Assembly (NCBI GenBank): GCA_945877315.1
Contig: CAMCRP010000002.1
Coordinates: forward strand, 1 to 64,000
DNA: 64,000 nt
Direction: 5' to 3'
From: an uncultured Ruminococcus sp.
Lineage (GTDB): Bacteria; Bacillota; Clostridia; Oscillospirales; Ruminococcaceae
In this document: piece by piece, positions 1 to 64,000 of the stretch
How the letters are laid out: every line of letters starts with the position of its first letter
How positions within the stretch are numbered: the first letter of the stretch is position 1
Program-made: the position numbers and the translations under genes
Notes under the pieces: model-generated
Told to the model about the DNA's origin: nothing
Database searches by the model: none
The model's input: the letters and a program-made list of their open reading frames with translations, nothing else

Positions 1-1
1 G

Positions 2-91
2 CAGCTCGATCCTGCGAAGCTGCCACTCCAGAAGGAACTCCTCAAGCAGATGATTATAAACAACAAAAGTTATACACAGGAGGTGGAATGA
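2..91 (+). CDS. C-terminal end of an unidentified upstream gene (partial)
   Basis: An open frame enters from the left edge, codes for about 29 residues ending QEVE, and stops at TGA 89-91. The stop overlaps the start region of the Mob/Pre gene, and that gene's ribosome binding site (CAGGAGG) lies inside this coding end. This is typical of a translationally coupled operon. Too little is visible to name a family; the context suggests a plasmid or conjugative-element accessory gene. Confidence 0.5.
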   Translation, partial: QLDPAKLPLQKELLKQMIINNKSYTQEVE

Positions 92-480
92 TGAAAATCA
101 AAAGAGCGTCATTATGTCAGGGCAAGGGGAGCCTTACCCACAAATTGCGGCTGTTTACGGCGAATAATGTCGATAAGACCCGAACAAAGGACAATATCGT
201 GTTCGTGAACATACCCCAGCAGGAAATGTACGACAAGCTGTTCAGCGGTGCTGTCAGCGAGTATAACGCCAGACAGAAGCGGAATGACCGCAAAATAACG
301 GTTAGCTACTATGAGCATCAGTTCGGCAGGGGGTATTCCCCGAATGTGGTCACGTCTGCGGATAAGCGCAATAGCTTTTACGAGGACGTTGTGAAGATCG
401 GCGATATGAAGGACACGGGCGTTGGCACTGTCGATGCGGAAACGGCAAAGGCTGTGCTGACCGAGTATACTAATCTTTAA
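91..480 (+). pseudogene. Pre/Mob-type plasmid recombination/mobilization relaxase, N-terminal fragment
   Basis: The first ~125 residues resemble the N-terminus of Pre/Mob mobilization proteins in Firmicutes elements: a KGSLTHKLR-like opening, then VDKTRTKDNIVFV, YNARQKRNDRKI and a KAVLTEY helix. Full-length relatives run to several hundred residues and continue from this helix into the His-rich catalytic segment (a HMDEATPHLH-type motif), which is missing here. The reading frame runs into the left end of an IS630-family element at 468, and the last three residues (TNL) and the stop come from the element's inverted repeat. The start is ATG 88 or ATG 91; 91 has the better spacing from GGAGG at 79-83. 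The gene is therefore insertion-truncated and should lack nicking activity. Family assignment is from recalled sequence similarity. Confidence 0.65.
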
Positions 481-1248
481 TCAACATATAGACAAAAGCC
501 AGAAAATATGATATACTAAAAAGGGTGATAGAAATGTCAAAAAAGTATATCATAAGTGAAGAAAATGCAGCAGAAATAAAAGAATATCGCAAAGGAGTAA
601 CAGAAAAATATCTTGATAGAAGATTACATGCAGTACAGCTTCTCGGAGAAGGAATGAATCCAAAGGACATAGCGGAAAAACTTGATGCAGACAAAAGACA
701 AATAAGCAGATGGGCAGCGCAATTCTGTAACGGAGGAGGAATAAAAGGACTAGTCCCAAAGACAGGAGGAAGACTTCATGAAAATATGAGCTTTGAAGAA
801 GAAGCAGCCCTTTTAGAACAGTTCAAAGCAAAAGCTGATAAAGGTCAGATTGTTGAAACAAGTGAAAGAAAAGAAGCATATGACAAGGCAGTGGGTCATA
901 AATCAGGTTCCGGTCAGATATATTTTGTACTTCACCGTCATGGTTGGAGCAAAAAAATGCCAAGAAGCAAACATCCACAGAAAGCAAGTGATGAGGCGAT
1001 AGAAGCCTCAAAAAAATTAACGCAGCAGTAGAAGAAGTTTTTCGTGATTTAAATCGTGAAATTCATGATGGAGTGCGCCTTATGTTTCAGGACGAAGCTG
1101 GTTTTGGCAGAATAAACAAGCCAAAGTATTGCTGGTGCGAAAAGGGTACAAGACCGTCTGTACCTTGCCATCATATAAGAGAATTCAGATATGCATATGG
1201 TGCAGTTGAACCACTTACAGGTGAAAGCTGTTTTGTTGTTATGTCATA
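468..1248 (+). mobile_element. IS630-family insertion sequence, 3'-truncated
   Basis: The left end is at the TA of 468-469 and begins TACTAATCTTTAATCAACAT, followed by ATAGACAAAA. The same terminal sequence recurs at the ends of ~100-bp palindromic repeats elsewhere in the window (15481, 39894, 45048). Insertion at TA is normal for the IS630/Tc1-mariner group. The transposase gene is read from 534. Its similarity stops near 1245, where the sequence switches abruptly to a phage tail gene on the opposite strand. The right inverted repeat and the last ~100 codons, including the final catalytic acidic residue, are missing, so the copy should be immobile. Confidence 0.8.
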
Positions 1249-1249
1249 G
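534..1249 (+). pseudogene. IS630-family transposase (orfA/orfB with -1 frameshift site), truncated
   Basis: OrfA (534-1031) starts at ATG 534 behind AAGGGTGAT. It has an N-terminal helix-turn-helix (around MNPKDIAEKLDADKRQISRW) and a second winged helix ending GWSKKMPRSKHP, then stops at TAG 1029-1031. A run of seven A at 1010-1016 permits a -1 slip that continues into KINAAVEEVF and the DDE-domain segment RLMFQDEAGFGR, whose D is the first catalytic acidic residue. Programmed -1 slippage on A7 is established for several IS630 members. The downstream part ends at ESCFVVMS with a junction-made TAG, so later DDE residues are absent. It is a clear remnant of a once-functional two-frame transposase. 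Confidence 0.8.
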
Positions 1250-1413
1250 TGTACCTTGTCAACCTGAGCATTGGGGGACTCATCTATCTTTTCAAAGCCA
1301 GTGCCCATAAGCTCATAGTTTACAGTAGCCGTTTCTCCCGAACCACTGATCAAGCCGTAATAATCGGCGATCTTAAATCTCTTAACCGCCTTGGGTATAG
1401 ATGTAATTGCCAT
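1245..1413 (-). pseudogene. Phage major tail protein, N-terminal fragment
   Basis: The start is ATG 1413 behind AAAGGAAG. About 56 residues (MAITSIPKAVKRFK...NAQVDKVHY) look like the N-terminus of a siphovirus-type major tail (tube) protein, which in this gene order follows the minor capsid proteins. Tail-like sequence ends near 1245; the frame then reads antisense through the IS630 remnant and stops at 1171. Translation would yield a short chimera. Assignment rests on gene order and N-terminal resemblance. Confidence 0.55.
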
Positions 1414-1441
1414 AAAAGCAGTCTTCCTTTCAATAATTCAT

Positions 1442-1564
1442 TTATATTCCGCCGCAGACTTCAATTTTCTTATGTTTGATCTCCACGGCAATGTAGGGGA
1501 AAAAGCAAAGCTTTGTTTCCCGTCCCGCAATTTCACAGCGACCCGAAACTACTCTGTTTGTCAC
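1442..1564 (-). CDS. Small phage protein (40 aa), unknown
   Basis: A 40-residue frame starts at GTG 1562-1564, which overlaps the TGA stop of the preceding capsid-module gene as GTGA, and ends at TAA 1442. The product begins MTNRVVSGRCEIAGRE and is rich in basic residues and Cys. The stop-start overlap argues for translational coupling. It lies between the minor capsid protein and the truncated tail gene, where siphophages often carry small head-tail genes. It could instead be the frameshifted C-terminus of the upstream gene, since the run of T just before the stop would restore one frame. Confidence 0.5.
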   Translation of the reverse strand: MTNRVVSGRCEIAGRETKLCFFPYIAVEIKHKKIEVCGGI

Positions 1565-2004
1565 TGCAAAAAATAAGTAAGCTCAATTGCTATCTGATAA
1601 ACACCGCTAACGCAGCTGTCATCATAATAAAGCAGCCGTCCGTTCTGAGCCGAAACGGAATCGGCAGAAAGAGTATGCTCCCCGTCACCCTCAAGCTCGG
1701 GAAGCTCCTCCGCTCGGTTTTTGTCCCGCACCCAAAAAATGAGATTCTGACAGAATTGACAGTTTTCCAGACGCTGCACATCAAAATCGGTCGCATCACG
1801 GAAATAGAGAAAAAACTGTGCCGAACGCAGCTGAGAGCCGTCCACAAACTCAGTCACACAGCTGTCGGAAGCAAGCTCCAAGCCATAAGACCCGTCATTT
1901 TCCTCCGTAAGGTCAATGTGTATCTCAACCCCCAGCAGCTCGTCAAGCAGCGGAAATCCCGAAACCCATTTTTTCATAGCTTCAATAATTGTTATGATAA
2001 TCAC
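1561..2004 (-). CDS. Phage minor capsid / head-tail joining protein
   Basis: 147 codons, GTG start at 2004 overlapping the TGA of the preceding gene (GTGA). The protein has an amphipathic N-terminal segment (AMKKWVSGFPLLDELLG) followed by a mostly beta-type acidic body. I recognise no catalytic motif. Position after the connector, DUF6751-like and HK97-gp10-like genes and before the tail protein suggests a tail-terminator or minor capsid role. Function is inferred from synteny. Confidence 0.6.
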   Translation of the reverse strand: MIIITIIEAMKKWVSGFPLLDELLGVEIHIDLTEENDGSYGLELASDSCVTEFVDGSQLRSAQFFLYFRDATDFDVQRLENCQFCQNLIFWVRDKNRAEELPELEGDGEHTLSADSVSAQNGRLLYYDDSCVSGVYQIAIELTYFLQ

Positions 2005-2408
2005 CTCTGCCGAATGATTTTCCTTGCCCCCTTGATAATATCGGGGAGATTTTCCTTTTTCATATCCTCAAACCATAGCTTTCCACGCTTGCCGCCTCTG
2101 TTCTTGCCCTCAATGCCGTTTCCGCCGTTTTCATAGTAGTTTTTGCGGGCATGAGAAGCATTGTAACGCACCAAGCCCGAACCAACTACCGTTCCCAGAA
2201 TACCCGACTTTTTCAGCATACCCGTCCGAAACGGCACACGGGGATCGCAAAGCCTGAGAACTTCCGAATCCACAAATTTCTGCGCACGGGAAAAACGGCT
2301 GCTCATTTCACGCCCGAACCCTCTGTTAAAACGAAATTCCACAGTAACAGACCCATTTCCTCGCCGAACATGTGAAATACTCCCTCTCGGAGTCTGAATT
2401 TCAGCCAT
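2001..2408 (-). CDS. Phage minor capsid protein (HK97 gp10-like position)
   Basis: The chosen start is ATG 2408, preceded by an AGGGGGG ribosome binding site; an in-frame upstream extension to 2489 would be translated from repeat sequence and is rejected. The 135-residue product has a segment on disruption of charged helices (SSRFSRAQKFVDSEVLRLCDP), then VPFRTGMLKKSG and an aromatic YNASHARKNYYENGG segment. The pattern (P-x-x-T-G-x-L-x-x-S, then Y-A-x-x-x-x-Y/N-G) is typical of phage minor capsid/neck proteins. It overlaps the next gene by 4 nt. Confidence 0.65.
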   Translation of the reverse strand: MAEIQTPRGSISHVRRGNGSVTVEFRFNRGFGREMSSRFSRAQKFVDSEVLRLCDPRVPFRTGMLKKSGILGTVVGSGLVRYNASHARKNYYENGGNGIEGKNRGGKRGKLWFEDMKKENLPDIIKGARKIIRQR

Positions 2409-2490
2409 AACACACCCCCCTTTTTGAAATGTGAAAAGTGTAAGGTGAAAAGTGAAATTTAATTCCACTTTCCGCTTTTCACATTCCACA
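2409..2490. repeat. AGTGAAA/TTTCACTT-type imperfect inverted repeat
   Basis: Between two minus-strand phage genes, GTGAAAAGTG-type repeats on one side face CACTTTCCGCTTTTCACATT on the other across AAATTTAATT. This forms an imperfect long hairpin. A similar but better inverted repeat lies at 36373-36462 next to metF, so this may be one more dispersed repeat family rather than phage sequence. Confidence 0.45.
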
Positions 2491-2495
2491 TTAGC

Positions 2496-2855
2496 TTAAG
2501 CCTTGCATTTTATCTTCAAATGCCAAAGTCTGCGGGAACCGTAAAACAGCTCTTCACAGGAAACCACCGTGTAAGCGTCAAACCGTTTCCGAAGCTCGGG
2601 AGCGTTTTTCTGCGTAGCTTCAAAATTCACCGTCCCACGGCAAATATAGTCCTTTTTGGAAATAAACCAGCTTTTCCCGTAGCCGTCAAGGGATTCGGAA
2701 GGGATAAATACAACAGCCTCACTGCCGTCCGAAAGAACAGCAGCTGAGCTGTCCAGATTATCCGCATTCCTGAAATATACAGCGGGGATAACATACCTAG
2801 AAAACTCCCCGTTGGAATTAAGGTGAAAAATTGTGCAGGAAGCGTTAGTTATCAT
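2496..2855 (-). CDS. Phage capsid-module protein, DUF6751-like
   Basis: The chosen start is ATG 2855 behind AGGGGGCAGTGAA; longer upstream frames overlap the preceding gene completely and are not needed. The 119-residue product opens MITNASCTIFHLN and contains a YVIPAVYFRN segment, a pattern seen in small minor capsid proteins (DUF6751-like) that follow the head-tail connector in related prophages. No enzymatic motif is seen. It starts only 2 nt after the connector gene's stop. Confidence 0.55.
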   Translation of the reverse strand: MITNASCTIFHLNSNGEFSRYVIPAVYFRNADNLDSSAAVLSDGSEAVVFIPSESLDGYGKSWFISKKDYICRGTVNFEATQKNAPELRKRFDAYTVVSCEELFYGSRRLWHLKIKCKA

Positions 2856-2856
2856 T

Positions 2857-3222
2857 TCACTGCCCCCTGTAAAGAAGCCCCGTCCCCGAAAGATAGACCT
2901 TGATAGTGTCCGAATACCTCCGCATTTCCGAACGTGACTTTGAAACGCACGTAGCATAGGAAACCTCGTATCCGTCCACCGATTCCGAGGAAATGCCGCC
3001 GCCGTTTTCGATAAACAGCATATCCTCACATAACGCACAGCAGCAACGCCGTATCTTTCTGCCGATCTTCGGGGAAACAACGAAAATATCGTCCGTTATC
3101 CTCCCAAAGGTAAAGCTGTCTATGAGAGCGGAAGCCTTTTCCGCATATCCCGCAAATTTCTCCTCGGAAACAGTTGCATTCAAAAATTCTTCCTTGTAAA
3201 ACTCATAATCGGCATAAGCCAT
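2857..3222 (-). CDS. Phage head-tail connector protein
   Basis: 121 residues starting MAYADYEFYKEEFLN behind GGGGTGTC. It is a small alpha-helical protein with a central Arg/Cys-rich helix (RKIRRCCCALCEDML), in the size range of the gp6/gp7-like head-tail connectors of siphoviruses. It sits directly downstream of the major capsid gene, where this connector is expected. Assignment is mostly positional. Confidence 0.6.
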   Translation of the reverse strand: MAYADYEFYKEEFLNATVSEEKFAGYAEKASALIDSFTFGRITDDIFVVSPKIGRKIRRCCCALCEDMLFIENGGGISSESVDGYEVSYATCVSKSRSEMRRYSDTIKVYLSGTGLLYRGQ

Positions 3223-3246
3223 AAAGACACCCCTTTCGGCAGCCGC

Positions 3247-4293
3247 TTAACCTCTTGTGATAATACGAGCAATAGGAATAAGCTTGTGAGGAATGAATTT
3301 TGCAGAACCTTCGTTGGAATTTGCCAGCGTCCAGTTTGCACCGTTTTCAAGCTGACTGTCGGTAGGGGAAACACAACCGGAAGGCTTCTTGAAGGAAATG
3401 CCGTAAGGAGCATATATCTTTCTCTGACGGGAATACAGAGTAGTCTGACCGCCGTTCTTAGCCGCATCTCTGCTCATTTCATTGGGAACGGCAGCGCCGC
3501 AGTCGGTAAACTCAATAGCACCCTCACCCAGAACATAAGTGGTGTACTTTGTATAAGACTCTGAATCCGATACTTCCTCGGTAGGCATACCGTCATCAAC
3601 AAGTATCATCTTGCCGTTTACGGAATAAAGGTCAAGCTCCCTCTGAACACCCTGCGGATCTGTGTATTTCAGATGCTCCACAAGATTGAGATTTTCAAGC
3701 CTTGTAGCCACCGTCGAGTGCATGATTGCAAGGGAGAACTTGGACTTTCTGTCGCCCAGAGCCTTCTGCAGAGCAGTGTTCAGCGTTGTCAGCCCGAACA
3801 TAGGGGAATCGGTACCCGAAATGTCATAGGTGTGCTTTTCCACAAACTCCGTATTCGCAGCCCCCGTGTTCATAGAGAAAATGCCCTTAAGAACTGAAAG
3901 TATAAGCTGCTGATCAACGTCCTCCCAGTAATCGGCAACCTGTGCACCGATAACGTCCATGTAGTCCTTGCCCGTAATGTCTGCGGTGAAATCCCTCTCC
4001 GTCCACGCATTGGCACGACCGACCACCATTCTTGACTGTGTGTAGTTTCCGATGCCCGAGGAAGTAATGTCCGTGCCGCCATCATAGTTCTGAGCACTGC
4101 CGCCGATACGTCCCGCAATGACAGTAGTAGCATAGTTTCCGCCGTTCTGCTCCGAGAACATGGGAGCAATATCCTGCCTGCGGACAATAGCCTTAGAACG
4201 AAGCAGCTCCTTCTTCTTCACGCTTTCAAGGCTCTGAACGTACTTGGTGAAAATTTCGCCGTTAAAATTCTTTTCGTTAAAGATCTCTGCCAT
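3247..4293 (-). CDS. Phage major capsid (coat) protein
   Basis: 348 residues, ATG at 4293 preceded by AAGGAGGATAAAGC. The N-terminus (MAEIFNEKNFNGEIFTKYV) and internal segments such as GGNYATTVIAGRIGG, WTERDFTADITGKDYM and a Gly-rich C-terminal domain match the coat proteins that follow a GP20-type scaffold in Firmicutes prophages. It would form the procapsid shell. Gene order scaffold-coat-connector supports this. It is intact, but the surrounding phage module lacks portal, terminase, most tail genes and lysis genes. Confidence 0.75.
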   Translation of the reverse strand: MAEIFNEKNFNGEIFTKYVQSLESVKKKELLRSKAIVRRQDIAPMFSEQNGGNYATTVIAGRIGGSAQNYDGGTDITSSGIGNYTQSRMVVGRANAWTERDFTADITGKDYMDVIGAQVADYWEDVDQQLILSVLKGIFSMNTGAANTEFVEKHTYDISGTDSPMFGLTTLNTALQKALGDRKSKFSLAIMHSTVATRLENLNLVEHLKYTDPQGVQRELDLYSVNGKMILVDDGMPTEEVSDSESYTKYTTYVLGEGAIEFTDCGAAVPNEMSRDAAKNGGQTTLYSRQRKIYAPYGISFKKPSGCVSPTDSQLENGANWTLANSNEGSAKFIPHKLIPIARIITRG

Positions 4294-4308
4294 AATGCTT
4301 TATCCTCC

Positions 4309-4896
4309 TTAAATTTCTGCATTGGGGTTCTGTGCCTTGATCGCCATCATCTGGGAATAGGTCAGACCCTTGCCCTCTGCACCGACAAGCCCGGACGGAT
4401 TCTGAGTAGACTTCATAAACTGCGGAACGGATTCGGACGCACCGAACATATACCCGTTTTCCTTAACAACAGCTTCAAGCTGTTCCTCCAGACCGTCAAG
4501 CTTGCCGTCTTTCAGGGAAACCTTGTCAAGGTCAAGCAAAGCCTTCGCCGCCTTAAGGTTTTTCGCCTGACGAGCAGTAAGAGCTGAATCAATGAGATAA
4601 TTCTTCTCCAGACCGTCCCTGTCAGCTCTCAGAGCAGCAGTGTCATCGGCATATTTCTTTTTCAGCTCCTCAAGCTCCGCTGCGGATTTTGAAGCCGCCG
4701 CCTTAACGCTCTCCAGCTCCTCGGTAAGCTTGGCGGTACTTTCGGAAGCGGATTTCTCATACGCTGATTTAGCGAAATTCTCGCCCTCCTGACGTGCCGT
4801 CTTTTTCGCAGCGGTCAGCTCCTCGGTATGGGACTTGATGACCGCCTCTGCCTGTTCCTCGGTAAGACCGAGTGCAATAAGATCTTCCTTTTTCAT
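4309..4896 (-). CDS. Phage scaffolding protein (GP20-like minor structural protein)
   Basis: Start ATG 4896, with AAAGGAG about 12 nt upstream, gives 195 residues. The product is a highly charged coiled coil from about residue 15 to 125 (repeated Lys/Glu/Ala such as ESVKAAASKSAAELEELKKK), a linker, and a C-terminal tail QMMAIKAQNPNAEI that may bind the coat protein. This is the usual architecture of Phage_GP20 scaffolds. It lies 15 nt upstream of the coat gene, as expected. Confidence 0.75.
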   Translation of the reverse strand: MKKEDLIALGLTEEQAEAVIKSHTEELTAAKKTARQEGENFAKSAYEKSASESTAKLTEELESVKAAASKSAAELEELKKKYADDTAALRADRDGLEKNYLIDSALTARQAKNLKAAKALLDLDKVSLKDGKLDGLEEQLEAVVKENGYMFGASESVPQFMKSTQNPSGLVGAEGKGLTYSQMMAIKAQNPNAEI

Positions 4897-5006
4897 GGGA
4901 AAAATATCTCCTTTCACTTAAAAAATGGTATAAAAAATGCACCTTCGGAAATAACCGAAAGCACAAATTTCACTGTTATAACACTCATAAAACAGCGTTT
5001 TAACGG

Positions 5007-5177
5007 TCATTCCTCACCGTTTCCGAGCCTGTTTTCAGCCGTGATAAAGCTAGCCGTTCCGATCATAGCCTGAGTGATCTCCAGCATTTCGTCCGACTCC
5101 ACACACTCCTCGAATTTCTCCGAGAGCTTTTTCAGATGGTTGGACATTATTTCGTTTACTTCTTCATTTCTCATCAT
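5007..5177 (-). CDS. Small acidic phage protein, unknown (56 aa)
   Basis: Start ATG 5177 (or the adjacent 5174) behind GAAAGGGGTGAT. The product MMRNEEVNEIMSNHLKK... is helical and strongly acidic (FEECVESDEMLEI). Its leader shares an identical 22-bp block with the leader of the next small gene (5384-5405 compared with 5181-5202), so the two may be a tandem duplication of an expression cassette or share an RNA signal. Function unknown; it lies between the MuF protein and the scaffold. Confidence 0.55.
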   Translation of the reverse strand: MMRNEEVNEIMSNHLKKLSEKFEECVESDEMLEITQAMIGTASFITAENRLGNGEE

Positions 5178-5180
5178 ATC

Positions 5181-5202
5181 ACCCCTTTCAAGGCAAAATT
5201 TA
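5181..5202. repeat. 22-bp direct repeat in leaders of two small phage genes (copy 1)
   Basis: The block carrying the ribosome binding site and AAATTTTGCCTTG on the minus strand is identical at 5384-5405, just upstream of the neighbouring small gene. It includes the AAAGGGGT Shine-Dalgarno sequence. Confidence 0.6.
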
Positions 5203-5230
5203 TAAATAACTATAAGTACAGCAAGATTGG

Positions 5231-5377
5231 CTAGTCGGTAACCACAATTACAATTGCCGGACCATTGACGGATACTGTCATATCCTGATACGGTTCGGCA
5301 ATTTCTGTTTTTATTCCGGCTCTTGTGCAAAGCTCATCAACAAGCTGCTTAGTTGAGATACTTTCCAAGCTATTCAT
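5231..5377 (-). CDS. Small phage protein, unknown (48 aa)
   Basis: Start ATG 5377 behind GAAAGGGGTGATGAT. The product MNSLESISTKQLVDELCTRAG... has one predicted helix and a hydrophobic beta-type C-terminus (NGPAIVIVVTD). No family is recognised. The leader repeats that of the gene at 5007-5177. Confidence 0.5.
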   Translation of the reverse strand: MNSLESISTKQLVDELCTRAGIKTEIAEPYQDMTVSVNGPAIVIVVTD

Positions 5378-5383
5378 ATCATC

Positions 5384-5405
5384 ACCCCTTTCAAGGCAAA
5401 ATTTA
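5384..5405. repeat. 22-bp direct repeat in leaders of two small phage genes (copy 2)
   Basis: Identical to 5181-5202; contains the Shine-Dalgarno sequence of the 48-aa gene. Confidence 0.6.
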
Positions 5406-5438
5406 AAGCACCTTGTTTTTGTGCAAGGTGCTTTATTT

Positions 5439-5630
5439 TTATTCTTTAACATCATCAACATCTACAATAAGTTTATGTCTGCCTGTACGTCTGAAATAAT
5501 CCTTATCAAGTTCTCTGGCTTCAATTTTTAATTCTTCAGGTGTATCATTTCTTAATGTACAGTATCCATAATACTTCCCTTTTGGAATTTGCACCATATA
5601 TGGGCGAAATTTATCAAATGCACATGTCAT
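5439..5630 (-). CDS. Small protein directly after MuF-metallopeptidase; candidate immunity protein
   Basis: 63 residues from ATG 5630, four nucleotides after the TGA of the MuF gene, with its ribosome binding site (TTGGAG) inside that gene's last codons. The product (MTCAFDKFRPYMVQIPKGKYYGYCTL... RRTGRHKLIVDVDDVKE) is small and soluble with an acidic tail. I do not recognise its family. Tight coupling to a gene with a toxin-like C-terminal domain makes an immunity or inhibitor role plausible, but this is inference from position only. Confidence 0.5.
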   Translation of the reverse strand: MTCAFDKFRPYMVQIPKGKYYGYCTLRNDTPEELKIEARELDKDYFRRTGRHKLIVDVDDVKE

Positions 5631-5634
5631 AAAA

Positions 5635-7416
5635 TCACTCCAAGATTATTTTTACTATTCTTTGGGCAGTTATTCGAGGATTTGGTGATAAATATTCAGC
5701 AATACTCTCAGCTACCATTTCATTGTAATCATCATATCCATATACTGAAAGCAAATTAGCACGAAGCTTTTCATCAAGATCCTTTCCTTCCAAATAAATA
5801 TCACATATTCTTTTAGCTTTATCACTCCATTTCGGATCATAAAGTCTGTGTTGATTAACAATGGCATGACCTATCTCATGCCTTATAACGTGATACCTAT
5901 TGTCCGTAGACCACTTACCTTTACCAAAAAAATCTTTCGCTATCTGAGAAAAAAGCTTTAAAAAGTTAGGTTTATCTGCATATTTTATATTCAATTCAAA
6001 TGTGTTATCACTATATTCGCCGTATTCATCAGAAGTCCTCAGCGGTCTAAAAACACCCACTCTTTCAATCGTATTGATAATACCAAACACTTTTACAGCA
6101 GCCTCATATTGTTGATTAAAGGCATTTCTGAAAGCTTGGCTGGTATCATCGCTGAACGAATACCTTACTCTTGACATTATACTCGGATTTGAACTGTTGT
6201 CAAGTGTTTTTTTACCATTTTCGTAATCGGAGGATTGACCGCTGCCGTTACTTCGGAATGTGTCATTAGTTTCACCTGAGATTTTATGTAATCCGGATTG
6301 ATACTTTCTCTCAGCCCAAACCGCCTTCCCCGAAACACTCCTGCCAAACCCGTCCACCCGAACACGGGAGTTATCGGGCAGCAGTCCCGAAGCCCTCAAA
6401 TGCTCCGCCAGCTTAGCCTCACGCCGCTTCAAAACAACGGCTTTCCGCTGAAACTCACGGTCAAGCTTCTGTTTAAGAGCATCATCGTCCGAAGCCGCCG
6501 AACGTGAAGCGTCCAGAGCCGCCAGCTCACGTTTTGACTGACGAATAGCACGCTCATACGCCCTCTGCTTCTGAGTGTCACGGTAAACCTTGTCATTTTC
6601 CTCTTTTGTGAAAGGCACACCCACAGGCTTTGAAAGCCCCTCGAAATAAGGATAAAAATTATGACGGCAGTTCCACCCGCAAAGCCCGTCCCCCGTGCCG
6701 TAGCCCGTAGAGGAACGAAACTCGGGATATTTCGGGTGAGTGCCCGAAAGGGAAAATATCCGCCCCTGCCATACCTGATGGGTAGGACGTGCACCCAAAT
6801 GTGCCGTGACCTCCACCAGATCGCACCCCATATCGGAAGCAAGACCAAGCTGAACATTAGCCGCCGCCTGACCTATGCCCGTAAGCACCGCACGGCGAAC
6901 AGCAACGTCAACCTTGTCTTTTCTGCCGCTTGCATAGTTCACAACCGTAAGTCCCGAGCTTCCCAAACGCTTCACAGCCGAGAAAACAGCCTCGTCCATT
7001 GTAAACGCCCCGGAAGTAACCTTCATAAACGCAAGATCAAGCTCATCGGAAAGCAAACTGTTCGCCGAAGCAGCCGTTGAAGAGCACAAATTCCGCATAA
7101 GCCCGTTGGTGTTCTGCAGCCCCGCTTTAAGAGCATTTGAAAAGGCAATAGACCCGAAATATGAGTTAAGCACACCGTTTTTATCCTCGGAAAGATACCC
7201 CTCACTAATAGCAGATCGGTATATCTTTTCATCATTTTTCAGCGTTTCCTTCAAAGCCGCCGTGTATAACTTCCGTATCTCCTTTTCCGACTTTCCCGTA
7301 AGCCGTGCCAGCTTTGCCGTTATCTGCTTAGAGGATAAGCGGAGCTGTTCCGCCTTATACAATCGCCATTCCGCTGTCGGAGTAAGGAAATTTGCCTTTG
7401 AGATACGTTTTGCCAC
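5635..7416 (-). CDS. MuF-type phage minor capsid protein with C-terminal zinc-metallopeptidase-like domain
   Basis: 593 residues. The N-terminal ~310 residues resemble Mu gpF/phage minor capsid proteins, including a conserved Cys/His patch around EFRSSTGYGTGDGLCGWNCRH. A charged coiled-coil linker follows (about 265-335), then a Ser/Asn-rich low-complexity linker (about 375-410). The last ~180 residues form a separate domain with HEIGH at 513-517 and a downstream NEMVAE (about 565-570), the layout of an HExxH zinc peptidase with a distal Glu ligand. MuF proteins carrying variable C-terminal toxin domains are an established group of phage-encoded polymorphic toxins. A capsid-maturation protease is less likely because the domain is C-terminal and separated by a linker. 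Portal and terminase, which should lie upstream, are absent. Confidence 0.75.
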   Translation of the reverse strand: MAKRISKANFLTPTAEWRLYKAEQLRLSSKQITAKLARLTGKSEKEIRKLYTAALKETLKNDEKIYRSAISEGYLSEDKNGVLNSYFGSIAFSNALKAGLQNTNGLMRNLCSSTAASANSLLSDELDLAFMKVTSGAFTMDEAVFSAVKRLGSSGLTVVNYASGRKDKVDVAVRRAVLTGIGQAAANVQLGLASDMGCDLVEVTAHLGARPTHQVWQGRIFSLSGTHPKYPEFRSSTGYGTGDGLCGWNCRHNFYPYFEGLSKPVGVPFTKEENDKVYRDTQKQRAYERAIRQSKRELAALDASRSAASDDDALKQKLDREFQRKAVVLKRREAKLAEHLRASGLLPDNSRVRVDGFGRSVSGKAVWAERKYQSGLHKISGETNDTFRSNGSGQSSDYENGKKTLDNSSNPSIMSRVRYSFSDDTSQAFRNAFNQQYEAAVKVFGIINTIERVGVFRPLRTSDEYGEYSDNTFELNIKYADKPNFLKLFSQIAKDFFGKGKWSTDNRYHVIRHEIGHAIVNQHRLYDPKWSDKAKRICDIYLEGKDLDEKLRANLLSVYGYDDYNEMVAESIAEYLSPNPRITAQRIVKIILE

Positions 7417-7469
7417 ATCTTCAATGATCTCATTCTCTAACCTGCTGTAAAGCTGTATATATCTGCAGA

Positions 7470-7694
7470 ATGGCTGTTAATGGTGAGATTAGATATTACG
7501 AACTCAAAGAGCTTGTAACTTTGAAAAGAGCGTTTCTCTCCATCGGCAGCAACCTCAATCAAATTGCAAAGGTGGCAAATGAGTCAGGTTCTGTTACACA
7601 GAAAGACATCAAGGATATGCAGGAGGAATTCAAATATTTCCGGGCAGCTATGCAGAATTATTTGTTTGATATTTCGCCGACGTTTATTTCGTAA
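7470..7694 (+). pseudogene. MobC-like relaxosome protein, C-terminal remnant
   Basis: 74 residues containing LKRAFLSIGSNLNQIAKVAN, the hallmark C-terminal segment of MobC-family relaxosome accessory proteins, then an EEFKYFRAAMQNYLFDI tail. Complete MobC proteins have an N-terminal ribbon-helix-helix that is missing here; the frame stays open upstream to about 7431 with no good ribosome binding site. It is probably a 5'-truncated leftover of the same element that supplied the Mob/Pre fragment at 91-480. A second, shorter remnant of the same gene lies at 45150-45263. Confidence 0.65.
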
Positions 7695-7715
7695 TGTAAA
7701 AATCAAAATATAAAA

Positions 7716-7755
7716 AAATCACACAGTACCCGTGATGATGGATACTGTGTGATTT
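7716..7755. terminator. Bidirectional terminator
   Basis: A perfect 13-bp stem, AAATCACACAGTA paired with TACTGTGTGATTT, lies between the convergent MobC remnant (+) and the diguanylate cyclase gene (-), with A/T-rich tracts on both sides. Confidence 0.75.
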
Positions 7756-7778
7756 GATGTTTAGTAAATTGATAACTG

Positions 7779-10058
7779 TCAGGTCATGCTCCGAATTTTT
7801 CTTCTTTTGCGTTCCATTTTATCGTCATAGAGCTTTCCGTCAGCCTTGTCAACAGCCTCTGTAAAATCATATAGATTTTCGCAGCTGCACTCACAGAAAC
7901 CCATTGACATATCTATGGGATAGGGCTTATTGGCGGTTCGGTTTAATTCGGATATGTAATCCTGTTTTTTGCAAATGATGCTGTCAATGCCCTCGCAATC
8001 TTCCCTGAGAATAAATGCAGCATATTCATCTCCGCCCATTCGTCCCACAATGCCCTTTTCACCAAATACATTTTTCAGACAAAGTGCAAGATTTTTTATG
8101 GCAAAATCACCTTCCGAATGGCCGTAACCGTCATTGACAAGCTTGAGATTATCCATATCCGCATAGCAAACGATAATATCCTTTCCCTTGTTATTTTCGA
8201 TGAAGGATTCTGCCGCCTTGTAAAATCCCCGTCTGTTGTAAATGCCCGTCAGTTCATCAATTTCCGAAAGATTTTCAAGAGCAGTATTTTTAATGTGAAG
8301 CTTTTCATTTATTCTGTCCTGCTCGGAAATAAGCCGTATCAGCTTCACCGCCGCACTTACCTGATATACCACAAGCTCAAGATCGGCAAAGAATTTGTCG
8401 CTGTCCGGCTCGCAAAGCAGCAGACCGTATTGATACTCTCGTGAATAAAGGTCGGCAATTATAAAGGTATGGCGTTCGTCCTCGGAAATGTATTTGTTCC
8501 GATACATATATTCTGCCGAAACGCTGCGCTCCTCTGAGGGCAGCATATAAAAATCCTTATCCTTCTGATAGGACATAAAGCACCATTTTTCATCTGAGGG
8601 AAATTTGCCCTTGTTGCGGTATTCCACAGGCTCTTCAAACAGGAAAAGATAGCTTGATTTTATATCAAGACAGAAAAACTTGTTCATCATCTGAGCATAG
8701 CTCATTGCCATATTTTCATCAAACATCAGCGTATCTCGTGTAAACAGATTTGACAGATGAGTGTGGTCGTGATTTTCATTGCCAAGCTTATTGAAATCAC
8801 TTATCATTCCGTTTGCCAGCTTTATAACGGTGTATTTGAAAATGGTGTTGACAATATCGGCATTTTCGGCGGGTGCGTTATTAATAAGCCACTTGTGACA
8901 GCCGTCAACAGTTTCAATTATTCTGGGGACAAGATCCATTTCGTATTCATCTTGTGCGAGAAATTTTTCTAAGCAGTCGGAAAAATAATTAAAGTCAGCT
9001 GATGATGCCCTATTATTTATCACTCTTTCCCGAAGCTCCGTTATCATTTTCAAGCAAAAGGCTTTGAGAACTTTATCTTTCTCGGCGGGAACATTGCTTT
9101 GATAAATATAGTTTATCATTTTTTCAGAAATAGCAGTATTATCTCCGCTAAATACGTTTTCAATTCTGCTCAGGAAAAGACTTTCCGCCGAACATGACGC
9201 ACGAGGAATAAACTCCGTTTTGCAGTAATTATCCGTGTCATCATTGCCCCGAAGCTTGTTTATTACCTTTTCCACAGCCCGATAACCCATTGCATATGCG
9301 TCCGCCCTTACTGAAGCCAGCGGAGGGTCAAGCTTTGCGGCAAAGGGGCTGTCATCAAAGCCCACAAGCATAATATCTCTGCCGATAATTTTGCCCCTTC
9401 TGCGTAGAATATCGTAAAACACGGCAGCAATGTCATCATTTACGCACAATATAGCATCGCATTCGGGGTTGTTGTCAAGCAGCATTTCCGCTTCCCGGGT
9501 ACAGAATTTTGATATATCGCTTTCTATGACCATATTGTCATGAAATTCAATGTCGTTTGCAGCAAGGGCGGCTTTATATGCTTCAAAGCGTTCTCTGCAT
9601 TCAAGATTGACAAGCTTTCCTATCATCATGCAAATATGCTTTCTGTTCTGCTTTTTTACGAGGTAATCAACTGCCTGTGTGATTCCGACTGAATTATCGT
9701 AAATCAGATAATCATACCCGTCTATCTTTGATGCAACATTGAGCAGGGGAGTGCCGCTGAGATAGTCAAGCACCTCTTTTTTTCGCACATCATCGCTTAT
9801 GTATGCAATTGTTCCCGTGCAGACTATCAGATAATCAAGTTTTGCCTTGGCAGCATAGTCCATAAGAATATTGTATTGATATTCAAATTTCATATCAAGA
9901 GAAGTGTTGTCGTAATCAACATCGAGATATTTCATGGGAAAGATAAACAGATTTGCATCAAGAGCTTCTGCTGCTGCAATAGCTCCTTTGGAAACTCTGT
10001 TGCTGAAGGAATCTATTATGTTTGCTACTAAAATGCCGATATTATAGCGTTTTATCAT
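7779..10058 (-). CDS. Diguanylate cyclase with LacI-type periplasmic-binding-fold sensor domain
   Basis: 759 residues, ATG 10058 behind GAAAGGTGAT. Residues 1-290 form a LacI/RbsB-like ligand-binding fold (opening YNIGILVANIIDSFSNRV, later IMLVGFDDSPFAAKLDPPLASV) with no DNA-binding headpiece and no signal peptide, so it should sense a cytoplasmic sugar or metabolite. A helical and GAF-like middle follows. The C-terminal GGDEF domain has LTGIYNRRGF, DMDNLKLVNDGYGH and the active-site loop GGDEY at about 675-679. No RxxD inhibitory site is seen at the usual place. It should make cyclic di-GMP in response to the ligand. Monocistronic, with two MITE-like repeats directly upstream. Confidence 0.8.
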   Translation of the reverse strand: MIKRYNIGILVANIIDSFSNRVSKGAIAAAEALDANLFIFPMKYLDVDYDNTSLDMKFEYQYNILMDYAAKAKLDYLIVCTGTIAYISDDVRKKEVLDYLSGTPLLNVASKIDGYDYLIYDNSVGITQAVDYLVKKQNRKHICMMIGKLVNLECRERFEAYKAALAANDIEFHDNMVIESDISKFCTREAEMLLDNNPECDAILCVNDDIAAVFYDILRRRGKIIGRDIMLVGFDDSPFAAKLDPPLASVRADAYAMGYRAVEKVINKLRGNDDTDNYCKTEFIPRASCSAESLFLSRIENVFSGDNTAISEKMINYIYQSNVPAEKDKVLKAFCLKMITELRERVINNRASSADFNYFSDCLEKFLAQDEYEMDLVPRIIETVDGCHKWLINNAPAENADIVNTIFKYTVIKLANGMISDFNKLGNENHDHTHLSNLFTRDTLMFDENMAMSYAQMMNKFFCLDIKSSYLFLFEEPVEYRNKGKFPSDEKWCFMSYQKDKDFYMLPSEERSVSAEYMYRNKYISEDERHTFIIADLYSREYQYGLLLCEPDSDKFFADLELVVYQVSAAVKLIRLISEQDRINEKLHIKNTALENLSEIDELTGIYNRRGFYKAAESFIENNKGKDIIVCYADMDNLKLVNDGYGHSEGDFAIKNLALCLKNVFGEKGIVGRMGGDEYAAFILREDCEGIDSIICKKQDYISELNRTANKPYPIDMSMGFCECSCENLYDFTEAVDKADGKLYDDKMERKRRKIRSMT

Positions 10059-10095
10059 ACTATCACCTTTCGGAGGTTATTATTCCGCATATATC

Positions 10096-10210
10096 TAAGA
10101 AAATACTGATTAATGGGTGTTCCCCCGCCGAAGGCGGGGGAACACCCACCCTGATACGTCACTTAGGCAACAAGAAAAATTGAATTGTTGATTTAATCAG
10201 TAATTTCCTA
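10096..10210. repeat. MITE-like repeat, family C, copy 1
   Basis: About 115 bp flanked by TA, with imperfect terminal inverted repeats (TAAGAAAATACTGATTAA against TAGGAAATTACTGATTAA). It encloses a perfect GC hairpin (GGGTGTTCCCCCGCC / GGCGGGGGAACACCC). A related copy is at 59618-59727, sharing the hairpin, the ATACxTCACTxAGGxAACA segment and both ends. It abuts a family B element. The hairpin could end or stabilise transcripts. Confidence 0.75.
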
Positions 10211-10333
10211 ATACTAAACACCCATTAATCACGGGAATCTCTCGGCGTAAAAACCCATAAACGAAACGGTTTTTAACAGTTTTAAGCTTCTTTACGCCGA
10301 TTTCTTCTCCGTGATTTAAATGGTGTTTAATAT
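10211..10333. repeat. MITE-like repeat, family B, copy 1
   Basis: About 123 bp with ends ATACTAAACACCCATTAATC and GTGATTTAAATGGTGTTTAATAT and inner segments GAATCTCTCGGCGTAAAAA and TTTACGCCGATTTCTTCTC that can pair. Near-identical copies are at 35315, 40077 and 57808. It contains no gene; an open frame that crosses it (10197-10433) is an artefact of the repeat. Confidence 0.85.
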
Positions 10334-10432
10334 AAAGTATTATCCCAATAAGAAGTATCGCACGTTTAATCATATTTTGATTATAACATATTTCCGAAAT
10401 AATTTCAACTGTTTTTAGCAGGGAATATGCCA

Positions 10433-11443
10433 TTATTTATAGTTAAGCGAGGCAACGGAATCCTTAAATACTATCCTGCCCTTAACCTGTATCATTCCGA
10501 TATGCTCGGAGGGGGTTTTGATTTTTGAAAGAAGTGCCTCTACTGCTATGGCGGACATTTTTTCGGTGTTTATCTCAAATGTGGTTATGTTCGGGACGGT
10601 TATGCTGCTGTAAACGGAATTGTCAAAGCCCGTTACTGATATATCATCGGGGACACGATATCCCTTTTCCGCAAGCAGGGTAATGAGTCTGCCGGCGATC
10701 TCGTCGCAGTTGCAGACAAAGGCGGTGGGCATTACCACAGGCAGTTCAAGAGGGATAAATTCACCTGTTTCGGCATCTCTGTCGCTTATGATATAATAAT
10801 CCGAAAGACGGATATTATGCTCGATAAGGGACTTTGCATAGCCCAAATATCTGTCCTGGATACTGCTGGTTGCGTGGATATTTCCCACAAAGGCAATATC
10901 ATGGTGCCCGTTATTAATAAGATAATTAGTAAGTTCATAGGACGCATAGAAGCTGTCACCGACTACACAGCTTTCCGAGGTGAGCTGATTGTAGAAATCC
11001 AGAAAAACTACGGGTATCTTAGTGCCGAGAACAGCATTTATATATTTGTCCGATATCTGACCGAGAATAATTATCCCATCAACACGCTGATGAAAGAATA
11101 TATCGGGCAGCAGAGCCTTTTCCTCATTGCCCGAGGTAAGGGTATGGAAAAAAGCATAGTGCTTTTTCTGCTGGAGTGCCGTGGATATTCCTCTCATAAA
11201 TTTAAAGTAAAACGAGTTTTCCGACATATAACGCTCAGCAACGATAATGCCGATATTACCGCTGAGCGTCTTTTTCTTTTTTGCCTCGGAGCCGTATTTA
11301 TAGCCCATGGTTTCGGCTGTTCTGAGTATTCTTTGCCTAAGCTCATCACTTACTCCGCTTTGTCCCGTGAAAGCCTTTGAAACGGATACAACACTTATCC
11401 CAAGCTTTGCGGCTATGTCACGCATGGTCACATTTTTTGCCAA
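10433..11443 (-). CDS. LacI-family transcriptional repressor
   Basis: The best start is TTG 11443, 9-10 nt after a GGGGG ribosome binding site, giving an N-terminus (M)AKNVTMRDIAAKLGIS; a longer frame to ATG 11476 is possible. The helix-turn-helix is followed by the hinge helix and a sugar-binding core (about 60-335) with the usual CDEIAGRLI and VTGFDN segments. It is divergent from the ABC sugar importer at 11959, with a LacI-like operator in the shared region, so it probably represses that importer when the sugar is absent. The gene reads away from the diguanylate cyclase region across two MITEs. Confidence 0.85.
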   Translation of the reverse strand: MAKNVTMRDIAAKLGISVVSVSKAFTGQSGVSDELRQRILRTAETMGYKYGSEAKKKKTLSGNIGIIVAERYMSENSFYFKFMRGISTALQQKKHYAFFHTLTSGNEEKALLPDIFFHQRVDGIIILGQISDKYINAVLGTKIPVVFLDFYNQLTSESCVVGDSFYASYELTNYLINNGHHDIAFVGNIHATSSIQDRYLGYAKSLIEHNIRLSDYYIISDRDAETGEFIPLELPVVMPTAFVCNCDEIAGRLITLLAEKGYRVPDDISVTGFDNSVYSSITVPNITTFEINTEKMSAIAVEALLSKIKTPSEHIGMIQVKGRIVFKDSVASLNYK

Positions 11444-11487
11444 GTCATACGCCCCCAATTTGATTGCAAGATACATTTTATAGACTT

Positions 11488-11516
11488 ATTTTAACATATA
11501 TAGCCTGACTAATCAA
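11488..11516 (-). promoter_or_regulatory. Promoter of the LacI-family gene
   Basis: On the minus strand TTGATT is followed after 17 bp by TAAAAT, about 45 bp before the TTG start. Confidence 0.6.
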
Positions 11517-11662
11517 GTGCTTTTTTTAGCTTAAATAAATTCATTTATTTAAGCTAAATTTTTAGTGTATTTTGCGATTTGTTAGCTAGTTTTCAGATTA
11601 ATTTAGTTTAAAAATCTTAATATTATGTAATTATAGTATTTCCGATATATTAATAAAAATAC

Positions 11663-11674
11663 GAAAACGTTTCC
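11663..11674. promoter_or_regulatory. Candidate LacI-family operator
   Basis: GAAAACGTTTCC is near-palindromic with a central CG, the core pattern of LacI/GalR operators. It lies about 150 bp from the LacI gene promoter and 185 bp upstream of the importer promoter. The rest of the 11477-11958 intergenic region is AT-rich, with the two promoters and no gene. Confidence 0.5.
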
Positions 11675-11857
11675 CTAAATTATAAGATATTCCAGTTTCG
11701 GAAGCGCAAATCTAATTATTATAGTTATTATGCACATAATATACTGCAAATATTTGATGAAAATCCCGAAAATATCATCAAAATTATTTTTCTTTGTGAA
11801 AACCTTACAAAGCTAACAAAAATATGCTGTCTGAAATGCCGCTATTTGCATTTTTGC

Positions 11858-11885
11858 TTGACTTTGAGCGGATTTTATCTATAAT
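11858..11885 (+). promoter_or_regulatory. Sigma-A-type promoter of the sugar ABC importer
   Basis: TTGACT, 16 bp, then a perfect TATAAT, about 75 bp upstream of the binding-protein start. Confidence 0.8.
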
Positions 11886-11958
11886 GAAATCAACGCAATA
11901 AACCACAAGCGAAACCAAAACGCAAAGCTAAATTTTGATTTAACGGAGGTAATTCACA

Positions 11959-13374
11959 ATGAACACAAAATTTAAAAGAATCGCAGCTATGTGTACAGCA
12001 ATGGTAATGACAGGTGCAGTACTCACCGCTTGCGGAAGCTCTTCCAAGGATGACGGCGCAGATACTACCACAGCTGCCGCAGGCGAAACCACCGCAGCTG
12101 CAAACGGCGATGAAACCACAGCTGCCCCCGCAGGTGACTCCGATACAGGTCTGAGCGGAACTATCAAGGTCCTTCACCACCGTACCGACAGAGATCAGGA
12201 CGGCACCATGGCAAAGCTCACCGAAGGCTTTAATGCTCTTTATCCCAATGTAAAGGTTGAGTATCAGTCCTTCACAAACTATGCTGATGATATAGCTACC
12301 ATGATGCAGTCTGATAACTACGGTGATGTTATCATGACTCCTCAGGCTCTCAAGCAGGCTGATCTTCCTAACTTTTTCGCTTCCTTCGGCACTTATGACG
12401 ACCTTTCTCAGCAGTACTACTGGCTGGAAAATTACAGCGTTGACGGTCAGGTATATGCACTTCCCACAGGCGGTACAGCATCGGGCGTTCTTTATAACAA
12501 GAGAGTATGGGCTGACGCAGGGATCACTGCTCTCCCCACAACTACGGAAGAATTTATTGCCTGCCTCAAGCAGATAAAGGAAAACACATCTGCTATTCCT
12601 TATTACACAAACTACAATGCAGGCTGGTGCATTACTCAGTGGCAGTCCCTTGTAGTAGGTGCTTCGGGCGATCCCGATTACAACACCAAGCTGCTCACTG
12701 AAAAGACAGACCTCTTCTCTAAGGGCAGCCCCTATGACGCTGTTTACGGCACACTGTTTGACATTTACGCAGACCCCTCTCTCCACGAGGAGGATCCCAT
12801 GACGACCGACTGGGAAGGCTGTAAGCCCGCATTTGCACAGGGCAAGATAGCAACAATGGTTCTCGGCTCATGGGCTATCAGCCAGTTCCAGGAGGCTGCT
12901 GTTCAGGTTGGCGCAGATCCTGCAGATGTTGGATATATGCCCTTCCCCAACAGCATTGACGGAAAGATCTACTCCGTTTCCTCCAACGACTATATGATGA
13001 GCGTAAACAAGAATTCCGCAAACCTTGATGCAGCTATGGCATATGCAAAATGGTTCTGCACAGACTCCGGTTTTGCTCAGAATGAAGGCGAGATCTCAGG
13101 TCTGAAGGGTGCTCCCATGCCTGATACACTTTCTTCCTTCGATGAGCTGGGCGTTGAGCTTTTCGTTGAAAATCCCTGTCCCGCAGAGCTTACAGGAAAG
13201 TTTGACGAGATCGCAAAGGCTTCCGAGGTTGATCCTTGGGGCGACGCTTCCACAAACTATAAGTTCAGAATGGCTGAGGCTGCATTTAAAGGCGAGGGCA
13301 GAGAAGCATATGACAAGATCGCTGCCGATGTTAATGCTGCATGGGCTGCTTCCAGAGATGAAATTCTCGGCTAA
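11959..13374 (+). CDS. ABC transporter sugar-binding lipoprotein
   Basis: 471 residues, ATG behind ACGGAGGTAATT. A lipoprotein signal with lipobox LTAC places the acylated Cys at 25, followed by a Ser/Thr/Ala-rich linker (about 26-60) and a type-1 solute-binding fold (family 1, MalE-like) with typical GDVIMTPQALKQADLPNFF and SVSSNDYMMSVNKNS segments. It captures an oligosaccharide outside the cell for the permeases at 13595 and 14526. No ATPase gene is adjacent, as is common for importers served by a shared MsmK. The substrate cannot be read from sequence. Confidence 0.85.
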   Translation: MNTKFKRIAAMCTAMVMTGAVLTACGSSSKDDGADTTTAAAGETTAAANGDETTAAPAGDSDTGLSGTIKVLHHRTDRDQDGTMAKLTEGFNALYPNVKVEYQSFTNYADDIATMMQSDNYGDVIMTPQALKQADLPNFFASFGTYDDLSQQYYWLENYSVDGQVYALPTGGTASGVLYNKRVWADAGITALPTTTEEFIACLKQIKENTSAIPYYTNYNAGWCITQWQSLVVGASGDPDYNTKLLTEKTDLFSKGSPYDAVYGTLFDIYADPSLHEEDPMTTDWEGCKPAFAQGKIATMVLGSWAISQFQEAAVQVGADPADVGYMPFPNSIDGKIYSVSSNDYMMSVNKNSANLDAAMAYAKWFCTDSGFAQNEGEISGLKGAPMPDTLSSFDELGVELFVENPCPAELTGKFDEIAKASEVDPWGDASTNYKFRMAEAAFKGEGREAYDKIAADVNAAWAASRDEILG

Positions 13375-13423
13375 TTAAAATAAAACGTTTTTCTTAATAA
13401 TTTTTTCCACCTTAACTGTGTTT

Positions 13424-13451
13424 TTCTGCGGTGTTTTCATACGCCGCAGAA
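13424..13451 (+). terminator. Intercistronic hairpin 1 after binding-protein gene
   Basis: TTCTGCGG pairs with CCGCAGAA across a 12-nt loop. No T tract follows. Such hairpins between binding-protein and permease genes usually raise the binding-protein to permease ratio by partial termination or RNA protection. Confidence 0.5.
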
Positions 13452-13508
13452 TGATACGGTCCTAATGCAAACCAACCTCCAAATCTTCCTATCACATTAC
13501 ACTAAACG

Positions 13509-13544
13509 CTGTTCGGTTCACGGAGAATTTTCCGTGACCGACAG
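13509..13544 (+). terminator. Intercistronic hairpin 2 before permease genes
   Basis: CTGTTCGGTTCACGGA can pair with TCCGTGACCGACAG around a 6-nt loop. It lies 50 bp before the permease start and could attenuate read-through. Confidence 0.5.
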
Positions 13545-13594
13545 AGCTTAGGAAGTATTAACAATGAAAATAACCCGAAAACGAGGGATCAGCT

Positions 13595-14524
13595 TTGACT
13601 AAAAAAAATATTACAGCCGAACGGCTAGCTTCAAGGAATAAGCTGTCAAAGGCATATATGGAAAAGATGATAACGGTTTGCCTTTTCCTGCTTATTCCCA
13701 CACTGCTGCTTGTAATATTCACCTACATTCCCGCTGCCGAAATGGTAAAGTTCAGCTTTGAGGAAAGAGATCAGTTCGGTCAGAATGTTAAGTTTGTGGG
13801 GCTTGAAAATTACAAGACGGTATTTACCACCCCCGAGTATTTTGCCGCTTTCAAAAACAGCATCTATTACCTTTGCGGCTCCTTTATCCAGCTGGGACTT
13901 GCTCTGTTTATTGCAACTATCCTTTGCTCAAAGATAAGATTTGCTAATTTCTTTAAGGGAGTAGCTTTCTTCCCCTATATGATAAATACCGTTGCGGTTG
14001 CACTTATCTTCCGCAGATTTTTCCAGAAGGGCGACGGCATAACCAATACCGACGGTACTCTTAACTCCATAATAACCCTTTTTGGCGGCGATCCTGTAAA
14101 ATTCCTCTCTACCGAGGGCTTAGTCAACATCTGCCTTGTGTTCGTTTCCATATGGAGATATATCGGATTTGATATTGTAATGTTTATCGGTGCGATACAG
14201 TCTATTTCTCCCGACATTTACGAAGCCGCCGATTTAGACGGTGCAAACCGTTTTCAGGTATTCAGGTATATCATAGCCCCCGGTATCAGACCTATTATTT
14301 TATTGCAGATGATACTTGCGGTGAAGGGTGCTATCAGCGTTTACGAAATTCCCTTTATTGTCACAGGCGGACGCTTCGGTTCAAGCACGTTCGTTATCCA
14401 GACTACGGAAACGGCATTTAAGTTCCAGAAGGTCGGGCTAGCCTCGGCAATGGCTGTGGTGCTGTTCCTTATAATTGTCGTTGTGACGGTAATACAAAAG
14501 CTGGTTCTCAAGGAGGATAAATAG
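13595..14524 (+). CDS. ABC sugar transporter permease (MalF-type)
   Basis: 309 residues from TTG 13595 behind a GAGGGA ribosome binding site. Six predicted membrane segments, with the conserved cytoplasmic EAA loop for ATPase contact at IYEAADLDGANRFQVFRYI. It pairs with the permease at 14526, whose start is 2 nt beyond this gene's stop. The N-terminal 30 residues are basic and cytoplasmic. Confidence 0.85.
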   Translation: MTKKNITAERLASRNKLSKAYMEKMITVCLFLLIPTLLLVIFTYIPAAEMVKFSFEERDQFGQNVKFVGLENYKTVFTTPEYFAAFKNSIYYLCGSFIQLGLALFIATILCSKIRFANFFKGVAFFPYMINTVAVALIFRRFFQKGDGITNTDGTLNSIITLFGGDPVKFLSTEGLVNICLVFVSIWRYIGFDIVMFIGAIQSISPDIYEAADLDGANRFQVFRYIIAPGIRPIILLQMILAVKGAISVYEIPFIVTGGRFGSSTFVIQTTETAFKFQKVGLASAMAVVLFLIIVVVTVIQKLVLKEDK

Positions 14525-14525
14525 A

Positions 14526-15386
14526 ATGGCTGAACAAGTTATCAAAAAGCAGCAAAAAAACTTTCTGCCCACTTTTCTTGCCTTCCTTAAATATTCCGTT
14601 CTTGTGATATCCTGCCTTGTGGTCTTTATTCCCCTTGTGGTCGTATTTTTAGGCTCATTCAAAAGCAATACTGAGTTCCTTTCCTCAAATGTTTTTGCAC
14701 TTCCCACTGAATTTGAATGGTCAAACTACAAGACCGCCTTTATTGACGGAAAGGTTCTTCTGGGACTGAAAAACACAGCGATACTTATCGTTGTATCCTG
14801 CACGGGAACAATACTCGTAGGTACAATGACAGCCTATGTTCTCCAGCGTTTCAATACCGTTATGGGAAAGGTTTTAAAGGCAGCCTTCCTTCTTGCCACA
14901 CTTTTCCCCGCAATTTCAATGCAGGTAACGGTTTACCGCATAATGAACGGCTTCCACCTTGTGGGAACAATGGCAGCTCCCATAATACTTTACATTGGTA
15001 CGGATATTGTTTCCATCTACATATTTATGCAGTTTCTGGACAACATCTCCTACTCTCTCGACGAAAGTGCAATTATTGACGGAGCAAATTATTTCACGGT
15101 TTTCTTCAAGATAATCCTTCCGCTGCTTCGTCCCGCTATTGCAACAGTTCTTATCATTAAGGTCATAGGCATTTACAACGATTTCTACACACCGCAGCTT
15201 TATATGCCCAGTGAAGAGCTTTCTGTGGTTTCCACATCGCTCTACCGCTTTATGGGTCCTTACGGAGCAAAGTGGGAGATCATCTTTGCGGGCATCGTTA
15301 TTTGTATTATTCCCGCACTTGTTATCTTCCTTGCACTCCAAAAGCAGATATATGCAGGCCTTGTAAACGGCTCTGTAAAAGAATAA
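14526..15386 (+). CDS. ABC sugar transporter permease (MalG-type)
   Basis: 286 residues; six predicted membrane spans, EAA loop at LDESAIIDGANYFTVFFKI and a C-terminal QKQIYAGLVNGSVKE tail typical of MalG-family permeases. It forms the channel with the preceding permease. The start follows GGAGGATAA, which overlaps the end of the upstream gene. Confidence 0.85.
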   Translation: MAEQVIKKQQKNFLPTFLAFLKYSVLVISCLVVFIPLVVVFLGSFKSNTEFLSSNVFALPTEFEWSNYKTAFIDGKVLLGLKNTAILIVVSCTGTILVGTMTAYVLQRFNTVMGKVLKAAFLLATLFPAISMQVTVYRIMNGFHLVGTMAAPIILYIGTDIVSIYIFMQFLDNISYSLDESAIIDGANYFTVFFKIILPLLRPAIATVLIIKVIGIYNDFYTPQLYMPSEELSVVSTSLYRFMGPYGAKWEIIFAGIVICIIPALVIFLALQKQIYAGLVNGSVKE

Positions 15387-15400
15387 ACGATATTATCAAA

Positions 15401-15444
15401 AAACAGCATCAAGGCGGTGAAATAATGAAGCCTTGGTGCTGTTT
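15401..15444 (+). terminator. Hairpin after the sugar importer operon
   Basis: AAACAGCATCAAGGC pairs with GCCTTGGTGCTGTTT (one mismatch) across a 14-nt loop. A short TTT rather than a long U tract follows, so termination may be partial and the downstream chemoreceptor may be co-transcribed. Confidence 0.5.
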
Positions 15445-15480
15445 GCAGTACAAGAATGATATCTCGAAAAGGAGGGTGTA

Positions 15481-15583
15481 ATACTAATTTCTAATCAAAG
15501 TATAGACAAAAAATCCGCACAAAACCCATATACGCAAGCTTTTGCACGGATTTTTTGTCAACTTTATGATAGGAAATTAGTAT
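15481..15583. repeat. MITE-like repeat, family A, copy 1 (between Shine-Dalgarno and start of chemoreceptor gene)
   Basis: 103 bp with ends ATACTAATTTC and GAAATTAGTAT and paired inner arms (GACAAAAAATCCG / CGGATTTTTTGTC), so almost the whole element can fold into one hairpin. The left end matches the IS630 end at 468. It lies between AAAAGGAGGGTG (15466-15478) and ATG 15590. Removing the element and one TA would put the ATG about 11 nt after the AGGAGGG. Confidence 0.85.
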
Positions 15584-15589
15584 AACGAA

Positions 15590-17566
15590 ATGAGAAACAA
15601 ATCTATTAAGAAACACATTATAGCAGTTTCTTTGATGATAGTTCTGATACCGATTCTGATAATAGGAATATTCAGTTGTTTATCAAATCAGTATTCCGCC
15701 ACTACCCTTGCTGCAAGATCCATTGAACAAGCTGCATATCTTGCGGCTCAGCGTGTGCAGTGGGAATTGGACAGCTACATTATTCTTACAAAGGAAACAG
15801 GCAGCAATGCTGAGCTTGCTAATGCAAATACCTCTGAAAAGCGCAGACAGGATATAGTCAATCTGAAGGTTTTTCAGTACGGAATGGAAAGTGGCGTTGC
15901 TATTAACAATGACGGAATGGGTACTAACGGAGTTGATTACAGCGAAAGTGATTTTTTTAAGAACGCTATGAATGGAAATACTACTGTTACCGAGCCGATA
16001 CTTGATAGTTCTTCAGGCAAAATGTCTGTTATTATTGCAGCTCCCATCTGGGATAAGGGCATTGCGGGCAAGAAAGCTGTTGGCTGTGTTTTCTTCGTTA
16101 CAAAAGAGGATTTCCTCAACGATATAGTTCGAGATCTTTCAGTCAGCGAAAACAGCACTGCATATGTTCTCGGTAAGACAGGTACGGTCATAGCCGATAT
16201 TGACAATGAAGTTGTTGCAGCTAAGCAGAATTATATTGATAAAGCTGATGAATATCCTAATTATTCGGAACTTATTGCCGCACACAGAAAAATGATATCC
16301 GGAGAACAGGGTGCTGAAACAATAAAGCTTAACGGCAGATCAACTATTATAGGATATGCTCCCATCAGCGAAACTGACGGTTGGTCTATCGGCGTATGTG
16401 CTCCTTCTTCCGACTTTTTATCTGTAACGTCTATCTGTATTATTATTACGATTATTCTTGTCATTATATCGGCAATAATTTCCGTATTTAATTCTGCAAA
16501 AATGGGTAAAGATGTTGGCGATCCTATTGCTCTGTGTACTGAAAGACTAAAGCTTCTTTCAGAAGGTGACCTTTCAAGCACCATTCCCGAAATAAAGACA
16601 GAAGATGAAACAAGGATCCTTGCGGACGCTACAGAGTGCCTGGTAAATGATATGAACAGCATTATCGGTGACATCGGAAGAATGCTAAGCTCTATGGCAA
16701 GCGGTGATTTCAATGTATGCTCCTCCTGTGAAGATGGAGTTTATAAGGGAGATTTTTCCATTCTTATCGAGTCTGTTAATGAAATAAACAAAAAGCTAAG
16801 CAACACAATTTCACAGATTAACATATCTGCCGATCAGGTGTCAAATGGTTCAGAACAGGTTTCGGGCGGTGCTCAAAGCCTTTCTTACGGAGCTATGAAA
16901 CAAGCTTCCTCTATTGAACAGCTTTCCTCTACCATACACACAATTTCCGACAAGGCAGCAGATACCGCCGAGCACTGCATTACCGGAAAACGTATTACCG
17001 AAGAATCTGCAGAATATATAGATGAAGCTGCTCAGTATATGTGCAAGCTTACTGAAGCTATGCAGGACATATCCGATACCTCGGGAGAGATCGGCAGGAT
17101 CATAAAGTCTATTGAAGAAATTGCATTCCAGACAAATATTCTGGCACTCAATGCTGCTGTCGAGGCTGCCAGAGCAGGATCATCAGGCAAGGGATTTGCA
17201 GTTGTAGCAGATGAGGTAAGGAACCTTGCGTCCAAAACGGCTGATGCAGCTCAGGAAACAGCAGTTCTCATAGAGCGTTCTATTGATGCGGTTAAAAACG
17301 GTACGGGTATTACAGCGCAGACTGCAAGAGCGGTTTCTGATGTGGAAAGCCGATTTAATGAGGTAAGGAGCATCGTTGCTGAGATAGCAGAGGCAAGCAC
17401 TGTTCAGACTCATATGATTTCTCAAGTTACTCAGGGTATAGAACAGATCGCCGATGTTATTCAGACAAATTCTGCAACAGCCGAGGAAAGTGCAGCCGCT
17501 TCCAAGGAGCTTTCCAATCAGGCTCTTATTCTGAAAAAAATGGTAGGCGGATTTAAACTAAGATAA
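15590..17566 (+). CDS. Methyl-accepting chemotaxis protein (Cache sensor)
   Basis: 658 residues. TM1 is at about 12-32, an extracellular double-Cache-type sensor at about 40-280 (with ESDFFKNAMNGNTTVTEPIL and WSIGVCAPSSDF), and TM2 at about 283-305, followed by HAMP and a cytoplasmic signalling domain. The conserved hairpin is at EIAFQTNILALNAAVEAARA with GFAVVADEVRNLA after it. It should report a small extracellular ligand to CheA/CheW. The location just after a sugar importer suggests a sugar attractant, but Cache sensors more often bind amino or organic acids. The native ribosome binding site is displaced by a MITE; AGGA at 15571-15574 is a poorly spaced alternative. Confidence 0.9.
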   Translation: MRNKSIKKHIIAVSLMIVLIPILIIGIFSCLSNQYSATTLAARSIEQAAYLAAQRVQWELDSYIILTKETGSNAELANANTSEKRRQDIVNLKVFQYGMESGVAINNDGMGTNGVDYSESDFFKNAMNGNTTVTEPILDSSSGKMSVIIAAPIWDKGIAGKKAVGCVFFVTKEDFLNDIVRDLSVSENSTAYVLGKTGTVIADIDNEVVAAKQNYIDKADEYPNYSELIAAHRKMISGEQGAETIKLNGRSTIIGYAPISETDGWSIGVCAPSSDFLSVTSICIIITIILVIISAIISVFNSAKMGKDVGDPIALCTERLKLLSEGDLSSTIPEIKTEDETRILADATECLVNDMNSIIGDIGRMLSSMASGDFNVCSSCEDGVYKGDFSILIESVNEINKKLSNTISQINISADQVSNGSEQVSGGAQSLSYGAMKQASSIEQLSSTIHTISDKAADTAEHCITGKRITEESAEYIDEAAQYMCKLTEAMQDISDTSGEIGRIIKSIEEIAFQTNILALNAAVEAARAGSSGKGFAVVADEVRNLASKTADAAQETAVLIERSIDAVKNGTGITAQTARAVSDVESRFNEVRSIVAEIAEASTVQTHMISQVTQGIEQIADVIQTNSATAEESAAASKELSNQALILKKMVGGFKLR

Positions 17567-17589
17567 AAAAGAGTACGATTTTGGTAAGT

Positions 17590-17630
17590 GATCCGTGAGA
17601 TTCACGTGATTAATGGGCGTATATTATAAG
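17590..17630. repeat. Partial family B MITE end (inverted)
   Basis: GAGATTCACGTGATTAATGG followed by GCGTATATTATA is the reverse complement of the left end of family B elements with a few changes. The other end is not visible, so this looks like an eroded copy. Confidence 0.5.
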
Positions 17631-17696
17631 CAGCTAAGTTTTTGCATCTCTTAAGCGGACAAACAGCGGAAAAAAATAATATACTCCTGAAATTAA

Positions 17697-17736
17697 GACC
17701 GACCGGACTTTTGAAAATCCGGTCGGTCAATTTTTC
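17697..17736. terminator. Bidirectional rho-independent terminator
   Basis: GACCGACCGGA pairs with TCCGGTCGGTC around CTTTTGAAAA, followed by ATTTTTCTT. It separates the chemoreceptor (+) from oleate hydratase (-). Confidence 0.85.
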
Positions 17737-17763
17737 TTGTAAAGCAAATTTCATCTGTTTGTG

Positions 17764-19539
17764 TCAGATAACATTATACTCCTTCAGCAGCTTCTCAATA
17801 TCCGTTCCTTCGATTTTTTTCAGAACAGCCTTGAATGCAATCCTTTCAAGAAGTGTGGGGTTCATTTCGGTTATCTTTTTGCCGTCACGAAGCTGAACTG
17901 CAGCGTTAAGCAGATCGCGGACATCGTATACGCTGCCCCATACCTCGGGAACGCCACGGTCAATGTCAAGCAGAGTATATACCGCCTCCATACCTGTTCG
18001 CATAGAATACTCAGTGGTGAAAATGGTGTCGCGCTTTGTTTCGGCAAACTGACCAAGAAACGCAAAGTTTACTGCTTTCTTGGGTACAACATCAGGACGA
18101 TCGCCTGCGGCACGGGGCATAAAGAATGCGGTGATATACGGCATCATGCAGGGTACCGTATTTGCGCTGTGCTCTGCAAGCACCTCAATCTCATTTTCCG
18201 GCACACCAATATGATAGAGCCATTCCATGCATATCTCCTTACCCGTACATTCGCGCATGGGCTTCTTTACAAAGTTGCCCGGCTTGTCGCTGAAAAGACC
18301 GTATATCCAGCCAACAAGCTGTCCCTTGGGCTGTGTGCGGAACTGTGGCTGACGGTTAAATGTCCAGCTGAGGAGCCAGTTGGAGTCCTTAACGGTAACT
18401 ATTCCGCCTGTTACTACCTTGCCGGAGAACGGGTCGCGCTGACAGATATTCTTGATATATGGTACTATTTTATCGTCCAGCGTTGTTACGGTGGCGCTCA
18501 TCCAGTTGCTCTGTTCGGGATCGGAGCAGAACTTGTCGGGGTGACCGAACGAGGGATCCTGTGCGGCTATCTTACGCCACATATCCCAGCCGCCGCCCGG
18601 CTTGATTTCGGTGTTGAAATCAGCGGGAGTATTCTGGGAGCCGAGAGAAGAATTTTCAACGCAACCTCCGTTGGTGATAAATACAAGGTCATTTTCGGTA
18701 AGGTCTACGGAATCCTCCTTGCCGTCATGAAGCAGGATTATCTTTTTTGCCTGCTTTTTCTCGGGAGTAATATCAAACTCAACATTTACAACTTTGGTAT
18801 TATAATGGAACTGCACTCCGAAGCCTTCCAGATATTTTATCATGGGGAGTATCATAGATTCATACTGATTGTACCTTGTAAATCTAAGCGCCTTGAAATC
18901 GGGCAGACCGCCTATATGATGAATATAACGCTTGATATACAGCTTCATTTCAAGTGCGCTGTGCCAGTTTTCAAAGGCGAACATTGTGCGCCAGTAGAGC
19001 CAAAAGTTTGAATTCAGCACTTCATCATCAAAAAAGTCTGTGATTTTCTTGTCGTAAAGCTGTTCATCGGGCGTGAAGAACAGTTTCATTATCTCCATGG
19101 CGCCCTTGTCGGAAAGACCGAACTTTCCGTCTGTGTGGGCGTCCTTACCGCATTTTTCGGTGGCACGCATTAGGGAGTAGTTGGGGTCGTGCTTGTTGAG
19201 CCAGTAGTATTCGTCCAGCACGCTTACACCCTCTGTTTCAATGGACGGTATCGAACGGAACAGATCCCACATTACCTCAAAATGATTATCCATTTCACGT
19301 CCGCCGCGCATTACATATCCCAGACCGGGATATTCATATCCATCGCAGGCACCGCCGGGAATAGGATCCTTCTCGAAGATATGAACGTGCTCGCCCTTCA
19401 TCTGACCGTCCCTTACAAGATAGCACGCAGCAGTAAGGGCAGCCAGTCCCGTACCGATGATGTATGCCGATTTCCTGTCAACGCCTTCCGGCTTTTCGGG
19501 TCTTGCAAATGCTTCGTAATTTCCGCTTGAATAATACAT
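17764..19539 (-). CDS. ohyA: Oleate hydratase (myosin-cross-reactive antigen family)
   Basis: 591 residues, the usual family length. Near the N-terminus the FAD-binding motif IIGTGLAALTAACYLVRDG is followed by a GGACDGYEY segment, a loop GGREMDNHFEVMWDL (the conserved catalytic-loop region) and a WTFNRQPQFRTQPKGQ segment in the substrate half. The enzyme adds water across the cis-9 double bond of unsaturated fatty acids to give 10-hydroxy fatty acids, often a detoxification step in gut Firmicutes. FAD is structural or stabilising. It is read toward the chemoreceptor terminator and is preceded by a TetR regulator gene on the same strand, a likely fatty-acid-responsive controller (inference). 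Confidence 0.93.
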   Translation of the reverse strand: MYYSSGNYEAFARPEKPEGVDRKSAYIIGTGLAALTAACYLVRDGQMKGEHVHIFEKDPIPGGACDGYEYPGLGYVMRGGREMDNHFEVMWDLFRSIPSIETEGVSVLDEYYWLNKHDPNYSLMRATEKCGKDAHTDGKFGLSDKGAMEIMKLFFTPDEQLYDKKITDFFDDEVLNSNFWLYWRTMFAFENWHSALEMKLYIKRYIHHIGGLPDFKALRFTRYNQYESMILPMIKYLEGFGVQFHYNTKVVNVEFDITPEKKQAKKIILLHDGKEDSVDLTENDLVFITNGGCVENSSLGSQNTPADFNTEIKPGGGWDMWRKIAAQDPSFGHPDKFCSDPEQSNWMSATVTTLDDKIVPYIKNICQRDPFSGKVVTGGIVTVKDSNWLLSWTFNRQPQFRTQPKGQLVGWIYGLFSDKPGNFVKKPMRECTGKEICMEWLYHIGVPENEIEVLAEHSANTVPCMMPYITAFFMPRAAGDRPDVVPKKAVNFAFLGQFAETKRDTIFTTEYSMRTGMEAVYTLLDIDRGVPEVWGSVYDVRDLLNAAVQLRDGKKITEMNPTLLERIAFKAVLKKIEGTDIEKLLKEYNVI

Positions 19540-19622
19540 AATAACAGCCTCCTTAAAGCTTTGTTGTTTTGGTTTACAGCTATATTATAAAGCGGAAAAA
19601 CTGATTTTACAATAAATAAAAC

Positions 19623-19653
19623 TGCCCTCGTGATAAAAGCTTTATCACGGGGG
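19623..19653 (-). terminator. Terminator of the TetR gene at 19674
   Basis: GCCCTCGTGATAAA pairs with TTTATCACGGGGGC. Read on the minus strand it is followed by AGTTTTATTTATT. It separates the TetR gene from oleate hydratase, which then needs its own promoter in the AT-rich stretch 19540-19622. Confidence 0.75.
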
Positions 19654-19673
19654 CGAAGCTGTATATTTTTTTA

Positions 19674-20258
19674 TCATTCGGAGTGATTTGATGTAACGGG
19701 TCTGTCGGTGCGGCAGTTTTCCAGTGTACGGGTAATATCGCCGTGAATAAGGTTGCTTATTCTGTCGACTATCTGCTTCGGGTCAGCTTTCATATCGTTT
19801 TTTATCCACTCAAGCATTATGCCGACGAATGCAAACTTGTAAAAATCAGCGATGAACTTCTTGTCGTCCTCGCTGACCGACATATTGGCGGAGCGCTCGT
19901 TCACAACGCCGATGAGCAGATCGTATGTGACCCTATAAAGATAGATTTCTACCTGCTCACGGCTTACTGAGCGGTACACGTTCATAATAAACGGCTTGTT
20001 TTCCAGCACGGCATAAAAAATATTCAGAAAACCCTGCTGCCATGTATTGTAGGTCTTTTTGCCCTCCAGAGCCTTTGCAGCGTCCTCCTCACAGGTCCAT
20101 TCCACAAGGTCGTAAATATCCTTGAAATGATAGTAAAAGGTCATGCGGTTGATGCCGCAGTCCTCGGCAATATCGTTTATGGTTATCTTATTCAGCGGCT
20201 TTTTCAGCAGCATATTTTTCAGTGATGCCGCCAATGCACGTTTTGTTATCTGTGACAT
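19674..20258 (-). CDS. TetR-family transcriptional regulator
   Basis: The chosen start ATG 20258 has CGGAGGAAAATA in front; an upstream extension to 20300 is rejected. 194 residues: helix-turn-helix at about 25-47 (INDIAEDCGINRMTFYYHF) and a C-terminal all-helical domain with a WTCEEDAAKAL/IADFYKFAFVGIMLEWI pattern of the DhaS/TetR_C type. It is divergent from a second, related TetR gene (20400) that has a very similar recognition helix (EDCGINR/SFYYHF), suggesting duplication. Targets are probably oleate hydratase and/or the membrane operon at 21093. Confidence 0.85.
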   Translation of the reverse strand: MSQITKRALAASLKNMLLKKPLNKITINDIAEDCGINRMTFYYHFKDIYDLVEWTCEEDAAKALEGKKTYNTWQQGFLNIFYAVLENKPFIMNVYRSVSREQVEIYLYRVTYDLLIGVVNERSANMSVSEDDKKFIADFYKFAFVGIMLEWIKNDMKADPKQIVDRISNLIHGDITRTLENCRTDRPVTSNHSE

Positions 20259-20339
20259 TATTTTCCTCCGATGATAGTATTTATATTTATATTTTATCAT
20301 ATAAACATTATTTTTGCAATAAAAATTATAATAAGGCGG

Positions 20340-20368
20340 TTGAATTTTATTTTGTGTTATGCTACAAT
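20340..20368 (+). promoter_or_regulatory. Promoter of the TetR gene at 20400
   Basis: TTGAAT, 17 bp, TACAAT, ending 31 bp before the TTG start. The AT-rich 20259-20340 stretch must also hold the divergent promoter for the 19674 gene. Confidence 0.65.
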
Positions 20369-20399
20369 AATAGAAAATATTTTATCGGAGGGACTTTTT

Positions 20400-20978
20400 T
20401 TGCCGAATTTTACCCGTGACGCTATTATCAGATCCTTTCTTGGTCTGCTCAATGAAAAGCCTGTAAATCATATTACCGTAAAGGATATTGTTGAGGACTG
20501 CGGAATCAACCGCAACTCCTTTTATTATCATTTTCAGGATCTGCCTGCACTTATAGAGGCGGTACTTCAAGCCGAGGCAGACAGGATAATCAGCGAAAAC
20601 GCAAGCCTCGATTCCTTTGAGGATTGTCTTTTGGCTGCTGTAAGCCTTGCACAGAATAATAGAAATGCGGTTCTTCATCTTTATCAGGCGGATCGTGGTC
20701 TGTACGGTCAGCATCTTGACCGTATCGCAGAGTATGCCGTGGAAAAATACATAACCGCCGCTTTAAATGACATTGTTATACCCGAGGAGGACAGAAAGAT
20801 AATCGTTCATTATTACAAGTGCCTTTTGGTGGGAATGGTGCTGGACTGGATGAATTCGGGTATGCAGTATGATATTCGCAGCAGAGTTGCAAGAGTCTGC
20901 GAGCTTTTTGAAGGCAGTATGCAGCAGGCTGTAAACCGTGCGGCGGAAAAATTCAGACAAAAGCCCTCCAATGCCTAA
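20400..20978 (+). CDS. TetR-family transcriptional regulator
   Basis: TTG 20400 is chosen because GGAGGGAC lies 5-7 nt upstream; the longer frame to 20271 crosses the promoter. 192 residues with helix-turn-helix VKDIVEDCGINRNSFYYHF and a C-terminal helical domain ending in YYKCLLVGMVLDWMNSGM. It resembles the divergent TetR protein in both halves. It ends at a strong terminator before the DUF308-MMPL operon, which it likely regulates. Confidence 0.85.
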   Translation: MPNFTRDAIIRSFLGLLNEKPVNHITVKDIVEDCGINRNSFYYHFQDLPALIEAVLQAEADRIISENASLDSFEDCLLAAVSLAQNNRNAVLHLYQADRGLYGQHLDRIAEYAVEKYITAALNDIVIPEEDRKIIVHYYKCLLVGMVLDWMNSGMQYDIRSRVARVCELFEGSMQQAVNRAAEKFRQKPSNA

Positions 20979-20993
20979 AATTTATACATTTTT

Positions 20994-21030
20994 ATCCCTG
21001 TGACTGTAATTCGGTCACGGGGATTTTTTT
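20994..21030 (+). terminator. Rho-independent terminator
   Basis: ATCCCTGTGAC pairs with GTCACGGGGAT (one G-U), followed by TTTTTTT. Confidence 0.9.
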
Positions 21031-21092
21031 GTCTGTTTATTTTTTTGTTTGTGTGTGCTAAACTTTAGCTGTAAGATAAAACACGAAAGGAA

Positions 21093-21695
21093 GTGGTAAA
21101 GACGAAAAAAGGAAATTCGGTACTTACGGTGAAAATAGGTTATATAACGGTGTCGGCACTTACAGTTCTGCTGGGAATATTTCTGATAATACGCCCGGAA
21201 ATATCGCTGAATGTTATCTGCCGCATCTTGGGTGCGGTAATGATGGCATGCGGTGCGGTAAAGCTGGCGGGATATTTCTCAAAGGACCTGTACCGTCTGG
21301 CATTTGAGCATGACCTTATTTTCGGTACGCTTTTGTGTGTTATCGGCATAGCGGCGCTTGTGCGTCCCGTAAAGGTAATATCGTCAATGCACATTGTGGC
21401 GGGTATCATTATACTTGAGGAGGGTATCTTCAAGATGAGAACAGCCGTTGACGCAAAGCGATTCGGACTTAACAAATGGCACATTATTACCGTGCTTGCT
21501 GTGCTGACTATTTCGGCAGGCATATTACTTCTGTTGCACCCCTTTGAGGCGGCGCAGACAATGACGGTCATTTTGGGTGCGGCAATGACAGCCGACGGGA
21601 TACTGAATTTGTGCGTGGCGGTGTATGCCATAAAGGTCACCAAAAATCAGTTTATTGAAGCTGAATATCATATTGAAGAAAGGAACGATGAATAA
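21093..21695 (+). CDS. DUF308 (HdeD-like) membrane protein
   Basis: About 200 residues with six hydrophobic segments in three repeated pairs, each pair carrying a LLGIFLIIRPEISLNVI-like or ILLLLHPFEAAQ motif typical of DUF308. The GTG start at 21093 is very close to AGGAA, so the true start could be a few codons later. First gene of an operon with an MMPL transporter (1-nt overlap) and a heptad-repeat protein. Molecular function of the family is not established. Confidence 0.75.
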   Translation: MVKTKKGNSVLTVKIGYITVSALTVLLGIFLIIRPEISLNVICRILGAVMMACGAVKLAGYFSKDLYRLAFEHDLIFGTLLCVIGIAALVRPVKVISSMHIVAGIIILEEGIFKMRTAVDAKRFGLNKWHIITVLAVLTISAGILLLLHPFEAAQTMTVILGAAMTADGILNLCVAVYAIKVTKNQFIEAEYHIEERNDE

Positions 21696-23809
21696 TGAAA
21701 TTTTCTGAAGCCGTTGTCAAGCGGCGCATACTTATCCTTATAATTGCGGCGGTGCTTATGATACCGTCGGTGCTGGGAATTGCGGCAACAAGGATAAATT
21801 ACGATATGCTGAATTATCTCCCCGAAGATATGGACACTGTAAAGGGACAGAACCTGCTTACCGAGGAATTCGGCAAGGGTGCATTTTCCTTTATTGTGGC
21901 GGAAAATATGCCCGACAAGGAGGTTTCCGCACTGCGGGATAAAATTGCGGCGGTGGAGCACGTTGATTCGGTGATATGGTATGACAGCCTAATGGATATA
22001 TCCGTACCGAAGGAGCTGCTGCCTGACAAGATATACTCTGCGTTCAACACGGATAATTCAACTATGCTTGCGGTATTTTTCGATACATCAACGTCCGCCG
22101 ACGAAACTATCGACGCTATCCACGAGATACGCAGCATTGCCGGAAAGCAGTGCTTTGTATCTGGAATGTCGGCACTTGTCACCGACTTAAAGGATCTGTG
22201 CGAGCAGGAAGAACCTGTTTATGTTGCCATAGCGGTGCTGCTTGCCTGTGCTGCGATGATGCTTTTCCTGGATAACTGGCTTGTGCCTTTTGTTTTTCTT
22301 GCAAGCATCGGAGTTTCCATACTGTTCAACATGGGTACGAACTATTTTCTTGGCGAAATTTCCTATATCACAAAGGCACTTTCTGCGGTGCTTCAGCTTG
22401 CGGTAACAATGGACTACTCCATTTTCCTTTGGCACAGCTACAATGAGTGCAAGGAGAAATATCCCGACAAGGAAAGTGCCATGGCTAAGGCAATATCAGG
22501 TACGCTCACCTCCGTAACAGGCAGCTCCGTCACTACTATTGCAGGCTTTATTGCCCTGTGCTTTATGAGCTTTACTCTTGGCAAGGATCTTGGCATTGTA
22601 ATGGCAAAGGGTGTACTTTTGGGTGTTATCGGCTGCGTTACTATCCTGCCGTCGCTGATACTTGTTCTGGATAAACCACTTGCAAAGCTGCACCACAAGC
22701 CGCTTATTCCCGATATGAGCAGGTTCTCGGCAGGAGTGGTAAAAATATTCCCCGCATTTATTGCGGTATTTGTAATTGTCGCTGTACCTGCATTTATGGG
22801 ATACAAAAGCACAAACAGCGAGGTATATTACGACTTGGGAGAATGTCTGCCCGATACCATTGAATATGTAACGGCAAACGAAAAGCTCCGGGATAATTAT
22901 GATATTGCGTCCACTCACATGGCGCTTGTAAGCTCGGGACTTTCCGCCAAGGACACAAAGCAGATGATTGCCGAGATAGAAAGTGCCGATGGCGTAAAAT
23001 ATGCGCTGGGACTTGAGTCCGTTGTAGGCTCCCGAATACCCGATGAATTTATACCTGATGAGATAAAGGGTACATTACAAAGCGGCGAACACAAGCTTTT
23101 GCTCATAAATTCCGAATACAAGCCTGCTTCCGACGAGGTAAACGCTCAAATTGACAAGCTTGCAGACATACTGAAAAAATACGATGACAGCGCAATGCTT
23201 ATCGGTGAGGCTTCCTGCACAAAGGATATGATAGAGACCACCGATACCGACTTTAAAATTGTAAATGCCATTTCTATCGCAGCAATATTTATCATAATTG
23301 CCATAGTTGAAAAGAGTATTTCCCTGCCAATAATCCTTGTGGCGCTTATTGAACTGTCCATTTTTATAAATCTGGGACTTCCTCATTATTTTGGACAGTC
23401 GCTGCCGTTTATCGCACCTATCTGCATAAGCACCATACAGCTTGGTGCAACGGTGGACTACGCTATACTTATGACCACCCGCTACAAAGCGGAACGCCGC
23501 AGTGGAAAAGATAAGCGTGAAGCTGTTATCACAGCACTTTCCACTTCCATACCGTCCGTTATTGTTAGTGCAATGGGACTTTTTGCGGCGACATTTGGCG
23601 TTGCTCTGTACTCCGATATTGATATTATAAGCTCAATGTGTATGCTTATGGCAAGGGGTGCAGTAATCAGTATGGTATGCGTTATATTCATACTCCCCGC
23701 ATTGTTTATGCTTTGCGACAGGCTTATCGGTGTCACCACCATTGGATTTAAAAATAAGGAAATAAAAAGAAATAATCATAATAGTGTAAGTGGAGGTATT
23801 CGTATATGA
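21695..23809 (+). CDS. MMPL/RND-family transporter
   Basis: 704 residues. A TM helix at about 10-32 leads to an extracellular domain (about 33-165), then five clustered TM helices, and the same layout repeats in the second half (TM at about 340-360, soluble domain about 365-525, then five helices). The motifs AVTMDYSIFLWHSYNE and GATVDYAILMTTRYK carry the paired Asp-Tyr residues used for proton coupling in MMPL proteins. It probably exports a lipid or hydrophobic compound. Co-translated with DUF308 upstream and a heptad-repeat secreted protein downstream, a recurring Firmicutes gene set often under TetR control. Confidence 0.88.
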   Translation: MKFSEAVVKRRILILIIAAVLMIPSVLGIAATRINYDMLNYLPEDMDTVKGQNLLTEEFGKGAFSFIVAENMPDKEVSALRDKIAAVEHVDSVIWYDSLMDISVPKELLPDKIYSAFNTDNSTMLAVFFDTSTSADETIDAIHEIRSIAGKQCFVSGMSALVTDLKDLCEQEEPVYVAIAVLLACAAMMLFLDNWLVPFVFLASIGVSILFNMGTNYFLGEISYITKALSAVLQLAVTMDYSIFLWHSYNECKEKYPDKESAMAKAISGTLTSVTGSSVTTIAGFIALCFMSFTLGKDLGIVMAKGVLLGVIGCVTILPSLILVLDKPLAKLHHKPLIPDMSRFSAGVVKIFPAFIAVFVIVAVPAFMGYKSTNSEVYYDLGECLPDTIEYVTANEKLRDNYDIASTHMALVSSGLSAKDTKQMIAEIESADGVKYALGLESVVGSRIPDEFIPDEIKGTLQSGEHKLLLINSEYKPASDEVNAQIDKLADILKKYDDSAMLIGEASCTKDMIETTDTDFKIVNAISIAAIFIIIAIVEKSISLPIILVALIELSIFINLGLPHYFGQSLPFIAPICISTIQLGATVDYAILMTTRYKAERRSGKDKREAVITALSTSIPSVIVSAMGLFAATFGVALYSDIDIISSMCMLMARGAVISMVCVIFILPALFMLCDRLIGVTTIGFKNKEIKRNNHNSVSGGIRI

Positions 23810-25554
23810 AAACAAAAAGAATTTGTGCCGCAGTTATATCTGTAATCCTGGCGGCAGGAATATGCACGGGTGCAATATATGCGGCGGATAATAAAAGCAC
23901 AGAAGCACCGCAGGCAGCGGTCAGCGACAATGTAAAGGCAGATGATGCAGCTGCAGCCGAAAAGGACGAAACGGTGTACATTATTGCAGATGCAGACGGC
24001 TCTGCGGATAAGATCATCGTCAGCGACCATTTGAAGAACACTGACGGCAGCTCCGTCCTTGCAGATATTACAACTCTCTCGGACATTGAAAATGTAAAGG
24101 GTTACGAAGAATTTTCCCATGACGGTGATAATATCGTATGGGCTGCTGACGGAAAGGATATATACTATCAGGGCATAAGCACCGCTAAATCTCCCGTGGA
24201 GATGAAGGTAACATACACTCTTGACGGCAAGGAAATATCACCCGCAGAGCTGGCAGGAAAAAGCGGAAAGATAAAAATACGGGTAGACTATAAAAATAAT
24301 CTAACGGTACCTGCGGAAATAAATGGAACGATGGAAGATGTATGTGTACCCTTTGCGGTCGTTACGGGCACTGTACTTGACAATGACAAATTCCGCAACA
24401 TTGAGGTATCAAGCGGTAAAGTGCTTGACGATGGCGACAGGACAATTATTGCTGCACTTGCATTTCCGTCCTTGCAGGAAAGTCTTGATATCGACAATGA
24501 AAAGCTTGATATTCCCGATCATCTTGAAATCACCGCAGACGTTACGGATTTTGAATTCAGCGGATTTTATGCTGCGGCAGAAAACAGTATTTTTGCCGAA
24601 ATAAGTCTTGACGGAGAAAACACTATCGATGACCTGAAAAATGCTGCCTCAGAAATGGATTCTGCTATGGTACAGCTAATGGACGGTTCTTCTCAGCTTT
24701 ATAATGGACTCACCGAGCTTAACGGCAAAACAGGAGAACTTATTAACGGCATTTCCGCATTAAGTGATGGTGCGGCGCAGCTTTCCTCGGGAGCAGGTGC
24801 TCTTGATGAGGGTACTGTCGGACTTTGTAACGGTATCGCACAGCTTAGTGCAGGCAGCAATCTGCTTTCCGAAGGGCTGGCAGAGCTTGATAAAAACAGC
24901 GAGACGCTCAACCAAGGAGCATCGCAGATATTCGCATCTCTGCTTGCACAAGCGGACAATCAGCTTGCAGCACAGGGACTTGAACTGCCTAAGCTTACTA
25001 TCGAAAATTATGCCACCGTACTTGACGGTGCTGCTGCACAAATTGAACAAGTGATGGGCAAAGATGCGGCTGCAAAAATCGTCGCTGTAAAAGCTCAGCT
25101 TGATGAAGTAAAGGGCTTCTGCGATGGACTTAACGCTTATACTTCGGGAGTGTCATCGGCTTCTGCAGGTGCACAGAATGTTTACAACGGAACCGTACAG
25201 CTTTCACAAGGCGCAGATAAGCTGAAAGACGGAGCGTCTGCTCTGAAAAGCGGCACAGCCTCTCTATCTGACGGCATAATATCGCTTGCCAACGGCAGTA
25301 CCCAAATGGCTGAGGGCATATCCGCATTAACAGAGGGTGCAGGAGCACTCAACGAGGGTCTTATCAAATTCAACGATGAAGCTATACAAAAACTTGTTGA
25401 TGCTGCAAACGGAGATCTTGGCGGATTAGTGGAGCGTCTTAACGCAGTATCTGACGCTGCTGAAAGCTACCGCAGCTATTCCGGCATTTCTGACGGAACA
25501 AAGGGCAGCGTTAAGTTTATTTTCCGCACTGATGAAATAACGAAAGCAGAGTAA
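23806..25554 (+). CDS. Secreted heptad-repeat (YhgE/Pip-like) protein partner of MMPL transporter
   Basis: 582 residues starting ATGA-overlapped with the MMPL gene. There is a signal peptide (about 1-27, ending YAADN) and a beta-rich domain (about 50-270). A long helical region of x-x-x-L-x-x-G heptads follows (about 280-535; for example LSSGAGALDEGT and LSDGIISLANGS), as in YhgE-like proteins. No C-terminal membrane helix is seen. It is likely an extracytoplasmic partner that extends the MMPL pump across the wall zone. The exact role is unknown. Confidence 0.75.
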   Translation: MKTKRICAAVISVILAAGICTGAIYAADNKSTEAPQAAVSDNVKADDAAAAEKDETVYIIADADGSADKIIVSDHLKNTDGSSVLADITTLSDIENVKGYEEFSHDGDNIVWAADGKDIYYQGISTAKSPVEMKVTYTLDGKEISPAELAGKSGKIKIRVDYKNNLTVPAEINGTMEDVCVPFAVVTGTVLDNDKFRNIEVSSGKVLDDGDRTIIAALAFPSLQESLDIDNEKLDIPDHLEITADVTDFEFSGFYAAAENSIFAEISLDGENTIDDLKNAASEMDSAMVQLMDGSSQLYNGLTELNGKTGELINGISALSDGAAQLSSGAGALDEGTVGLCNGIAQLSAGSNLLSEGLAELDKNSETLNQGASQIFASLLAQADNQLAAQGLELPKLTIENYATVLDGAAAQIEQVMGKDAAAKIVAVKAQLDEVKGFCDGLNAYTSGVSSASAGAQNVYNGTVQLSQGADKLKDGASALKSGTASLSDGIISLANGSTQMAEGISALTEGAGALNEGLIKFNDEAIQKLVDAANGDLGGLVERLNAVSDAAESYRSYSGISDGTKGSVKFIFRTDEITKAE

Positions 25555-25569
25555 TAAAGTCATAATATT

Positions 25570-25609
25570 GCAAGGCAGCCGATCTCGTAATACAGGTCGG
25601 CTGCTTTGC
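25570..25609 (+). terminator. Terminator-like hairpin after the MMPL operon
   Basis: GCAAGGCAGCCGA pairs with TCGGCTGCTTTGC (an internal mismatch) with a short ATTTATT after it. Confidence 0.65.
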
Positions 25610-25625
25610 ATTTATTGATAATCAC

Positions 25626-26000
25626 TTGTTTATTAGGGTTTTAGTAATTATTTGTCTTATTCTTTTAACAGCAACAATGGCAAGCTATTACTTTATGAAT
25701 ACCGCAGTACATTTCTTAATCATTGCTGTGCTTTTAGGACTTGGTTATGGAATCTTGCAGCCGTTGTTCCAGTCACTTGTAACAGGAACAACTATCCGGA
25801 ACCGAGGAACAGCAAATGCTACCTATATGCTTTCCTATGACATTGGCATTGGTATAGGTTCACTGTGTATGGGCTTTATGCAGAATACAATAGGTCTAAG
25901 TGCCGGATTTGCATTGACCGCTGCTGCCTATGTAGTAGCAGGTTTGATTTTTTTGTGCTATACAGATGGTTATTATAGAAAATTACTTCATAATCCTTGA
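25626..26000 (+). pseudogene. MFS transporter, C-terminal fragment
   Basis: 124 residues with four hydrophobic segments. They include LGLGYGILQPLFQSLVTGTT and RGTANATYMLSYDIGIGIGS, which match the last third of drug/proton-type MFS transporters. The N-terminal eight helices are missing, and TTG 25626 has no good ribosome binding site. It follows the MMPL terminator directly, so it is most likely a deletion remnant. Confidence 0.7.
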
Positions 26001-26153
26001 CCTATCTAATTTCTGTTAATAATAACATATATTTGAGCGTGATAAAATAATCCGGGGAAACTTTCCTTTCTGAACAAAATAAGCTGCAGTCCTCGGAGCT
26101 TCGTTTTTTATGTGCAATATGCTCATTTTCAGTCAAATGTGACTCTTAAGGGA

Positions 26154-27005
26154 CTATTCATTAAGCATCTGTTCTATCCGCCATTTTTTGGGTGAAACTC
26201 CGTAAATACTTTTGAACGCTCTTGAGAAATGAAGCTGATTGTCATATCCCACGGCGGAGCTTATATCTCCGACGGAAAGCTTCGTCAGCTTTAAAAGCTC
26301 TGTGGCTTTTACCATACGATAACTAAGCAGAAATTCCTGGGGGGATTTTCCGACAGCTTCCTTGAATATCTTGCCGAAATAGCTTCTGTTGAGTCCGCAG
26401 ACATCGGCAATATCCTCAACGGAAATATCATTCTGAAAATTTTGCTCGATAAATACAAGGGCTTCATGTATATAAAAATCACGGAGCTTGCTGCTGTGAT
26501 GTACCTTAATGCTCTCTGCAGAACGGGTAAGATAATCTATAAACAAAAAAAGATGACCAATAAGATGAAAGGGAGATGAGCTGCCGTTTTCGGCGATATA
26601 GTTCATCTCCTTCATCATTTCCTCCCTAAGCTCCTTTGAACGTGCCTTGTAAACGGGAGAATCCAAGGAAAGCCCCGCCGCTTCCACCACGGACTTTGCA
26701 CGCAGCCCGTCAAACTCTATCCACACATATTCCCACGGCATATCCTTGTCGGCTACATATGTTGTTATCTGATCGGGGAATATCATAAATCCCTGCATAC
26801 TTTTTATGTGATATTCCCTTGTCTTTCCGTCGTTGTCATAAGCGTAAAGCGTACCCGTCCCCGAAATTACATAGTGAAAAAGATAGTGATTTCTTGCCGC
26901 AGGACCGAAGGAATGAGCGGGAGAGCACTTTTCCCGTCCGCACTGAAAAAGGCTCAGGTCAACAAAATTTTCGCTGGGAAATACAGAAAACAGCAGATCG
27001 TTCAC
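26154..27005 (-). CDS. AraC-family regulator of the raffinose/msm-type operon
   Basis: GTG 27005 is chosen, with AAGGAGG 6-7 nt upstream; longer frames extend through the promoter region. 283 residues: an N-terminal cupin/AraC-binding domain (about 15-150, with YLFHYVISGTGTLYAYD) and a C-terminal double helix-turn-helix (about 180-280, ISVEDIADVCGLNRSYFGKI and VGDISSAVGYDNQLHFSRAF). It is divergent from the binding-protein gene at 27235. The order AraC / binding protein / two permeases / sucrose phosphorylase / alpha-galactosidase mirrors the streptococcal msm operon, where MsmR activates with raffinose or melibiose. Confidence 0.88.
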   Translation of the reverse strand: MNDLLFSVFPSENFVDLSLFQCGREKCSPAHSFGPAARNHYLFHYVISGTGTLYAYDNDGKTREYHIKSMQGFMIFPDQITTYVADKDMPWEYVWIEFDGLRAKSVVEAAGLSLDSPVYKARSKELREEMMKEMNYIAENGSSSPFHLIGHLFLFIDYLTRSAESIKVHHSSKLRDFYIHEALVFIEQNFQNDISVEDIADVCGLNRSYFGKIFKEAVGKSPQEFLLSYRMVKATELLKLTKLSVGDISSAVGYDNQLHFSRAFKSIYGVSPKKWRIEQMLNE

Positions 27006-27154
27006 GACAATTCCTCCTTGTGATTTGCAACATAAAAATTTAGATGGGTGATTATTTTTTATTATTATAGCACAATATATACCATAATGCAATATATATG
27101 ACAAATATAATAAAAAAGCGGCATTTTGACATAAAATAACTTGATTATAGGGAT

Positions 27155-27183
27155 TTACAGAACGCATAATGGTATGCTATACT
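27155..27183 (+). promoter_or_regulatory. Promoter of the msm-type operon (activator-dependent)
   Basis: A weak TTACAG box is followed after 17 bp by TATACT, 52 bp before the start. Upstream, TTGACA at 27126 has no -10 at the right distance. A poor -35 fits control by the divergent AraC activator; CCATAATGC and GCATAATGG half-sites near 27080 and 27163 are possible binding sites. Confidence 0.5.
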
Positions 27184-27234
27184 TATATCAGAAAAACAGA
27201 TACGGCAACAATGATAACAAAGGAGGAAAAAATA

Positions 27235-28524
27235 ATGAATAAAGCTAAAACGGCAAAATCACTGCTTCTGCTTGCAGCATTCTCGTCAACGCTTCTTTTA
27301 CAGGGCTGTTCGGCAGACAAATATTCCGACGGAAAGATTCACATTACCATGCTCCAGTACAAGCCCGAAGCGGTAAAGGCATTTGAGAAGATAGAGGAAA
27401 GGTTCAATGCGACACACGACAATATCCACCTTGACATTGAATCCCCAAACGAGGCAATGACCGTCCTCAAAACACGGCTTATCAGAGAGGATTATCCCGA
27501 CATCGTGGGCATAGGCGGAGATATTAACTATTCCAACTTCCTTGATGCAGAGCTTTTCGCAGACATCTCCGACCTTGATGTTGTGAATACCATAAAGCCC
27601 GCTTATCTGCAAATTGACAAGGATCTGGAATTTATCCCGCAGGAGGGTGTTTACGCACTTCCTTACGCCGCAAACGCCGCAGGTATTCTCTATAACAAGG
27701 ATATGTTCGATGCAAACGGCTGGGAAATACCGCAGACATGGAGCGAATTTCTTTCCCTTTGCGAAACCATTAAGGAAACGGGAACAAACCCGCTCTACTT
27801 CGGCTACAAGGACACATGGACCTGTCTTGCACCCTGGAACGCACTTGCAGTGGGACTTGCCCCTGCAGATGTGTGCAGCCGGGTGAATTCGGGTGATACG
27901 ACCTTCAAGGCGGAATACAGAGAGGTTGCCGACAAGATAAAGGTGCTTCTCGATTATGCCGAGCCAAACCCCTACGCATACAGCTATAACGACGCCTGCA
28001 CAGCCTTTGCAAGAGGTGAATCCGCAATGTATCCCATAGGCAGCTACGCTGTTCCGCAGATACTTTCCGTAAATCCCGATATGAACATTGATTCCTTCCC
28101 GTTCCCCGCAAACGAAAACGAAGCGGATAACGTGCTTAACTCAGGCATTGACCTCCAGTTCTCCGTAATGAAGGAGTCCAAAAATAAAGAAGCGGCTTAC
28201 GAAGTGCTGAGATTTTTATTTGAGGACGAAACCATTCAGATATACCTTGACGATCAGGGCGGTGTTCCATGCAAGGAGGGAGATTTTGAACTACCCAAAT
28301 TTTTAAGCGGTATGGAGCAGTATATCAATGACAACAGAATGTCCGATTTCCACGACCACCACTACCCCAGCGAAATGAGCGTTGATGCGCTTATCCAGAC
28401 ATATCTTATGGACAGCAGTGCAAATTCTGCAGAAACATTCCTCGACCGCTTTGACACCGAATGGGTAAGATACAACAGAGATCTTATTGCAAAGGTAAAA
28501 AAATATGAGGAGGGACAGAGATGA
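27235..28524 (+). CDS. ABC transporter raffinose-type sugar-binding lipoprotein (MsmE-like)
   Basis: Start ATG 27235 behind AAAGGAGG. 429 residues with lipobox LLQGC (Cys 25) and a family 1 solute-binding fold (ITMLQYKPEAVKAFEKIEE, EGVYALPYAANAAGILYNKD, TFARGESAMYPIGSYA-type segment). First gene of the operon. By synteny with MsmE the ligand is probably raffinose, melibiose or related alpha-galactosides, and the two intracellular enzymes encoded downstream fit this. Confidence 0.85.
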   Translation: MNKAKTAKSLLLLAAFSSTLLLQGCSADKYSDGKIHITMLQYKPEAVKAFEKIEERFNATHDNIHLDIESPNEAMTVLKTRLIREDYPDIVGIGGDINYSNFLDAELFADISDLDVVNTIKPAYLQIDKDLEFIPQEGVYALPYAANAAGILYNKDMFDANGWEIPQTWSEFLSLCETIKETGTNPLYFGYKDTWTCLAPWNALAVGLAPADVCSRVNSGDTTFKAEYREVADKIKVLLDYAEPNPYAYSYNDACTAFARGESAMYPIGSYAVPQILSVNPDMNIDSFPFPANENEADNVLNSGIDLQFSVMKESKNKEAAYEVLRFLFEDETIQIYLDDQGGVPCKEGDFELPKFLSGMEQYINDNRMSDFHDHHYPSEMSVDALIQTYLMDSSANSAETFLDRFDTEWVRYNRDLIAKVKKYEEGQR

Positions 28525-29399
28525 ATAAAAAGAAAATGAACGACAGGCAGAAAACCTATATCCTGATGATAATCCCCGCACTTGTCCTGTTTGTGGCATT
28601 CAATACCATTCCCCTTATTACGGGTGCAATGTACAGCTTCACAAATTACAGAGGCTACGGCAGCTATGATTTTGTGGGACTGAGAAACTACATCGACCTT
28701 TTCTCCGATTCAAGAGTGGGTAATTCCTATCTGTTCACATTCAAATATGCGATAGCAGGAACCATACTTGTAAATCTGCTGAGCCTGCTTCTTGCCCTCG
28801 GACTTAACAGCAAGATAAAATGCAAGAGCCTTCTGAGAGGAGTTTACTTCCTCCCCAACATTCTCGGCGGACTTATCATCGGCTATATTTTCAGCTTTAT
28901 CTTTACCTATATAATCCCCGCAGTCGGTTCTGCACTTCATATAGGATTTCTTGAAAACAGCATACTTGCCAGCGAAAAATTTGCGTGGATAGGCGTGCTT
29001 ATTGTCGGCGTATGGCAGGCTGTTGCAATGAACACTATCATCTATATTTCGGGACTCCAGACCATTCCCGCAGATATTTACGAGGCGGGAATGATAGACG
29101 GCGCAAGCAGATGGCAGACCTTCAAGGATTTGACTCTTCCCATGCTTATGCCCTTCGTTTCCACAAACCTTATCCTCAGCACAAAAAATATGCTTATGGT
29201 ATTCGACCAGATCATGGCTCTCACAAAGGGCGGTCCTGCACAAAGCACAGAGTCCATTTCCTACCTTATCTACAAAAACGGTATGGACGGCGGACAGTTC
29301 GGTTTCCAGAGCGCAAACGCAGTTGTATTCTTCGTAGTGATCGTTACTATCTCCATTTTCCAGATGGCAGTTACAAATAAAAAGGAGGAACAGTTATGA
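28521..29399 (+). CDS. ABC sugar transporter permease (MsmF-like)
   Basis: 292 residues overlapping the binding-protein gene by 4 nt. Six predicted TM helices; the EAA loop is at IYEAGMIDGASRWQTFKDL. It forms the membrane channel with the next permease. Ribosome binding site AGGAGGGACAG lies within the upstream coding end. Confidence 0.87.
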   Translation: MNKKKMNDRQKTYILMIIPALVLFVAFNTIPLITGAMYSFTNYRGYGSYDFVGLRNYIDLFSDSRVGNSYLFTFKYAIAGTILVNLLSLLLALGLNSKIKCKSLLRGVYFLPNILGGLIIGYIFSFIFTYIIPAVGSALHIGFLENSILASEKFAWIGVLIVGVWQAVAMNTIIYISGLQTIPADIYEAGMIDGASRWQTFKDLTLPMLMPFVSTNLILSTKNMLMVFDQIMALTKGGPAQSTESISYLIYKNGMDGGQFGFQSANAVVFFVVIVTISIFQMAVTNKKEEQL

Positions 29400-30307
29400 G
29401 TGGATCAAAAAGAAGCTTTGTCCCCCAGCCTATTGAAGCAAAGGTTAAATCAGCCGATGAAATAAAGAACGACAAGGGCGGAAAGTCAAGCGTTTTTCTG
29501 ACAATACTGCTTGTTCTTGGCTGCGTTACAATACTTTTCCCCTTGTATATGACTATCATTATCGCATTCAAATCTCCCTCGGAAATGACCAATGACATCA
29601 ACGGCGCACTTAGCCTTCCTCAGAGCTTCAGCCTTGATAATTTTGCAGAGGCAATGCGTGTGACCGACTTCTGGCATTCTCTGGGAAACAGCATTGTCAT
29701 CACCGCAGCGACTATCATTCTTTCACTTGTTATCCACTCCATGGCAGGCTATGCTATCGGCAGAAATATGAACCGCAAAAAGGGCTTCAAGATGATATAT
29801 TTCTACATCGTAAGCGGAATGTTCGTACCCTTTGCAATCCTTATGATGCCCCTTGTAAAGCAGACTGCAAACCTCGGACTTGACAATATGGCGGGCGTTG
29901 TTATCCTCTACACGGTTTTCTATATGCCCATGAATGTTATGCTTTACAGCGGATATATGAAGAATGTTCCCATGGCAATGGAAGAAGCTGCAGATATGGA
30001 CGGTTCCTCCGCATGGCGTACCTACTGGACAATTATTTTCCCAATGATGAAGCCTATGCACGCTACGGTTGCCGTTCTCACCGCCCTCGGAACATGGAAC
30101 GATGTTATGACTCCTCTCGTAATCATGTCGGGTTCGGACAATGTTACACTTCCTCTTGCACAGCTTAATTTCCAGACACAGTTCGGCACGAATTATAACC
30201 TTGCATTTGCATCATATTTGCTGGCACTTCTGCCTATCGTAATATTCTATATCATCTGTCAGAAGCAGATAATAGGCGGCGTTGCAAACGGTGCTGTCAA
30301 GGGCTGA
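29396..30307 (+). CDS. ABC sugar transporter permease (MsmG-like)
   Basis: 303 residues, 4-nt overlap with the preceding gene, ribosome binding site AAAGGAGGA. An unusually long cytoplasmic N-terminus (about 35 residues) precedes six TM helices. EAA loop at MEEAADMDGSSAWRTYWTI, and the C-terminus QKQIIGGVANGAVKG is typical of MalG-type permeases. No ATPase gene follows. Confidence 0.87.
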   Translation: MSGSKRSFVPQPIEAKVKSADEIKNDKGGKSSVFLTILLVLGCVTILFPLYMTIIIAFKSPSEMTNDINGALSLPQSFSLDNFAEAMRVTDFWHSLGNSIVITAATIILSLVIHSMAGYAIGRNMNRKKGFKMIYFYIVSGMFVPFAILMMPLVKQTANLGLDNMAGVVILYTVFYMPMNVMLYSGYMKNVPMAMEEAADMDGSSAWRTYWTIIFPMMKPMHATVAVLTALGTWNDVMTPLVIMSGSDNVTLPLAQLNFQTQFGTNYNLAFASYLLALLPIVIFYIICQKQIIGGVANGAVKG

Positions 30308-30330
30308 TACACATAAATCATAACAAAAAA

Positions 30331-30356
30331 TTCCCCTGCCAAACGGCGGGGGGGAA
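30331..30356 (+). terminator. Intercistronic GC hairpin before sucrose phosphorylase
   Basis: TTCCCCTGCC pairs with GGCGGGGGGGAA around AAAC (slippage possible). No U tract, so more likely an mRNA-stability or attenuation element than a full stop. Confidence 0.5.
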
Positions 30357-30382
30357 ACAATATCCGAATGGAGATTTTTAAT

Positions 30383-31795
30383 ATGAAAATACAAAATAAA
30401 ATCATGCTTATAACCTATGCGGACAGTATGGGAAAAAATATCCGTGAGCTGCACGGCGTGCTTGATAAGCACTATAAAAAGGCAGTCGGCGGCGTTCATA
30501 TCCTGCCCTTTTTCCCCTCCTCGGCGGACAGAGGATTTGCTCCTATGAGATATGATGTTGTGGACGAAAGCTTTGGAACATTTGACGACATTGAAGCTCT
30601 CGGAAAAGAGTATTATCTGATGTTTGATTTTATGGTAAATCACATCTCCGCAAGCTCTGATTATTTCAAGGATTTTCTCCTAAAAAAGGACGATTCCGAA
30701 TACAAGGATATGTTTATCCGCTACAAAAATTTCTGGGAAAACGGCGAGCCTACACAGCATCAGACAGACCTTATCTACAAGAGAAAGCCCCGTGCACCTT
30801 ACATTGAAGCGCAGTTTGCGGACGGTACGAGCGAAAAGGTTTGGTGTACCTTCTGTGAGGAGCAGATAGACCTTGACGTTACGACCGAAATCACAAAGAA
30901 ATTCATCAAAGATACTATCCGTGAAATGTGCCGCAGAGGTGCTTCGGTAATACGTCTGGACGCTTTTGCATATGCAGTAAAAAAGCCCGACACAAGCTGC
31001 TTTTTCATCGAACCCGACATTTGGGAGCTGCTTTACGATATTGAAAAAATTGCCTCCGAGGGCGGTGCGGAGATACTTCCCGAAATTCACGAGCATTACA
31101 CGATCCCCATGAAAATTGCGGACAAGGGCTTCTGGATATATGATTTTGCTCTGCCCGTTCTGACGCTTCATGCACTTTATAATCACACGGGAAAATATCT
31201 GAAAGAATGGCTCTGTAAATGTCCCATGAAGCAGTTTACAACTCTCGATACCCATGACGGCATTGGCATTGTTGACGTCAAAGATCTGCTCCCCGATGAA
31301 GAGATTGAAAAGGTCAAGAATCAGATGTATTCCAAGGGTGCAAATGTGAAGATGATTTACAGCTCCGAGGCATATAACAACCTTGACATTTATCAGGTAA
31401 ACACCACATATTATTCCGCTTTGGGAAATAACGACAGCACATATCTTCTTGCAAGGGCGATTCAGTTTTTTGCTCCCGGAATTCCGCAGGTTTATTATGT
31501 GGGAATGTTAGTGGGAGAAAATGACATTGAGCTTATGGAGCGCACCAAAAACGGTCGTGACATCAACCGTCATTATTACACCGCAGAGGACGTTGAAAAT
31601 GAGCAGTCAAGACCTGTTGTTCGCAAACTCAAAGAGCTTATGGAGTTTAGAAACACTCACCCCGCATTCTCCCTTGACGGTACAATTGAAGTGACTGCCG
31701 ATGATGACAAGCTTGTTATCACAAGAAAATACGGTTCCGAAAAAATTACACTTTCAGCAGATCTTACCACCTACGAATTTAAGATAGAGGGATAA
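30383..31795 (+). CDS. gtfA: Sucrose phosphorylase (GH13 subfamily 18)
   Basis: ATG 30383 is chosen because TGGAGA lies just upstream; ATG 30368 is less well placed. 470 residues with no signal peptide, so cytoplasmic. The catalytic triad is readable: nucleophile Asp193 in RLDAFAY, acid/base Glu234 in PEIHEHY and stabiliser Asp292 in LDTHDGIG, close to the known D192/E232/D290 of the bifidobacterial enzyme. It phosphorolyses sucrose to alpha-glucose 1-phosphate and fructose, saving ATP. With the alpha-galactosidase it completes raffinose catabolism: galactose is removed first and the sucrose is then phosphorolysed. A related sucrose 6-phosphate phosphorylase activity cannot be excluded. Confidence 0.92.
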   Translation: MKIQNKIMLITYADSMGKNIRELHGVLDKHYKKAVGGVHILPFFPSSADRGFAPMRYDVVDESFGTFDDIEALGKEYYLMFDFMVNHISASSDYFKDFLLKKDDSEYKDMFIRYKNFWENGEPTQHQTDLIYKRKPRAPYIEAQFADGTSEKVWCTFCEEQIDLDVTTEITKKFIKDTIREMCRRGASVIRLDAFAYAVKKPDTSCFFIEPDIWELLYDIEKIASEGGAEILPEIHEHYTIPMKIADKGFWIYDFALPVLTLHALYNHTGKYLKEWLCKCPMKQFTTLDTHDGIGIVDVKDLLPDEEIEKVKNQMYSKGANVKMIYSSEAYNNLDIYQVNTTYYSALGNNDSTYLLARAIQFFAPGIPQVYYVGMLVGENDIELMERTKNGRDINRHYYTAEDVENEQSRPVVRKLKELMEFRNTHPAFSLDGTIEVTADDDKLVITRKYGSEKITLSADLTTYEFKIEG

Positions 31796-31798
31796 ACT

Positions 31799-33988
31799 AT
31801 GGCAATTATTGTTGATGAAAAAACAGGACTTTTTCAGCTTATAACCGACAACACGGAATATCAGATGAAAGCCGATAAATACGGCGTTTTGAAGCATCTC
31901 TGGTACGGCGAAAAGACAGGCTGTGATATGGAATATCTGCAAAGCTATCCCGATGTGGGCTTTTCGGGGAATATCTATGATGCAGGAGATGACCGTACAT
32001 ATTCCCTTGACACATTGCCCCTTGAATATGCCTGCGAGGGCGTGGGAGATTACCGCATAAGGGGAATTTCGGCTGTTCATCAAGACGGCAGCTGTGCCCT
32101 TGACCTTCGATACAAGGGTTATCGCATTATCAAAGGCAAATACGCAATAAATGGACTTCCCGCTGTTTATGCAGATGAAAATGAAGCGGAAACTCTGGAA
32201 ATTATCTTAAAGGATAAATATTCCGATATTGAAGTTACGCTTCGTTATGGCATTCTCCCGAAGCTTGATATTATTACAAGATGTGTTTCTGTTGCCAATA
32301 ACGGCACACAGCCTGTTATCCTTACAAAAACAGCCAGCCTTTGCCTTGACATCCCCCATGGGAAATGGGAATGGGTGCATTTTCACGGCAGACATACAAT
32401 GGAACGTGTTGCCGAGCGTTCCGAGCTTATTCATGGAATACAGGAAAGCTCAAGCAAGCGTGGAACGTCAAGTCATCATCAGAATCCTTCCGTGCTGCTT
32501 TGTTCCCCCGACTGCACAGAAACATCGGGCAGCTGTATCGGTGCCATACTTGCATACAGCGGCAGCTTTAAGACACAGATCGAGCTTGACCAGCAGGAGC
32601 AGGTTCGCCTTGTTATGGGGATAAATCCCGAGCTTTTCCGCTGGGAGCTGAAGCCCTCCGAGGTGTTTGATACTCCCGAGGTTATCATGTCATACAGTGC
32701 AAATGGCATGGAAAAACTGTCCCACAATTTCCACAAGGTAATCAGGGAACACGTTTGCAGAGGAAAATATAAGCTGTCAGAGCGTCCCGTTCTCATAAAC
32801 AATTGGGAGGCTACCTATTTCGATTTTAACGAGGAAAAAATTCTGAAAATTGCGGAACAGGCGGCATCTCTCGGCGTTGATATGCTGGTACTTGATGACG
32901 GCTGGTTCGGTAAGAGAGATGACGACTGCTCGGGACTTGGGGATTGGTTTGTCAACGAAGAAAAGCTGAACGGAGGTCTTGGAAAGCTTGCGGAAAAAAT
33001 CAAATCTCTTGGAATGAAATTCGGTCTTTGGTTTGAACCCGAAATGGTTTCCGAGGACAGCGATCTTTACCGCAGTCACCCCGATTGGGCAATAAAAATC
33101 CCGTCAAGGAATCCTGTGAGAAGCCGTTATCAGCTGGTGCTTGATATGACAAATCCCGATGTCAGGGACTATCTTTTCGGTGCAATTAGTGACATTCTGA
33201 AAAGTGCGGATATTTCCTATATCAAGTGGGATATGAACCGCAGTATATGCGATTGGTACACACCTTGCCTTTCGGCGGAAAATCAAGGCGAAATGCCACA
33301 CAGATATGTTTTGGGACTTTATGAGCTGCTTGAACGGCTGACAACAGCTTTTCCCGATGTGCTTTTTGAGGGCTGCAGCGGCGGCGGCGGACGGTTTGAC
33401 GCAGGTATGCTTTATTATTGTCCGCAGATATGGTGCAGCGATGATACGGACGCATTTGAGCGCACAAAGATACAGTACGGAACATCATTTTTCTATCCCG
33501 TTTCGGCGGTGGGTTCACACGTTTCCGCTGTTCCCAATCACCAGACGGGCAGGATAACATCTCTTGAAGCAAGAGCGGTCACAGCTATGTCGGGCAGCTT
33601 CGGCTATGAGCTTGATCTGAACACTCTTTCTGACGATGAAAAGCAGGAGGTCAAGGAGCAGATAGTACGATTCAAAAAAGACGGTCCCCTTATTCACAAC
33701 GGGCTTTATTACCGCCTGAGCGACTCTTTGAATGATAAATATGCCCTGTGGGGATTTGTTTCCGAGGACAAAAAGGAAGTGCTTGTACACGGCGTAATTT
33801 TCCGCACCGAGCCTAACCGCACACAGTATCTTGCTAAGCTGCGGGGACTTTTGCCTGATACCAATTATCGCCTTGCGGAGAACGGAGAGGTGTATAAAGG
33901 CAGTGCTTTGATGAACGGAGGCATTTTACTGCCTAAATCATGGGGAGATTATGCGTCTATTGAAATGCACTTTATATCAGAAGCGTAA
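31799..33988 (+). CDS. aga: Alpha-galactosidase (GH36)
   Basis: 729 residues, the typical length of tetrameric GH36 alpha-galactosidases, starting 3 nt after the sucrose phosphorylase stop. It has an N-terminal beta-supersandwich (to about 330), a TIM barrel with DDGWFGKRDDD, the nucleophile Asp478 in KWDMNR and the acid/base Asp548 in CSDDTD, and a C-terminal beta domain. These numbers coincide with the catalytic D478/D548 of the characterised Geobacillus AgaA. It also has the Gly/Cys loop EGCSGGGGRFDAG. No signal peptide. It releases galactose from imported raffinose, melibiose or stachyose. Confidence 0.94.
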   Translation: MAIIVDEKTGLFQLITDNTEYQMKADKYGVLKHLWYGEKTGCDMEYLQSYPDVGFSGNIYDAGDDRTYSLDTLPLEYACEGVGDYRIRGISAVHQDGSCALDLRYKGYRIIKGKYAINGLPAVYADENEAETLEIILKDKYSDIEVTLRYGILPKLDIITRCVSVANNGTQPVILTKTASLCLDIPHGKWEWVHFHGRHTMERVAERSELIHGIQESSSKRGTSSHHQNPSVLLCSPDCTETSGSCIGAILAYSGSFKTQIELDQQEQVRLVMGINPELFRWELKPSEVFDTPEVIMSYSANGMEKLSHNFHKVIREHVCRGKYKLSERPVLINNWEATYFDFNEEKILKIAEQAASLGVDMLVLDDGWFGKRDDDCSGLGDWFVNEEKLNGGLGKLAEKIKSLGMKFGLWFEPEMVSEDSDLYRSHPDWAIKIPSRNPVRSRYQLVLDMTNPDVRDYLFGAISDILKSADISYIKWDMNRSICDWYTPCLSAENQGEMPHRYVLGLYELLERLTTAFPDVLFEGCSGGGGRFDAGMLYYCPQIWCSDDTDAFERTKIQYGTSFFYPVSAVGSHVSAVPNHQTGRITSLEARAVTAMSGSFGYELDLNTLSDDEKQEVKEQIVRFKKDGPLIHNGLYYRLSDSLNDKYALWGFVSEDKKEVLVHGVIFRTEPNRTQYLAKLRGLLPDTNYRLAENGEVYKGSALMNGGILLPKSWGDYASIEMHFISEA

Positions 33989-34191
33989 TAGGAGGCTACG
34001 GACAGCCCGATTTTTTTATTGAAATCACGCTGGCGGAGCTTGAATTTACCGTATAAAAAATAGATAATATAGTTTTTAACGATATTAGCGTATTCGGAAA
34101 TATCGTAATACTCCGACAGCTCCTCAAGAACAGCATTGCAGCTGCCGTCACATAATGCGTCCGCATTGCACAGCCTGTCGCTTATCTCCAT
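33949..34191 (-). pseudogene. Possible C-terminal remnant of an unidentified gene
   Basis: A minus-strand frame (readable a few codons beyond 34191 as CKYELNEIMEI) has good codon use and an acidic helical composition (CNAVLEELSEYYDISEYANI, FLYGKFKLRQRDF). It overlaps the end of the alpha-galactosidase gene by 40 nt and has no start signal. It may be debris of a displaced gene. I do not recognise it. Confidence 0.3.
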
Positions 34192-34242
34192 AATCTCGTT
34201 AAGCTCATACTTGCACGCAAGGACTTAATGGTTATAGAAATG

Positions 34243-34290
34243 CAAAAAAGGAGCGTGAGTTTTTCTCACACTTCCCGATAAATTGGAAGT
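34243..34290 (-). terminator. Terminator of the LUD-domain gene
   Basis: On the minus strand, AACTTCC/GGAAGT and GTGTGAG/CTCACGC form successive hairpins, the second followed by TCCTTTTTTGC. Confidence 0.7.
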
Positions 34291-34294
34291 TTTA

Positions 34295-34918
34295 TTAGTA
34301 TCCCAAGTTCTCATGTATTAGGATTACTTCAAATTCACCAGTCATAGGTTTTTCCCATAATACAGAAAGTCCTCTACATATTCTTTCTGGACTTTTACAA
34401 TCATAACATTTATCCGCTTTTACTGCACAAGGCGTTTTAACTCCTAACCTTTTGGCATTTAACGGAGCCGCAATATTTCTTGCCCTATACAATGCACTGT
34501 CATAATCCTTCTCGATCTTGTTCTCACCAATGACAAAATAAACCTTTTCATGCCCATAAAATATTGATGCAACACGATTACAATTTGCATCTATATTGAC
34601 AATTTCACCACTTTCAGCAATTCCATTTACTGAAGTAATATATATGGATGCTGCGTTTGCCTCTAAGCGAACCTCTTTACTTGTTTTTCCTTCTGGTATC
34701 CTATGATGCCAAAACACCTGATTATGTGTACTTAGCTTTTCAAAAAGTCCCATTTTTTCCAATGTCATAGAACCTGCAAACCCTACAGTTTGATTATCAA
34801 TTTTAGAATTTATATAGCTCGTTGCTTCGGAAGCAGTTTCAAAGCAATTAACTATATAGCCTAACGAAATCAAGTTTTTCTTTATTAAATCAAAATTTCT
34901 TCTTCCCACAATTTTCAC
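34295..34918 (-). CDS. LUD-domain (lactate-utilization-like) protein
   Basis: 207 residues. The body matches the LUD/DUF162 fold: VGFAGSMTLEKMGLFEKL, then LEANAASIYITSVNGIAESGEIVNID (the conserved glycine-rich signature region) and VYFVIGENKIEKD. Cys-rich C-terminal motif CAVKADKCYDCKSPERIC could bind a metal. Stand-alone proteins of this type are common in Clostridia and have no proven reaction. AT-rich codon use differs from the neighbouring sugar operon, which may reflect acquisition. It has its own promoter and terminator. Confidence 0.82.
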   Translation of the reverse strand: MKIVGRRNFDLIKKNLISLGYIVNCFETASEATSYINSKIDNQTVGFAGSMTLEKMGLFEKLSTHNQVFWHHRIPEGKTSKEVRLEANAASIYITSVNGIAESGEIVNIDANCNRVASIFYGHEKVYFVIGENKIEKDYDSALYRARNIAAPLNAKRLGVKTPCAVKADKCYDCKSPERICRGLSVLWEKPMTGEFEVILIHENLGY

Positions 34919-34976
34919 TCCAAATTCACGCGTAAAATTCCGATTTGTCGGGCAGTTTTACTCCCCGATTTATTCC

Positions 34977-35005
34977 ATTATACCACAATCAACAAAAATA
35001 TTCAA
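34977..35005 (-). promoter_or_regulatory. Promoter of the LUD-domain gene
   Basis: On the minus strand TTGAAT, 17 bp, perfect TATAAT, about 60 bp before the start. Confidence 0.8.
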
Positions 35006-35036
35006 GAAAATTATTGTCCGAAAGGTGACAGCAACC

Positions 35037-35225
35037 ATGAAAATCCTTACCCGAAAAAAACTTCAAACGAAAGAAATAAACATTTATGGCACAGATGGCA
35101 AACTGCATACCGAGGATTTCTTTGAAAAATATTTTTCCGATACGAGTGGGGCATATCCAACACTCCCGAACTATGAAACAGGCGGCAGACCTTGTATGCT
35201 TTACAGACTAAATAAAACAGAGTAA
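35037..35225 (+). CDS. Small protein of unknown function (62 aa)
   Basis: ATG 35037 follows AAAGGTGACAGCAACC. The product MKILTRKKLQTKEINIYG... ends CMLYRLNKTE and has a basic N-terminus and acidic centre. It is divergent from the LUD gene, with no family recognised and no clear promoter. It could be a remnant. Confidence 0.4.
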   Translation: MKILTRKKLQTKEINIYGTDGKLHTEDFFEKYFSDTSGAYPTLPNYETGGRPCMLYRLNKTE

Positions 35226-35255
35226 CCAATATACAGTCAATTCCTCAAAAGATGC

Positions 35256-35284
35256 TTGACAATAGGCTGTTAAAATGGTAAAAT
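35256..35284 (+). promoter_or_regulatory. Promoter upstream of the LysR gene, separated from it by a MITE
   Basis: TTGACA, 17 bp, TAAAAT. The family B element at 35315-35436 lies between this promoter and the LysR start at 35470, so the transcript would begin with the element's hairpin. Confidence 0.7.
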
Positions 35285-35314
35285 AAAGAAAAAAATATCG
35301 GAATACAGGTGCTA

Positions 35315-35436
35315 ATACTATACACCCATTAATCACGGGAATCTCTCGGCGCAAAAAACCATAAACGCAAAACTCTTTTCAACAGTTTCGCTTTTTACGC
35401 CGATTTCTTCTCCGTGATTTAAATGGTGTTTAGTAT
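35315..35436. repeat. MITE-like repeat, family B, copy 2
   Basis: 122 bp from ATACTATACACCC to GGTGTTTAGTAT, with internal complementary arms (TCTCGGCGCAAAAAA / TTTTTACGCCGATTTC). Over 90 percent alike by eye to the copy at 40077. Confidence 0.88.
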
Positions 35437-35469
35437 AAAAATTAACAATAATCTGAGGGAGAAAATAAT

Positions 35470-36414
35470 ATGACACTCCAGCAAATGAAGTACATAATAG
35501 CCATAGTCCGCTGCGGCTCAATAACCGAAGCGGCAAAGCAGCTTTTTATCTCCCAGCCAAGCCTGTCAAATGCTGTCAAGGACATTGAAAATGAGATAGG
35601 CATAGAGATATTCCAGCGCTCCGCAAAGGGCATCACTCTGACCATTGACGGCTCGTAATTTCTCTCATATGCAAGGCAGGTGGTGGAACAGGCGGAGCTT
35701 ATGGAGCAGCGTTATCTGAACAAAAAGCCGTCCAAAAAGATATGCTCCGTTTCCACACAGCATTATGCTTTTGCTGTAAATGCTTTTGTGAATGTAATTT
35801 CTCGGCTTGACAACGATGAGTACGAATTTACTCTCCGTGAAACAAGGACATACGAAATTATCGAGGACGTGAAAACATTTCGCAGCGAGCTGGGTATACT
35901 TTATCTCAGCGGATTTAACGAAAAGGTCATAACAAAGCTGCTAAAGGAAAATCATCTGACATTCACTCCCCTTTTCACGGCTGACCCCCATATTTTTATA
36001 AGCACCGCTCACCCTCTTGCAGAGAAAGCTTTTATCACTCTTGACGATCTGGAGGATTATCCCTGTCTTGCCTTTGAGCAGGGTGAATTCAATTCCTTTT
36101 ATTTTTCGGAGGAAATACTAAGCACCGCTCCCCACAAGAAAATTATCCACGTAAGCGACCGTGCCACGCTGTTCAATCTTCTTATCGGACTTAACGGGTA
36201 CACTATATGCACGGGTGTGCTCAACAGCAATCTCAATGGGGATAATATCATTTCCGTGCCGCTGAAAACCGAAGAAAAAATAAATGTGGGATATATCCGC
36301 CATGAGCAGGCATTTTTCAGCAGCTTTGCCATTGCTTATATTGATGAACTGCTTAAAGAAATTGGAATTAGGAAAGTGGAAAGTGGAATTTATGGTGTCT
36401 GCTGCGCCGACTAA
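35470..36414 (+). pseudogene. LysR-family regulator with an in-frame nonsense codon
   Basis: Reading one frame throughout, the N-terminal helix-turn-helix (MTLQQMKYIIAIVRCGSITE to QRSAKGITLTIDGS) is interrupted by TAA at 35656-35658. The same frame resumes as FLSYARQVVEQAELMEQRYL and continues through a full substrate-binding domain to 36414. Relatives have Glu at the TAA position (GxEFLxYARxV), so one G-to-T change would explain it. The ribosome binding site GAGGGAG is intact. The final ~12 residues (VESGIYGVCCAD) are encoded by an inverted repeat. Neighbouring metF/metE suggest a former regulator of methionine synthesis, but this is inference. Sequencing error remains possible. Confidence 0.85.
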
Positions 36415-36462
36415 TTTTAAGTCGTCTGCCGCAGGCTGCACAATAATTCCACTTTCCACTTT
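36373..36462. repeat. Inverted repeat with perfect 18-bp arms between lysR and metF
   Basis: AAAGTGGAAAGTGGAATT at 36373-36390 is exactly complementary to 36445-36462. The interior has smaller GC-rich palindromes (CGAC...GTCG, GCAGGCTGC). It supplies the LysR C-terminus and reaches the end of metF, and may act as a terminator between the convergent genes. A similar AGTGGAA-type inverted repeat lies at 2409-2490. Confidence 0.75.
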
Positions 36463-37331
36463 TAACTTTCAACTTTTAATATGCTTGCCACTGCCTCGCA
36501 TATTTTCTGCGCCACATATGGCTTGTTCATTGTGTAAAGATGAATTCCGTCAACGCCTTGTGAGATAAGGTCAACTATCTGATCTATGGCGTAGGCAATA
36601 CCTGCGTCCCTCATTGCTGTGGGATCATCTCCGTATTTTTCGAGCATACGTTCAAACTTTTTCGGCAGGTTTGCTCCGCACAGTTTTACCATACGTTCTA
36701 TTTGTGTCTTGTTTGTAACGGGCATTATCCCTGCTTCAATTGGCACATTTATCCCTGCAACAGCCGCACGCTCACGGAAATCATAAAAATAACTGTTGTC
36801 AAGAAAAAGCTGGGTTATGAGATGACTTGCCCCCGAATTCACTTTCTGCTTTGTATAACGCATGTCCTCTATCAGATCTGCACTTTCGGGGTGTCCCTCG
36901 GGATAGCAGGCGGCGATAATGTTGAAATCGCCGTTTTCACGGATAAATTCTATCAGCTCGTTGGCATGACGAAACTCACCGCAAGGCGAAATATCCGGAG
37001 AAATATCCCCTCTCAGTGCAAGGATATTTTCAATTCCGTTCGCCTTAAAGCCGTCCAGAATTTCAAGCACATTTTCCTTTGTAAGATTGATACAGGGCAG
37101 ATGCGCCGCACTTTCAAGACCATACTTATTCTTCACATCGGACGCTATCTGCAAGGTTTTTGAGCAGTTCGCACCGCCGCCTGCGCCGTAGGTCACGCTG
37201 ATAAAATCGGGGTGCAGATTTTTCAGTCCGTCAAGAGTTTCGTAAATGGTACTTTCGCTGTCTGAGGTCTTGGGCGGAAATATCTCAAAGGACATTACAG
37301 TTTTATCTTTGAAAAGCTTATTTATTTTCAT
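36462..37331 (-). CDS. metF: 5,10-Methylenetetrahydrofolate reductase
   Basis: The chosen start ATG 37331 gives [20 protein letters not shown]; an earlier frame start at 37388 lies well inside metE. 289 residues, TIM barrel with [21 protein letters not shown] and an FAD-binding [14 protein letters not shown] segment including the conserved Gln. It makes 5-methyl-tetrahydrofolate for MetE. It overlaps the end of metE by 14 nt, an obvious metE-metF operon. Confidence 0.93.
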
Positions 37332-39591
37332 TGCGTACCTCGTCTGCTGCACGGACAAGATTTTCAAGGCTGGGAATGGTTTCAGCATTTCCTCTTGTTT
37401 TCAGTCCGCAGTCGGGATTTACCCACAGCTTTTCTTTCGGGATACGGTCAAGCATTTTGTGAAGCGCAGATTTTATTTCATCTACTGTCGGAACCCTTGG
37501 AGAATGAATATCATACACACCGGGACCTACTTCGGTTCGGAAATTATTTTCTTTCAATACATCAAGTATTGTCAAATCGGAACGGCTTGCTTCAAAGGTG
37601 ATAACATCTGCGTCCATATCGTCGATCTCCTTGATAATGTCCGCAAATTCGCTGTAACACATATGAGTGTGTATCTGAGTTTCGGGCTTTACACCGCTGT
37701 GAACAAGGCGGAAGGCAGGTATTGCCCAATCAAGGTAATCGCTTTTCCAATCGGATTTTCTCAGGGGCAGCTTTTCACGGAGAGCGGCTTCGTCAACCTG
37801 GATAATGCTTATTCCGTTTGCTTCAAGGTCAAGCACTTCCTCACGAATTGCAAGAGCTATCTGAAATGCACTTTCTTTCAGTGAAATATCCTCACGGGGG
37901 AACGACCAGTTAAGTATAGTCACAGGTCCCGTAAGCATACCCTTCATAGGCTTATTTGTAAGGCTCTGCGCATATTTCGACCACTTAACCGTCATAGGCT
38001 TTGCACGGGAAATATCTCCCCAAACAACAGGCGGCTTAACGCAGCGTGTGCCGTAGGACTGCACCCATGCTTTTTCTGTAAAAATATATCCGTCTAAACA
38101 TTCTCCGAAATATTCCACCATATCGTTTCGCTCAAATTCGCCGTGAACAAGCACATCAAGCCCGATCTTCTCCTGCAATGCAACGCAGTCGGCAATTTGC
38201 TTTTTGTTAAATTCCTCATACTGTGGTTCGGAAATTTCCCCCTTTCTAAACGCCGCACGATTGGCTCTGACCTCCGCTGTCTGAGGGAATGAACCGATAG
38301 TTGTTGTGGGCAGAAGCGGCAAATTGAAGCGATTTTTCTGTATCTTTTCACGCTCCGCAAATTCGGGCATACGGACAAAATCCTTTTCTGAAAGTGCCGC
38401 CACCTTTTCACGAACGGCTTCATTCAGGCCGCTCCTCGGCTCGCTGCAAAGTGAAGTATTTGCAATATATTCCGCAGTTTCAAGGGACTGCTCAGAGGAC
38501 AGTATTTTCTTTAATTCCGCAAGCTCGGACAGCTTTTCCTCCGCATATGCAAAATGCTTTTTAACACTATCAGGCAGCTTGCTCTCATTTTTCAGAGTAT
38601 AGGGAACGTGGAGCAGTGAGCAGGAAGTGTTCAGCACAATCTCTCCGCAGTGCTTTTTCAGTTCCGATACAGTTATCAGTGCCTTTCCGTAATGATTGCG
38701 CCAGATATTTTTGCCGTTGATAACTCCTGCAAACAATATCTTATCTTTTGGGAATCCGTTTTCCGTCACAAGCTCAAGGGATTTTTTACCCTCAACAAAG
38801 TCAAGTCCAATACCGTCAAAGTCTAGTCCGCATATCTCGTTATAACAATCACGAACATCTCCGAAATATGTCTGAAGCAAAATTTTTACGCTGCCCTTTG
38901 CGGATAAAATTTTTTTATACAGCGATACAAAAAGTGAAATATCCTCCGCCGACAGATCTGTTACCAAAAACGGCTCGTCAAATTCGACCCATTCTGCGCT
39001 CAGCTCTGCAAATTTGGAAAGATAATCGCAGTAAGCCGCCGAAACGCTGTCAACAAAGTCAGTGACGGTCTTATTTCCCGTAAAGCGCGCAAGTTTAAGG
39101 AATGTGAACGCTCCGATGATGACGGGTTTTGTTTGTACGCCGTTTTTCTGCGATTCAAGAAATTCGTCAAAGGGCTTTTTTCCTGTCAGCTTTATCTCCG
39201 TGTTATCCTCAATTTCGGGAACCATATAGTGATAGTTTGTGTTGAACCATTTTTTCATGGCAAGAGCCTTAACATCGCCGTTTTTGCCCTGATAACCCCT
39301 TGCCATTGCAAAGTATGTATCGAGTTCGGGCAGATCAAGAGCCTTGTACCTTTCCGGAACGGCGTTAAGCAGCACGGCGGTATCAAGCATATTGTCATAG
39401 AAGGAAAAATCATTTGAGGGAATAAAGTCAATACCATTTTCTTTCTGAACGTTCCAATTTTCAAGGCGGATATTTTTCGCCGTTTCAAGCAGACTGTCAG
39501 CGGTGATCTCTTTTCTGAAATACTTTTCGGAAGCAAATTTCAGCTCACGAAGAGCACCTATTCTCGGGTAACCGATTATTGATGTTTTCAT
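37318..39591 (-). CDS. metE: Cobalamin-independent methionine synthase
   Basis: 757 residues, standard length: two TIM-barrel halves, with the N-terminal opening [18 protein letters not shown] and the C-terminal domain opening [16 protein letters not shown]. Zinc ligands are visible in THMCYSEF (His, Cys), a distal Glu and Cys728 in NPDCGLKTR. It transfers a methyl group from methyl-tetrahydrofolate (triglutamate) to homocysteine. First gene of the metE-metF operon, with a LysR-like operator and weak -35 upstream. The convergent LysR gene is broken, so this operon may now be uninduced or controlled otherwise. Confidence 0.95.
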
Positions 39592-39625
39592 ATGTGTTAT
39601 TCTTTCATTTTATGATGATATTATA

Positions 39626-39676
39626 ATTATATCACAGTAATTTTTGATAGGGTAACACTAATTTTTTATGGTTAGT
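39626..39676 (-). promoter_or_regulatory. metE promoter with LysR-type operator
   Basis: On the minus strand TATAAT (39631-39626) has only TACCCT at the -35 position, a sign of activator dependence. Just upstream ACTAA (39657-39661) and TTAGT (39672-39676) form a perfect interrupted palindrome, the layout of LysR-family sites. No T-box, SAM or B12 riboswitch is seen in the short leader. Confidence 0.55.
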
Positions 39677-39743
39677 CATAGCTTCAAGATATGACATTGA
39701 ATGTTTTATAGAAATGTTCACAAAAACGGTGAAAATGGAAAAA

Positions 39744-39892
39744 TCATCTCTTCTCCATCAGCTTCTCATTCAAAGCTTGTAACCTATAATAAGCCTCATT
39801 GCAATTATTCTGAAACTTGTCGATTATATCTTGCGGAAAAACAAGAGCGTCTGCATATGAAAGGGGAGGTGGAATGCTTTGAGCAGAGAATT
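39744..39892 (-). pseudogene. C-terminal fragment of an unidentified gene, cut by a MITE
   Basis: A minus-strand frame of about 49 codons (KFSAQSIPPPLSYADALVF, then PQDIIDKFQNNCNEAYYRL and ALNEKLMEKR) ends at TGA 39744-39746. Composition is protein-like and there is no start. The frame begins exactly at the family A element at 39894. I cannot name the family; a mobile-element protein is possible because other MITE copies sit in Mob remnants. Confidence 0.45.
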
Positions 39893-39893
39893 T

Positions 39894-39995
39894 ATACTAA
39901 TAACCAATTAAAAAGTGAATAAAAAATCAAGCAAAAACTTGCGTATATGGTTTTTACGCAGATTTTTTGTCTATACTTTTATTGGTTATTAGTAT
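39894..39995. repeat. MITE-like repeat, family A, copy 2
   Basis: 102 bp from ATACTAATAACCAATTAAAA to TTTTATTGGTTATTAGTAT, with a terminal stem of over 20 bp and TA on both sides. The central segment ACTTGCGTATATGGTTTTTA matches the other copies in inverse orientation. A 73-codon plus-strand frame that ends in it (39701-39922) is judged spurious. Confidence 0.85.
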
Positions 39996-40076
39996 TACGC
40001 ATACAGACGGGAGTGCATTCCCTGCGTGTCTGGGGGAAAGGGAAAGGATAAACGAACCGCTGTTTTTTGATAACTA

Positions 40077-40198
40077 ATACTAAACACCCATTAATCACGG
40101 AAATCTCTTGGCGTAAAAATCCGTAAACGCAAAACTCTTTTCAACAGTTTCGCTTTTTACGCCGATTTCTTCTCCGTGATTTAAATGGTGTTTATTAT
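40077..40198. repeat. MITE-like repeat, family B, copy 3
   Basis: 122 bp, ATACTAAACACCCATTAATC to AAATGGTGTTTATTAT, closely matching the copy at 35315, with complementary inner arms. It lies just downstream of the LacI gene (40264, minus). The 39592-40263 gap contains only the metE control region, the gene fragment and the two MITEs. Confidence 0.88.
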
Positions 40199-40263
40199 AA
40201 CATGAATAGAAAAAGTTTTATAAAAAGAGCCGTGAGAATACCCCTTGAGATATATTTTTGAAA

Positions 40264-41295
40264 TTACATATTATTATTTGTCGTACTTCTCCGAAAAATA
40301 ACAGGTGTAATAACCTTGTGGACAGGCGTTTCAAGAGGAGTTGGTTTTCGCTTTTTTCTCTCGTTTATCTGCATCATCAGCAGTTCCATTGCCTCATTTG
40401 CCATTGCATCTATCTGCTGACCGACCGTGCTTATGGGGACAACAGCTTCTCTTGAAATAGAGGAATTGTCAAAGCCGACTATCTTGTAATCTTCGGGCAG
40501 ATTGCCGTATTTTCTGATAATAATATTAAGCAGAATATTTGCATGGGTGTCGTTTGACATAAAAATACCCTTGCATTTTCCGCTGTATTTTTTCTCTATA
40601 TTTTCAAGCAAACCTTCAATAACAGCAGATGTTTCGGAGTAGCTGTTTCCCATATCCGTAAGTATAAGCTCGTGTGGGATATTTCGCTCTTTGCATATAT
40701 CGCAGAAGCCTGTTATTCTGCCAAAAGCGGGAACGTCCTTTGAAACGTCCGAATTTATATGGATAAGCACATCGCTGCCGCTTTTGACAAGCATTCCCGC
40801 TGCCTGCATACCGCCCATATAGTTGTCTGTATTTACGCTGCAAACATATTTGTCCTCACGCTCTATGGTAACGATAGGAATGTTATAGGTTGCAAGCTCC
40901 TCCGAGGGAATGGTATGGCTGAGAATTATCATTCCCTCAATTTTATAGGCAAGCAGCTCTGCAATATATTTCCGTTCGGTGTCCTTGTTTTCGTTGCCTG
41001 CAAAAACAAGAAACTTATAGCCGTATTTATCGTATGTGGAAAGTATTTTATCCAATACTTCCGAATAATAATGAAGAAAAAGATTAGGTACAATTATGCC
41101 GATAAACTCCGTCTTTCCGTTTGCAAGGATTCGGGCAACCTTGTTTTCCTTATAATCGAGGGCAACAAGAGCATCGGCTATCTTTTGCTGATTTTCAAGG
41201 GTCAGCGAGTCGGGATCGTTAAAATATCTTGATATTGTGGTCTTTGAAAATCCCGTATATTTAGCTATATCATTAAAGGTTACATTCTTTTTCAT
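40264..41295 (-). CDS. LacI-family repressor of the sucrose/fructoside operon
   Basis: 343 residues, ATG 41295 behind AAGGAGGC. Headpiece VTFNDIAKYTGFSKTTISRYFN, hinge, and a sugar-binding core ending with KIVGFDNSSISREAVVPIST. It is divergent from the operon of GH32 hydrolase and fructokinase, and the intergenic region carries perfect GTAACCGGTTAC-type palindromes, the likely operators at both promoters. By context a ScrR-like sucrose or fructose-responsive repressor. Confidence 0.87.
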   Translation of the reverse strand: MKKNVTFNDIAKYTGFSKTTISRYFNDPDSLTLENQQKIADALVALDYKENKVARILANGKTEFIGIIVPNLFLHYYSEVLDKILSTYDKYGYKFLVFAGNENKDTERKYIAELLAYKIEGMIILSHTIPSEELATYNIPIVTIEREDKYVCSVNTDNYMGGMQAAGMLVKSGSDVLIHINSDVSKDVPAFGRITGFCDICKERNIPHELILTDMGNSYSETSAVIEGLLENIEKKYSGKCKGIFMSNDTHANILLNIIIRKYGNLPEDYKIVGFDNSSISREAVVPISTVGQQIDAMANEAMELLMMQINERKKRKPTPLETPVHKVITPVIFRRSTTNNNM

Positions 41296-41348
41296 GCGAA
41301 AGCCTCCTTAAATTTATCATATCACAAAAATCCCGTAATTTCAATAGT

Positions 41349-41371
41349 GTAACCGGTAAAGTAACCGGTTT
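41349..41371. promoter_or_regulatory. LacI-family operator, LacI-gene side
   Basis: Two direct GTAACCGGT units (41349-41357 and 41361-41369) separated by AAA, 55 bp from the repressor start. This suggests autorepression. Confidence 0.65.
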
Positions 41372-41435
41372 TGTGAAATGCGTACAAAAGATAAAAATAT
41401 ATTTGAACATTTTTAATGAAGATGAAAAAAAGCTA

Positions 41436-41499
41436 TTGACATATGACCATATTCGGGTTATACTGTAAACATAAAGTAACCGGTTACTTTACCGGTTAC
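41436..41499 (+). promoter_or_regulatory. Promoter and overlapping tandem operator of the sucrose operon
   Basis: TTGACA (41436-41441), 17 bp, TATACT (41459-41464). The palindrome GTAACCGGTTAC (41476-41487) follows at about +5, then TTT and ACCGGTTAC. Binding there would block initiation. The same unit appears on the repressor side, so looping or cooperative binding is possible. Confidence 0.82.
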
Positions 41500-41534
41500 G
41501 AAAACGACATTTCAAAGACGAAAGGAGCAGGATT

Positions 41535-42410
41535 ATGAAGAAAGCAATATCGGCGGGAATTTCCGCAATGCTGCTTGCAGGGTGCTTGACCGGCTGCGGC
41601 AAAAGCGAAATTCAGCCCGGAGATGTGGCAGGCTTCGACGAGGGCGAGATAAAGCGCAAGACCGATTGGGCGATAAACATTCTCGGTCTTGAGGAATACC
41701 GAAACAGAAAGCCGAAAAATCTTTCGGGCGGTCAGCGTCAGAGAGTTGCGCTGGGCAGAGCTATCGTTAAAAATCAGAAGGTTTTCCTTATGGACGAGCC
41801 TCTTTCAAACCTTGACGCAAAGCTCAGAGTTAGCATGAGAAACGAGATAAGCAAGCTTCACCGTGAGCTTGGCAGCACCACCATTTACGTTACTCACGAT
41901 CAGGTTGAGGCTATGACAATGGCTGACCGTATAGTTATTATGAAAAGCGGCGTTATACAGCAGGTGGGCAAGCCTATGGAGCTGTACGAGCACCCCGCAA
42001 ACAAATTCGTTGCAGGATTTATCGGTTCTCCTCAGATGAATTTCTATAATGTTACTTTGACCGGTGACAAGGTGCATTTTGAAGGCGGCGAAACTATGAC
42101 TGTTCCTGCTTCTGTACTTTCAAAATTGAACGGCAAAAGCGGCGAAATGATAATGGGTATCAGAGGCGAGGACATCAAGCTTGACCCTCAGAGCATTTCC
42201 GTATATGAAGCGGACAAGAAGAGTGCCGTTGTGGAGAATGCCGAGGTAATGGGAAATGAGAATAATCTGTATTTCACCTTCGGCGGCAGTCAGACAATTG
42301 CAAGAGTTTCAAAGTATGAGATAAGCGACGTTGGTGACAAGATAGATTTCGTTTTCAATCCGTCAAGAATACATTTCTTTGACAAGAACACGGAGGTTTG
42401 CTATGTCTGA
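41535..42410 (+). pseudogene. Chimeric ORF: lipoprotein signal of a sugar-binding protein fused to the C-terminal part of an MsmK/UgpC ATPase
   Basis: 291 residues behind AAAGGAGCAGG. Residues 1-37 are a lipoprotein signal (LLAGC, LTGC) as in ABC sugar-binding proteins. From about residue 38 the sequence is MsmK-type ATPase: EYRNRKPKNLSGGQRQR (signature at 63-67), Walker B FLMDEP, the H-loop YVTHD, then the TOBE domain to the end. The Walker A lysine and Q-loop are missing. The simplest explanation is an in-frame deletion that removed the rest of the binding protein, probably two permease genes, and the first ~100 codons of the ATPase. The product could not hydrolyse ATP and might be exported wrongly. 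Confidence 0.85.
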
Positions 42411-43707
42411 TATTATTCGTATGAAAGCTCCTAAGGGCTGGATAAATGACCCCAACGGATTTATATATTACAAGGGCGAATATCACCTTTTCTATCAGCA
42501 TTTTCCATACGCTCCACAGTGGGGAAGAATGCACTGGGGACATGCTGTAAGCGCCGACCTTGTTCACTGGGAGCATAAGGATATTGCTCTTTTCCCCACA
42601 AAGAAAAATGACCGCAGCGGCTGCTTTTCGGGCAGTGCTGTGGAGCATAAGGGCAAGCTTCATATTTTCTACACAGGCGTTAATTACACCGAGGAAGATC
42701 CCGAAAATATCAACTGCTGTCTGAATGATGAATTTACCGCAGCACAGCTTTCCATTACCTCCGAAAACGGCTATGATTTTGATAATATAAACGGTAAATT
42801 TACCGTTATTCCTCCTATTGAGGATAAAAATATCGGCTGCAAAAATCACACCCGTGACCCGAAGGTGTGGTGCGGAAAAGATGCCTGGTATATGGTTGTC
42901 GGCAGCACCGCAAATAAAAAAGGACGTCTGCTTTTCTATAAAAGCACCGACCTTGCAAACTGGGAATATCTGAACTTTACCGAGAAGGACGGAATGGGCT
43001 GGATGTGGGAATGTCCCGACTATTTTGAAGCGAACGGAAAGGGCGTTATCGTATTTTCACCCATGGGTTTTTTAAAGGACGAAAAGCCCTATGACTCAGT
43101 TGCAATATGCGCTCTTGCGGAATTCTGCGAGGAAACGGGCGAGATGAATATTTCCGACAGTTGGCAGCTGCTTGACTGCGGTGAAGATCTGTACGCTCCC
43201 CAGAGCAATGTTGATAAAGACGGTAACAGAGTTGTAATTGCGTGGGCAAGAATGCCCGAGCCGTTTGAGAAAAACCGCAGCGGAATTTACTGTATTCCGA
43301 GAGTGGTTGAGGTGAAGGAAGGTCACATTTATTTCCGTCCGCACCCCAATGCGGTCAAGCTGTTTACACGAAATATTTCTTCTCCCACAGAAGCAGGTGA
43401 GGGCGGTTACAAGCTGAGCCTTGATATGAAAAACGGCGAGAAAATTAACATCGGCGGATATATTCTTTCAAGGGATAATGACCGCATAAAAGCCGACCGT
43501 TCCAACGTTTTCGCAGGTCATAACGAGATAAAATGCGTCTTTGAAACTCCCGAAATAAAAGAGGGAAATCATCTTGATATTTATGTTGATAAGAACCTTA
43601 TTGAGGTATATATCAACAACGGAGAGTATGTGCTGACAAATACGGTTTACGGCTTGTCCGATGAAATTTCCGCTGAAAATTATGAGCTGTACGCCGTTTC
43701 GGAATGA
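42403..43707 (+). CDS. scrB: GH32 beta-fructosidase / sucrose-6-phosphate hydrolase
   Basis: ATG 42403, eight nt before the end of the chimeric ORF, with CGGAGGTTTG in front. 434 residues, five-blade propeller plus C-terminal beta sandwich. Nucleophile Asp16 in WINDPNG, SGCFSGSA, the stabiliser in TRDPKVW and the acid/base Glu in WECPDYF are all present. No signal peptide, so intracellular hydrolysis of imported sucrose or short fructans is expected. Whether the natural substrate is phosphorylated cannot be read; with an ABC rather than PTS locus, unphosphorylated sucrose or kestose is more likely. Confidence 0.92.
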   Translation: MSDIIRMKAPKGWINDPNGFIYYKGEYHLFYQHFPYAPQWGRMHWGHAVSADLVHWEHKDIALFPTKKNDRSGCFSGSAVEHKGKLHIFYTGVNYTEEDPENINCCLNDEFTAAQLSITSENGYDFDNINGKFTVIPPIEDKNIGCKNHTRDPKVWCGKDAWYMVVGSTANKKGRLLFYKSTDLANWEYLNFTEKDGMGWMWECPDYFEANGKGVIVFSPMGFLKDEKPYDSVAICALAEFCEETGEMNISDSWQLLDCGEDLYAPQSNVDKDGNRVVIAWARMPEPFEKNRSGIYCIPRVVEVKEGHIYFRPHPNAVKLFTRNISSPTEAGEGGYKLSLDMKNGEKINIGGYILSRDNDRIKADRSNVFAGHNEIKCVFETPEIKEGNHLDIYVDKNLIEVYINNGEYVLTNTVYGLSDEISAENYELYAVSE

Positions 43708-43717
43708 GGTGTTTTGA

Positions 43718-44674
43718 ATGAAAAAGTATGATGTTGTTGCATTGGGTGAATTGTTGATAGACTTCACTGAAAACGGCATAAGCACACAGGGAAATCCAAT
43801 ATTTGAAGCCAACCCGGGCGGTGCTCCCTGCAATGTTCTTGCAATGCTGCAAAAGCTTGGAAAGAAAACTGCATTTATCGGAAAAGTCGGAAACGATATT
43901 TTTGGCAAACAGCTTACCGATGTGGTAAAATCAGCGGGAATTGACGTTACAAATCTTGTGACGGACAGCAAAGTTCCCACAACTCTTGCCTTTGTTCACA
44001 CACTTGCGGGCGGTGACAGAGAGTTCAGCTTTGTCCGTGACCCCGGGGCTGATATGATGCTCAGAAAAGACGAGATAGACGAGGAAATTCTCAGATCCGC
44101 AAAAATTTTCCACTTTGGCACTCTTTCATCAACACACGAGGGTGTGCGTGAGGCTACACGATTTGCAATAGACATTGCAAAGGGAAGCGGTGCACTTATT
44201 TCCTTTGACCCCAATCTTCGTCCGCCCTTGTGGAACTCTCTTGAAGATGCAAGGCGTGAGATAGAATACGGTCTTGAAAAATGCGATATTCTGAAAATTT
44301 CCGATAATGAGATAGAATTTATGACGGGTCTTACCGATTATGACAAGGCGGTAAAAGGGCTTATGGAAAAGTACAATATTAAGCTTGCCTTTGCCACACT
44401 CGGCAAAAAAGGCAGCCGTGCATATTACGGTGACTTAAAAGCAGAGTGCGGAGTGTTCAAGGTCGATACCATTGAAACAACAGGCGCAGGAGATACATTC
44501 TGCGGAAGTGCTCTGAATTATGTTCTTGAACACGATATAAACTGTCTTGCGGAGAATGACCTGAGAGAGCTTCTTACCTTTGCAAACGGGGCTGCTTCAC
44601 TTATAACGACACGCAGAGGGGCATTGAAGGTAATGCCCGAAAAGGAAGAAATACTTGAACTTATGGGGAGATGA
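43718..44674 (+). CDS. scrK: Fructokinase (PfkB/ribokinase family)
   Basis: 318 residues, ATG behind GAGGTGTTTTG. N-terminal VVALGELLIDF, substrate loop PGGAPCNVLAML, and the C-terminal anion-hole motif TTGAGDTFCG with catalytic Asp. It phosphorylates the fructose released by the GH32 enzyme (and perhaps by sucrose phosphorylase) to fructose 6-phosphate. Eleven nt after scrB, clearly co-transcribed. Confidence 0.93.
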   Translation: MKKYDVVALGELLIDFTENGISTQGNPIFEANPGGAPCNVLAMLQKLGKKTAFIGKVGNDIFGKQLTDVVKSAGIDVTNLVTDSKVPTTLAFVHTLAGGDREFSFVRDPGADMMLRKDEIDEEILRSAKIFHFGTLSSTHEGVREATRFAIDIAKGSGALISFDPNLRPPLWNSLEDARREIEYGLEKCDILKISDNEIEFMTGLTDYDKAVKGLMEKYNIKLAFATLGKKGSRAYYGDLKAECGVFKVDTIETTGAGDTFCGSALNYVLEHDINCLAENDLRELLTFANGAASLITTRRGALKVMPEKEEILELMGR

Positions 44675-44678
44675 TATT

Positions 44679-44921
44679 ATGAAAAATGTTACTATCAAGC
44701 TTGACACCATCAAAGATGTAAATAATTTCGTAAGTGCGGTCACCACTTTTGAATGTGATTTTGATATTGTTGCGGAAAGGTATGTTGTTGATGCAAAGTC
44801 CATAATGGGCATTTTCAGCCTTGACCTAAGCAAGCCACTTGAACTTCACATCAATACTGATGATGAAAAGGAGATAAGTGCTGTATTAAAGGCAATTTCG
44901 GCTGTGCTTGTTTCCGAATAA
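44679..44921 (+). CDS. HPr-like (Crh-type) regulatory protein lacking the phospho-histidine
   Basis: ATG 44679 behind GGGGAGATGA; 80 residues. The fold signature KSIMGIFSLDLSKPLEL matches HPr/Crh around the regulatory serine (Ser41 here, Ser46 in HPr). The segment where HPr has its His15 (HARPA) reads TIKDVNNFV, with no His. Crh in Bacillus likewise lacks the histidine and acts only in catabolite control through Ser46-P and CcpA. It lies 4 nt after the fructokinase gene, so it may couple sugar-operon activity to HPr-kinase signalling. Diverged function is possible. Confidence 0.8.
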   Translation: MKNVTIKLDTIKDVNNFVSAVTTFECDFDIVAERYVVDAKSIMGIFSLDLSKPLELHINTDDEKEISAVLKAISAVLVSE

Positions 44922-44985
44922 GATTATGTCAAATTATTCTTAGGTGAAATATCAAAACAAATTATGAAACCTATGAAGTGTTCAG

Positions 44986-45016
44986 AGCTGTCTAATTTGC
45001 AAAAAATCAGACAGCT
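44986..45016 (+). terminator. Hairpin at end of the sucrose operon
   Basis: AGCTGTCT pairs with AGACAGCT around a 15-nt A-rich loop, followed by TTATGTG. A weak terminator. Confidence 0.55.
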
Positions 45017-45047
45017 TTATGTGTTTCAGAACTACTCCGTCCGATTA

Positions 45048-45148
45048 ATACTAATAACCAATAAAAGTGTAGATAAAAATCTGTACAAAAACCATATACG
45101 CAAGTTTTTGCTTGATTTTTTATTCACTTTTTAATTGGTTTTTAGTAT
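45048..45148. repeat. MITE-like repeat, family A, copy 3
   Basis: 101 bp, ATACTAATAACCAATAAAAG to CTTTTTAATTGGTTTTTAGTAT. Shares the CATATACGCAAG core with the other copies. Directly followed by a MobC remnant. Confidence 0.85.
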
Positions 45149-45149
45149 A

Positions 45150-45263
45150 AGCAGAAGTTACGGCAATACCGCACAAACCATTGAAAAGCAGAAGGAATTC
45201 AAATATTTTTGTACTGTTATGCAGAATTATTTCTTTGAAATTTCGCCGACCTACATTTCGTAA
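45150..45263 (+). pseudogene. MobC-like remnant (last ~37 codons)
   Basis: The frame ends KEFKYFCTVMQNYFFEISPTYI-S and its DNA matches the end of the MobC remnant at 7613-7694 with few changes, both stopping at TTTCGTAA. There is no start. This is a second, deeper-eroded trace of the same mobilization module, at the edge of a family A MITE. Confidence 0.65.
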
Positions 45264-45346
45264 AATATCAAACGCAATAAAATTGTTCTAAGATTTTTTT
45301 ACCTTAATTTCGCATATCCGTGATAGAGAATTTTACATCGAAATAA

Positions 45347-45404
45347 TATAATAGGCTTTGCAGTTAAGTAAAAAAATATAAACCGTACAATTTCTGCGGT
45401 ACGG
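45347..45404 (+). promoter_or_regulatory. Probable alkaline phosphatase promoter and 5' hairpin
   Basis: Perfect TATAAT (45347-45352) without a good -35 (TAGAGA at 17 bp), as expected for a PhoB/PhoP-activated gene; TTTTACATC at 45331 is a possible half-site. Downstream CCGTAC (45383) and GTACGG (45399) form a small leader hairpin. The rest of 45264-45422 shows nothing else. Confidence 0.45.
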
Positions 45405-45422
45405 AGATGAAAGGAAAGATTT

Positions 45423-46955
45423 ATGATGAATTTCAAAAAAACTGCAGCAATGGCAGCTGCGATCGTAGTTGCGGCAACAGCAACAGTAAGCACGGTTGGT
45501 GCGGCAGGACTCAAAAACTCTTCAGCAAAGACAACAGCTCAGACTACTCAGTATAGCGGCAAGACACCCAAGTACATCTTTATGTTTATCGGTGACGGAA
45601 TGAGCTATCCTCAGATACAGGCGACTGCGGATTATTATTCCGCACTTAATGACACCAACAACAACGGCATTCTTGACAATACAAAGGTGCTGAACTTTAT
45701 GAAGTTCCCCGTTGCAGGCTCTGCGGTAACATACGATTCCACGTCCTTCTGTCCCGATTCCGCTTCTACTGCGACCTCACTTTCCACAGGTCATAAGACA
45801 TACAGCGGTACTATCAATATGGACGAAACCTTCACAACAAAGTATGAAACAATTTCCGAAAAGCTGAAGGAACAGTACGGCTACAAGGTAGGTGTTATTT
45901 CCACGGTAAACCTGAACCATGCAACACCTGCCGCATACTATGCGCATCAGGCAAGCAGAAAGAATTATTATGAGATAGGTCTTGAAATGGTGGAGAGTGA
46001 TTTCGACTATTTTGCAGGCGGCGCACTCCTCAAGCCCACAGGTGCTGACGGTGACAAGAAGGACATTTATCAGGTCGCTGAGGACGCAGGCTACAAGGTA
46101 ATAAAAACTCAGGCAGAAGCAGAGAAGCTTACCGCCGAGGACGGCAAGGCTATCGTAATTGCCGAAACACTGGCAGACAGCGATTCCATGTCCTACCACA
46201 AGGACCGCAAGGCAGACGAATGGACCCTTGCAGATTATGTTGACAAGGGAATTGAGGTGCTTGACAATGACACAGGCTTCTTTATGATGGTCGAGGGCGG
46301 AAAGATCGACTGGGCTTGCCACGCAAACGATGCAGGCTCCACAATTTCCGATACAGCGGCTCTCAGCTTTGCAGTCGCAGAGGCAGTTGAATTCTACAAC
46401 GAACACCCCGATGAAACTCTTATCCTTGTAACAGGCGACCACGAAACAGGCGGTCTGACTATCGGCTACGCAGGAACAAATTACGATACCTACCTTGCAA
46501 ATCTGAAAAACCAGAAAATTTCCTACGCTAAATATGACAGCGATTATGTTGCAAAGTATAAGGAAAACGGTACTTCCTTTGAAGCTGTTCTGAAGGACGT
46601 TCAGCGTCTTTTCGGACTTGTTGCTCCCGAAAATGCAACAGATAATTCCAACCCCAATCTTGTTCTTACCGAATGGGAAATGGAAAAGCTCAAAGCCGCA
46701 TACGACAAGACAATGAACGGCGGCGAGGAGGAGCTTACCGATGAGGAATACATTCTCTACGGCACATATGAGCCTCTTTCTGTAACTATCACACACATTC
46801 TCAATAACAAGTCGGGTATCAATTTCAGCTCATATTCTCACACAGGACTTCCCGTTGCGGTATTCGCAAAGGGTGCAGGTCAGGAGCTTTTCAGCGGATA
46901 TTACGATAACACCGATATTTATGACAAGCTTGCACTTCTTACAGATGTTCAGTAA
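45423..46955 (+). CDS. phoA: Secreted alkaline phosphatase (PhoA family)
   Basis: 510 residues, ATG 45423 or 45426 behind GAAAGGAAAGA. Signal peptide (about 1-28, cleavage near VGAAG). Metal and catalytic motifs in order: FIGDGM (first Asp), CPDSASTATSL (nucleophile Ser), EGGKIDWACHANDA, VTGDHETGG (zinc ligands) and SHTGLPVAVFAKG (last His). An insert at about 360-445 is variable in the family. It liberates phosphate from extracellular esters. Monocistronic, though a leaky hairpin separates it from the YibE/F gene. Confidence 0.93.
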   Translation: MMNFKKTAAMAAAIVVAATATVSTVGAAGLKNSSAKTTAQTTQYSGKTPKYIFMFIGDGMSYPQIQATADYYSALNDTNNNGILDNTKVLNFMKFPVAGSAVTYDSTSFCPDSASTATSLSTGHKTYSGTINMDETFTTKYETISEKLKEQYGYKVGVISTVNLNHATPAAYYAHQASRKNYYEIGLEMVESDFDYFAGGALLKPTGADGDKKDIYQVAEDAGYKVIKTQAEAEKLTAEDGKAIVIAETLADSDSMSYHKDRKADEWTLADYVDKGIEVLDNDTGFFMMVEGGKIDWACHANDAGSTISDTAALSFAVAEAVEFYNEHPDETLILVTGDHETGGLTIGYAGTNYDTYLANLKNQKISYAKYDSDYVAKYKENGTSFEAVLKDVQRLFGLVAPENATDNSNPNLVLTEWEMEKLKAAYDKTMNGGEEELTDEEYILYGTYEPLSVTITHILNNKSGINFSSYSHTGLPVAVFAKGAGQELFSGYYDNTDIYDKLALLTDVQ

Positions 46956-46984
46956 GTTATCTTCACTTTAAATTCTTCCTTAAA

Positions 46985-47014
46985 GCGTCCTCATACGGCA
47001 GAGTATGGGGGCGC
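46985..47014 (+). terminator. Terminator after phoA
   Basis: GCGTCCTCATAC pairs with GTATGGGGGCGC (G-U pairs) and is followed by GAATTTTTC. Confidence 0.7.
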
Positions 47015-47042
47015 GAATTTTTCATCGGAAAGGAAAATATAA

Positions 47043-48167
47043 ATGTCTGAAAAAATAAGATACAATGCGCCTGTTATAGCAGCTGTTCTGCTGATAATAA
47101 TACTTCTGCTGATTCCCACAGGCTTTGAGGGAGCGGCGACATACACAGGCAGCGACCGCTGTGCCGCAAAGGTCATTTCCTGCGATAACAGCGCAATAAT
47201 TGACACGGGACTTGTACGTCAGGGCGAACAGGTCTGCAAGGTTAAGCTGCTTGGGGGGCTTTTCAAGGGTCAGGAAACGGAAGCGGTAAATCTGCTGAAC
47301 GGTTCCCTTGAACAGGATAAAATTTTTGCCGAAGGGGACAAGGCGTATGTACTTGTAAGCTATCGTGACAGCGAGATACTTTCGGTCACAATGGTTGACC
47401 ATTACCGTCTTAACGGTGAGCTTATTCTGGCGGCGGTGTTTGTGATTTTTCTGGTTGCATTTGCGGGACAGACGGGAGTTCGGGCGGTGCTGTCCTTTAT
47501 CGTAACGGTTTTGTCCATATGGAAGCTGCTTGTGCCGCTGTATCTCAAGGGCTTTGACCCAATAATAACGGGCGGGATCATCGTTTTGCTGCTTTCGGTA
47601 ATGATAATTGCGCTGGTTTACGGCTTTGACAGGCGGACTGCGGCGGCTTCGCTGGGAGTGGGAGCGGGTATTGTCACCACTGCCGTTACAGGAATTATAT
47701 TTACGGATATCTTTAAAATTCACGGCGCAGTTATGGCGTTTTCCGAAAGCCTTTTGTATAACGGCTACAATGACCTAAATCTTACAAGAATTTTTATGGC
47801 GAGCATTTTTATCGGCTCTTCGGGTGCGGTAATGGATTTAGCGGTTGATATTACATCTGCGGTGCATGAGGTCATTCAGAAAAAGCCCGACATCAGCCGA
47901 ATTGAGGCAATTAAATCGGGGCTGAATGTGGGACGTGCGGCAATGGGAACTATCACCACAACGCTTCTCCTTGCATATTCGGGCAGCTGCTGTGCGCTGC
48001 TGATGGTATTTATGGCACAGGGAACGCCACTCGGAAATATTCTTAATTACAAATATGTTGCTGCGGAGATAGTGCACACTGTTGTGGGCAGCTTCGGGCT
48101 TGTAAGCGTTGCACCCCTTACTGCTCTGGCGTGCGGTGTGCTCCTTACGGAGAAGGGCGGAAAATGA
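47043..48167 (+). CDS. YibE/F-family membrane protein
   Basis: 374 residues, ATG behind GGAAAGGAAAATATAA. TM at about 9-27, an extracytoplasmic beta domain (about 30-118, with VKLLGGLFKGQE), then seven or eight TM helices with FAGQTGVRAVLSF, IFIGSSGAVMDLAVDITSA and MGTITTTLLLAYSGS, the conserved core of the YibE/F family. Described as putative transporters of unknown substrate. No partner gene is adjacent. Confidence 0.82.
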   Translation: MSEKIRYNAPVIAAVLLIIILLLIPTGFEGAATYTGSDRCAAKVISCDNSAIIDTGLVRQGEQVCKVKLLGGLFKGQETEAVNLLNGSLEQDKIFAEGDKAYVLVSYRDSEILSVTMVDHYRLNGELILAAVFVIFLVAFAGQTGVRAVLSFIVTVLSIWKLLVPLYLKGFDPIITGGIIVLLLSVMIIALVYGFDRRTAAASLGVGAGIVTTAVTGIIFTDIFKIHGAVMAFSESLLYNGYNDLNLTRIFMASIFIGSSGAVMDLAVDITSAVHEVIQKKPDISRIEAIKSGLNVGRAAMGTITTTLLLAYSGSCCALLMVFMAQGTPLGNILNYKYVAAEIVHTVVGSFGLVSVAPLTALACGVLLTEKGGK

Positions 48168-48259
48168 TTTGTTTTACACGAATTTTGCAAAGTGCAGATA
48201 GCCGATTTTACATTGCAGATTTATAATTAGCTAAATATAATTTATGGGACGGTTTTAAT

Positions 48260-48626
48260 ATGAAAAAAGCAATTTGTGTGATGCTGTCTGTCATAATGTC
48301 CGCAGGAATATTTTCTTCCTGTTCAACCGCTTCGGAAAACAGCTTTGGCGGCGGGGCTTTTGAAAAGGAAACTATAAAAATTTTGTCGGGCTCCGAAAAC
48401 AAGGAGCTTTCGGATATACTTGCGGACTGTTCAAGGAAAACGGTCGTGGGCATTGAAATGACCTACAAGGGCTCTGTGGATATTATGAATGAGCTGAAAA
48501 GCGGTGCGGCGGATTATGATTCAGTGTGGCCCGCTTCAAGCATATGGCTTTCTCTGGGCGATGAAAAGCATATTAAAAGTTGACAAGGACGGCTATATAA
48601 CCTTTACCGAAAAAGGAAACAGCTGA
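48260..48626 (+). pseudogene. Truncated extracellular solute-binding lipoprotein
   Basis: A lipoprotein signal with Cys21 (IFSSC) is followed by the first ~85 residues of a solute-binding domain (IKILSGSENKELSDIL, YKGSVDIMNELKSGAADYD, VWPASSIWLSLGDEKHI), then a stop at 48581-48583. In another frame the DNA continues as KVDKDGYITFTEKGNS and stops at 48626, apparently the tail of a different or distant part. It looks like a deletion joining the two. Such domains occur with von Willebrand-type metallo-proteins in Clostridia. Confidence 0.65.
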
Positions 48627-48672
48627 AAGATCATATTCAGACCTTTCACACAAGATCGAATAATTGATAAAT

Positions 48673-48703
48673 GAGCCGCTGCGGAGCTTTCCGAAGCGGC
48701 TTT
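48673..48703 (+). terminator. Terminator before the iron-regulon gene
   Basis: GAGCCGCT pairs with AGCGGCTTT around GCGGAGCTTTCCGA, which itself can form a small inner stem. Confidence 0.6.
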
Positions 48704-48713
48704 AAAGTTATGC

Positions 48714-48766
48714 TTGACAAACATTGCCTCTGTATGCTATACTGTATTCAGTTAGCTTGCACTAAT
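48714..48766 (+). promoter_or_regulatory. Promoter with DtxR-type box 1
   Basis: TTGACA (48714-48719), 18 bp, TATACT (48738-48743), then GTTAGCTTGCACTAAT (48751-48766) just after the start point. The box matches the GTTAG-N6-CTAAC pattern repeated around feoAB, suggesting iron repression. Confidence 0.7.
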
Positions 48767-48783
48767 CGAAAGAAGGTGAAAAA

Positions 48784-49065
48784 ATGAGTGTAGTACTAAT
48801 AGGCGGAAATGACCGCATGGCAACAAGATACAAAGACATCTGCGAGGAGTATAACTGTAAGGCAAAGGTGTTTACTCAGATGCCCTCGAACTTTGAAAGC
48901 AAGCTGGGAGTACCCGATCTTATGGTGGTTTTCACAAATACCTGTTCTCACAAAATGGTGAACAGCGTAAATCAGAAATCGAAAAAGCATGATATCCCCG
49001 TAGCGAGAGTACATAATGCCAGCGTGAATGCGCTGAAAAATGTGCTGGAGCAATACTGTGTATGA
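48784..49065 (+). CDS. DUF2325 protein
   Basis: 93 residues, ATG behind AAGAAGGTGAAAA. A small Rossmann-like domain: SVVLIGGNDRMATRYKDICE at the start, then PDLMVVFTNTCSHKMVNSV (a TNTCSH motif with conserved Cys/His) and IPVARVHNASVNALKNVL. This matches DUF2325, whose function is not established. First gene of the iron-box cluster, so an iron-homeostasis role is suggested by its operator. Confidence 0.82.
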   Translation: MSVVLIGGNDRMATRYKDICEEYNCKAKVFTQMPSNFESKLGVPDLMVVFTNTCSHKMVNSVNQKSKKHDIPVARVHNASVNALKNVLEQYCV

Positions 49066-49084
49066 TATATTTTTTGTAATAAGG

Positions 49085-49098
49085 TTAGCATATGCTAA
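49085..49098. promoter_or_regulatory. DtxR-type box 2
   Basis: TTAGCATATGCTAA, a perfect 14-bp palindrome in the same half-site spacing as the other boxes, between DUF2325 and DUF3793 genes and overlapping the latter's leader. Confidence 0.7.
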
Positions 49099-49118
49099 TT
49101 ATGCGCGGAGGTGATATT

Positions 49119-49691
49119 TTGTCTAAAACCGAGTATGATAATTTCGGACAAAAGCTTGCATTTCATACAGCACCCACTTTGCTTGGGATAAAATGTGCAA
49201 GCCTTGTTTCACTTTCATTAGCGGAGTTCAATCTTGATTTTCACACCCGGTATTTCAACCGCAGAGCCGCCGCCAAAGGATTGAAAAGCAGGATATTATG
49301 CAGCTGCAGCGACCGTGCGCTGATGCTTGTTTACAGCGAAAGGCTGCTGAACAAACGACTTTCGGATAATGCTGTCCGAAGTGTTCTTGCGGAGTACGGT
49401 TATTCCGAAAATTTCTCCCTTGATGAATGTCTTGACCGCCTTTCGGCGCGTATTCGGGAGAGTGAAAGCTTTCCTCACGAAATAGGCATTTTTCTCGGCT
49501 ATCCCGTGGAGGACGTTGTTGGCTTTATTGAAAACAAGGGAGAAAATTTCAAGCTGTGCGGCACATGGAAGGTCTATGGCAATGTGGAAAATGCAAAGCG
49601 AACATTTTCAAATTACGTTAAGTGCAGAGCTTATCTGTGCAATAAATTAAACGAGGGCGCAGATATTTATCAAGCCCTAAAAATATCATAG
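49119..49691 (+). CDS. DUF3793 protein
   Basis: TTG 49119 is chosen, 7-8 nt after GGAGGTGAT; ATG 49101 is an alternative overlapping the box. About 190 residues: APTLLGIKCASLVSL, a basic YFNRRAAAKGLKSRIL segment, SFPHEIGIFLGYPVEDVVGFI and WKVYGNVENAKRTF, the pattern of DUF3793 proteins, frequent in Clostridia beside flavodoxin and heme/iron genes. Biochemistry unknown. Followed 12 nt later by a flavodoxin gene; both should be co-transcribed. Confidence 0.82.
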   Translation: MSKTEYDNFGQKLAFHTAPTLLGIKCASLVSLSLAEFNLDFHTRYFNRRAAAKGLKSRILCSCSDRALMLVYSERLLNKRLSDNAVRSVLAEYGYSENFSLDECLDRLSARIRESESFPHEIGIFLGYPVEDVVGFIENKGENFKLCGTWKVYGNVENAKRTFSNYVKCRAYLCNKLNEGADIYQALKIS

Positions 49692-49703
49692 GAGGAATTT
49701 TTT

Positions 49704-50111
49704 ATGAAAACAGCAGTAATTTACTGGAGCGGTACAGGCAATACCGAGGCTATGGCAAAGGCGGTCGCAGAGGGTGCAGGAGCGGAGCATTTCACCGTAT
49801 CCGATTTTTCGGGCAGCATAGATGATTATGATGCAGTTGCTTTAGGCTGTCCTGCAATGGGTGCAGAAGTGCTTGAAGAGGACGAGTTTGAGCCGTTTTT
49901 ATCATCAGTCGAGGATAAGCTGAACGGCAAAAAGGTCGCTCTTTTCGGTTCTTACGGCTGGGGTGACGGCGAATGGATGAGAAACTGGGAGGAACGTGTC
50001 AAGGCTGACGGTGCAGTTCTTGTGAACGGTGAAGGACTTATCGCAAACGAAACACCTTCGGACGATGATCTGGAAAATTGCAGGCAGCTTGGAAAAGCAC
50101 TTTCTGAATAG
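49704..50111 (+). CDS. Flavodoxin
   Basis: 135 residues, ATG behind ATAGGAGGAATTTTT. FMN phosphate loop WSGTGNTEAMA at residues 8-18, the acidic isoalloxazine loop around GCPAMGAEVLEED and a GSYGWGDGEWM segment. A low-potential electron carrier that replaces ferredoxin when iron is short, consistent with the flanking iron boxes. Confidence 0.92.
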   Translation: MKTAVIYWSGTGNTEAMAKAVAEGAGAEHFTVSDFSGSIDDYDAVALGCPAMGAEVLEEDEFEPFLSSVEDKLNGKKVALFGSYGWGDGEWMRNWEERVKADGAVLVNGEGLIANETPSDDDLENCRQLGKALSE

Positions 50112-50132
50112 TGGTATAATTTTAATACAAAG

Positions 50133-50148
50133 TTACCTAATGCTAACA
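50133..50148. promoter_or_regulatory. DtxR-type box 3
   Basis: GTTACCTAATGCTAAC, one mismatch to GTTAG-N6-CTAAC, just after the flavodoxin stop and upstream of the feo promoter. Confidence 0.55.
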
Positions 50149-50186
50149 GCAAAATATGTGCAGATATACAAATATTTCAAAACTGC

Positions 50187-50240
50187 TTGACAAAGGAAAA
50201 AATATGGAGTATGATAATTGAGGTTAGTGAAAGCTAACCT
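50187..50240 (+). promoter_or_regulatory. feo operon promoter with DtxR-type box 4
   Basis: TTGACA (50187-50192), 17 bp, TATGAT (50210-50215), then AGGTTAGTGAAAGCTAACCT at 50221-50240 with perfect 7-bp arms over the likely start point. Confidence 0.82.
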
Positions 50241-50256
50241 CAATTAATGTGCATAA

Positions 50257-50272
50257 GTTAGCCTTGTCTAAC
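50257..50272. promoter_or_regulatory. DtxR-type box 5
   Basis: GTTAGCCTTGTCTAAC, perfect 5-bp arms, 16 bp after box 4 and directly before the first feoA ribosome binding site. Paired boxes suggest cooperative binding. Confidence 0.75.
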
Positions 50273-50291
50273 AATGCAAAGGAGTGAATTT

Positions 50292-50504
50292 ATGATGCCG
50301 CTTACACTTGCAAATACAGGTGAGGAAAACATCATCAAGAAGATCGGAGGAAATCCCGAAACAAGGAAATTCCTCGAAAATTTGGGGTTTGTGGCAGGCT
50401 CTGCGGTAACTGTCGTCAGTGAGATCGGCGGAAATGTTATCGTGAACGTCAAGGATTCAAGAGTTGCCGTTTCAAAGGAAATGGCTTGCAAAATTATGGT
50501 GTGA
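50292..50504 (+). CDS. feoA: FeoA-domain protein (first copy)
   Basis: ATG 50292 or 50295 behind AAAGGAGTG; about 70 residues forming an SH3-like beta barrel (MPLTLANTGEENIIKKIGGN, LENLGFVAGSAVTVVSEIGG, VKDSRVAVSKEMACKI). FeoA is a cytosolic partner thought to regulate FeoB. The leader carries two iron boxes. A second, different FeoA follows after 14 nt. Confidence 0.88.
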   Translation: MMPLTLANTGEENIIKKIGGNPETRKFLENLGFVAGSAVTVVSEIGGNVIVNVKDSRVAVSKEMACKIMV

Positions 50505-50518
50505 AAGGGGATATTGCT

Positions 50519-50740
50519 ATGTCAACACTTAAAGAAGCAAAGATAGGCTCCACAGTTACGGTGAAAAAGCTGAGCGGAGAAGGCGCAGTCAAGCGCAGAA
50601 TTATGGATATGGGTATCACAAAGGGTACGGAAATTTATGTCCGCAAGGTCGCACCTCTGGGCGATCCCATTGAAGTAACGGTTCGCGGCTATGAGCTTTC
50701 CCTGAGAAAAGCCGATGCCGAAATGATAGAAGTCGGCTGA
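50519..50740 (+). CDS. feoA: FeoA-domain protein (second copy)
   Basis: ATG 50519 behind GAAAGGGGATATTGCT; 73 residues: TLKEAKIGSTVTVKKLSGEG, KRRIMDMGITKGTEIYVRKV, PLGDPIEVTVRGYELSLRK, the canonical FeoA pattern and closer to the classical family than the first copy. Tandem FeoA genes before FeoB are common in Firmicutes. Confidence 0.9.
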   Translation: MSTLKEAKIGSTVTVKKLSGEGAVKRRIMDMGITKGTEIYVRKVAPLGDPIEVTVRGYELSLRKADAEMIEVG

Positions 50741-50757
50741 TATTTTTTTACATATTA

Positions 50758-50794
50758 GTTAGCAGAGGCTAATAAAGTTAGATTAACCTAACTT
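50758..50794. promoter_or_regulatory. DtxR-type boxes 6 and 7 upstream of feoB
   Basis: GTTAGCAGAGGCTAAT (50758-50773) and AAGTTAGATTAACCTAACTT (50775-50794) lie side by side 18 bp before feoB, the second with perfect 7-bp arms. They may give feoB its own iron-controlled start or add to repression by roadblock. Confidence 0.78.
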
Positions 50795-50812
50795 AAAGAA
50801 AGGATAAGTAAT

Positions 50813-52966
50813 ATGGAAATACGAATTGCGCTTGCGGGAAATCCAAACGCAGGCAAAACCACGCTTTTTAATGCTCTCACAGGTTCCAATCAGTTTGTGG
50901 GAAACTGGCCCGGCGTTACGGTTGAGAAAAAAGAGGGAAAGCTGAAGGGTCACAAGGACGTTATCATCACCGACCTTCCAGGTATCTACTCACTTTCTCC
51001 CTACACACTTGAAGAAGTTGTTGCCCGAAACTATCTTATCGGCGAGCGTCCCAATGCTATCCTCAACATCATTGACGGAACAAATCTTGAAAGAAATCTT
51101 TATCTTACCACACAGCTTGTGGAATTGGGGATCCCCGTTGTATGTGCAATAAATATGATGGACGTTGTGCAAAAGAACGGCGATAAGATAAACATTGAAC
51201 AGCTTTCCAAAGAGCTTGGCTGCAAAGTAGTTGAAATATCAGCATTAAAGGGCACGGGCATAAACGAAGCTGCAAATGCGGCGGTAGATGCGGCGAAATC
51301 GGGAGTGAAAACAGTTTCTCAGCATAAATTCTGCGGCTGTGTTGAACACGCAATTGCACATATCGAGGAATGTGTCCTCCACGATGTTCCCGAGGAGCAG
51401 CAGAGATGGTATGCCGTAAAGCTGTTTGAGCGTGATGAAAAGGTCTATGAAACGCTGAACATTTCCGACAGCAAAATTTCCCACATTGAAGGCGATATTG
51501 CCGCCGCCGAAAAGGAAATGGACGACGACAGCGAAAGCATTATTACCAACGAGCGTTACATTTACATAGGCAATATCATCAAGGATTGCCTTAAAAAGAA
51601 AAACAAGGGCGGCTTGACTGTTTCCGATAAGATAGACCGCATTGTAACGAATCGTTTTCTTGCATTGCCCATATTTGCGGCAGTAATGTTTATTGTTTAC
51701 TATGTTTCCATAACAACGGTAGGCGGCTGGGCGACCGACTGGACAAACGATGTTTTCTTCGGTGAATGGATACTGCCCGGGGCGCAGACATTCCTTGAAA
51801 ATATAGGCTGTGCGGACTGGCTGACGGGTCTTGTGGTTGACGGAATTATCGGCGGTGTCGGAGCGGTTCTGGGCTTTGTTCCTCAGATGCTTGTTCTGTT
51901 TATCTTCCTTGCATTCCTTGAAGCCTGCGGATATATGGCGAGAATTGCATTTGTAATGGACAGGATTTTCAGGAAATTCGGTCTGTCGGGAAAATCCTTT
52001 ATCCCCATGCTAATCGGTACAGGCTGCGGCGTTCCTGCGGTTATGGCAAGCCGTACCATCGAAAATGAGCGTGACCGAAGAATGACAATTATGACAACAA
52101 CATTCATTCCCTGCGGTGCAAAGCTGCCTATTATCGGATTAATTGCAGGCGCACTTTTTGATAACGCCGGTTGGGTAGCGACTTCCGCATATTTCATCGG
52201 AATGGCTGCAATTATCATATCGGGAATCATGCTCAAAAAGACAAAAATGTTTTCGGGTGAGCCTGCTCCCTTTGTAATGGAGCTGCCTGCATATCATCTT
52301 CCGACTGCGGGAAATGTTCTCCGTTCGATGTGGGAGCGTGGGTGGTCATTCATTAAAAAGGCGGGAACGATCATACTTCTTTCAACGGTTGTGTTATGGT
52401 TCTTACAGAGCTTTGGAGTTGAAAACGGCAGCTTTGGTATGATAGAGGATCTTGATAATTCCGTACTTGCAGCTGTGGGCGGAGTAATAGCACCGCTGTT
52501 TGCACCTCTGGGCTGGGGCGACTGGAAAGCGGCTGTTGCGGCAGTTACGGGACTTATCGCAAAGGAAAATGTTGTTGCCACATTCGGTACTCTGTTCCAT
52601 TTCGGCGGCGAAATTTCCGAAAACGGTGACGAGATCTGGGGACTTATGACATCAAGCTTCACCGCTCTTTCGGGCTATTCCTTCCTTGTGTTTAATCTGC
52701 TTTGTGCACCCTGCTTTGCGGCTATCGGTGCAATCAAGCGTGAGATGAACAACGGCAAATGGACTGCTTTTGCTATTGCATATCAGTGCTTGTTCGCATA
52801 TGCGGTATCGCTTATTATTTATCAGTTCGGACTGCTTTTCGCAGGTTCGGTAAATGTTATGGGACTTATCTTTGCGGTCATCGTTCTTGCATTAATCATC
52901 TATATGCTTGTACGCCCTTACAAGGAAAGCAATAGGCTGACAACAAGTGTTAGAGTAAATTCATAA
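50813..52966 (+). CDS. feoB: Ferrous iron transporter FeoB
   Basis: 717 residues, ATG behind AGAAAGGATAAGT. The N-terminal G-domain has G1 GNPNAGKTT (9-17), G2 VGNWPGVTVE, G3 DLPGIYSLS and G4 NMMD. A helical GDI spacer follows (about 165-270), then two Gate/nucleoside-recognition-type membrane domains (LIGTGCGVPAVMASRTI; AKENVVATFGTL) and a C-terminal helix pair. It imports Fe(II) under anaerobic iron limitation, driven or gated by GTP hydrolysis. Confidence 0.96.
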   Translation: MEIRIALAGNPNAGKTTLFNALTGSNQFVGNWPGVTVEKKEGKLKGHKDVIITDLPGIYSLSPYTLEEVVARNYLIGERPNAILNIIDGTNLERNLYLTTQLVELGIPVVCAINMMDVVQKNGDKINIEQLSKELGCKVVEISALKGTGINEAANAAVDAAKSGVKTVSQHKFCGCVEHAIAHIEECVLHDVPEEQQRWYAVKLFERDEKVYETLNISDSKISHIEGDIAAAEKEMDDDSESIITNERYIYIGNIIKDCLKKKNKGGLTVSDKIDRIVTNRFLALPIFAAVMFIVYYVSITTVGGWATDWTNDVFFGEWILPGAQTFLENIGCADWLTGLVVDGIIGGVGAVLGFVPQMLVLFIFLAFLEACGYMARIAFVMDRIFRKFGLSGKSFIPMLIGTGCGVPAVMASRTIENERDRRMTIMTTTFIPCGAKLPIIGLIAGALFDNAGWVATSAYFIGMAAIIISGIMLKKTKMFSGEPAPFVMELPAYHLPTAGNVLRSMWERGWSFIKKAGTIILLSTVVLWFLQSFGVENGSFGMIEDLDNSVLAAVGGVIAPLFAPLGWGDWKAAVAAVTGLIAKENVVATFGTLFHFGGEISENGDEIWGLMTSSFTALSGYSFLVFNLLCAPCFAAIGAIKREMNNGKWTAFAIAYQCLFAYAVSLIIYQFGLLFAGSVNVMGLIFAVIVLALIIYMLVRPYKESNRLTTSVRVNS

Positions 52967-52974
52967 CTTGTTTT

Positions 52975-53010
52975 GTTTGCGTTTCTGTGATTTTTCACGG
53001 GAACGCAAAC
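52975..53010 (+). terminator. Hairpin between feoB and the Cys-rich gene
   Basis: GTTTGCGTTTCTGTGA pairs with CACGGGAACGCAAAC (G-U and one mismatch) around TTTTT. No U tract, so likely attenuation. Confidence 0.6.
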
Positions 53011-53037
53011 GTAAATTTTCGGAAAGGTTGTGACGTT

Positions 53038-53193
53038 ATGGGTACGGTTATTATAGGAATAATTGTTGCAGTAATTATCTTTTTGGCAGGACGGCAATTG
53101 TATAAGGATAAGAAGCAGGGCAAATCCCTTTGCGGAGGAAAATGCTCCTGCTGTCCAAATGGCTGCGCTTGTCACGGAGAGATAAAAAAGTGA
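53038..53193 (+). CDS. FeoB-associated Cys-rich membrane protein
   Basis: 51 residues: one TM helix (GTVIIGIIVAVIIFLAGRQ) then a short cytoplasmic tail with CGGKCSCCPNGCACH, six Cys and a His. It matches the FeoB-associated Cys-rich family (FeoC-like position) and may bind iron or an Fe-S cluster. Its stop overlaps the start of the regulator gene. Confidence 0.85.
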   Translation: MGTVIIGIIVAVIIFLAGRQLYKDKKQGKSLCGGKCSCCPNGCACHGEIKK

Positions 53194-53561
53194 ACGGTCT
53201 GACATATTCACAGAAAAAATATCTTTTTGCTATTTACAAGCTTGGACATAACGGAGAAGAAGTAAAATCCTCCGAAGTTGCAAGACTCGTGGGTGTAAGC
53301 AAGGCAAGCACAGCCGCAATGGCTGTTAAGCTGTGCGAAAGCGGATATATCCAAAAGGAGCATTACGGGCAGATAGGGTTGACGGAAAGCGGTGTTAAGG
53401 CGGCAAATTCAATTTACACAAGCTATATAATCATTCGTGATTTTCTTGAAAATGCTCTCGGACTTGACGAAAAGACAGCCGATGCCGACGCTGTGAAAAT
53501 TGTTATTCACGCTTCCGAAAAAACTGTGAACCACCTTGCGGAATATCTGCTGAAAGGGTGA
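53190..53561 (+). CDS. DtxR/MntR-type metal-dependent repressor
   Basis: GTG 53190 overlaps the TGA of the previous gene (GTGA) and has GGAGAGAT upstream; a longer frame from 53130 lies inside the Cys-rich gene. 123 residues: winged helix LTYSQKKYLFAIYKL, SSEVARLVGVSKASTAAMAVKL and a dimerisation half with VIHASEKTVNHLAEYL that could supply metal ligands (Glu, His). It lacks the C-terminal SH3-like domain, as in MntR. The boxes GTTAG-N6-CTAAC resemble DtxR/IdeR sites (TTAGGTTAGCCTAACCTAA-like), so it is the best candidate for their binding protein. Confidence 0.82.
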   Translation: MNGLTYSQKKYLFAIYKLGHNGEEVKSSEVARLVGVSKASTAAMAVKLCESGYIQKEHYGQIGLTESGVKAANSIYTSYIIIRDFLENALGLDEKTADADAVKIVIHASEKTVNHLAEYLLKG

Positions 53562-53753
53562 TAAAATGGCAACGGGAATTATTATACTATGGCTATTTGC
53601 GGAAGGAGTATGACAGGGTTTATTCCGGAAAAATCAAAAATATAGAAAATGACCGTCTTACGGGAGTAGGATAGTTCTTGCCTGCGTCCGGGTGTTCCAT
53701 ATTATTTATTTTGCGTTCGGAGTTAAAAACTGCGAATAATTTTTCAAAAACAC

Positions 53754-53807
53754 TTGACAAATCAACTTGAGTATGATATGATAACAGCGTTACGTAACAA
53801 TGTTATC
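53754..53807 (+). promoter_or_regulatory. Promoter and TetR operator of the ABC exporter locus
   Basis: TTGACA (53754-53759), 17 bp, TATGAT (53777-53782); operator-like GTTACGTAAC and ACGTAACAATGTTATC (53792-53807) follow at the start point. The second matches two ACATAACAATGTTATG sites before the ABC genes. The gap 53562-53753 holds only short degenerate coding traces. Confidence 0.75.
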
Positions 53808-53821
53808 AAGGCGGTGAGAAT

Positions 53822-54445
53822 TTGAAATCTGACAGGGAAACACGGGAGCTGCTTATGGAAAGCGGTAAAAAGGAGTTCCTTGAAAAGGGATATATGAAGG
53901 CTTCTCTGCGGAAAATTTGCGCCGATGCAGGCGTTACCACAGGCGCACTTTACTTCTTTTTCAAGGATAAGGAGGATCTGTTCGGAGCAATAGCAGAGCC
54001 GCCGCTTAAGGTGCTTACGGACATTCTGAACGGTCATTTTTCTGCTGATCTGGAGGCAATCTCACAGCCTCATGCACCGTCGGGCAAAAACGCTCATGAA
54101 TTGGTGGATCATGACGACTTTGTTGCTCGCCTTATTCATCATATTTACGGAAATTATGATTCTTTTATCCTGCTGCTGACGAAATCTCAAGGCTCAAAAT
54201 ATGAAAACTGCGTTGACAGTCTTGTTGATACAATTGAGCAGTTTTACCTTGCAATGTCTGAGAAAATAGGTGCTCATTACGGCGCAAGGGTCAACCGATA
54301 TATGCTTCACTGGCTTGTTCATATGATGGTGGATTCCTTTATTCATCTCATAACTCATGAAGTCGATGAAGAAAAAGCTGTTCAGTATATGATGAGAATT
54401 ATGAATTTTATACTTGTCGGGTGGCAGAAAGCCGTTTTTGAATAA
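53822..54445 (+). CDS. TetR-family regulator of the ABC exporter
   Basis: 207 residues, TTG start behind AAGGCGGTGAGAA. Helix-turn-helix LRKICADAGVTTGALYFFF at about 28-46, followed by a helical ligand domain with HHIYGNYDSFILLLTKSQGSKYE, a common C-terminal domain type in Clostridia. It probably represses itself and the downstream ABC genes through the repeated ATAACAATGTTAT sites. Confidence 0.88.
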   Translation: MKSDRETRELLMESGKKEFLEKGYMKASLRKICADAGVTTGALYFFFKDKEDLFGAIAEPPLKVLTDILNGHFSADLEAISQPHAPSGKNAHELVDHDDFVARLIHHIYGNYDSFILLLTKSQGSKYENCVDSLVDTIEQFYLAMSEKIGAHYGARVNRYMLHWLVHMMVDSFIHLITHEVDEEKAVQYMMRIMNFILVGWQKAVFE

Positions 54446-54457
54446 GCGGCTTTTTTA
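54428..54457 (+). terminator. Terminator overlapping the end of the TetR gene
   Basis: AAAGCCG (54428-54434) pairs with CGGCTTTT (54447-54454) and runs into TTTTTTAT. The 5' arm is inside the last codons of tetR. Confidence 0.82.
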
Positions 54458-54467
54458 TATAAGCAAT

Positions 54468-54536
54468 ACATAACAATGTTATGCCGAACTAACTTTTGTC
54501 GGCGATATTTTATAAGCTGTACATAACAATGTTATG
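54468..54536. promoter_or_regulatory. Tandem TetR operators before the ABC exporter
   Basis: ACATAACAATGTTATG occurs at 54468-54483 and again at 54521-54536, each followed by an AACTAACTTTT segment, a local 30-bp duplication. Arms CATAAC/GTTATG are perfect. Confidence 0.78.
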
Positions 54537-54567
54537 CTAAACTAACTTTTTAACGGGAGGAAATATT

Positions 54568-55269
54568 ATGTATCTGGAAATCAAGGACGTAAAGAAAAGC
54601 TACGGAAAGGATTCAAGCTATATTCAGGTTTTGAAGGGCATAACCACAAGCGTTGAAAAGGGTCAGATGTGCGTTATACAAGGCACCAGCGGCAGCGGAA
54701 AATCAACTTTGCTCAACTGCATAGGCGGTCTTGATACAATGGATTCGGGGTCGGTAAGGGTTGACGGCAAGGAGATTTTCGGGCTTAAACCAAATGCTCT
54801 TTCTGATTACCGCCGTGATAATTTGGGCTTTATTTTTCAGTTCTACAATCTTGTACCAAATCTTACGGTAAGGGAAAATATACAGGTCTGCGAGTACATT
54901 TCCGATTCGCCGCTGAACATTGACGAGCTGCTTGAAACGCTGGGACTTACGGAGCATCAGAACAAATTTCCCTCACAGCTTTCGGGCGGTCAGCAGCAGA
55001 GGTGTGCTATCGCAAGGGCGCTTATAAAAAATCCCAAGCTGCTTCTCTGCGATGAGCCTACGGGTGCGCTTGATTCAAAAACATCACGGGATATTCTCGT
55101 CCTCCTTGAAGAGATAAACAGGAAATACGGCACTACAATGCTTATCGTCACTCACAATAATGCCATAAAAAATATGGTGCATAAGGTAATAATCGTCAAG
55201 GACGGACTTATTAAAAAGGACTATGAAAACGAAGTCCGCACACCTGCGGCAGAGCTGGAGGACTTATAA
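54568..55269 (+). CDS. ABC transporter ATP-binding protein (MacB/LolD type)
   Basis: 233 residues, ATG behind ACGGGAGGAAATATT. Walker A GTSGSGKST (at about 44-52), Q-loop FQFYNLVPNLTV, signature LSGGQQQR, Walker B LLCDEPTGALD and H-loop IVTHN, all intact. Partner of the FtsX-type permease that starts in its final codon. Confidence 0.93.
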   Translation: MYLEIKDVKKSYGKDSSYIQVLKGITTSVEKGQMCVIQGTSGSGKSTLLNCIGGLDTMDSGSVRVDGKEIFGLKPNALSDYRRDNLGFIFQFYNLVPNLTVRENIQVCEYISDSPLNIDELLETLGLTEHQNKFPSQLSGGQQQRCAIARALIKNPKLLLCDEPTGALDSKTSRDILVLLEEINRKYGTTMLIVTHNNAIKNMVHKVIIVKDGLIKKDYENEVRTPAAELEDL

Positions 55270-57809
55270 TGAACAGAGTGCTAAGCAAACGTATTTTTCG
55301 TGATTTAAAGAGCAATTTCCTGCGGTATCTTGCGCTTTTTCTGATGATAGTCATGGGAATGTACATAATTATTGCAGTGGTGGGAGCTGCGGAAACTATA
55401 ATAACAAGGACGGTCGAAACAGGCGAGAAAAACCATGTTGAGGACGGACAGTTTGCTGTTTTTACACAGCTTACGGCGGCGCAGGAAAAGGAGATAACCG
55501 ACAGGGGAGTTACCCTTGAAAGGATATTTTCCTTTGATGCCCAAATGTCCGATAATTCCGTGCTGAGAGTTTTTAAGGTGCGTGAAGAGGTTGACCTTAT
55601 TGATACGGACGAGGGCAGAGCACCCGAAAAATCGGGAGAGATATTCCTTGAAAAGCGTTATTGTCAAGAACATGAAATATCCGTTGGAGATACGTTGAAA
55701 ATAGGCGAAAAAGTCTTTGTCGTAACGGGCATTGGCACAGTTCCCGATTATGACGCTCCCACAAAAAAATTCTCCGACAGTTCGGTGGACAGCTCACTTT
55801 TCGGAGTTGGTTTTGTCGTTTCCGAAGATTATGAAGCACTGAAAAGTCTTGGAAAAACCGAGGATATTCGCTATGCTTATCTGCTAAACGGAGAAATTAC
55901 CCACGATGAATTAAAGGATATTATCAAGGATTTTGAGTTTGACTATAACGATATTGAGGACGAATATTTCCGTGAAATGCTTGATGATACCCTCGGCAGA
56001 AAAGAGGACATACAGGACGGTATAAATGAACTTTATGACGGTTCAAAGGAGCTTGCGGACGGACTTTCCGAACTTGACAAAATGAGTGTTGCTCTTGACG
56101 GATTGAAAGCCTATTCCGACGGAGTTACGGAATATACAAACGGGGTTCACGAAGCAGCAGATGGCGCCGCCGAACTGGCAGACGGAGTAAAGGAGCTGAA
56201 AACCGAAACGGACGATATGCTTGACGAGCTTTTCACCGTTGACATCGACAATCTTACCGAGTTTGTGGAAGCTGCGGATAATCCCCGAATTGCCGCAGCC
56301 GCAGCCGATATGCAGATGAACAAAAGCGTTGGTCTGTTTGCGGGTGTGATAATTATGGTGCTGTTCACATACGTTATTTCCGTATTTGTCATTCATCAGA
56401 TACAGCGTGAATCAAGTGTTATCGGCGCATTGTATGCTCTCGGTGCAAAAAAGAAGGATCTAATCGGTCATTATATCGCATTGCCAACTATAATAAGCTT
56501 TGCAGGCGGTCTTGCAGGTTCGGCACTTGGTTTCAGCAAATTCGGTATTGATTCTCAAATGGCTGACACTTACTATTATTTCTCCGTGCCTGTATTTGAG
56601 CCTGTATATCCGTTATATCTTATAATTTACGCTGTGGTAATGCCGCCCGTTATTTCGGCAATAGTAAACTATCTTGTAATAAACAAGCGACTCTCACGGA
56701 CGGCACTTTCACTTATCAAAAACGAGCAGAAAACAGATTTCCGTACAGGAATCGACTTAAAGAAAATGGGCTTCCTGCGCCGTTTTCAGATAAGACAGAT
56801 GCTTCGTGAAGCGAGAACGGGTCTTACCGTAATTTTCGGAATGCTCATATCGCTTATTATATTTATGCTTGGTATCAACTGCTATGTGCTGTGTACAAAT
56901 ATAAAAGCTGACACGGTGCGTGACACAAAATTTGAGTATATGTATGTTTTAAAATATCCCGAGGAAACGCCGCCCGAAAATTCCGAAGCTTACTATGTTG
57001 AGTCGTTGTCGAAAACGGCATTCGATTACACTCTTGACATAAGCGTTATCGGTGTTGACGAAAACGAGAAATATTACGGCGTATCTCCCGAAAAGGGCAA
57101 AAGCAAGATAACCGCAAGCACATCTGCTGCGCAGAAATATGGTCTGAAAAAGGGTGATAAGCTGATACTGACCGACAGTGCCACCGATATGGACTACGCA
57201 TTTACAATAACCGACATTGCCGATTATTCCGCAGGACTTTCGGTGTTTATGGACATTGACAGTATGCGTGAGCTATTCGGGCAGGAGGACGACTATTACA
57301 ATATGCTCCTTTCGGATACGGCACTTGACATTGACGAGGGACGCTTGTACTCGGTAACGTCACGAAGCGACATTGAACGCTCCTCGGCAGTTTTTTCCGA
57401 CCTGATGATGCCCATGGTTATAATGATGACTGTTGTTTCTATAATCATTTTCTGCGTGGTGATGTATCTTATGCTGAATGTGATGATAGAACGTGCGAGC
57501 TTTGGTATTTCTCTTGTAAAGATATTCGGCTACCGCACAAATGAGGTAAGAAAGCTGTATCTGAACGGAAATACCGCAGTTGTTGCAGTAGGTGCGCTTA
57601 TCGCCATACCCGTTTCCAAGCTGTTTATGGACACGATCTATCCCTATATGATATCCAACATTGCCTGCGGAATGAATCTGCATTTTGAGTGGTATATGTA
57701 TTCTATGATTTATGTTGGAATCATGCTCATATATTTTGCGGTGAATGGTATGCTTACTGCAGAGCTGAAAAAGATCACTCCTGCGGAGGTGCTGAAAAAC
57801 AGGGAATAA
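55269..57809 (+). CDS. FtsX-type ABC permease with heptad-repeat insert
   Basis: 846 residues. TM1 at about 18-40, an extracytoplasmic domain (about 45-240), then a coiled-coil region with x-L-x-x-G heptads (about 240-315: DGSKELADGLSELD, DGAAELADGVKEL) like YhgE proteins. Three TM helices (about 355-480), TM at about 525, a second extracytoplasmic domain (about 550-705) and three last TMs follow. FtsX domains (about 360-475 and 720-835). Such proteins in Clostridia export peptides or extract lipids; the substrate is unknown. The stop TAA is formed where a family B MITE begins. Confidence 0.85.
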   Translation: MNRVLSKRIFRDLKSNFLRYLALFLMIVMGMYIIIAVVGAAETIITRTVETGEKNHVEDGQFAVFTQLTAAQEKEITDRGVTLERIFSFDAQMSDNSVLRVFKVREEVDLIDTDEGRAPEKSGEIFLEKRYCQEHEISVGDTLKIGEKVFVVTGIGTVPDYDAPTKKFSDSSVDSSLFGVGFVVSEDYEALKSLGKTEDIRYAYLLNGEITHDELKDIIKDFEFDYNDIEDEYFREMLDDTLGRKEDIQDGINELYDGSKELADGLSELDKMSVALDGLKAYSDGVTEYTNGVHEAADGAAELADGVKELKTETDDMLDELFTVDIDNLTEFVEAADNPRIAAAAADMQMNKSVGLFAGVIIMVLFTYVISVFVIHQIQRESSVIGALYALGAKKKDLIGHYIALPTIISFAGGLAGSALGFSKFGIDSQMADTYYYFSVPVFEPVYPLYLIIYAVVMPPVISAIVNYLVINKRLSRTALSLIKNEQKTDFRTGIDLKKMGFLRRFQIRQMLREARTGLTVIFGMLISLIIFMLGINCYVLCTNIKADTVRDTKFEYMYVLKYPEETPPENSEAYYVESLSKTAFDYTLDISVIGVDENEKYYGVSPEKGKSKITASTSAAQKYGLKKGDKLILTDSATDMDYAFTITDIADYSAGLSVFMDIDSMRELFGQEDDYYNMLLSDTALDIDEGRLYSVTSRSDIERSSAVFSDLMMPMVIMMTVVSIIIFCVVMYLMLNVMIERASFGISLVKIFGYRTNEVRKLYLNGNTAVVAVGALIAIPVSKLFMDTIYPYMISNIACGMNLHFEWYMYSMIYVGIMLIYFAVNGMLTAELKKITPAEVLKNRE

Positions 57810-57926
57810 CACTAAACACCCATTATTTACGGGGATCTCTCGAAAAAAACATAAACGCAAAACCCTTTTCAACAGTTTCACTTTTTACGGCGATTTCTTC
57901 TCCATAATTCTAATGGTGTTTAGTAT
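57808..57926. repeat. MITE-like repeat, family B, copy 4
   Basis: 119 bp, AACACTAAACACCCATTA to TAATGGTGTTTAGTAT, more diverged than the other copies (GGCG arm altered, ATAATTC for GTGATTT). It forms the stop codon of the ABC permease and lies 24 bp before a gene fragment. Confidence 0.82.
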
Positions 57927-57949
57927 AACTCAAATTACACTCAAAGTAA

Positions 57950-58168
57950 AATGTAAAAGAGGCAGTAAACGGACAAAGTACAGCAGACTTTCTGAGTAAA
58001 ATGAGTATTGCTTTGAAAGAAGCGGAAGAAACGGAATATTGGCCGGAATTACTGAATGAAACAGAATATATTTCCGCTGAACAATTTGACAGCGTGGTAA
58101 GTGGCTGCCGTGAAATTATAAAAATTCTGACAAGTATAATCAAAACTACAAAAGCAAGTACCTATTAA
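57950..58168 (+). pseudogene. Four-helix-bundle protein (S23/IVP family), C-terminal remnant
   Basis: 72 codons in one frame: NVKEAVNGQSTADFLSKM, IALKEAEETEYWPELL, EYISAEQFDSVVSGCREI and ILTSIIKTTKASTY-stop. This pattern (FLSKM-IALKEA-ET-YWLELL-E) is that of the TIGR02436/23S rRNA intervening-sequence proteins. The first ~45 residues are missing and a TAA directly precedes the frame; the MITE may mark the break. It cannot be expressed as such. Confidence 0.75.
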
Positions 58169-58291
58169 TCCATGATAAAAAGGCTCAAAAAATTGTCAAT
58201 TGACAAAGCCATTCGTTCCGTATATTGACCGTTCGTTCTGAAATCAACACGAGCGGTCAATTTTGTGTTATGATAAAGGCGAGGTGAGATT

Positions 58292-58767
58292 ATGGTAAAA
58301 GTTACAAAATGGGACAAGAAAAAGAAAAACGAACAAAACAAGCGCAAATATACGCTTTACGAAAATCTGCGATACATACTCTCGGAGATTTGGAAAAGCC
58401 AGCCTTTAATGCTTGTTTTGCTCCTTGTGGGGCTGATTGCTATTGTTGCGGAATCACTTTTCACAACATTTACGGGGAAATATGTTGTTGAGCTTGCCTT
58501 GGGAACATCATCAAGAGTTCAGCTTGCGGTGATATGCCTTTCGCTTATTGTCGGCGAGCGGATTACAAAATATATTTGGAATGAAACGCAGGATTACTGC
58601 GGATATTATGGTAATTACAAATATGCCTGCCATACGACCCGAAAAATCATACGCAAAAATATGTCCACGGACTACAAAACAATGAAAGCTTTAATAACAG
58701 CAACGCCATACAAAAAGCGTGGGTAGGTTCTGATTATATATCGTATCAGACCTTGAGCACAATATAG
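58292..58767 (+). pseudogene. ABC exporter (fused TMD-NBD), N-terminal fragment with frameshift
   Basis: From ATG 58292 (GCGAGGTGAG upstream) about 120 residues give a basic cytoplasmic tail and two TM segments (QPLMLVLLLVGLIAIVAESL, VQLAVICLSLIVGERIT) then RKIIRKNMSTDY, typical of Clostridial ABC exporters. Near 58673 the frame shifts: frame 1 ends at 58726, but the next frame reads NNESFNNSNAIQKAWVGSDY up to TAG 58767. The remaining ~450 residues, including the ATPase, are absent. 58768-58865 shows no gene. Confidence 0.75.
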
Positions 58768-58865
58768 TATTTTCTGTCGGCGGTTCTGCGTGTTGCGGCA
58801 TACGGCGGGGGAGTTGTTTGCTTAATACCTATACTTTCAAATCATTATCGTTTATATGTGATGTG

Positions 58866-59548
58866 TCAACCCACCGCAGCATTATTATCGAGGACTTCGC
58901 CCCAATAGGTCAGGACAATTTCCCCATCTACAAGGCTGTTATTTTCATCAAAGAAAACTCTTCCGCCGTTTAGGGAAGTACCGATAAAGAAGTAATTATC
59001 GGTACCGAGCGACAAACTTTGTTCATTTCGCAAATTAACATACGAAATGACAAAGGGGTCGCCCCTTCTGCGGGATCTTTGTAGTTTATCCCCTTGTCCC
59101 TGATACCCTTTATGAGAATATCCGAAAGCTCGCTCCCGGTCATTTCAAGGGCAAATGCCGGAAGAAAAATATTCTCCCTTGACGGGGTAACTCCTCCAAA
59201 CCAGTTTTTCAGCTGCTTTTTAAGGAGCGTCTCGGTCATAGTCAGCTTTTCCCTGCAAAAGATATTTGACTGTCCTATAAGCCCACTGCTTCTGAATTTT
59301 CTTGCGCAGTATTCCGTCGGCGTTTCGTTTTCCGAAAGCTCGGCGGACTTTTTATTGAGGATATAGCATGTGAGATATTTTTCAAAGGCGGATTCATACA
59401 GGCAGTCATTTAAAATGGAAAATATCTTCTCTGCTGTCAGCGAACGGCAGTCATCGGAAAGGTCATGACCGAAATAGCATTTCAGATACTTTGCCACATC
59501 ATCGGTATTTCTGCTTACGGTTCTGTAATTATCACTGACGGCAGTCAT
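58866..59548 (-). pseudogene. Unidentified protein (~228 aa) with a single frameshift
   Basis: ATG 59548 opens MTAVSDNYRTVSRNTDDVAK, a helical protein with conserved-looking segments (YFGHDLSDDCRSLTAEKIF, KKQLKNWFGGVTPSRENIF). Its frame runs to a stop at 58970. In the neighbouring frame the DNA from about 59065 reads DPFVISYVNLRNEQSLSLG, TDNYFFIGTSLNGGRVFFDE and TYWGEVLDNNAAVG-stop at 58866, clearly protein. Adding one base to the cccc run at 59062-59065 joins the two. No family recognised. It is divergent from the type VII-like locus. Confidence 0.55.
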
Positions 59549-59617
59549 ATTTTTCTGTTTCCCTATAATATTTTGCTTTGCATTTGACACATTTTGACAT
59601 TGCAAGACGAAAACAAT

Positions 59618-59727
59618 TAAGGAAATACCGATCAGTGGGTGTTCCCCCGACTTCGGTAGGGTAACACCCACCTAAATACATCACTCAGGTAACAGGGAAA
59701 ATTTTCGATTTGAGCAGCGGTTTCTTA
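59618..59727. repeat. MITE-like repeat, family C, copy 2
   Basis: 110 bp between TA dinucleotides, TAAGGAAATACCGATCAG to CAGCGGTTTCTTA, with a GTGGGTGTTCCCCCGACTTC / GGGTAACACCCAC hairpin (imperfect here). It shares the ends and ATACATCACTCAGGTAACA with the copy at 10096. It fills most of the 59549-59848 gap. Confidence 0.72.
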
Positions 59728-59848
59728 ACATTAACATTATGCTACATTTCATAGCATCTTTCAAGTGGAATCGAAAAATACATTCAGAAAATTGTCGGTT
59801 TATAATATAAGGTGAAAAAATACCACAATTTTTCTTGGAAGTGATAGT

Positions 59849-60607
59849 ATGTTTGTATCCGGTCAGATACTTGAAGATAAATATGAGATCATAGAGCGTA
59901 TCGGTGCGGGCGGCGGCGGTACGGTCTACAAGGCTTTTCAGCGTGGACTTAACAGATATGTTGCCGTAAAGCTCATAAAGGAAGAGATAAGAGGTACTCT
60001 TGATGTACACGGCGAAGCGGATATTCTCAAAAATCTGAAAAACGACCACATTCCGCAGGTGTATGATTTTATAGAAGCGGACGGAAAGGTCTACACTGTT
60101 ATGGAGTATGTTGAGGGCAGCTCCCTTAAAACACTTCCGGACAGCGGGAAACGGTTCTCAAAGCGTGAGGTTTACGATTATACACGTCAGCTTTGTGAGG
60201 CGGCGGCATATCTTCATTCCCGCAGACCGCCTATAATCCACAGCGACATAAAGCCTGCAAATATTATGCTTACTCCCGACGGAAATATCTGCCTTATTGA
60301 CTACAACATCTCCCTTATGCTGGGAGGAAGTGCGGTAGGAGTAAGCGACGGCTATTCTCCGCCCGAACAGTACGGCAGGCTTTTGCCGAAAATAGAGAAG
60401 CCGGAAACCTCCTATCCCGACAGCGAAGCACTGACTGCTATGGGGACAAGCGGCGAAGAAACCGTCCTTGATGAAGCTGTCACAGGTTACAGCACAGATA
60501 TTGCCAAAAGCATGGCTTTTCTGCGGCAAGATCACTTTGGCTGCCTCCTCTCGGGAGAAGCATACTGCTTGACGATATTGATATGCCTGCCGTTCACGGG
60601 CAGATAA
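59849..60607 (+). pseudogene. Ser/Thr protein kinase, truncated by deletion
   Basis: ATG behind TTGGAAGTGATAGT. Kinase N-lobe with glycine loop RIGAGGGGTVYKA, VAVKLIKEE (catalytic Lys) and the hinge VMEYVEGSS. Catalytic loop IIHSDIKPANIM, metal site LIDYNIS (DYN in place of DFG) and GYSPPEQYG. About residue 217 (YSTDI) the kinase sequence ends; the rest of the C-lobe is missing and the frame reads out-of-phase into essC sequence, stopping at 60607. In related loci kinases act with FHA proteins beside type VII genes. The product is probably inactive or unstable. Confidence 0.82.
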
Positions 60608-62157
60608 GTGTCGTTTACGGAAAAGCGGACAATTACAAGCAGCAGATACAGTTCCCCGTTTGCCTTGACCTAAGTGACGGTCCAAATCTGAAAATATGCG
60701 GAACAGCTGCTTCGGGAAAAACCACCTTACTTCAAACGCTTATCTGTTCGGCAGTAAAGAAGTATTCCCCCGAGCTGTTCAATTTCTATATAATAGATTT
60801 TTCAAGCAGGACGCTAAAGCTTTTCAAGGGACTTCCTCACTGCGGAGGAGTTGTTTATGAGGACGAGGAGGACGCTGTGGGAAGGCTGATGAAGCTGCTT
60901 CTCGATATTGCAGATGAACGAAGAAAGCTGTTTGAACGCTCCGACATAGGCAGCTTCAAGGAGTATACAAGGCATAACACGCTGCCCCTTGTGCTGCTTG
61001 TAATTGACAATTTCGGGGCATTTTCGGAGCAGTTTGAGGAATATGAGGAGGTGCTGCTGCGGCTGATGCGTGAGGGTATAAGATACGGCATAAAAATCGC
61101 AGCGACATTAAATAACACCTCTGAGATGAAGTACAAAATGCGTTCCTATATGTCAGGCTCCATTGCACTGCGTATGGCGGAAAAGGGAGATTACAACGAG
61201 CTTCTGGGACGGGCACCCGATTTCCTTCCCGCTGCGGCAAGCGGACGGGGGCTTATGTCGGCAGGCGGAGAGATAATGGAATTTCAGACGGCACTTCCCG
61301 CTGCGGGTGAAAGCGAATCCGAAAGGGCGGAAAATATGAAGAAGCTGTTTGGGGAGCTGGCGGAGAAATACGGAAATGCCAACAGGGCAAGACCTATTCC
61401 CATAATAACGGAAAATATGACATATACCGAGCTGATAAAGAGCACAGAGGGTACCGACAGTCTGCCCATAGGCTATGACTGCGTAAGTGCTGAGCCGTAT
61501 TTGATGCCTTTTGCGGGCTTTTATTGCTATTGCGTAAGCGGTCATGATGATATTGGTATTGCACGAGTTTTCGAGAATATCTGCAGATATGCCGAAGAGA
61601 AAAATGTCCGGCTGACAGCAGTCAAGGTCGGCGGAATGGATATTGAACTGCCCGAGGGCTGCAATACCATAACCGATTATGACGGCGTTTGCGAGCTGAT
61701 AAAGACTCTGTACAGCGAGTTTGGAAAAAGAAATGAAGCTGTTCCCGAATTCAAGGAAAAAAGGCGTGCGGGAATTTCAAGGGACAGCTTTATGGCTGAA
61801 AAATTCGGCAGGATATTCATTATCATTGACGATATGTCAAGGCTGTGCGAAATGCTTTACACCGACCCCGCAGGCGGCAAATGTGCCGAGCTTTTCAATA
61901 CGTTTTTTGCGAAGGGCAAGGATCACGGGGTACATATTTTTGCGGGCTATAACAGCTCACGGAAAACGTATCTTACTGCATCGAACACATTTAAATCGGA
62001 AAATCACGGTATTCATCTGGGCGGAAAAGCGGGAGATCAGAATGTTCCGGAGATAGCCCTGCCTGTTTCGCAGAAGCAAAAGCAGCTTCCGTCTAACACA
62101 GGTTTTGCCGCAGACGGGCAGATGGTGAGCACCGTATATGTACCGGAGAAGGAATAA
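60505..62157 (+). pseudogene. EssC-type (FtsK/SpoIIIE) ATPase of a type VII secretion system, C-terminal part
   Basis: From 60505 one frame reads KHGFSAARSLWLPPLG, then LLDDIDMPAVHGQISVVYGK, the segment that precedes the last ATPase domains of EssC. Domain D2/D3-like ATPase: Walker A GTAASGKTT, Walker B LVLLVIDNFGAF, sensor-type IAATLNN; then a second degenerate ATPase domain (FCYCVSGHDDIG in the P-loop position, IFIIIDDMSRL, FAGYNSSR). FHA domains and the first ATPase are gone. It could be translated from ATG 60583 (524 aa), but no EssC motor would result. The junction to the kinase is at about 60500-60508. Confidence 0.82.
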
Positions 62158-62894
62158 TGCTGGATATTTTTTTGTTTGACACAGATTCCGATATTTCAAA
62201 GAGCATCTGCGATATATGCACGGAATATGCCATAAGAAGCAACAGCCCCGCAGCATTTAAGGCGTTTTCCGAGATACCCGAAAGCATCTGCGCAGACGGA
62301 GTTTTCGGGCGTGAAGCGGCACTGTATCTTGTAAAGGGCTGTGAACGGTGCATAAGCCTTGCCGAAAGCATACGCAGGCTGAATTTTCAGAATTACATTA
62401 TCCTGCTGGCAGACGGACTCAGCGATATACTGAATTACACTTCGGCAGGGCTTCGTCCTGCGGGCATACTTATGAAGCCCGTGAAATATGAAGCCGCCGA
62501 GAGGATATTCATCGATATTTCCGCCGACCTGAAAAAAAGCCGTGCAGACCTTCGGGAACAGTTCCGCTTCAAAATACGTGCCAGAGAATACACCGTCCCG
62601 CAGGACGCTATACTGTATTTTGAAGCGGTCAACAAGAAAATGACTCTCAGGACGGCGGGACAGGTATTTGAATTTTATATGCCGTCGGAGGAGGTCTTGA
62701 AGCAGCTTTCGCCCCGATTTGTCCGCATACATAAAAGCTTTATTGTAAATGTCGGGCATATTTCCGTTGCGGATTACAAAAATATGACCGTCGAGCTGGA
62801 CGACTGCTCCGTCATATATATTTCAAGAACCTATAAGGTAAATTTGCAGACGGCGTTGGCAGAGCTTGCCAATGAAAAATCCGATTTGAGGTGA
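62157..62894 (+). CDS. LytTR-domain regulator in the type VII-like locus
   Basis: 245 residues, ATG 62157 overlapping the essC stop (GGAGAAGGA upstream). N-terminal receiver-like domain (about 1-125: LDIFLFDTDSDISKSI, LLADGLSDI, GILMKPVKYEAA with the conserved Lys) and a C-terminal LytTR DNA-binding domain (about 140-240: ILYFEAVNKKMTLRT, FVRIHKSFIVNVGHI). The phospho-acceptor position is unclear, so it may be an atypical receiver. No histidine kinase is nearby. Confidence 0.82.
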   Translation: MLDIFLFDTDSDISKSICDICTEYAIRSNSPAAFKAFSEIPESICADGVFGREAALYLVKGCERCISLAESIRRLNFQNYIILLADGLSDILNYTSAGLRPAGILMKPVKYEAAERIFIDISADLKKSRADLREQFRFKIRAREYTVPQDAILYFEAVNKKMTLRTAGQVFEFYMPSEEVLKQLSPRFVRIHKSFIVNVGHISVADYKNMTVELDDCSVIYISRTYKVNLQTALAELANEKSDLR

Positions 62895-62899
62895 TGGAT

Positions 62900-63322
62900 A
62901 TGATAGCATATAAATTTACGGAAACAGAGCTGAGATTTCTTTGCGAACATCTCGGAAACATCAAGCCGTGGGGTATTTTTGCAAAGGGCGGCGCACTGAG
63001 TGACGATGAATGTCGTCAGGCTATGGATTCCCTGAGAAACAAGGGCTTTATTACAGGCGAGGACAGCAGTGCCTCGGTCAACAGCGTTATTGCCCTTTTG
63101 ATAAGGTCGCCGGGAAGGGCACAGCAAATTTTTGTGGGTGCACAGGAAGGCTTTACGGCATACATCTGCGATAATATTTTGCTGCTGCTTATTAAGGACG
63201 GCGGCGAGGGACGTTTCCTGCTTTATCCCTTTCAAAGCGAAAGCAGTCTTATCGAATGGCTTAATGAAAACGGAATTTTTCAATGGGACAGGTTAAGTAA
63301 GGAAGAGTTTTACAATGGATAA
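62900..63322 (+). CDS. Unknown type VII-locus protein (140 aa)
   Basis: ATG 62900 with GAGGTG 7 nt upstream; GTG 62891 and ATG 62894 are alternatives that overlap the LytTR stop. The product starts MIAYKFTETELRFLCEHLG and has a winged-helix-like first half (DDECRQAMDSLRNKGFITGE) and a beta-rich second half (GFTAYICDNILLLLIKDGGE). The general layout recalls EspG-like chaperones of ESX systems, but similarity is not evident enough to claim. Coupled to the YukD-like gene by an 8-nt overlap. Confidence 0.65.
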   Translation: MIAYKFTETELRFLCEHLGNIKPWGIFAKGGALSDDECRQAMDSLRNKGFITGEDSSASVNSVIALLIRSPGRAQQIFVGAQEGFTAYICDNILLLLIKDGGEGRFLLYPFQSESSLIEWLNENGIFQWDRLSKEEFYNG

Positions 63323-63566
63323 AATAATCGTTGAAATAAAATGTCCTGCTACGATGAAAAGCTATGAGTTCAGAATTTCCAAAAGGCTGTCGGCTGCTGA
63401 GGGGATAAAAAAGATCATCGGCGAGATACGTTCATTTGAGGGCAGTGAAAAGCTGTTAGACGGCGAGCTGTCGCTGTTCAGCGCAAAAAGCGGGGCTGTT
63501 CTCTGCGGGGAAATGAGCTTTGCGGAAAACGGTGTTGCAAGCGGCGATGTTCTTATGATAATTTAA
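63315..63566 (+). CDS. YukD/EsaB-like ubiquitin-fold protein of type VII secretion
   Basis: 83 residues: DKIIVEIKCPATMKSYEFRI, SAAEGIKKIIGEI, LFSAKSGAVLCGEMSF and VASGDVLMII follow the beta-grasp pattern of YukD/EsaB. Such proteins are standard parts of Firmicutes type VII systems with a regulatory or assembly role. Shine-Dalgarno GGAAGAG lies within the preceding gene. Confidence 0.78.
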   Translation: MDKIIVEIKCPATMKSYEFRISKRLSAAEGIKKIIGEIRSFEGSEKLLDGELSLFSAKSGAVLCGEMSFAENGVASGDVLMII

Positions 63567-63579
63567 GGAGGAATTCAAA

Positions 63580-64000
63580 ATAAAGCAAAAGACAAGAATA
63601 CTTATCTACATACTTATAGCTGCGGCAGTGGTGGTGTCGGGAGTGCTGGGGGTGCTCTCCATGCGGGGCGGCGGCTCGGGCGATATTTCCGAGCATATTG
63701 ATCTGGGACGGAAATATCTGATAGAGCTTTCCTATGACAAGGCGGTAATTGAGTTTACAGAAGCGATCAACATTGACCCGAATAATGTGGACGCATATCT
63801 CGGTTTGGCGGAGGCTTACGAAAAAATAGGTGATATTCCAAAGGCTATCGAATGGCTTGAAAAGGGTTTCAGTATCACAGGCGACCCGCAGATAAAGGAG
63901 ATGTTGGACAGGCTGAGAACGCTTGTTGATTCGGACAGCTCTGCAGTCACGGAAGGAACAGCAGTTTCGGAGAGTGAAACGGCTGCGCAGACCGAGTCGG
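63580..64000 (+). CDS. Membrane-anchored TPR protein (partial, runs off the window; ATA start)
   Basis: A perfect AAGGAGG (63565-63571) is followed after 8 nt by ATA AAG CAA AAG, with no ATG, GTG or TTG nearby; the first in-frame GTG lies inside the TM helix. If ATA is used (or is a mutated ATG), the protein has a basic N-terminus, TM at about 8-28 (ILIYILIAAAVVVSGVLGVL), then two TPR motifs (about 42-105: YDKAVIEFTEAINIDPNNVD, AYEKIGDIPKAIEWLEKG) and a Ser/Thr-rich stretch to the window end. The position fits a type VII accessory such as an EssB-like anchored partner, but no EssB motif is visible. Confidence 0.6.
   Translation, partial: MKQKTRILIYILIAAAVVVSGVLGVLSMRGGGSGDISEHIDLGRKYLIELSYDKAVIEFTEAINIDPNNVDAYLGLAEAYEKIGDIPKAIEWLEKGFSITGDPQIKEMLDRLRTLVDSDSSAVTEGTAVSESETAAQTES

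What the first reader, a model, noticed from the sequence alone, without database searches (positions are those of the whole stretch)
15466..15592. MITE inserted between Shine-Dalgarno and start codon of a chemoreceptor gene
AAAAGGAGGGTG ends at 15478, a 103-bp hairpin-forming MITE occupies 15481-15583, and the ATG is at 15590. Taking out the element and one TA restores normal spacing. In mRNA the MITE can fold on itself, so it may either silence translation or bring the ribosome binding site and start codon together across a stem (ribosome bypass). Fixation of such an insertion with an intact 658-codon ORF is unexpected if it is purely disruptive.
Basis: partly seen in the sequence, partly recalled or inferred. 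Interest (0 to 1): 0.75.

Follow-up and report, generated by a model that had tools for sequence, protein, structure and literature searches.

The report
Young mobile hairpin splits chemoreceptor ribosome-binding site
A 101-base mobile DNA hairpin that occurs in dozens of copies in this gut bacterium has recently jumped between the ribosome-binding site and the start codon of a chemoreceptor gene, which most likely turns the gene down, although the hairpin could in principle loop out and keep the two signals together.

Summary
A 101-bp palindromic MITE (15482-15582) with 3-bp TAA target duplications (15479-15481, 15583-15585) lies between AGGAGG (15470-15475) and ATG 15590 of a dCache/HAMP/MCP-signal chemoreceptor. 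Paralogous empty sites, one in the same genome, prove the ends and the TWA duplication. Removing the element and one TAA gives a normal 10-nt SD-ATG gap; it is now 114 nt. Homologues carry an SD beside the start and no element, so it is not an ancestral leader. The family has dozens of copies in this genome, its congener and one further genus of the same family. Of 125 copies examined, only this one splits an SD from its start. It is 100% identical to two other copies in the genome and to one in a sister species, so it is young. That explains the intact ORF without any bypass. Most likely it is a recent, expression-lowering insertion (SD displaced; long duplex a probable RNase III substrate). 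A T4 gene-25-like 'split RBS', with the hairpin looped out to 11 nt, is geometrically possible but has no supporting evidence. No strain lacking the insertion was available, no expression data exist, and no transposase partner was found.

The parts
15470..15475 (+). Shine-Dalgarno core AGGAGG (within AAAAGGAGGGTG), displaced from its start codon
   Evidence: sequence; AAAGGAGG occurs only 3 times in the window on both strands, 2 of them followed by ATG within 3-13 nt
15479..15481 (+). left copy of target-site duplication TAA
   Evidence: TAA/TAA in 89 and TTA/TTA in 3 of 131 copies; single TAA or TTA in empty sites
15482..15582 (+). 101-bp MITE, TACTAATTTC...GAAATTAGTA, folding into one long hairpin
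   Evidence: 100% identical to copies L002, L003 and L050
15583..15585 (+). right copy of target-site duplication TAA
15590..17566 (+). intact 658-codon chemoreceptor gene (dCache_1, HAMP, MCPsignal)
   Evidence: 69% identical to L297 over 639 aa
15510..15560 (+). inner stem of the MITE: UCCG-CA-CAAAA / UUUUG-CA-CGGA followed by U6, weakly terminator-like in both directions
   Evidence: fold -4.7 kcal/mol for the stem before the U run; no terminator called
15555..15583 (+). promoter-like match TTGTCA-17-TAGTAT in the right half of the MITE (consensus match only); start point would fall at about the ATG
14526..15386 (+). upstream ABC sugar-transporter permease gene, probably co-transcribed
   Evidence: orthologues L074, L075 are not followed by a chemoreceptor

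Best explanation
A recently mobile, non-autonomous MITE with TWA (TAA/TTA) 3-bp target duplication inserted at the TAA between the SD and the ATG of a chemoreceptor gene. Shown: exact insertion, family membership, youth of the copy, normal 10-nt spacing before insertion, SD-to-ATG distance now 114 nt. Inferred: initiation from the old SD is largely lost and the ~40-bp duplex in the leader is a probable RNase III substrate, so chemoreceptor expression is lowered. The ORF is intact because the insertion is too recent to have decayed, and loss of one of many chemoreceptors is tolerable.
For: Copy is 100% identical to L002, L003 (same genome) and L050 (congener), while the family diverges to about 77%. 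Empty sites give exact ends and TWA duplication: L004/L145 in this genome, L065/L126, L132/L148, L160/L126, L151/L126. Of 125 copies only this one splits SD from start; only 2 lie inside predicted ORFs; other near-start copies with a clear SD keep it between element and ATG. Homologue leaders have the SD beside the ATG and no MITE. Three close relatives of this chemoreceptor including itself, and 26 first-look candidates, in the genome. RNase III cutting of MITE-bearing transcripts is known for Correia elements (PMC10969869).
Against: No expression data. A stable hairpin could bridge SD and ATG (T4 genes 25 and 38, PMC3014915). The element carries promoter-like hexamers. An SD-less AU-rich leader may still allow weak initiation.
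Confidence: 0.62

Rival explanations
1. Split ribosome-binding site: the MITE hairpin loops out in mRNA so that the SD and the AUG are effectively 11 nt apart (5 nt if G15478-C15586 also pair) and the 30S subunit initiates across the stem, as in T4 genes 25 and 38.
For: Hairpin closes at A15481-U15583 with pair probability 0.92 and G15478-C15586 0.71; outer stem covaries across the family; SD and AUG lie outside the stem; T4 gene 25 goes from 27 to 11 nt and gene 38 from 22 to 5 nt (PMC3014915).
Against: T4 intervening structures are about 16 nt, this one is about 103 nt and -34 kcal/mol; a duplex this long is a likely RNase III target; the covariation is family-wide and explained by the needs of transposition; no second copy in the family uses the arrangement.
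Confidence: 0.18
2. The MITE supplies an outward promoter (TTGTCA-17-TAGTAT, or TTTGCA-18-TATGAT) and the chemoreceptor is now read from a leaderless or very short-leader transcript.
For: Promoter-like matches on the + strand at 15541-15570 and 15555-15583; no + strand match was found between the permease stop and the MITE. Correia and other MITEs are known to carry promoters (PMC10969869).
Against: Only 9 of 12 consensus positions; TAGTAT is simply the terminal repeat present in all copies; the transcript would lack an SD; leaderless translation is inefficient in Firmicutes (general knowledge).
Confidence: 0.1
3. The element acts mainly as a transcription terminator or attenuator between the ABC operon and the chemoreceptor.
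For: Inner stem ends in a U6 run and is symmetric; convergent gene pairs hold 38 of the copies against 15 divergent.
Against: Stem before the U run only -4.7 kcal/mol with a 15-nt loop; no terminator called.
Confidence: 0.06
4. Assembly chimera joining two different MITE loci.
For: The element is a repeat and nearly all copies are flanked by TAA, so the duplication alone does not prove contiguity; the assembly is in 138 contigs.
Against: Joined flanks give a strong SD exactly 10 nt from the ATG of an intact gene; the repeat is only 101 bp, shorter than common read lengths.
Confidence: 0.04

Closest known systems
Prokaryotic MITEs such as Correia elements (Neisseria), ERIC, and RUP/BOX/SPRITE (Streptococcus pneumoniae)
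   Same: short non-coding palindrome, terminal inverted repeats, short target duplication, dozens of copies, mostly intergenic, nested into one another and into other repeats, able to affect neighbouring mRNA
   Different: TWA 3-bp duplication and TACTAAT ends; partner transposase not found here; this copy lies between SD and start codon, a position not mentioned in the review read (PMC10969869, searched by term only)
T4 gene 25 and gene 38 split ribosome-binding sites
   Same: SD and AUG separated by a hairpin whose looping-out gives 5-11 nt spacing
   Different: T4 spacing 22-27 nt with small hairpins, tested and phylogenetically kept; here 114 nt, a transposon insertion, untested, single case
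IS5-type elements of the IS1031/ISL2 groups (and eukaryotic PIF/Harbinger) with TNA/TWA 3-bp duplications (from general knowledge)
   Same: 3-bp TWA target duplication
   Different: no transposase with these ends found; DDE_Tnp_4 absent; the full-length DDE_Tnp_1 copies present look like ISAs1-type and lack TACTAA ends

Membership tests
MITE | short, non-coding, terminal inverted repeats | tested here: met
   101 bp, no protein-coding gene, 47-nt arms 79% complementary; consensus stem 98% paired in 42 copies
MITE | multicopy and dispersed | tested here: met
   31 strong or full-length copies in own genome; 97, 82 and 143 model matches in three genomes, both strands counted
MITE | target-site duplication shown by empty sites | tested here: met
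   five filled/empty pairs, single TAA or TTA in the empty site
MITE | autonomous partner with the same ends | tested here: inconclusive
   two transposase families and an end pattern searched; no partner with TACTAAT ends found
T4-type split RBS | strong SD too far from AUG, brought to 5-11 nt by an intervening stem | tested here: met
   114 nt, 11 nt (or 5) when looped out, in predicted structure only
T4-type split RBS | arrangement conserved among relatives | tested here: not met
   homologue leaders lack it; 1 of 125 MITE copies
T4-type split RBS | stem needed for translation (mutational test) | not testable with these tools
   needs reporter assays
IS5-group derivative | TWA or TNA 3-bp duplication | tested here: met
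   89 TAA/TAA and 3 TTA/TTA of 131 copies
IS5-group derivative | IS5-type transposase with the same ends | tested here: not met
   none found in the families searched; other transposase families not searched

The most novel reading that the evidence does not exclude
A transposon-derived 101-nt hairpin has been accommodated as a split ribosome-binding site: 30S subunits initiate across it, so that an insertion between SD and AUG preserves expression, making hairpin MITEs intrinsically tolerable in this position.
Probability: 0.14. Interest if true: 0.75.

Novelty: new member of a known kind. Interest (0 to 1): 0.33.

Why it matters
If the gene is silenced, this is one more transposon insertion caught young, useful mainly as a natural test of what an SD-AUG separation costs. 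If it is still translated, it would show that a 30S subunit can initiate across a hairpin several times longer than the T4 examples, and would give a reason why self-folding MITEs are less harmful than other insertions.

Tried and rejected
(1) Ancestral leader: rejected, homologues lack the element. (2) A second SD-MITE-ATG case in L161: rejected; the ORF is antisense to a Clp-type ATPase gene and the G-rich stretch is half of that gene's apparent terminator hairpin. (3) L064: the real start has its own SD further down. (4) Direct empty site at this locus: G001 and G003 carry the ABC permease at 86% and 82% identity but no chemoreceptor follows it, so they cannot serve. (5) Named relatives by the related-loci scan of genome contigs: nothing. 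(6) Autonomous partner: DDE_Tnp_1 and DDE_Tnp_4 families and an end pattern, none fits; a longer repeat sharing the TACTAAT end runs to contig ends in G001 (L169, L170) and is a different, apparently non-coding repeat. (7) Rfam: no hits at gathering thresholds. (8) Papers describing a MITE between SD and start codon: none found in the held library. (9) New SD in the element's right arm: the nearest, AGGA at 15571-15574, is 15 nt from the ATG, too far. (10) Chemoreceptor homologues in nine further genomes holding the end motif: at most 37% identical.

Full report
What is there. In the + strand leader of a 658-codon ORF (15590-17566) the sequence reads AAAAGGAGGGTG-TAA-[TACTAATTTC...GAAATTAGTA]-TAA-CGAA-ATG. 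The bracketed element is 101 bp (15482-15582), a near-complete palindrome. A 181-nt stretch around it folds at -42.1 kcal/mol, z -5.8, no shuffle of 200 doing as well. The ORF is a chemoreceptor with dCache_1 and MCPsignal domains over their cut-offs and a HAMP match just under its cut-off, lying 203 bp after an ABC sugar-transporter permease gene.

It is a mobile element. The same sequence occurs all over the genome (31 strong or full-length matches on 138 contigs), in the one congener held (G001) and in a further genus of the family (G003). A covariance model built from 42 copies finds 97, 82 and 143 matches in the three genomes, counting both strands of the palindrome. Among 131 full copies with flanks, 89 have TAA on both sides and 3 have TTA on both sides. 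Five filled/empty pairs, using repeats into which the element has jumped, show flanks with a single TAA or TTA and no element: L004 against L145 within this very genome, and L065/L126, L132/L148, L160/L126, L151/L126 in G003. So the element runs from TACT to AGTA and duplicates a 3-bp TWA target. The outer stem is kept by paired changes across the family (7 pairs with changes on both sides, shuffled mean 3.5; 98.3% of cells paired), as expected for terminal inverted repeats that transposition needs.

The insertion splits a ribosome-binding site. Without the element and one TAA the gap from AGGAGG to ATG is 10 nt; with it, 114 nt. AAAGGAGG occurs three times in the window on both strands, and two of these are followed by ATG within 3-13 nt. 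The start codon is supported by homologues: the closest found in 397 family genomes (L297, 69% identical over 639 aa) begins MNPIKSIKKHIII against MRNKSIKKHIIAV here. It and the other related leaders generally place a purine-rich SD directly before the ATG, with no MITE. So the arrangement is derived, not an ancestral leader. The orthologous permease genes in G001 and G003 are not followed by a chemoreceptor, so a direct empty site at this locus could not be obtained.

It is young and alone. The element here is 100% identical to two other copies in the genome and to one in the congener, while family members diverge to about 77%. Among 125 copies with distinct flanks, 38 lie between convergent genes, 60 between tandem genes, 15 between divergent genes, 10 have no ORF called on one side, and only 2 lie inside a predicted ORF (my own crude ORF caller, not a trained gene finder). 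Copies close to a start codon with a recognisable SD keep it between element and ATG (for example L002, L009, L117, L118). Only the window copy separates SD and ATG; the one look-alike (L161) is an element inside an apparent terminator hairpin. An intact ORF behind so recent an insertion therefore needs no special explanation, which removes the main argument for bypass.

How it most likely works. The old SD is too far away to direct initiation at the ATG, no new SD lies at a usable distance, and the transcript carries a hairpin of about 40 bp with small bulges in its leader, the kind of structure RNase III cuts in Correia-bearing transcripts (PMC10969869). Lowered chemoreceptor synthesis is the simplest expectation (inferred, not shown). 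The genome has other chemoreceptors (26 first-look candidates), so the loss is likely tolerable.

The bypass idea. Both signals are outside the stem. The hairpin closes at A15481-U15583 with probability 0.92 and at G15478-C15586 with 0.71, leaving 11 or 5 nt between SD and AUG. Phage T4 genes 25 and 38 work this way (27 to 11 and 22 to 5 nt; PMC3014915). It differs in scale (about 103 nt folded out), in being a fresh insertion, and in having no comparative support. I give it about one chance in six.

Other readings. Promoter-like hexamers in the right half of the element would start transcription at or just before the ATG. The inner stem is a poor terminator (-4.7 kcal/mol). A chimeric contig is unlikely because joining the flanks gives a normal ribosome-binding site.

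Where it comes from. The window's genome is thus probably a gut Oscillospiraceae. No transposase with matching ends was found.

Noticed in passing
window 39891-39998 (-) and 45045-45151 (+): Two further full copies of the same MITE family, of an older subfamily.
   Followed up: partly
window 35312-35439, 57806-57929, 10208-10336, 40074-40201: Weaker model matches of about 128 bp, probably a related second palindromic repeat family.
   Followed up: no
L065, L132, L160, L151 (G003); L161 near 1490-1630: Several copies sit at TWA in the loop of other palindromes, including other MITEs and the apparent terminator of a Clp-type ATPase gene.
   Followed up: partly
all copies: Target duplication is TAA in the element's own orientation in 89 copies against TTA in 3, an unexplained orientation bias for a near-symmetric element.
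   Followed up: no
L006, L007, L010, L012-L015: Subfamily with a 13-bp insertion (AATCARAGATTTC) in the left arm only, itself near-identical among copies, so asymmetric derivatives also spread.
   Followed up: no
L049 about 1348-1471 versus L045: A different palindromic insertion of about 124 bp lies in the leader of another chemoreceptor gene in this genome; the congener's orthologue lacks it.
   Followed up: partly
window 15400-15445: A second stable hairpin (AACAGCATCAAGGC / GCCTTGGTGCTGTTT) between the permease stop and the SD, with only a short U run.
   Followed up: no
L169, L170 (G001) and homologous loci in G000: A GC-rich repeat of 270 bp or more sharing the TAATACTAATTT end, at contig ends, many copies in G000 and G001, no obvious gene.
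   Followed up: partly

Follow-up and report, generated by a model that had tools for sequence, protein, structure and literature searches.

The window (the whole 64,000-nt stretch of DNA that was analyzed) carries a sucrose operon in which a GH32 gene and a gene for a kinase of the PfkB family precede one for a short HPr-like protein, with a LacI-family gene divergent from the operon. The product of the GH32 sucrose hydrolase gene (positions 42403–43707, + strand) matched the Pfam GH32 N-terminal domain with 275.1 bits (cut-off 22.1) and the scrB family model TIGR01322 with 289.6 bits, below the cut-off of 356.4. The PfkB-family kinase (43718–44674, + strand; Pfam PfkB) is probably a fructokinase, and its best NCBIfam match, the fructokinase model PRK09434, was below the cut-off (189.2 vs 450). 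The last gene (44679–44921, + strand) encodes the 80-aa HPr-fold protein P0001, with the translation MKNVTIKLDTIKDVNNFVSAVTTFECDFDIVAERYVVDAKSIMGIFSLDLSKPLELHINTDDEKEISAVLKAISAVLVSE, hereafter called shHPr, a label used for short His-less HPr-like proteins. Only 4 nt lie between the fructokinase stop codon (44672–44674) and the ATG at 44679, and a good Shine-Dalgarno sequence, GGGGAG (44665–44670, + strand), lies within the terminal part of the fructokinase gene, in line with the translational closeness of the two genes noted in the initial annotation. The latter also correctly described the operon as free of PTS genes, since none besides the HPr-like gene itself was found among the five genes of the operon region scanned.

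The divergent LacI-family regulator gene (40264–41295, − strand; profile matches) encodes a protein without the HPr-binding triad of CcpA, as seen from the residues read. A candidate operon promoter, TTGACA-17-TATACT, agrees with the consensus at 11 of 12 positions (41436–41464, + strand; consensus match only), and an inverted repeat at 41476–41499, comprising the palindrome GTAACCGGTTAC and a second half site, is a putative LacI-type operator. The operon had been described as LacI-controlled; the regulator gene is present, but the control itself is only probable. The next open reading frame (41535–42410, + strand) is an in-frame fusion in which a lipoprotein signal peptide, recognized by eye, precedes an ABC ATPase of the MsmK/UgpC type that lacks its first third, as indicated by profile matches and by the gene order in a related genome (L090, see below). 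Genes for the solute-binding protein and the two permeases are absent from the operon, and only this fused ATPase remnant is left. A search of the rest of the window assembly gave short ATPase-like matches but no importer, and the deletion is either a real loss or an assembly fault.

The shHPr of the window matched the Pfam PTS-HPr model (PF00381) with 33.7 bits against a cut-off of 23. The match is confined to model positions 20–78 of 81, and therefore the part of the model with His15 is unmatched. In the AlphaFold2 model (mean pLDDT 95.7, 26-row alignment), strands at residues 2–6, 27–32, 35–38, 54–59, and 77–79 and helices at 11–22, 42–46, and 63–72 were predicted. The sequence, the Pfam match, and this model agree that the HARP motif and the catalytic His15 of PtsH are absent. 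The initial annotation had considered the His15 motif replaced; the histidine is indeed missing, but the change is better described as a shortened active-site loop, since strand 2–6 leads to helix 11–22 through a short segment with no histidine. In contrast to this loop, the kinase-site stretch VDAKSIMGIFSLDLSKP is retained, and alignment to HPr and Crh showed that Ser41 (codon 44799–44801, + strand) is the equivalent of their Ser46, the site of HPr kinase, which confirms the earlier description of an 80-aa HPr-like protein with a Ser46-type KSIMGIF segment. The best 38 Foldseek matches of the model in PDB were all HPr or Crh, the top HPr matches having TMq of about 0.7. VIA comparison gave a best Z of 9.6 to HPr (rmsd 2.3, 75 aligned residues) and Z of 8.8 (1zvv) and 8.1 (1mu4) to Crh, while the first non-HPr row, representing unrelated NiaR domains, had Z of 7.7; the proposed structural comparison with Crh thus yielded an HPr fold. 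No family for shHPr was found in PHROGs.

The genome of the window encodes one HPr kinase/phosphorylase (HPrK/P, C11) with both Pfam domains (PF07475, 235.6 bits); its gene is complete, contains the P-loop GESGVGKSETA, and scored 271.8 bits vs PDB 1ko7. Full-length HPr with His15 is encoded three times (C4, C17, and C78), and three short HPr-like proteins were also identified. Both HPr kinase and canonical HPr, which the initial annotation had suggested looking for, are thus present. The C4 HPr is bifunctional, possessing both His15 and Ser46, and the kinase therefore has another substrate. The C17 (L013, 5714–6001) and C78 (L014, 7080–7337) proteins keep His15 and have Arg/Lys at the Ser46 position, and the C78 gene adjoins that of enzyme I. 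A division of labor between His-only and Ser-only HPr proteins was considered in view of C17 and C78, but it would be partial at most because C4 keeps both sites.

The role of a CcpA cofactor, proposed for the protein in the initial annotation, was not supported. Tyr295 and Lys307 of CcpA participate in binding of HPr-Ser-P. R304 of Bacillus subtilis CcpA contacts Ser46-P (PMC4591507). The best CcpA-like protein of the window genome (C42) scored 208.6 bits against the TIGR01481 cut-off of 442.35, and no protein of this genome was above it. The CcpA model had 14 matches there (E ≤ 1e-10); five LacI proteins and two non-LacI proteins were read, and the other seven matches stop short of the DNA-binding part of the model. 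The Y295-R303-K307 triad was found in none of the five LacI proteins (C42, C13, the window LacI, C2:10.5 kb, and C17). At these positions C42 has Tyr-Asp-Ser, with Asp where the Arg of CcpA contacts Ser46-P, and C13 retains the triad Arg alone. An excess of cre sites in the window was ruled out, since the motif scan gave 15 sites vs 21.5 expected by chance. Of the properties on which the annotation had been made to depend, HPr kinase and the HPr fold are thus present, but a recognizable CcpA is absent.

A 91%-identical shHPr orthologue in the same gene order was found in the MAG of another uncultured Ruminococcus (L090), whose operon is fuller and comprises genes for a solute-binding protein, permeases (one of which was scanned), an MsmK-type ATPase, GH32, PfkB kinase, and shHPr. 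The dN/dS values for the window vs L090 were 0.079 (shHPr), 0.096 (GH32), and 0.108 (PfkB). The shHPr gene of the window is thus under purifying selection, and this value together with the L090 orthologue shows that its retention and arrangement are beyond chance. A survey of 396 genomes of the same family revealed relatives of the window shHPr (E ≤ 1e-8) in 255; apart from the window protein and a G834 fragment, the matches listed were 49% to 62% identical to it. Reading of gene order in 15 stretches around selected rows of this survey, a subset of the multi-copy genomes, revealed two more sucrose operons with intact copies: permeases-ATPase-GH32-PfkB-shHPr with an 8-nt overlap in G878, and GH32-PfkB-sucrose phosphorylase-shHPr in G807 (TIGR03852, 779.7 bits). 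The linkage to sucrose operons is therefore recurrent. In the sucrose operon of G834, the HPr-like gene (L411, 8207–8371), which lies where the PfkB gene ends, is truncated after the KSIMG site. The intact sucrose-operon copies of the window, L090, G878, and G807 formed one clade with support of 98/94 in a tree built from 41 short proteins; this branch thus has intact members in four genomes and a truncated one in G834. A second copy adjoining an MtaB-like gene is present in G878, G807, and the window genome (C68). A horizontal origin from Lachnospirales was considered because in the first tree the window and L090 copies grouped within a set dominated by Lachnospirales (98/92), but it was dropped since, with the added sucrose-operon copies, they form their own clade outside this set.

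Beyond the sucrose operons, the family was surveyed in 243 genomes (95% completeness requested) of a class that, judging from the named relatives, is Clostridia. An shHPr was found in 130 genomes with the A3 profile at E ≤ 1.8e-14, a cut placed at an empty gap before the next match (5.1e-11). In 122 family loci, an MtaB-like gene, named after the annotation of the Monoglobus locus, was located within three genes of the shHPr gene in 100 cases and directly upstream in 99; no recurrent transporter cluster was found among the genes adjoining these copies. The kinase-site Ser is kept in all 80 shHPr rows (75 distinct proteins) obtained by searches that were not motif-seeded and retained if they scored ≥50 bits against the family profile, and it is also invariant in alignments A2 and A3. 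Outside the kinase site, R34 and Y35 are invariant and D49, K52, and P53 nearly invariant in the family alignment. At several loci (L074, L055, L075, L413, L422, L423, and L424), two or three short HPr-like genes are arranged in tandem, and in a divergent His-less branch (L083–L085, L087, and L089) DAKSIMGIFSLDL is replaced by DAKSILGLM[SN]LD[YF]. The named relatives are mostly gut and rumen fermenters. No study of a short His-less HPr from these bacteria or phages was found among the listed matches to titles and beginnings of abstracts, in a search that covered few subscription journals, and this branch of carbon control appears unstudied.

The distribution of shHPr follows that of the kinase and showed no overlap with that of triad-bearing CcpA in the genomes read. 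HPrK was found in 189 of the 243 genomes, including 129 of the 130 with shHPr, and only one of the 54 HPrK-negative genomes had shHPr. CcpA with the strict triad (Tyr-Arg-Lys, Phe allowed for Tyr) was present in 40 genomes, all of them HPrK-positive and shHPr-negative; that is, in 40 of 113 genomes without shHPr vs none found among 130 with it, and in none of the 54 HPrK-negative genomes. No triad-bearing CcpA was thus recognized in 149 of 189 kinase genomes, and 129 of these 149 contain shHPr. A match at E ≤ 1e-75 was obtained in 87 genomes, and the CcpA signature was read in 82 of them, at one locus per genome (two for G380, G402, and G581); of those left out (G048, G429, G464, G554, and G559), four are shHPr-positive. 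Among the 130 shHPr genomes, 39 had such a match and 35 were read, the other 91 being CcpA-negative on score alone; all 40 triad-positive genomes had matches at E ≤ 1e-107. The mutual exclusion leans on the scoring of 22 genomes with borderline A3 values (5.1e-11 to 9.0e-9) as shHPr-negative, since 20 of them are CcpA-positive. The row of one such genome, G239, is a full-length HPr with GLQLRP, and comparable borderline matches of a phylum search (L186–L199) were full-length HPr in 14 of 14 cases, with the motif HARP in 13 and GLEARP in the other. By hand counts, CcpA with the triad occurs in 10 families and shHPr in 41, with none in common; the pattern is thus phylogenetically clumped and may reflect few events. 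In addition, LacI proteins in which Lys replaces the Arg of CcpA (G517 and G581) or Tyr and Arg occur without Lys (G356, G444, G494, and G402) were found in shHPr genomes, and such partial triads, like that of C13, may represent an atypical CcpA.

Members of the family also occur on mobile elements. A tblastn search matched nine phage records, seven with at least 80% query coverage, some of them labeled as complete genomes of Enterocloster phages; four of the nine were read. A pattern scan of IMG/VR yielded 83 relatives, and 79 of the 80 fetched were readable His-less proteins (phage and viral loci L200–L203 and L205–L284). The invariance of Ser in this viral set is no evidence of conservation because the search pattern contained it. 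PHROGs had no family for three phage shHPr-like proteins. The third short HPr-like gene of the window genome (C93; L016, 6504–6821) is flanked by genes for a relaxase of the MobA/VirD2 type and a ResIII/DEAD helicase, and those for ParA and ParB are close by.

The sequence of the window shHPr fits a Crh-like substrate of HPr kinase. Our preferred reading, which we hold to be evenly balanced between right and wrong, is that shHPr may be an HPrK/P-controlled regulator rather than a carrier, acting through a partner other than CcpA at a dose raised by sucrose. This reading has a computed basis, namely the fold, loss of His15, conservation of Ser, completeness of the kinase gene, linkage to the operon, purifying selection, and occurrence together with HPrK and not with CcpA. 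That shHPr accompanies the kinase and keeps its Ser without exception speaks for a kinase substrate; the loss of His speaks against a phosphocarrier, and the lack of CcpA against the role usually played by Crh. Points that weigh against the proposal are the bifunctional C4 HPr as another kinase substrate, the clumped distribution with CcpA absence judged largely by score, the partial triads, the Z of 7.7 reached by NiaR domains, and the loss of the importer from the window operon. According to this proposal, shHPr would be a regulatory HPr paralogue unable to carry PTS phosphate, with a signal read out only via phosphorylation of Ser41 by the HPr kinase/phosphorylase of the cell. The signal would pass to a partner other than CcpA, since no recognizable CcpA was found in the genomes carrying shHPr. 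Sucrose would relieve the local LacI repressor, the operon would then make shHPr next to fructokinase, and the pool of Ser-only HPr would increase in step with the entry of fructose-6-phosphate. A rise in fructose-1,6-bisphosphate would switch shHPr to its Ser-P form, the direction of this effect being presumed. Such an operon-encoded copy would be most simply explained by dose, with sucrose raising the messenger and the supply of fructose-6-phosphate together. Most plausible as partners would be flux enzymes, for example methylglyoxal synthase (a partner of Crh in Bacillus), and the sugar importer.

The first of these partners has a precedent in a known non-CcpA target of Crh: unphosphorylated Crh of B. 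subtilis inhibits methylglyoxal synthase (MgsA), and Ser phosphorylation releases it, as reported in PMC9631020, citing Landmann 2011. By analogy with this reported action, unphosphorylated shHPr could restrain MgsA until released by HPrK, thus providing a valve for overflow when glycolysis is flooded by sucrose. MgsA (E ≤ 1e-10) is encoded in the window genome (C24) and in 117 of 130 shHPr genomes vs 43 of 113 others, which fits an MgsA partner; however, no MgsA match was obtained in 13 shHPr genomes, and this co-occurrence is confounded by lineage because both genes may merely track the same clades, so we consider this specific version unlikely. In the strict Crh role, shHPr-Ser-P would serve as a cofactor of a CcpA-like LacI protein and link sucrose use with global repression. 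The Ser site, the kinase, the Crh proteins among the fold and profile matches, the CcpA-like C42 (208.6 bits), and the part-triad LacI proteins of some shHPr genomes are consistent with it. Nevertheless, the Tyr-Asp-Ser of C42, the absence of the triad from all five LacI proteins read in the window genome, the lack of shHPr genomes found with a triad-bearing CcpA, and the lack of a cre excess in the window make this role very improbable.

Sugar entry offers another target, since in lactobacilli HPr-Ser-P controls non-PTS permeases. Local inducer exclusion, in which shHPr-Ser-P would throttle sugar entry via the ABC importer of the operon (with its MsmK-type ATPase) or via fructokinase, agrees with this behavior and with the presence of an ABC importer beside shHPr in L090 and G878, but the window genome keeps the shHPr gene while the importer was not found, and the mtaB-side copies have no recurrent transporter cluster; we therefore regard it as decidedly unlikely. 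It is quite improbable that extra shHPr acts as a kinase sink, competing for HPrK/P and keeping the C4 HPr unphosphorylated at Ser during sucrose use. The kinase sites of the two proteins are similar, and a small protein ending an inducible operon would suit titration, yet conservation beyond the kinase site (R34, Y35, D49, K52, and P53) suggests a partner surface of its own. Finally, a degenerate, non-functional HPr duplicate is hardly credible: His15 and the loop are gone and the sucrose-operon copy of G834 is truncated, but the dN/dS of 0.079, the invariant Ser, and linkage conserved in four genomes speak against decay.

Returning to the reading of shHPr as a kinase-controlled regulator with a non-CcpA partner, it may be extended, tentatively and with more doubt than confidence, to much of the class (presumably Clostridia), where HPr-kinase signaling could proceed without CcpA via a single-site mini-HPr messenger that has been copied to sucrose operons, phages, and mobilizable elements. 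If this is true, the sucrose-operon copies would couple the messenger to one sugar, and the phage and mobilizable copies may reset or mimic the carbon signal of the host. This is a concrete and testable proposal for carbon sensing in kinase genomes that have no recognizable CcpA (149 of 189), most of which (129) have the mini-HPr. The sucrose-operon copy would be a natural example of messenger dosage that may be controlled by a single sugar, and the presence of copies in phages suggests that interfering with this pathway is worthwhile.

Among known proteins, Crh of Bacillus shares with shHPr the HPr fold, the absence of His15, a conserved Ser46-type site, and the presence of HPrK/P. Against NF010354, which we take to be the model of Crh, the window shHPr scored 28.5 bits, below the cut-off of 123. 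Unlike Crh, shHPr has a shorter loop at the active site and LDLSKP after the kinase-site helix, and its host has no recognizable CcpA. Its genes are located by mtaB or in sucrose operons and not by whiA and glmR, which are the neighbors of crh in B. subtilis (PMC10714963). Full-length Crh-like proteins (GLQLRP and GLEARP) do occur in the wider samples, in G239 together with a triad-bearing CcpA; His15 is replaced by Gln in G239 (L429, 224–511) and by Glu in L188. With HPr (PtsH), shHPr has in common the fold, a PF00381 score above the cut-off, and the KSIMG kinase site, but it is without His15, and therefore no PTS phosphotransfer is expected. The short "HPr family phosphocarrier protein" encoded beside mtaB in Monoglobus belongs to the same family, as indicated by the shared T/S-I-x-x-V-x-x-F and Y-x-[VI]-D-A-K-S-[IL]-M-G motifs, whereas the window copy represents a separate sucrose-operon branch (98/94).
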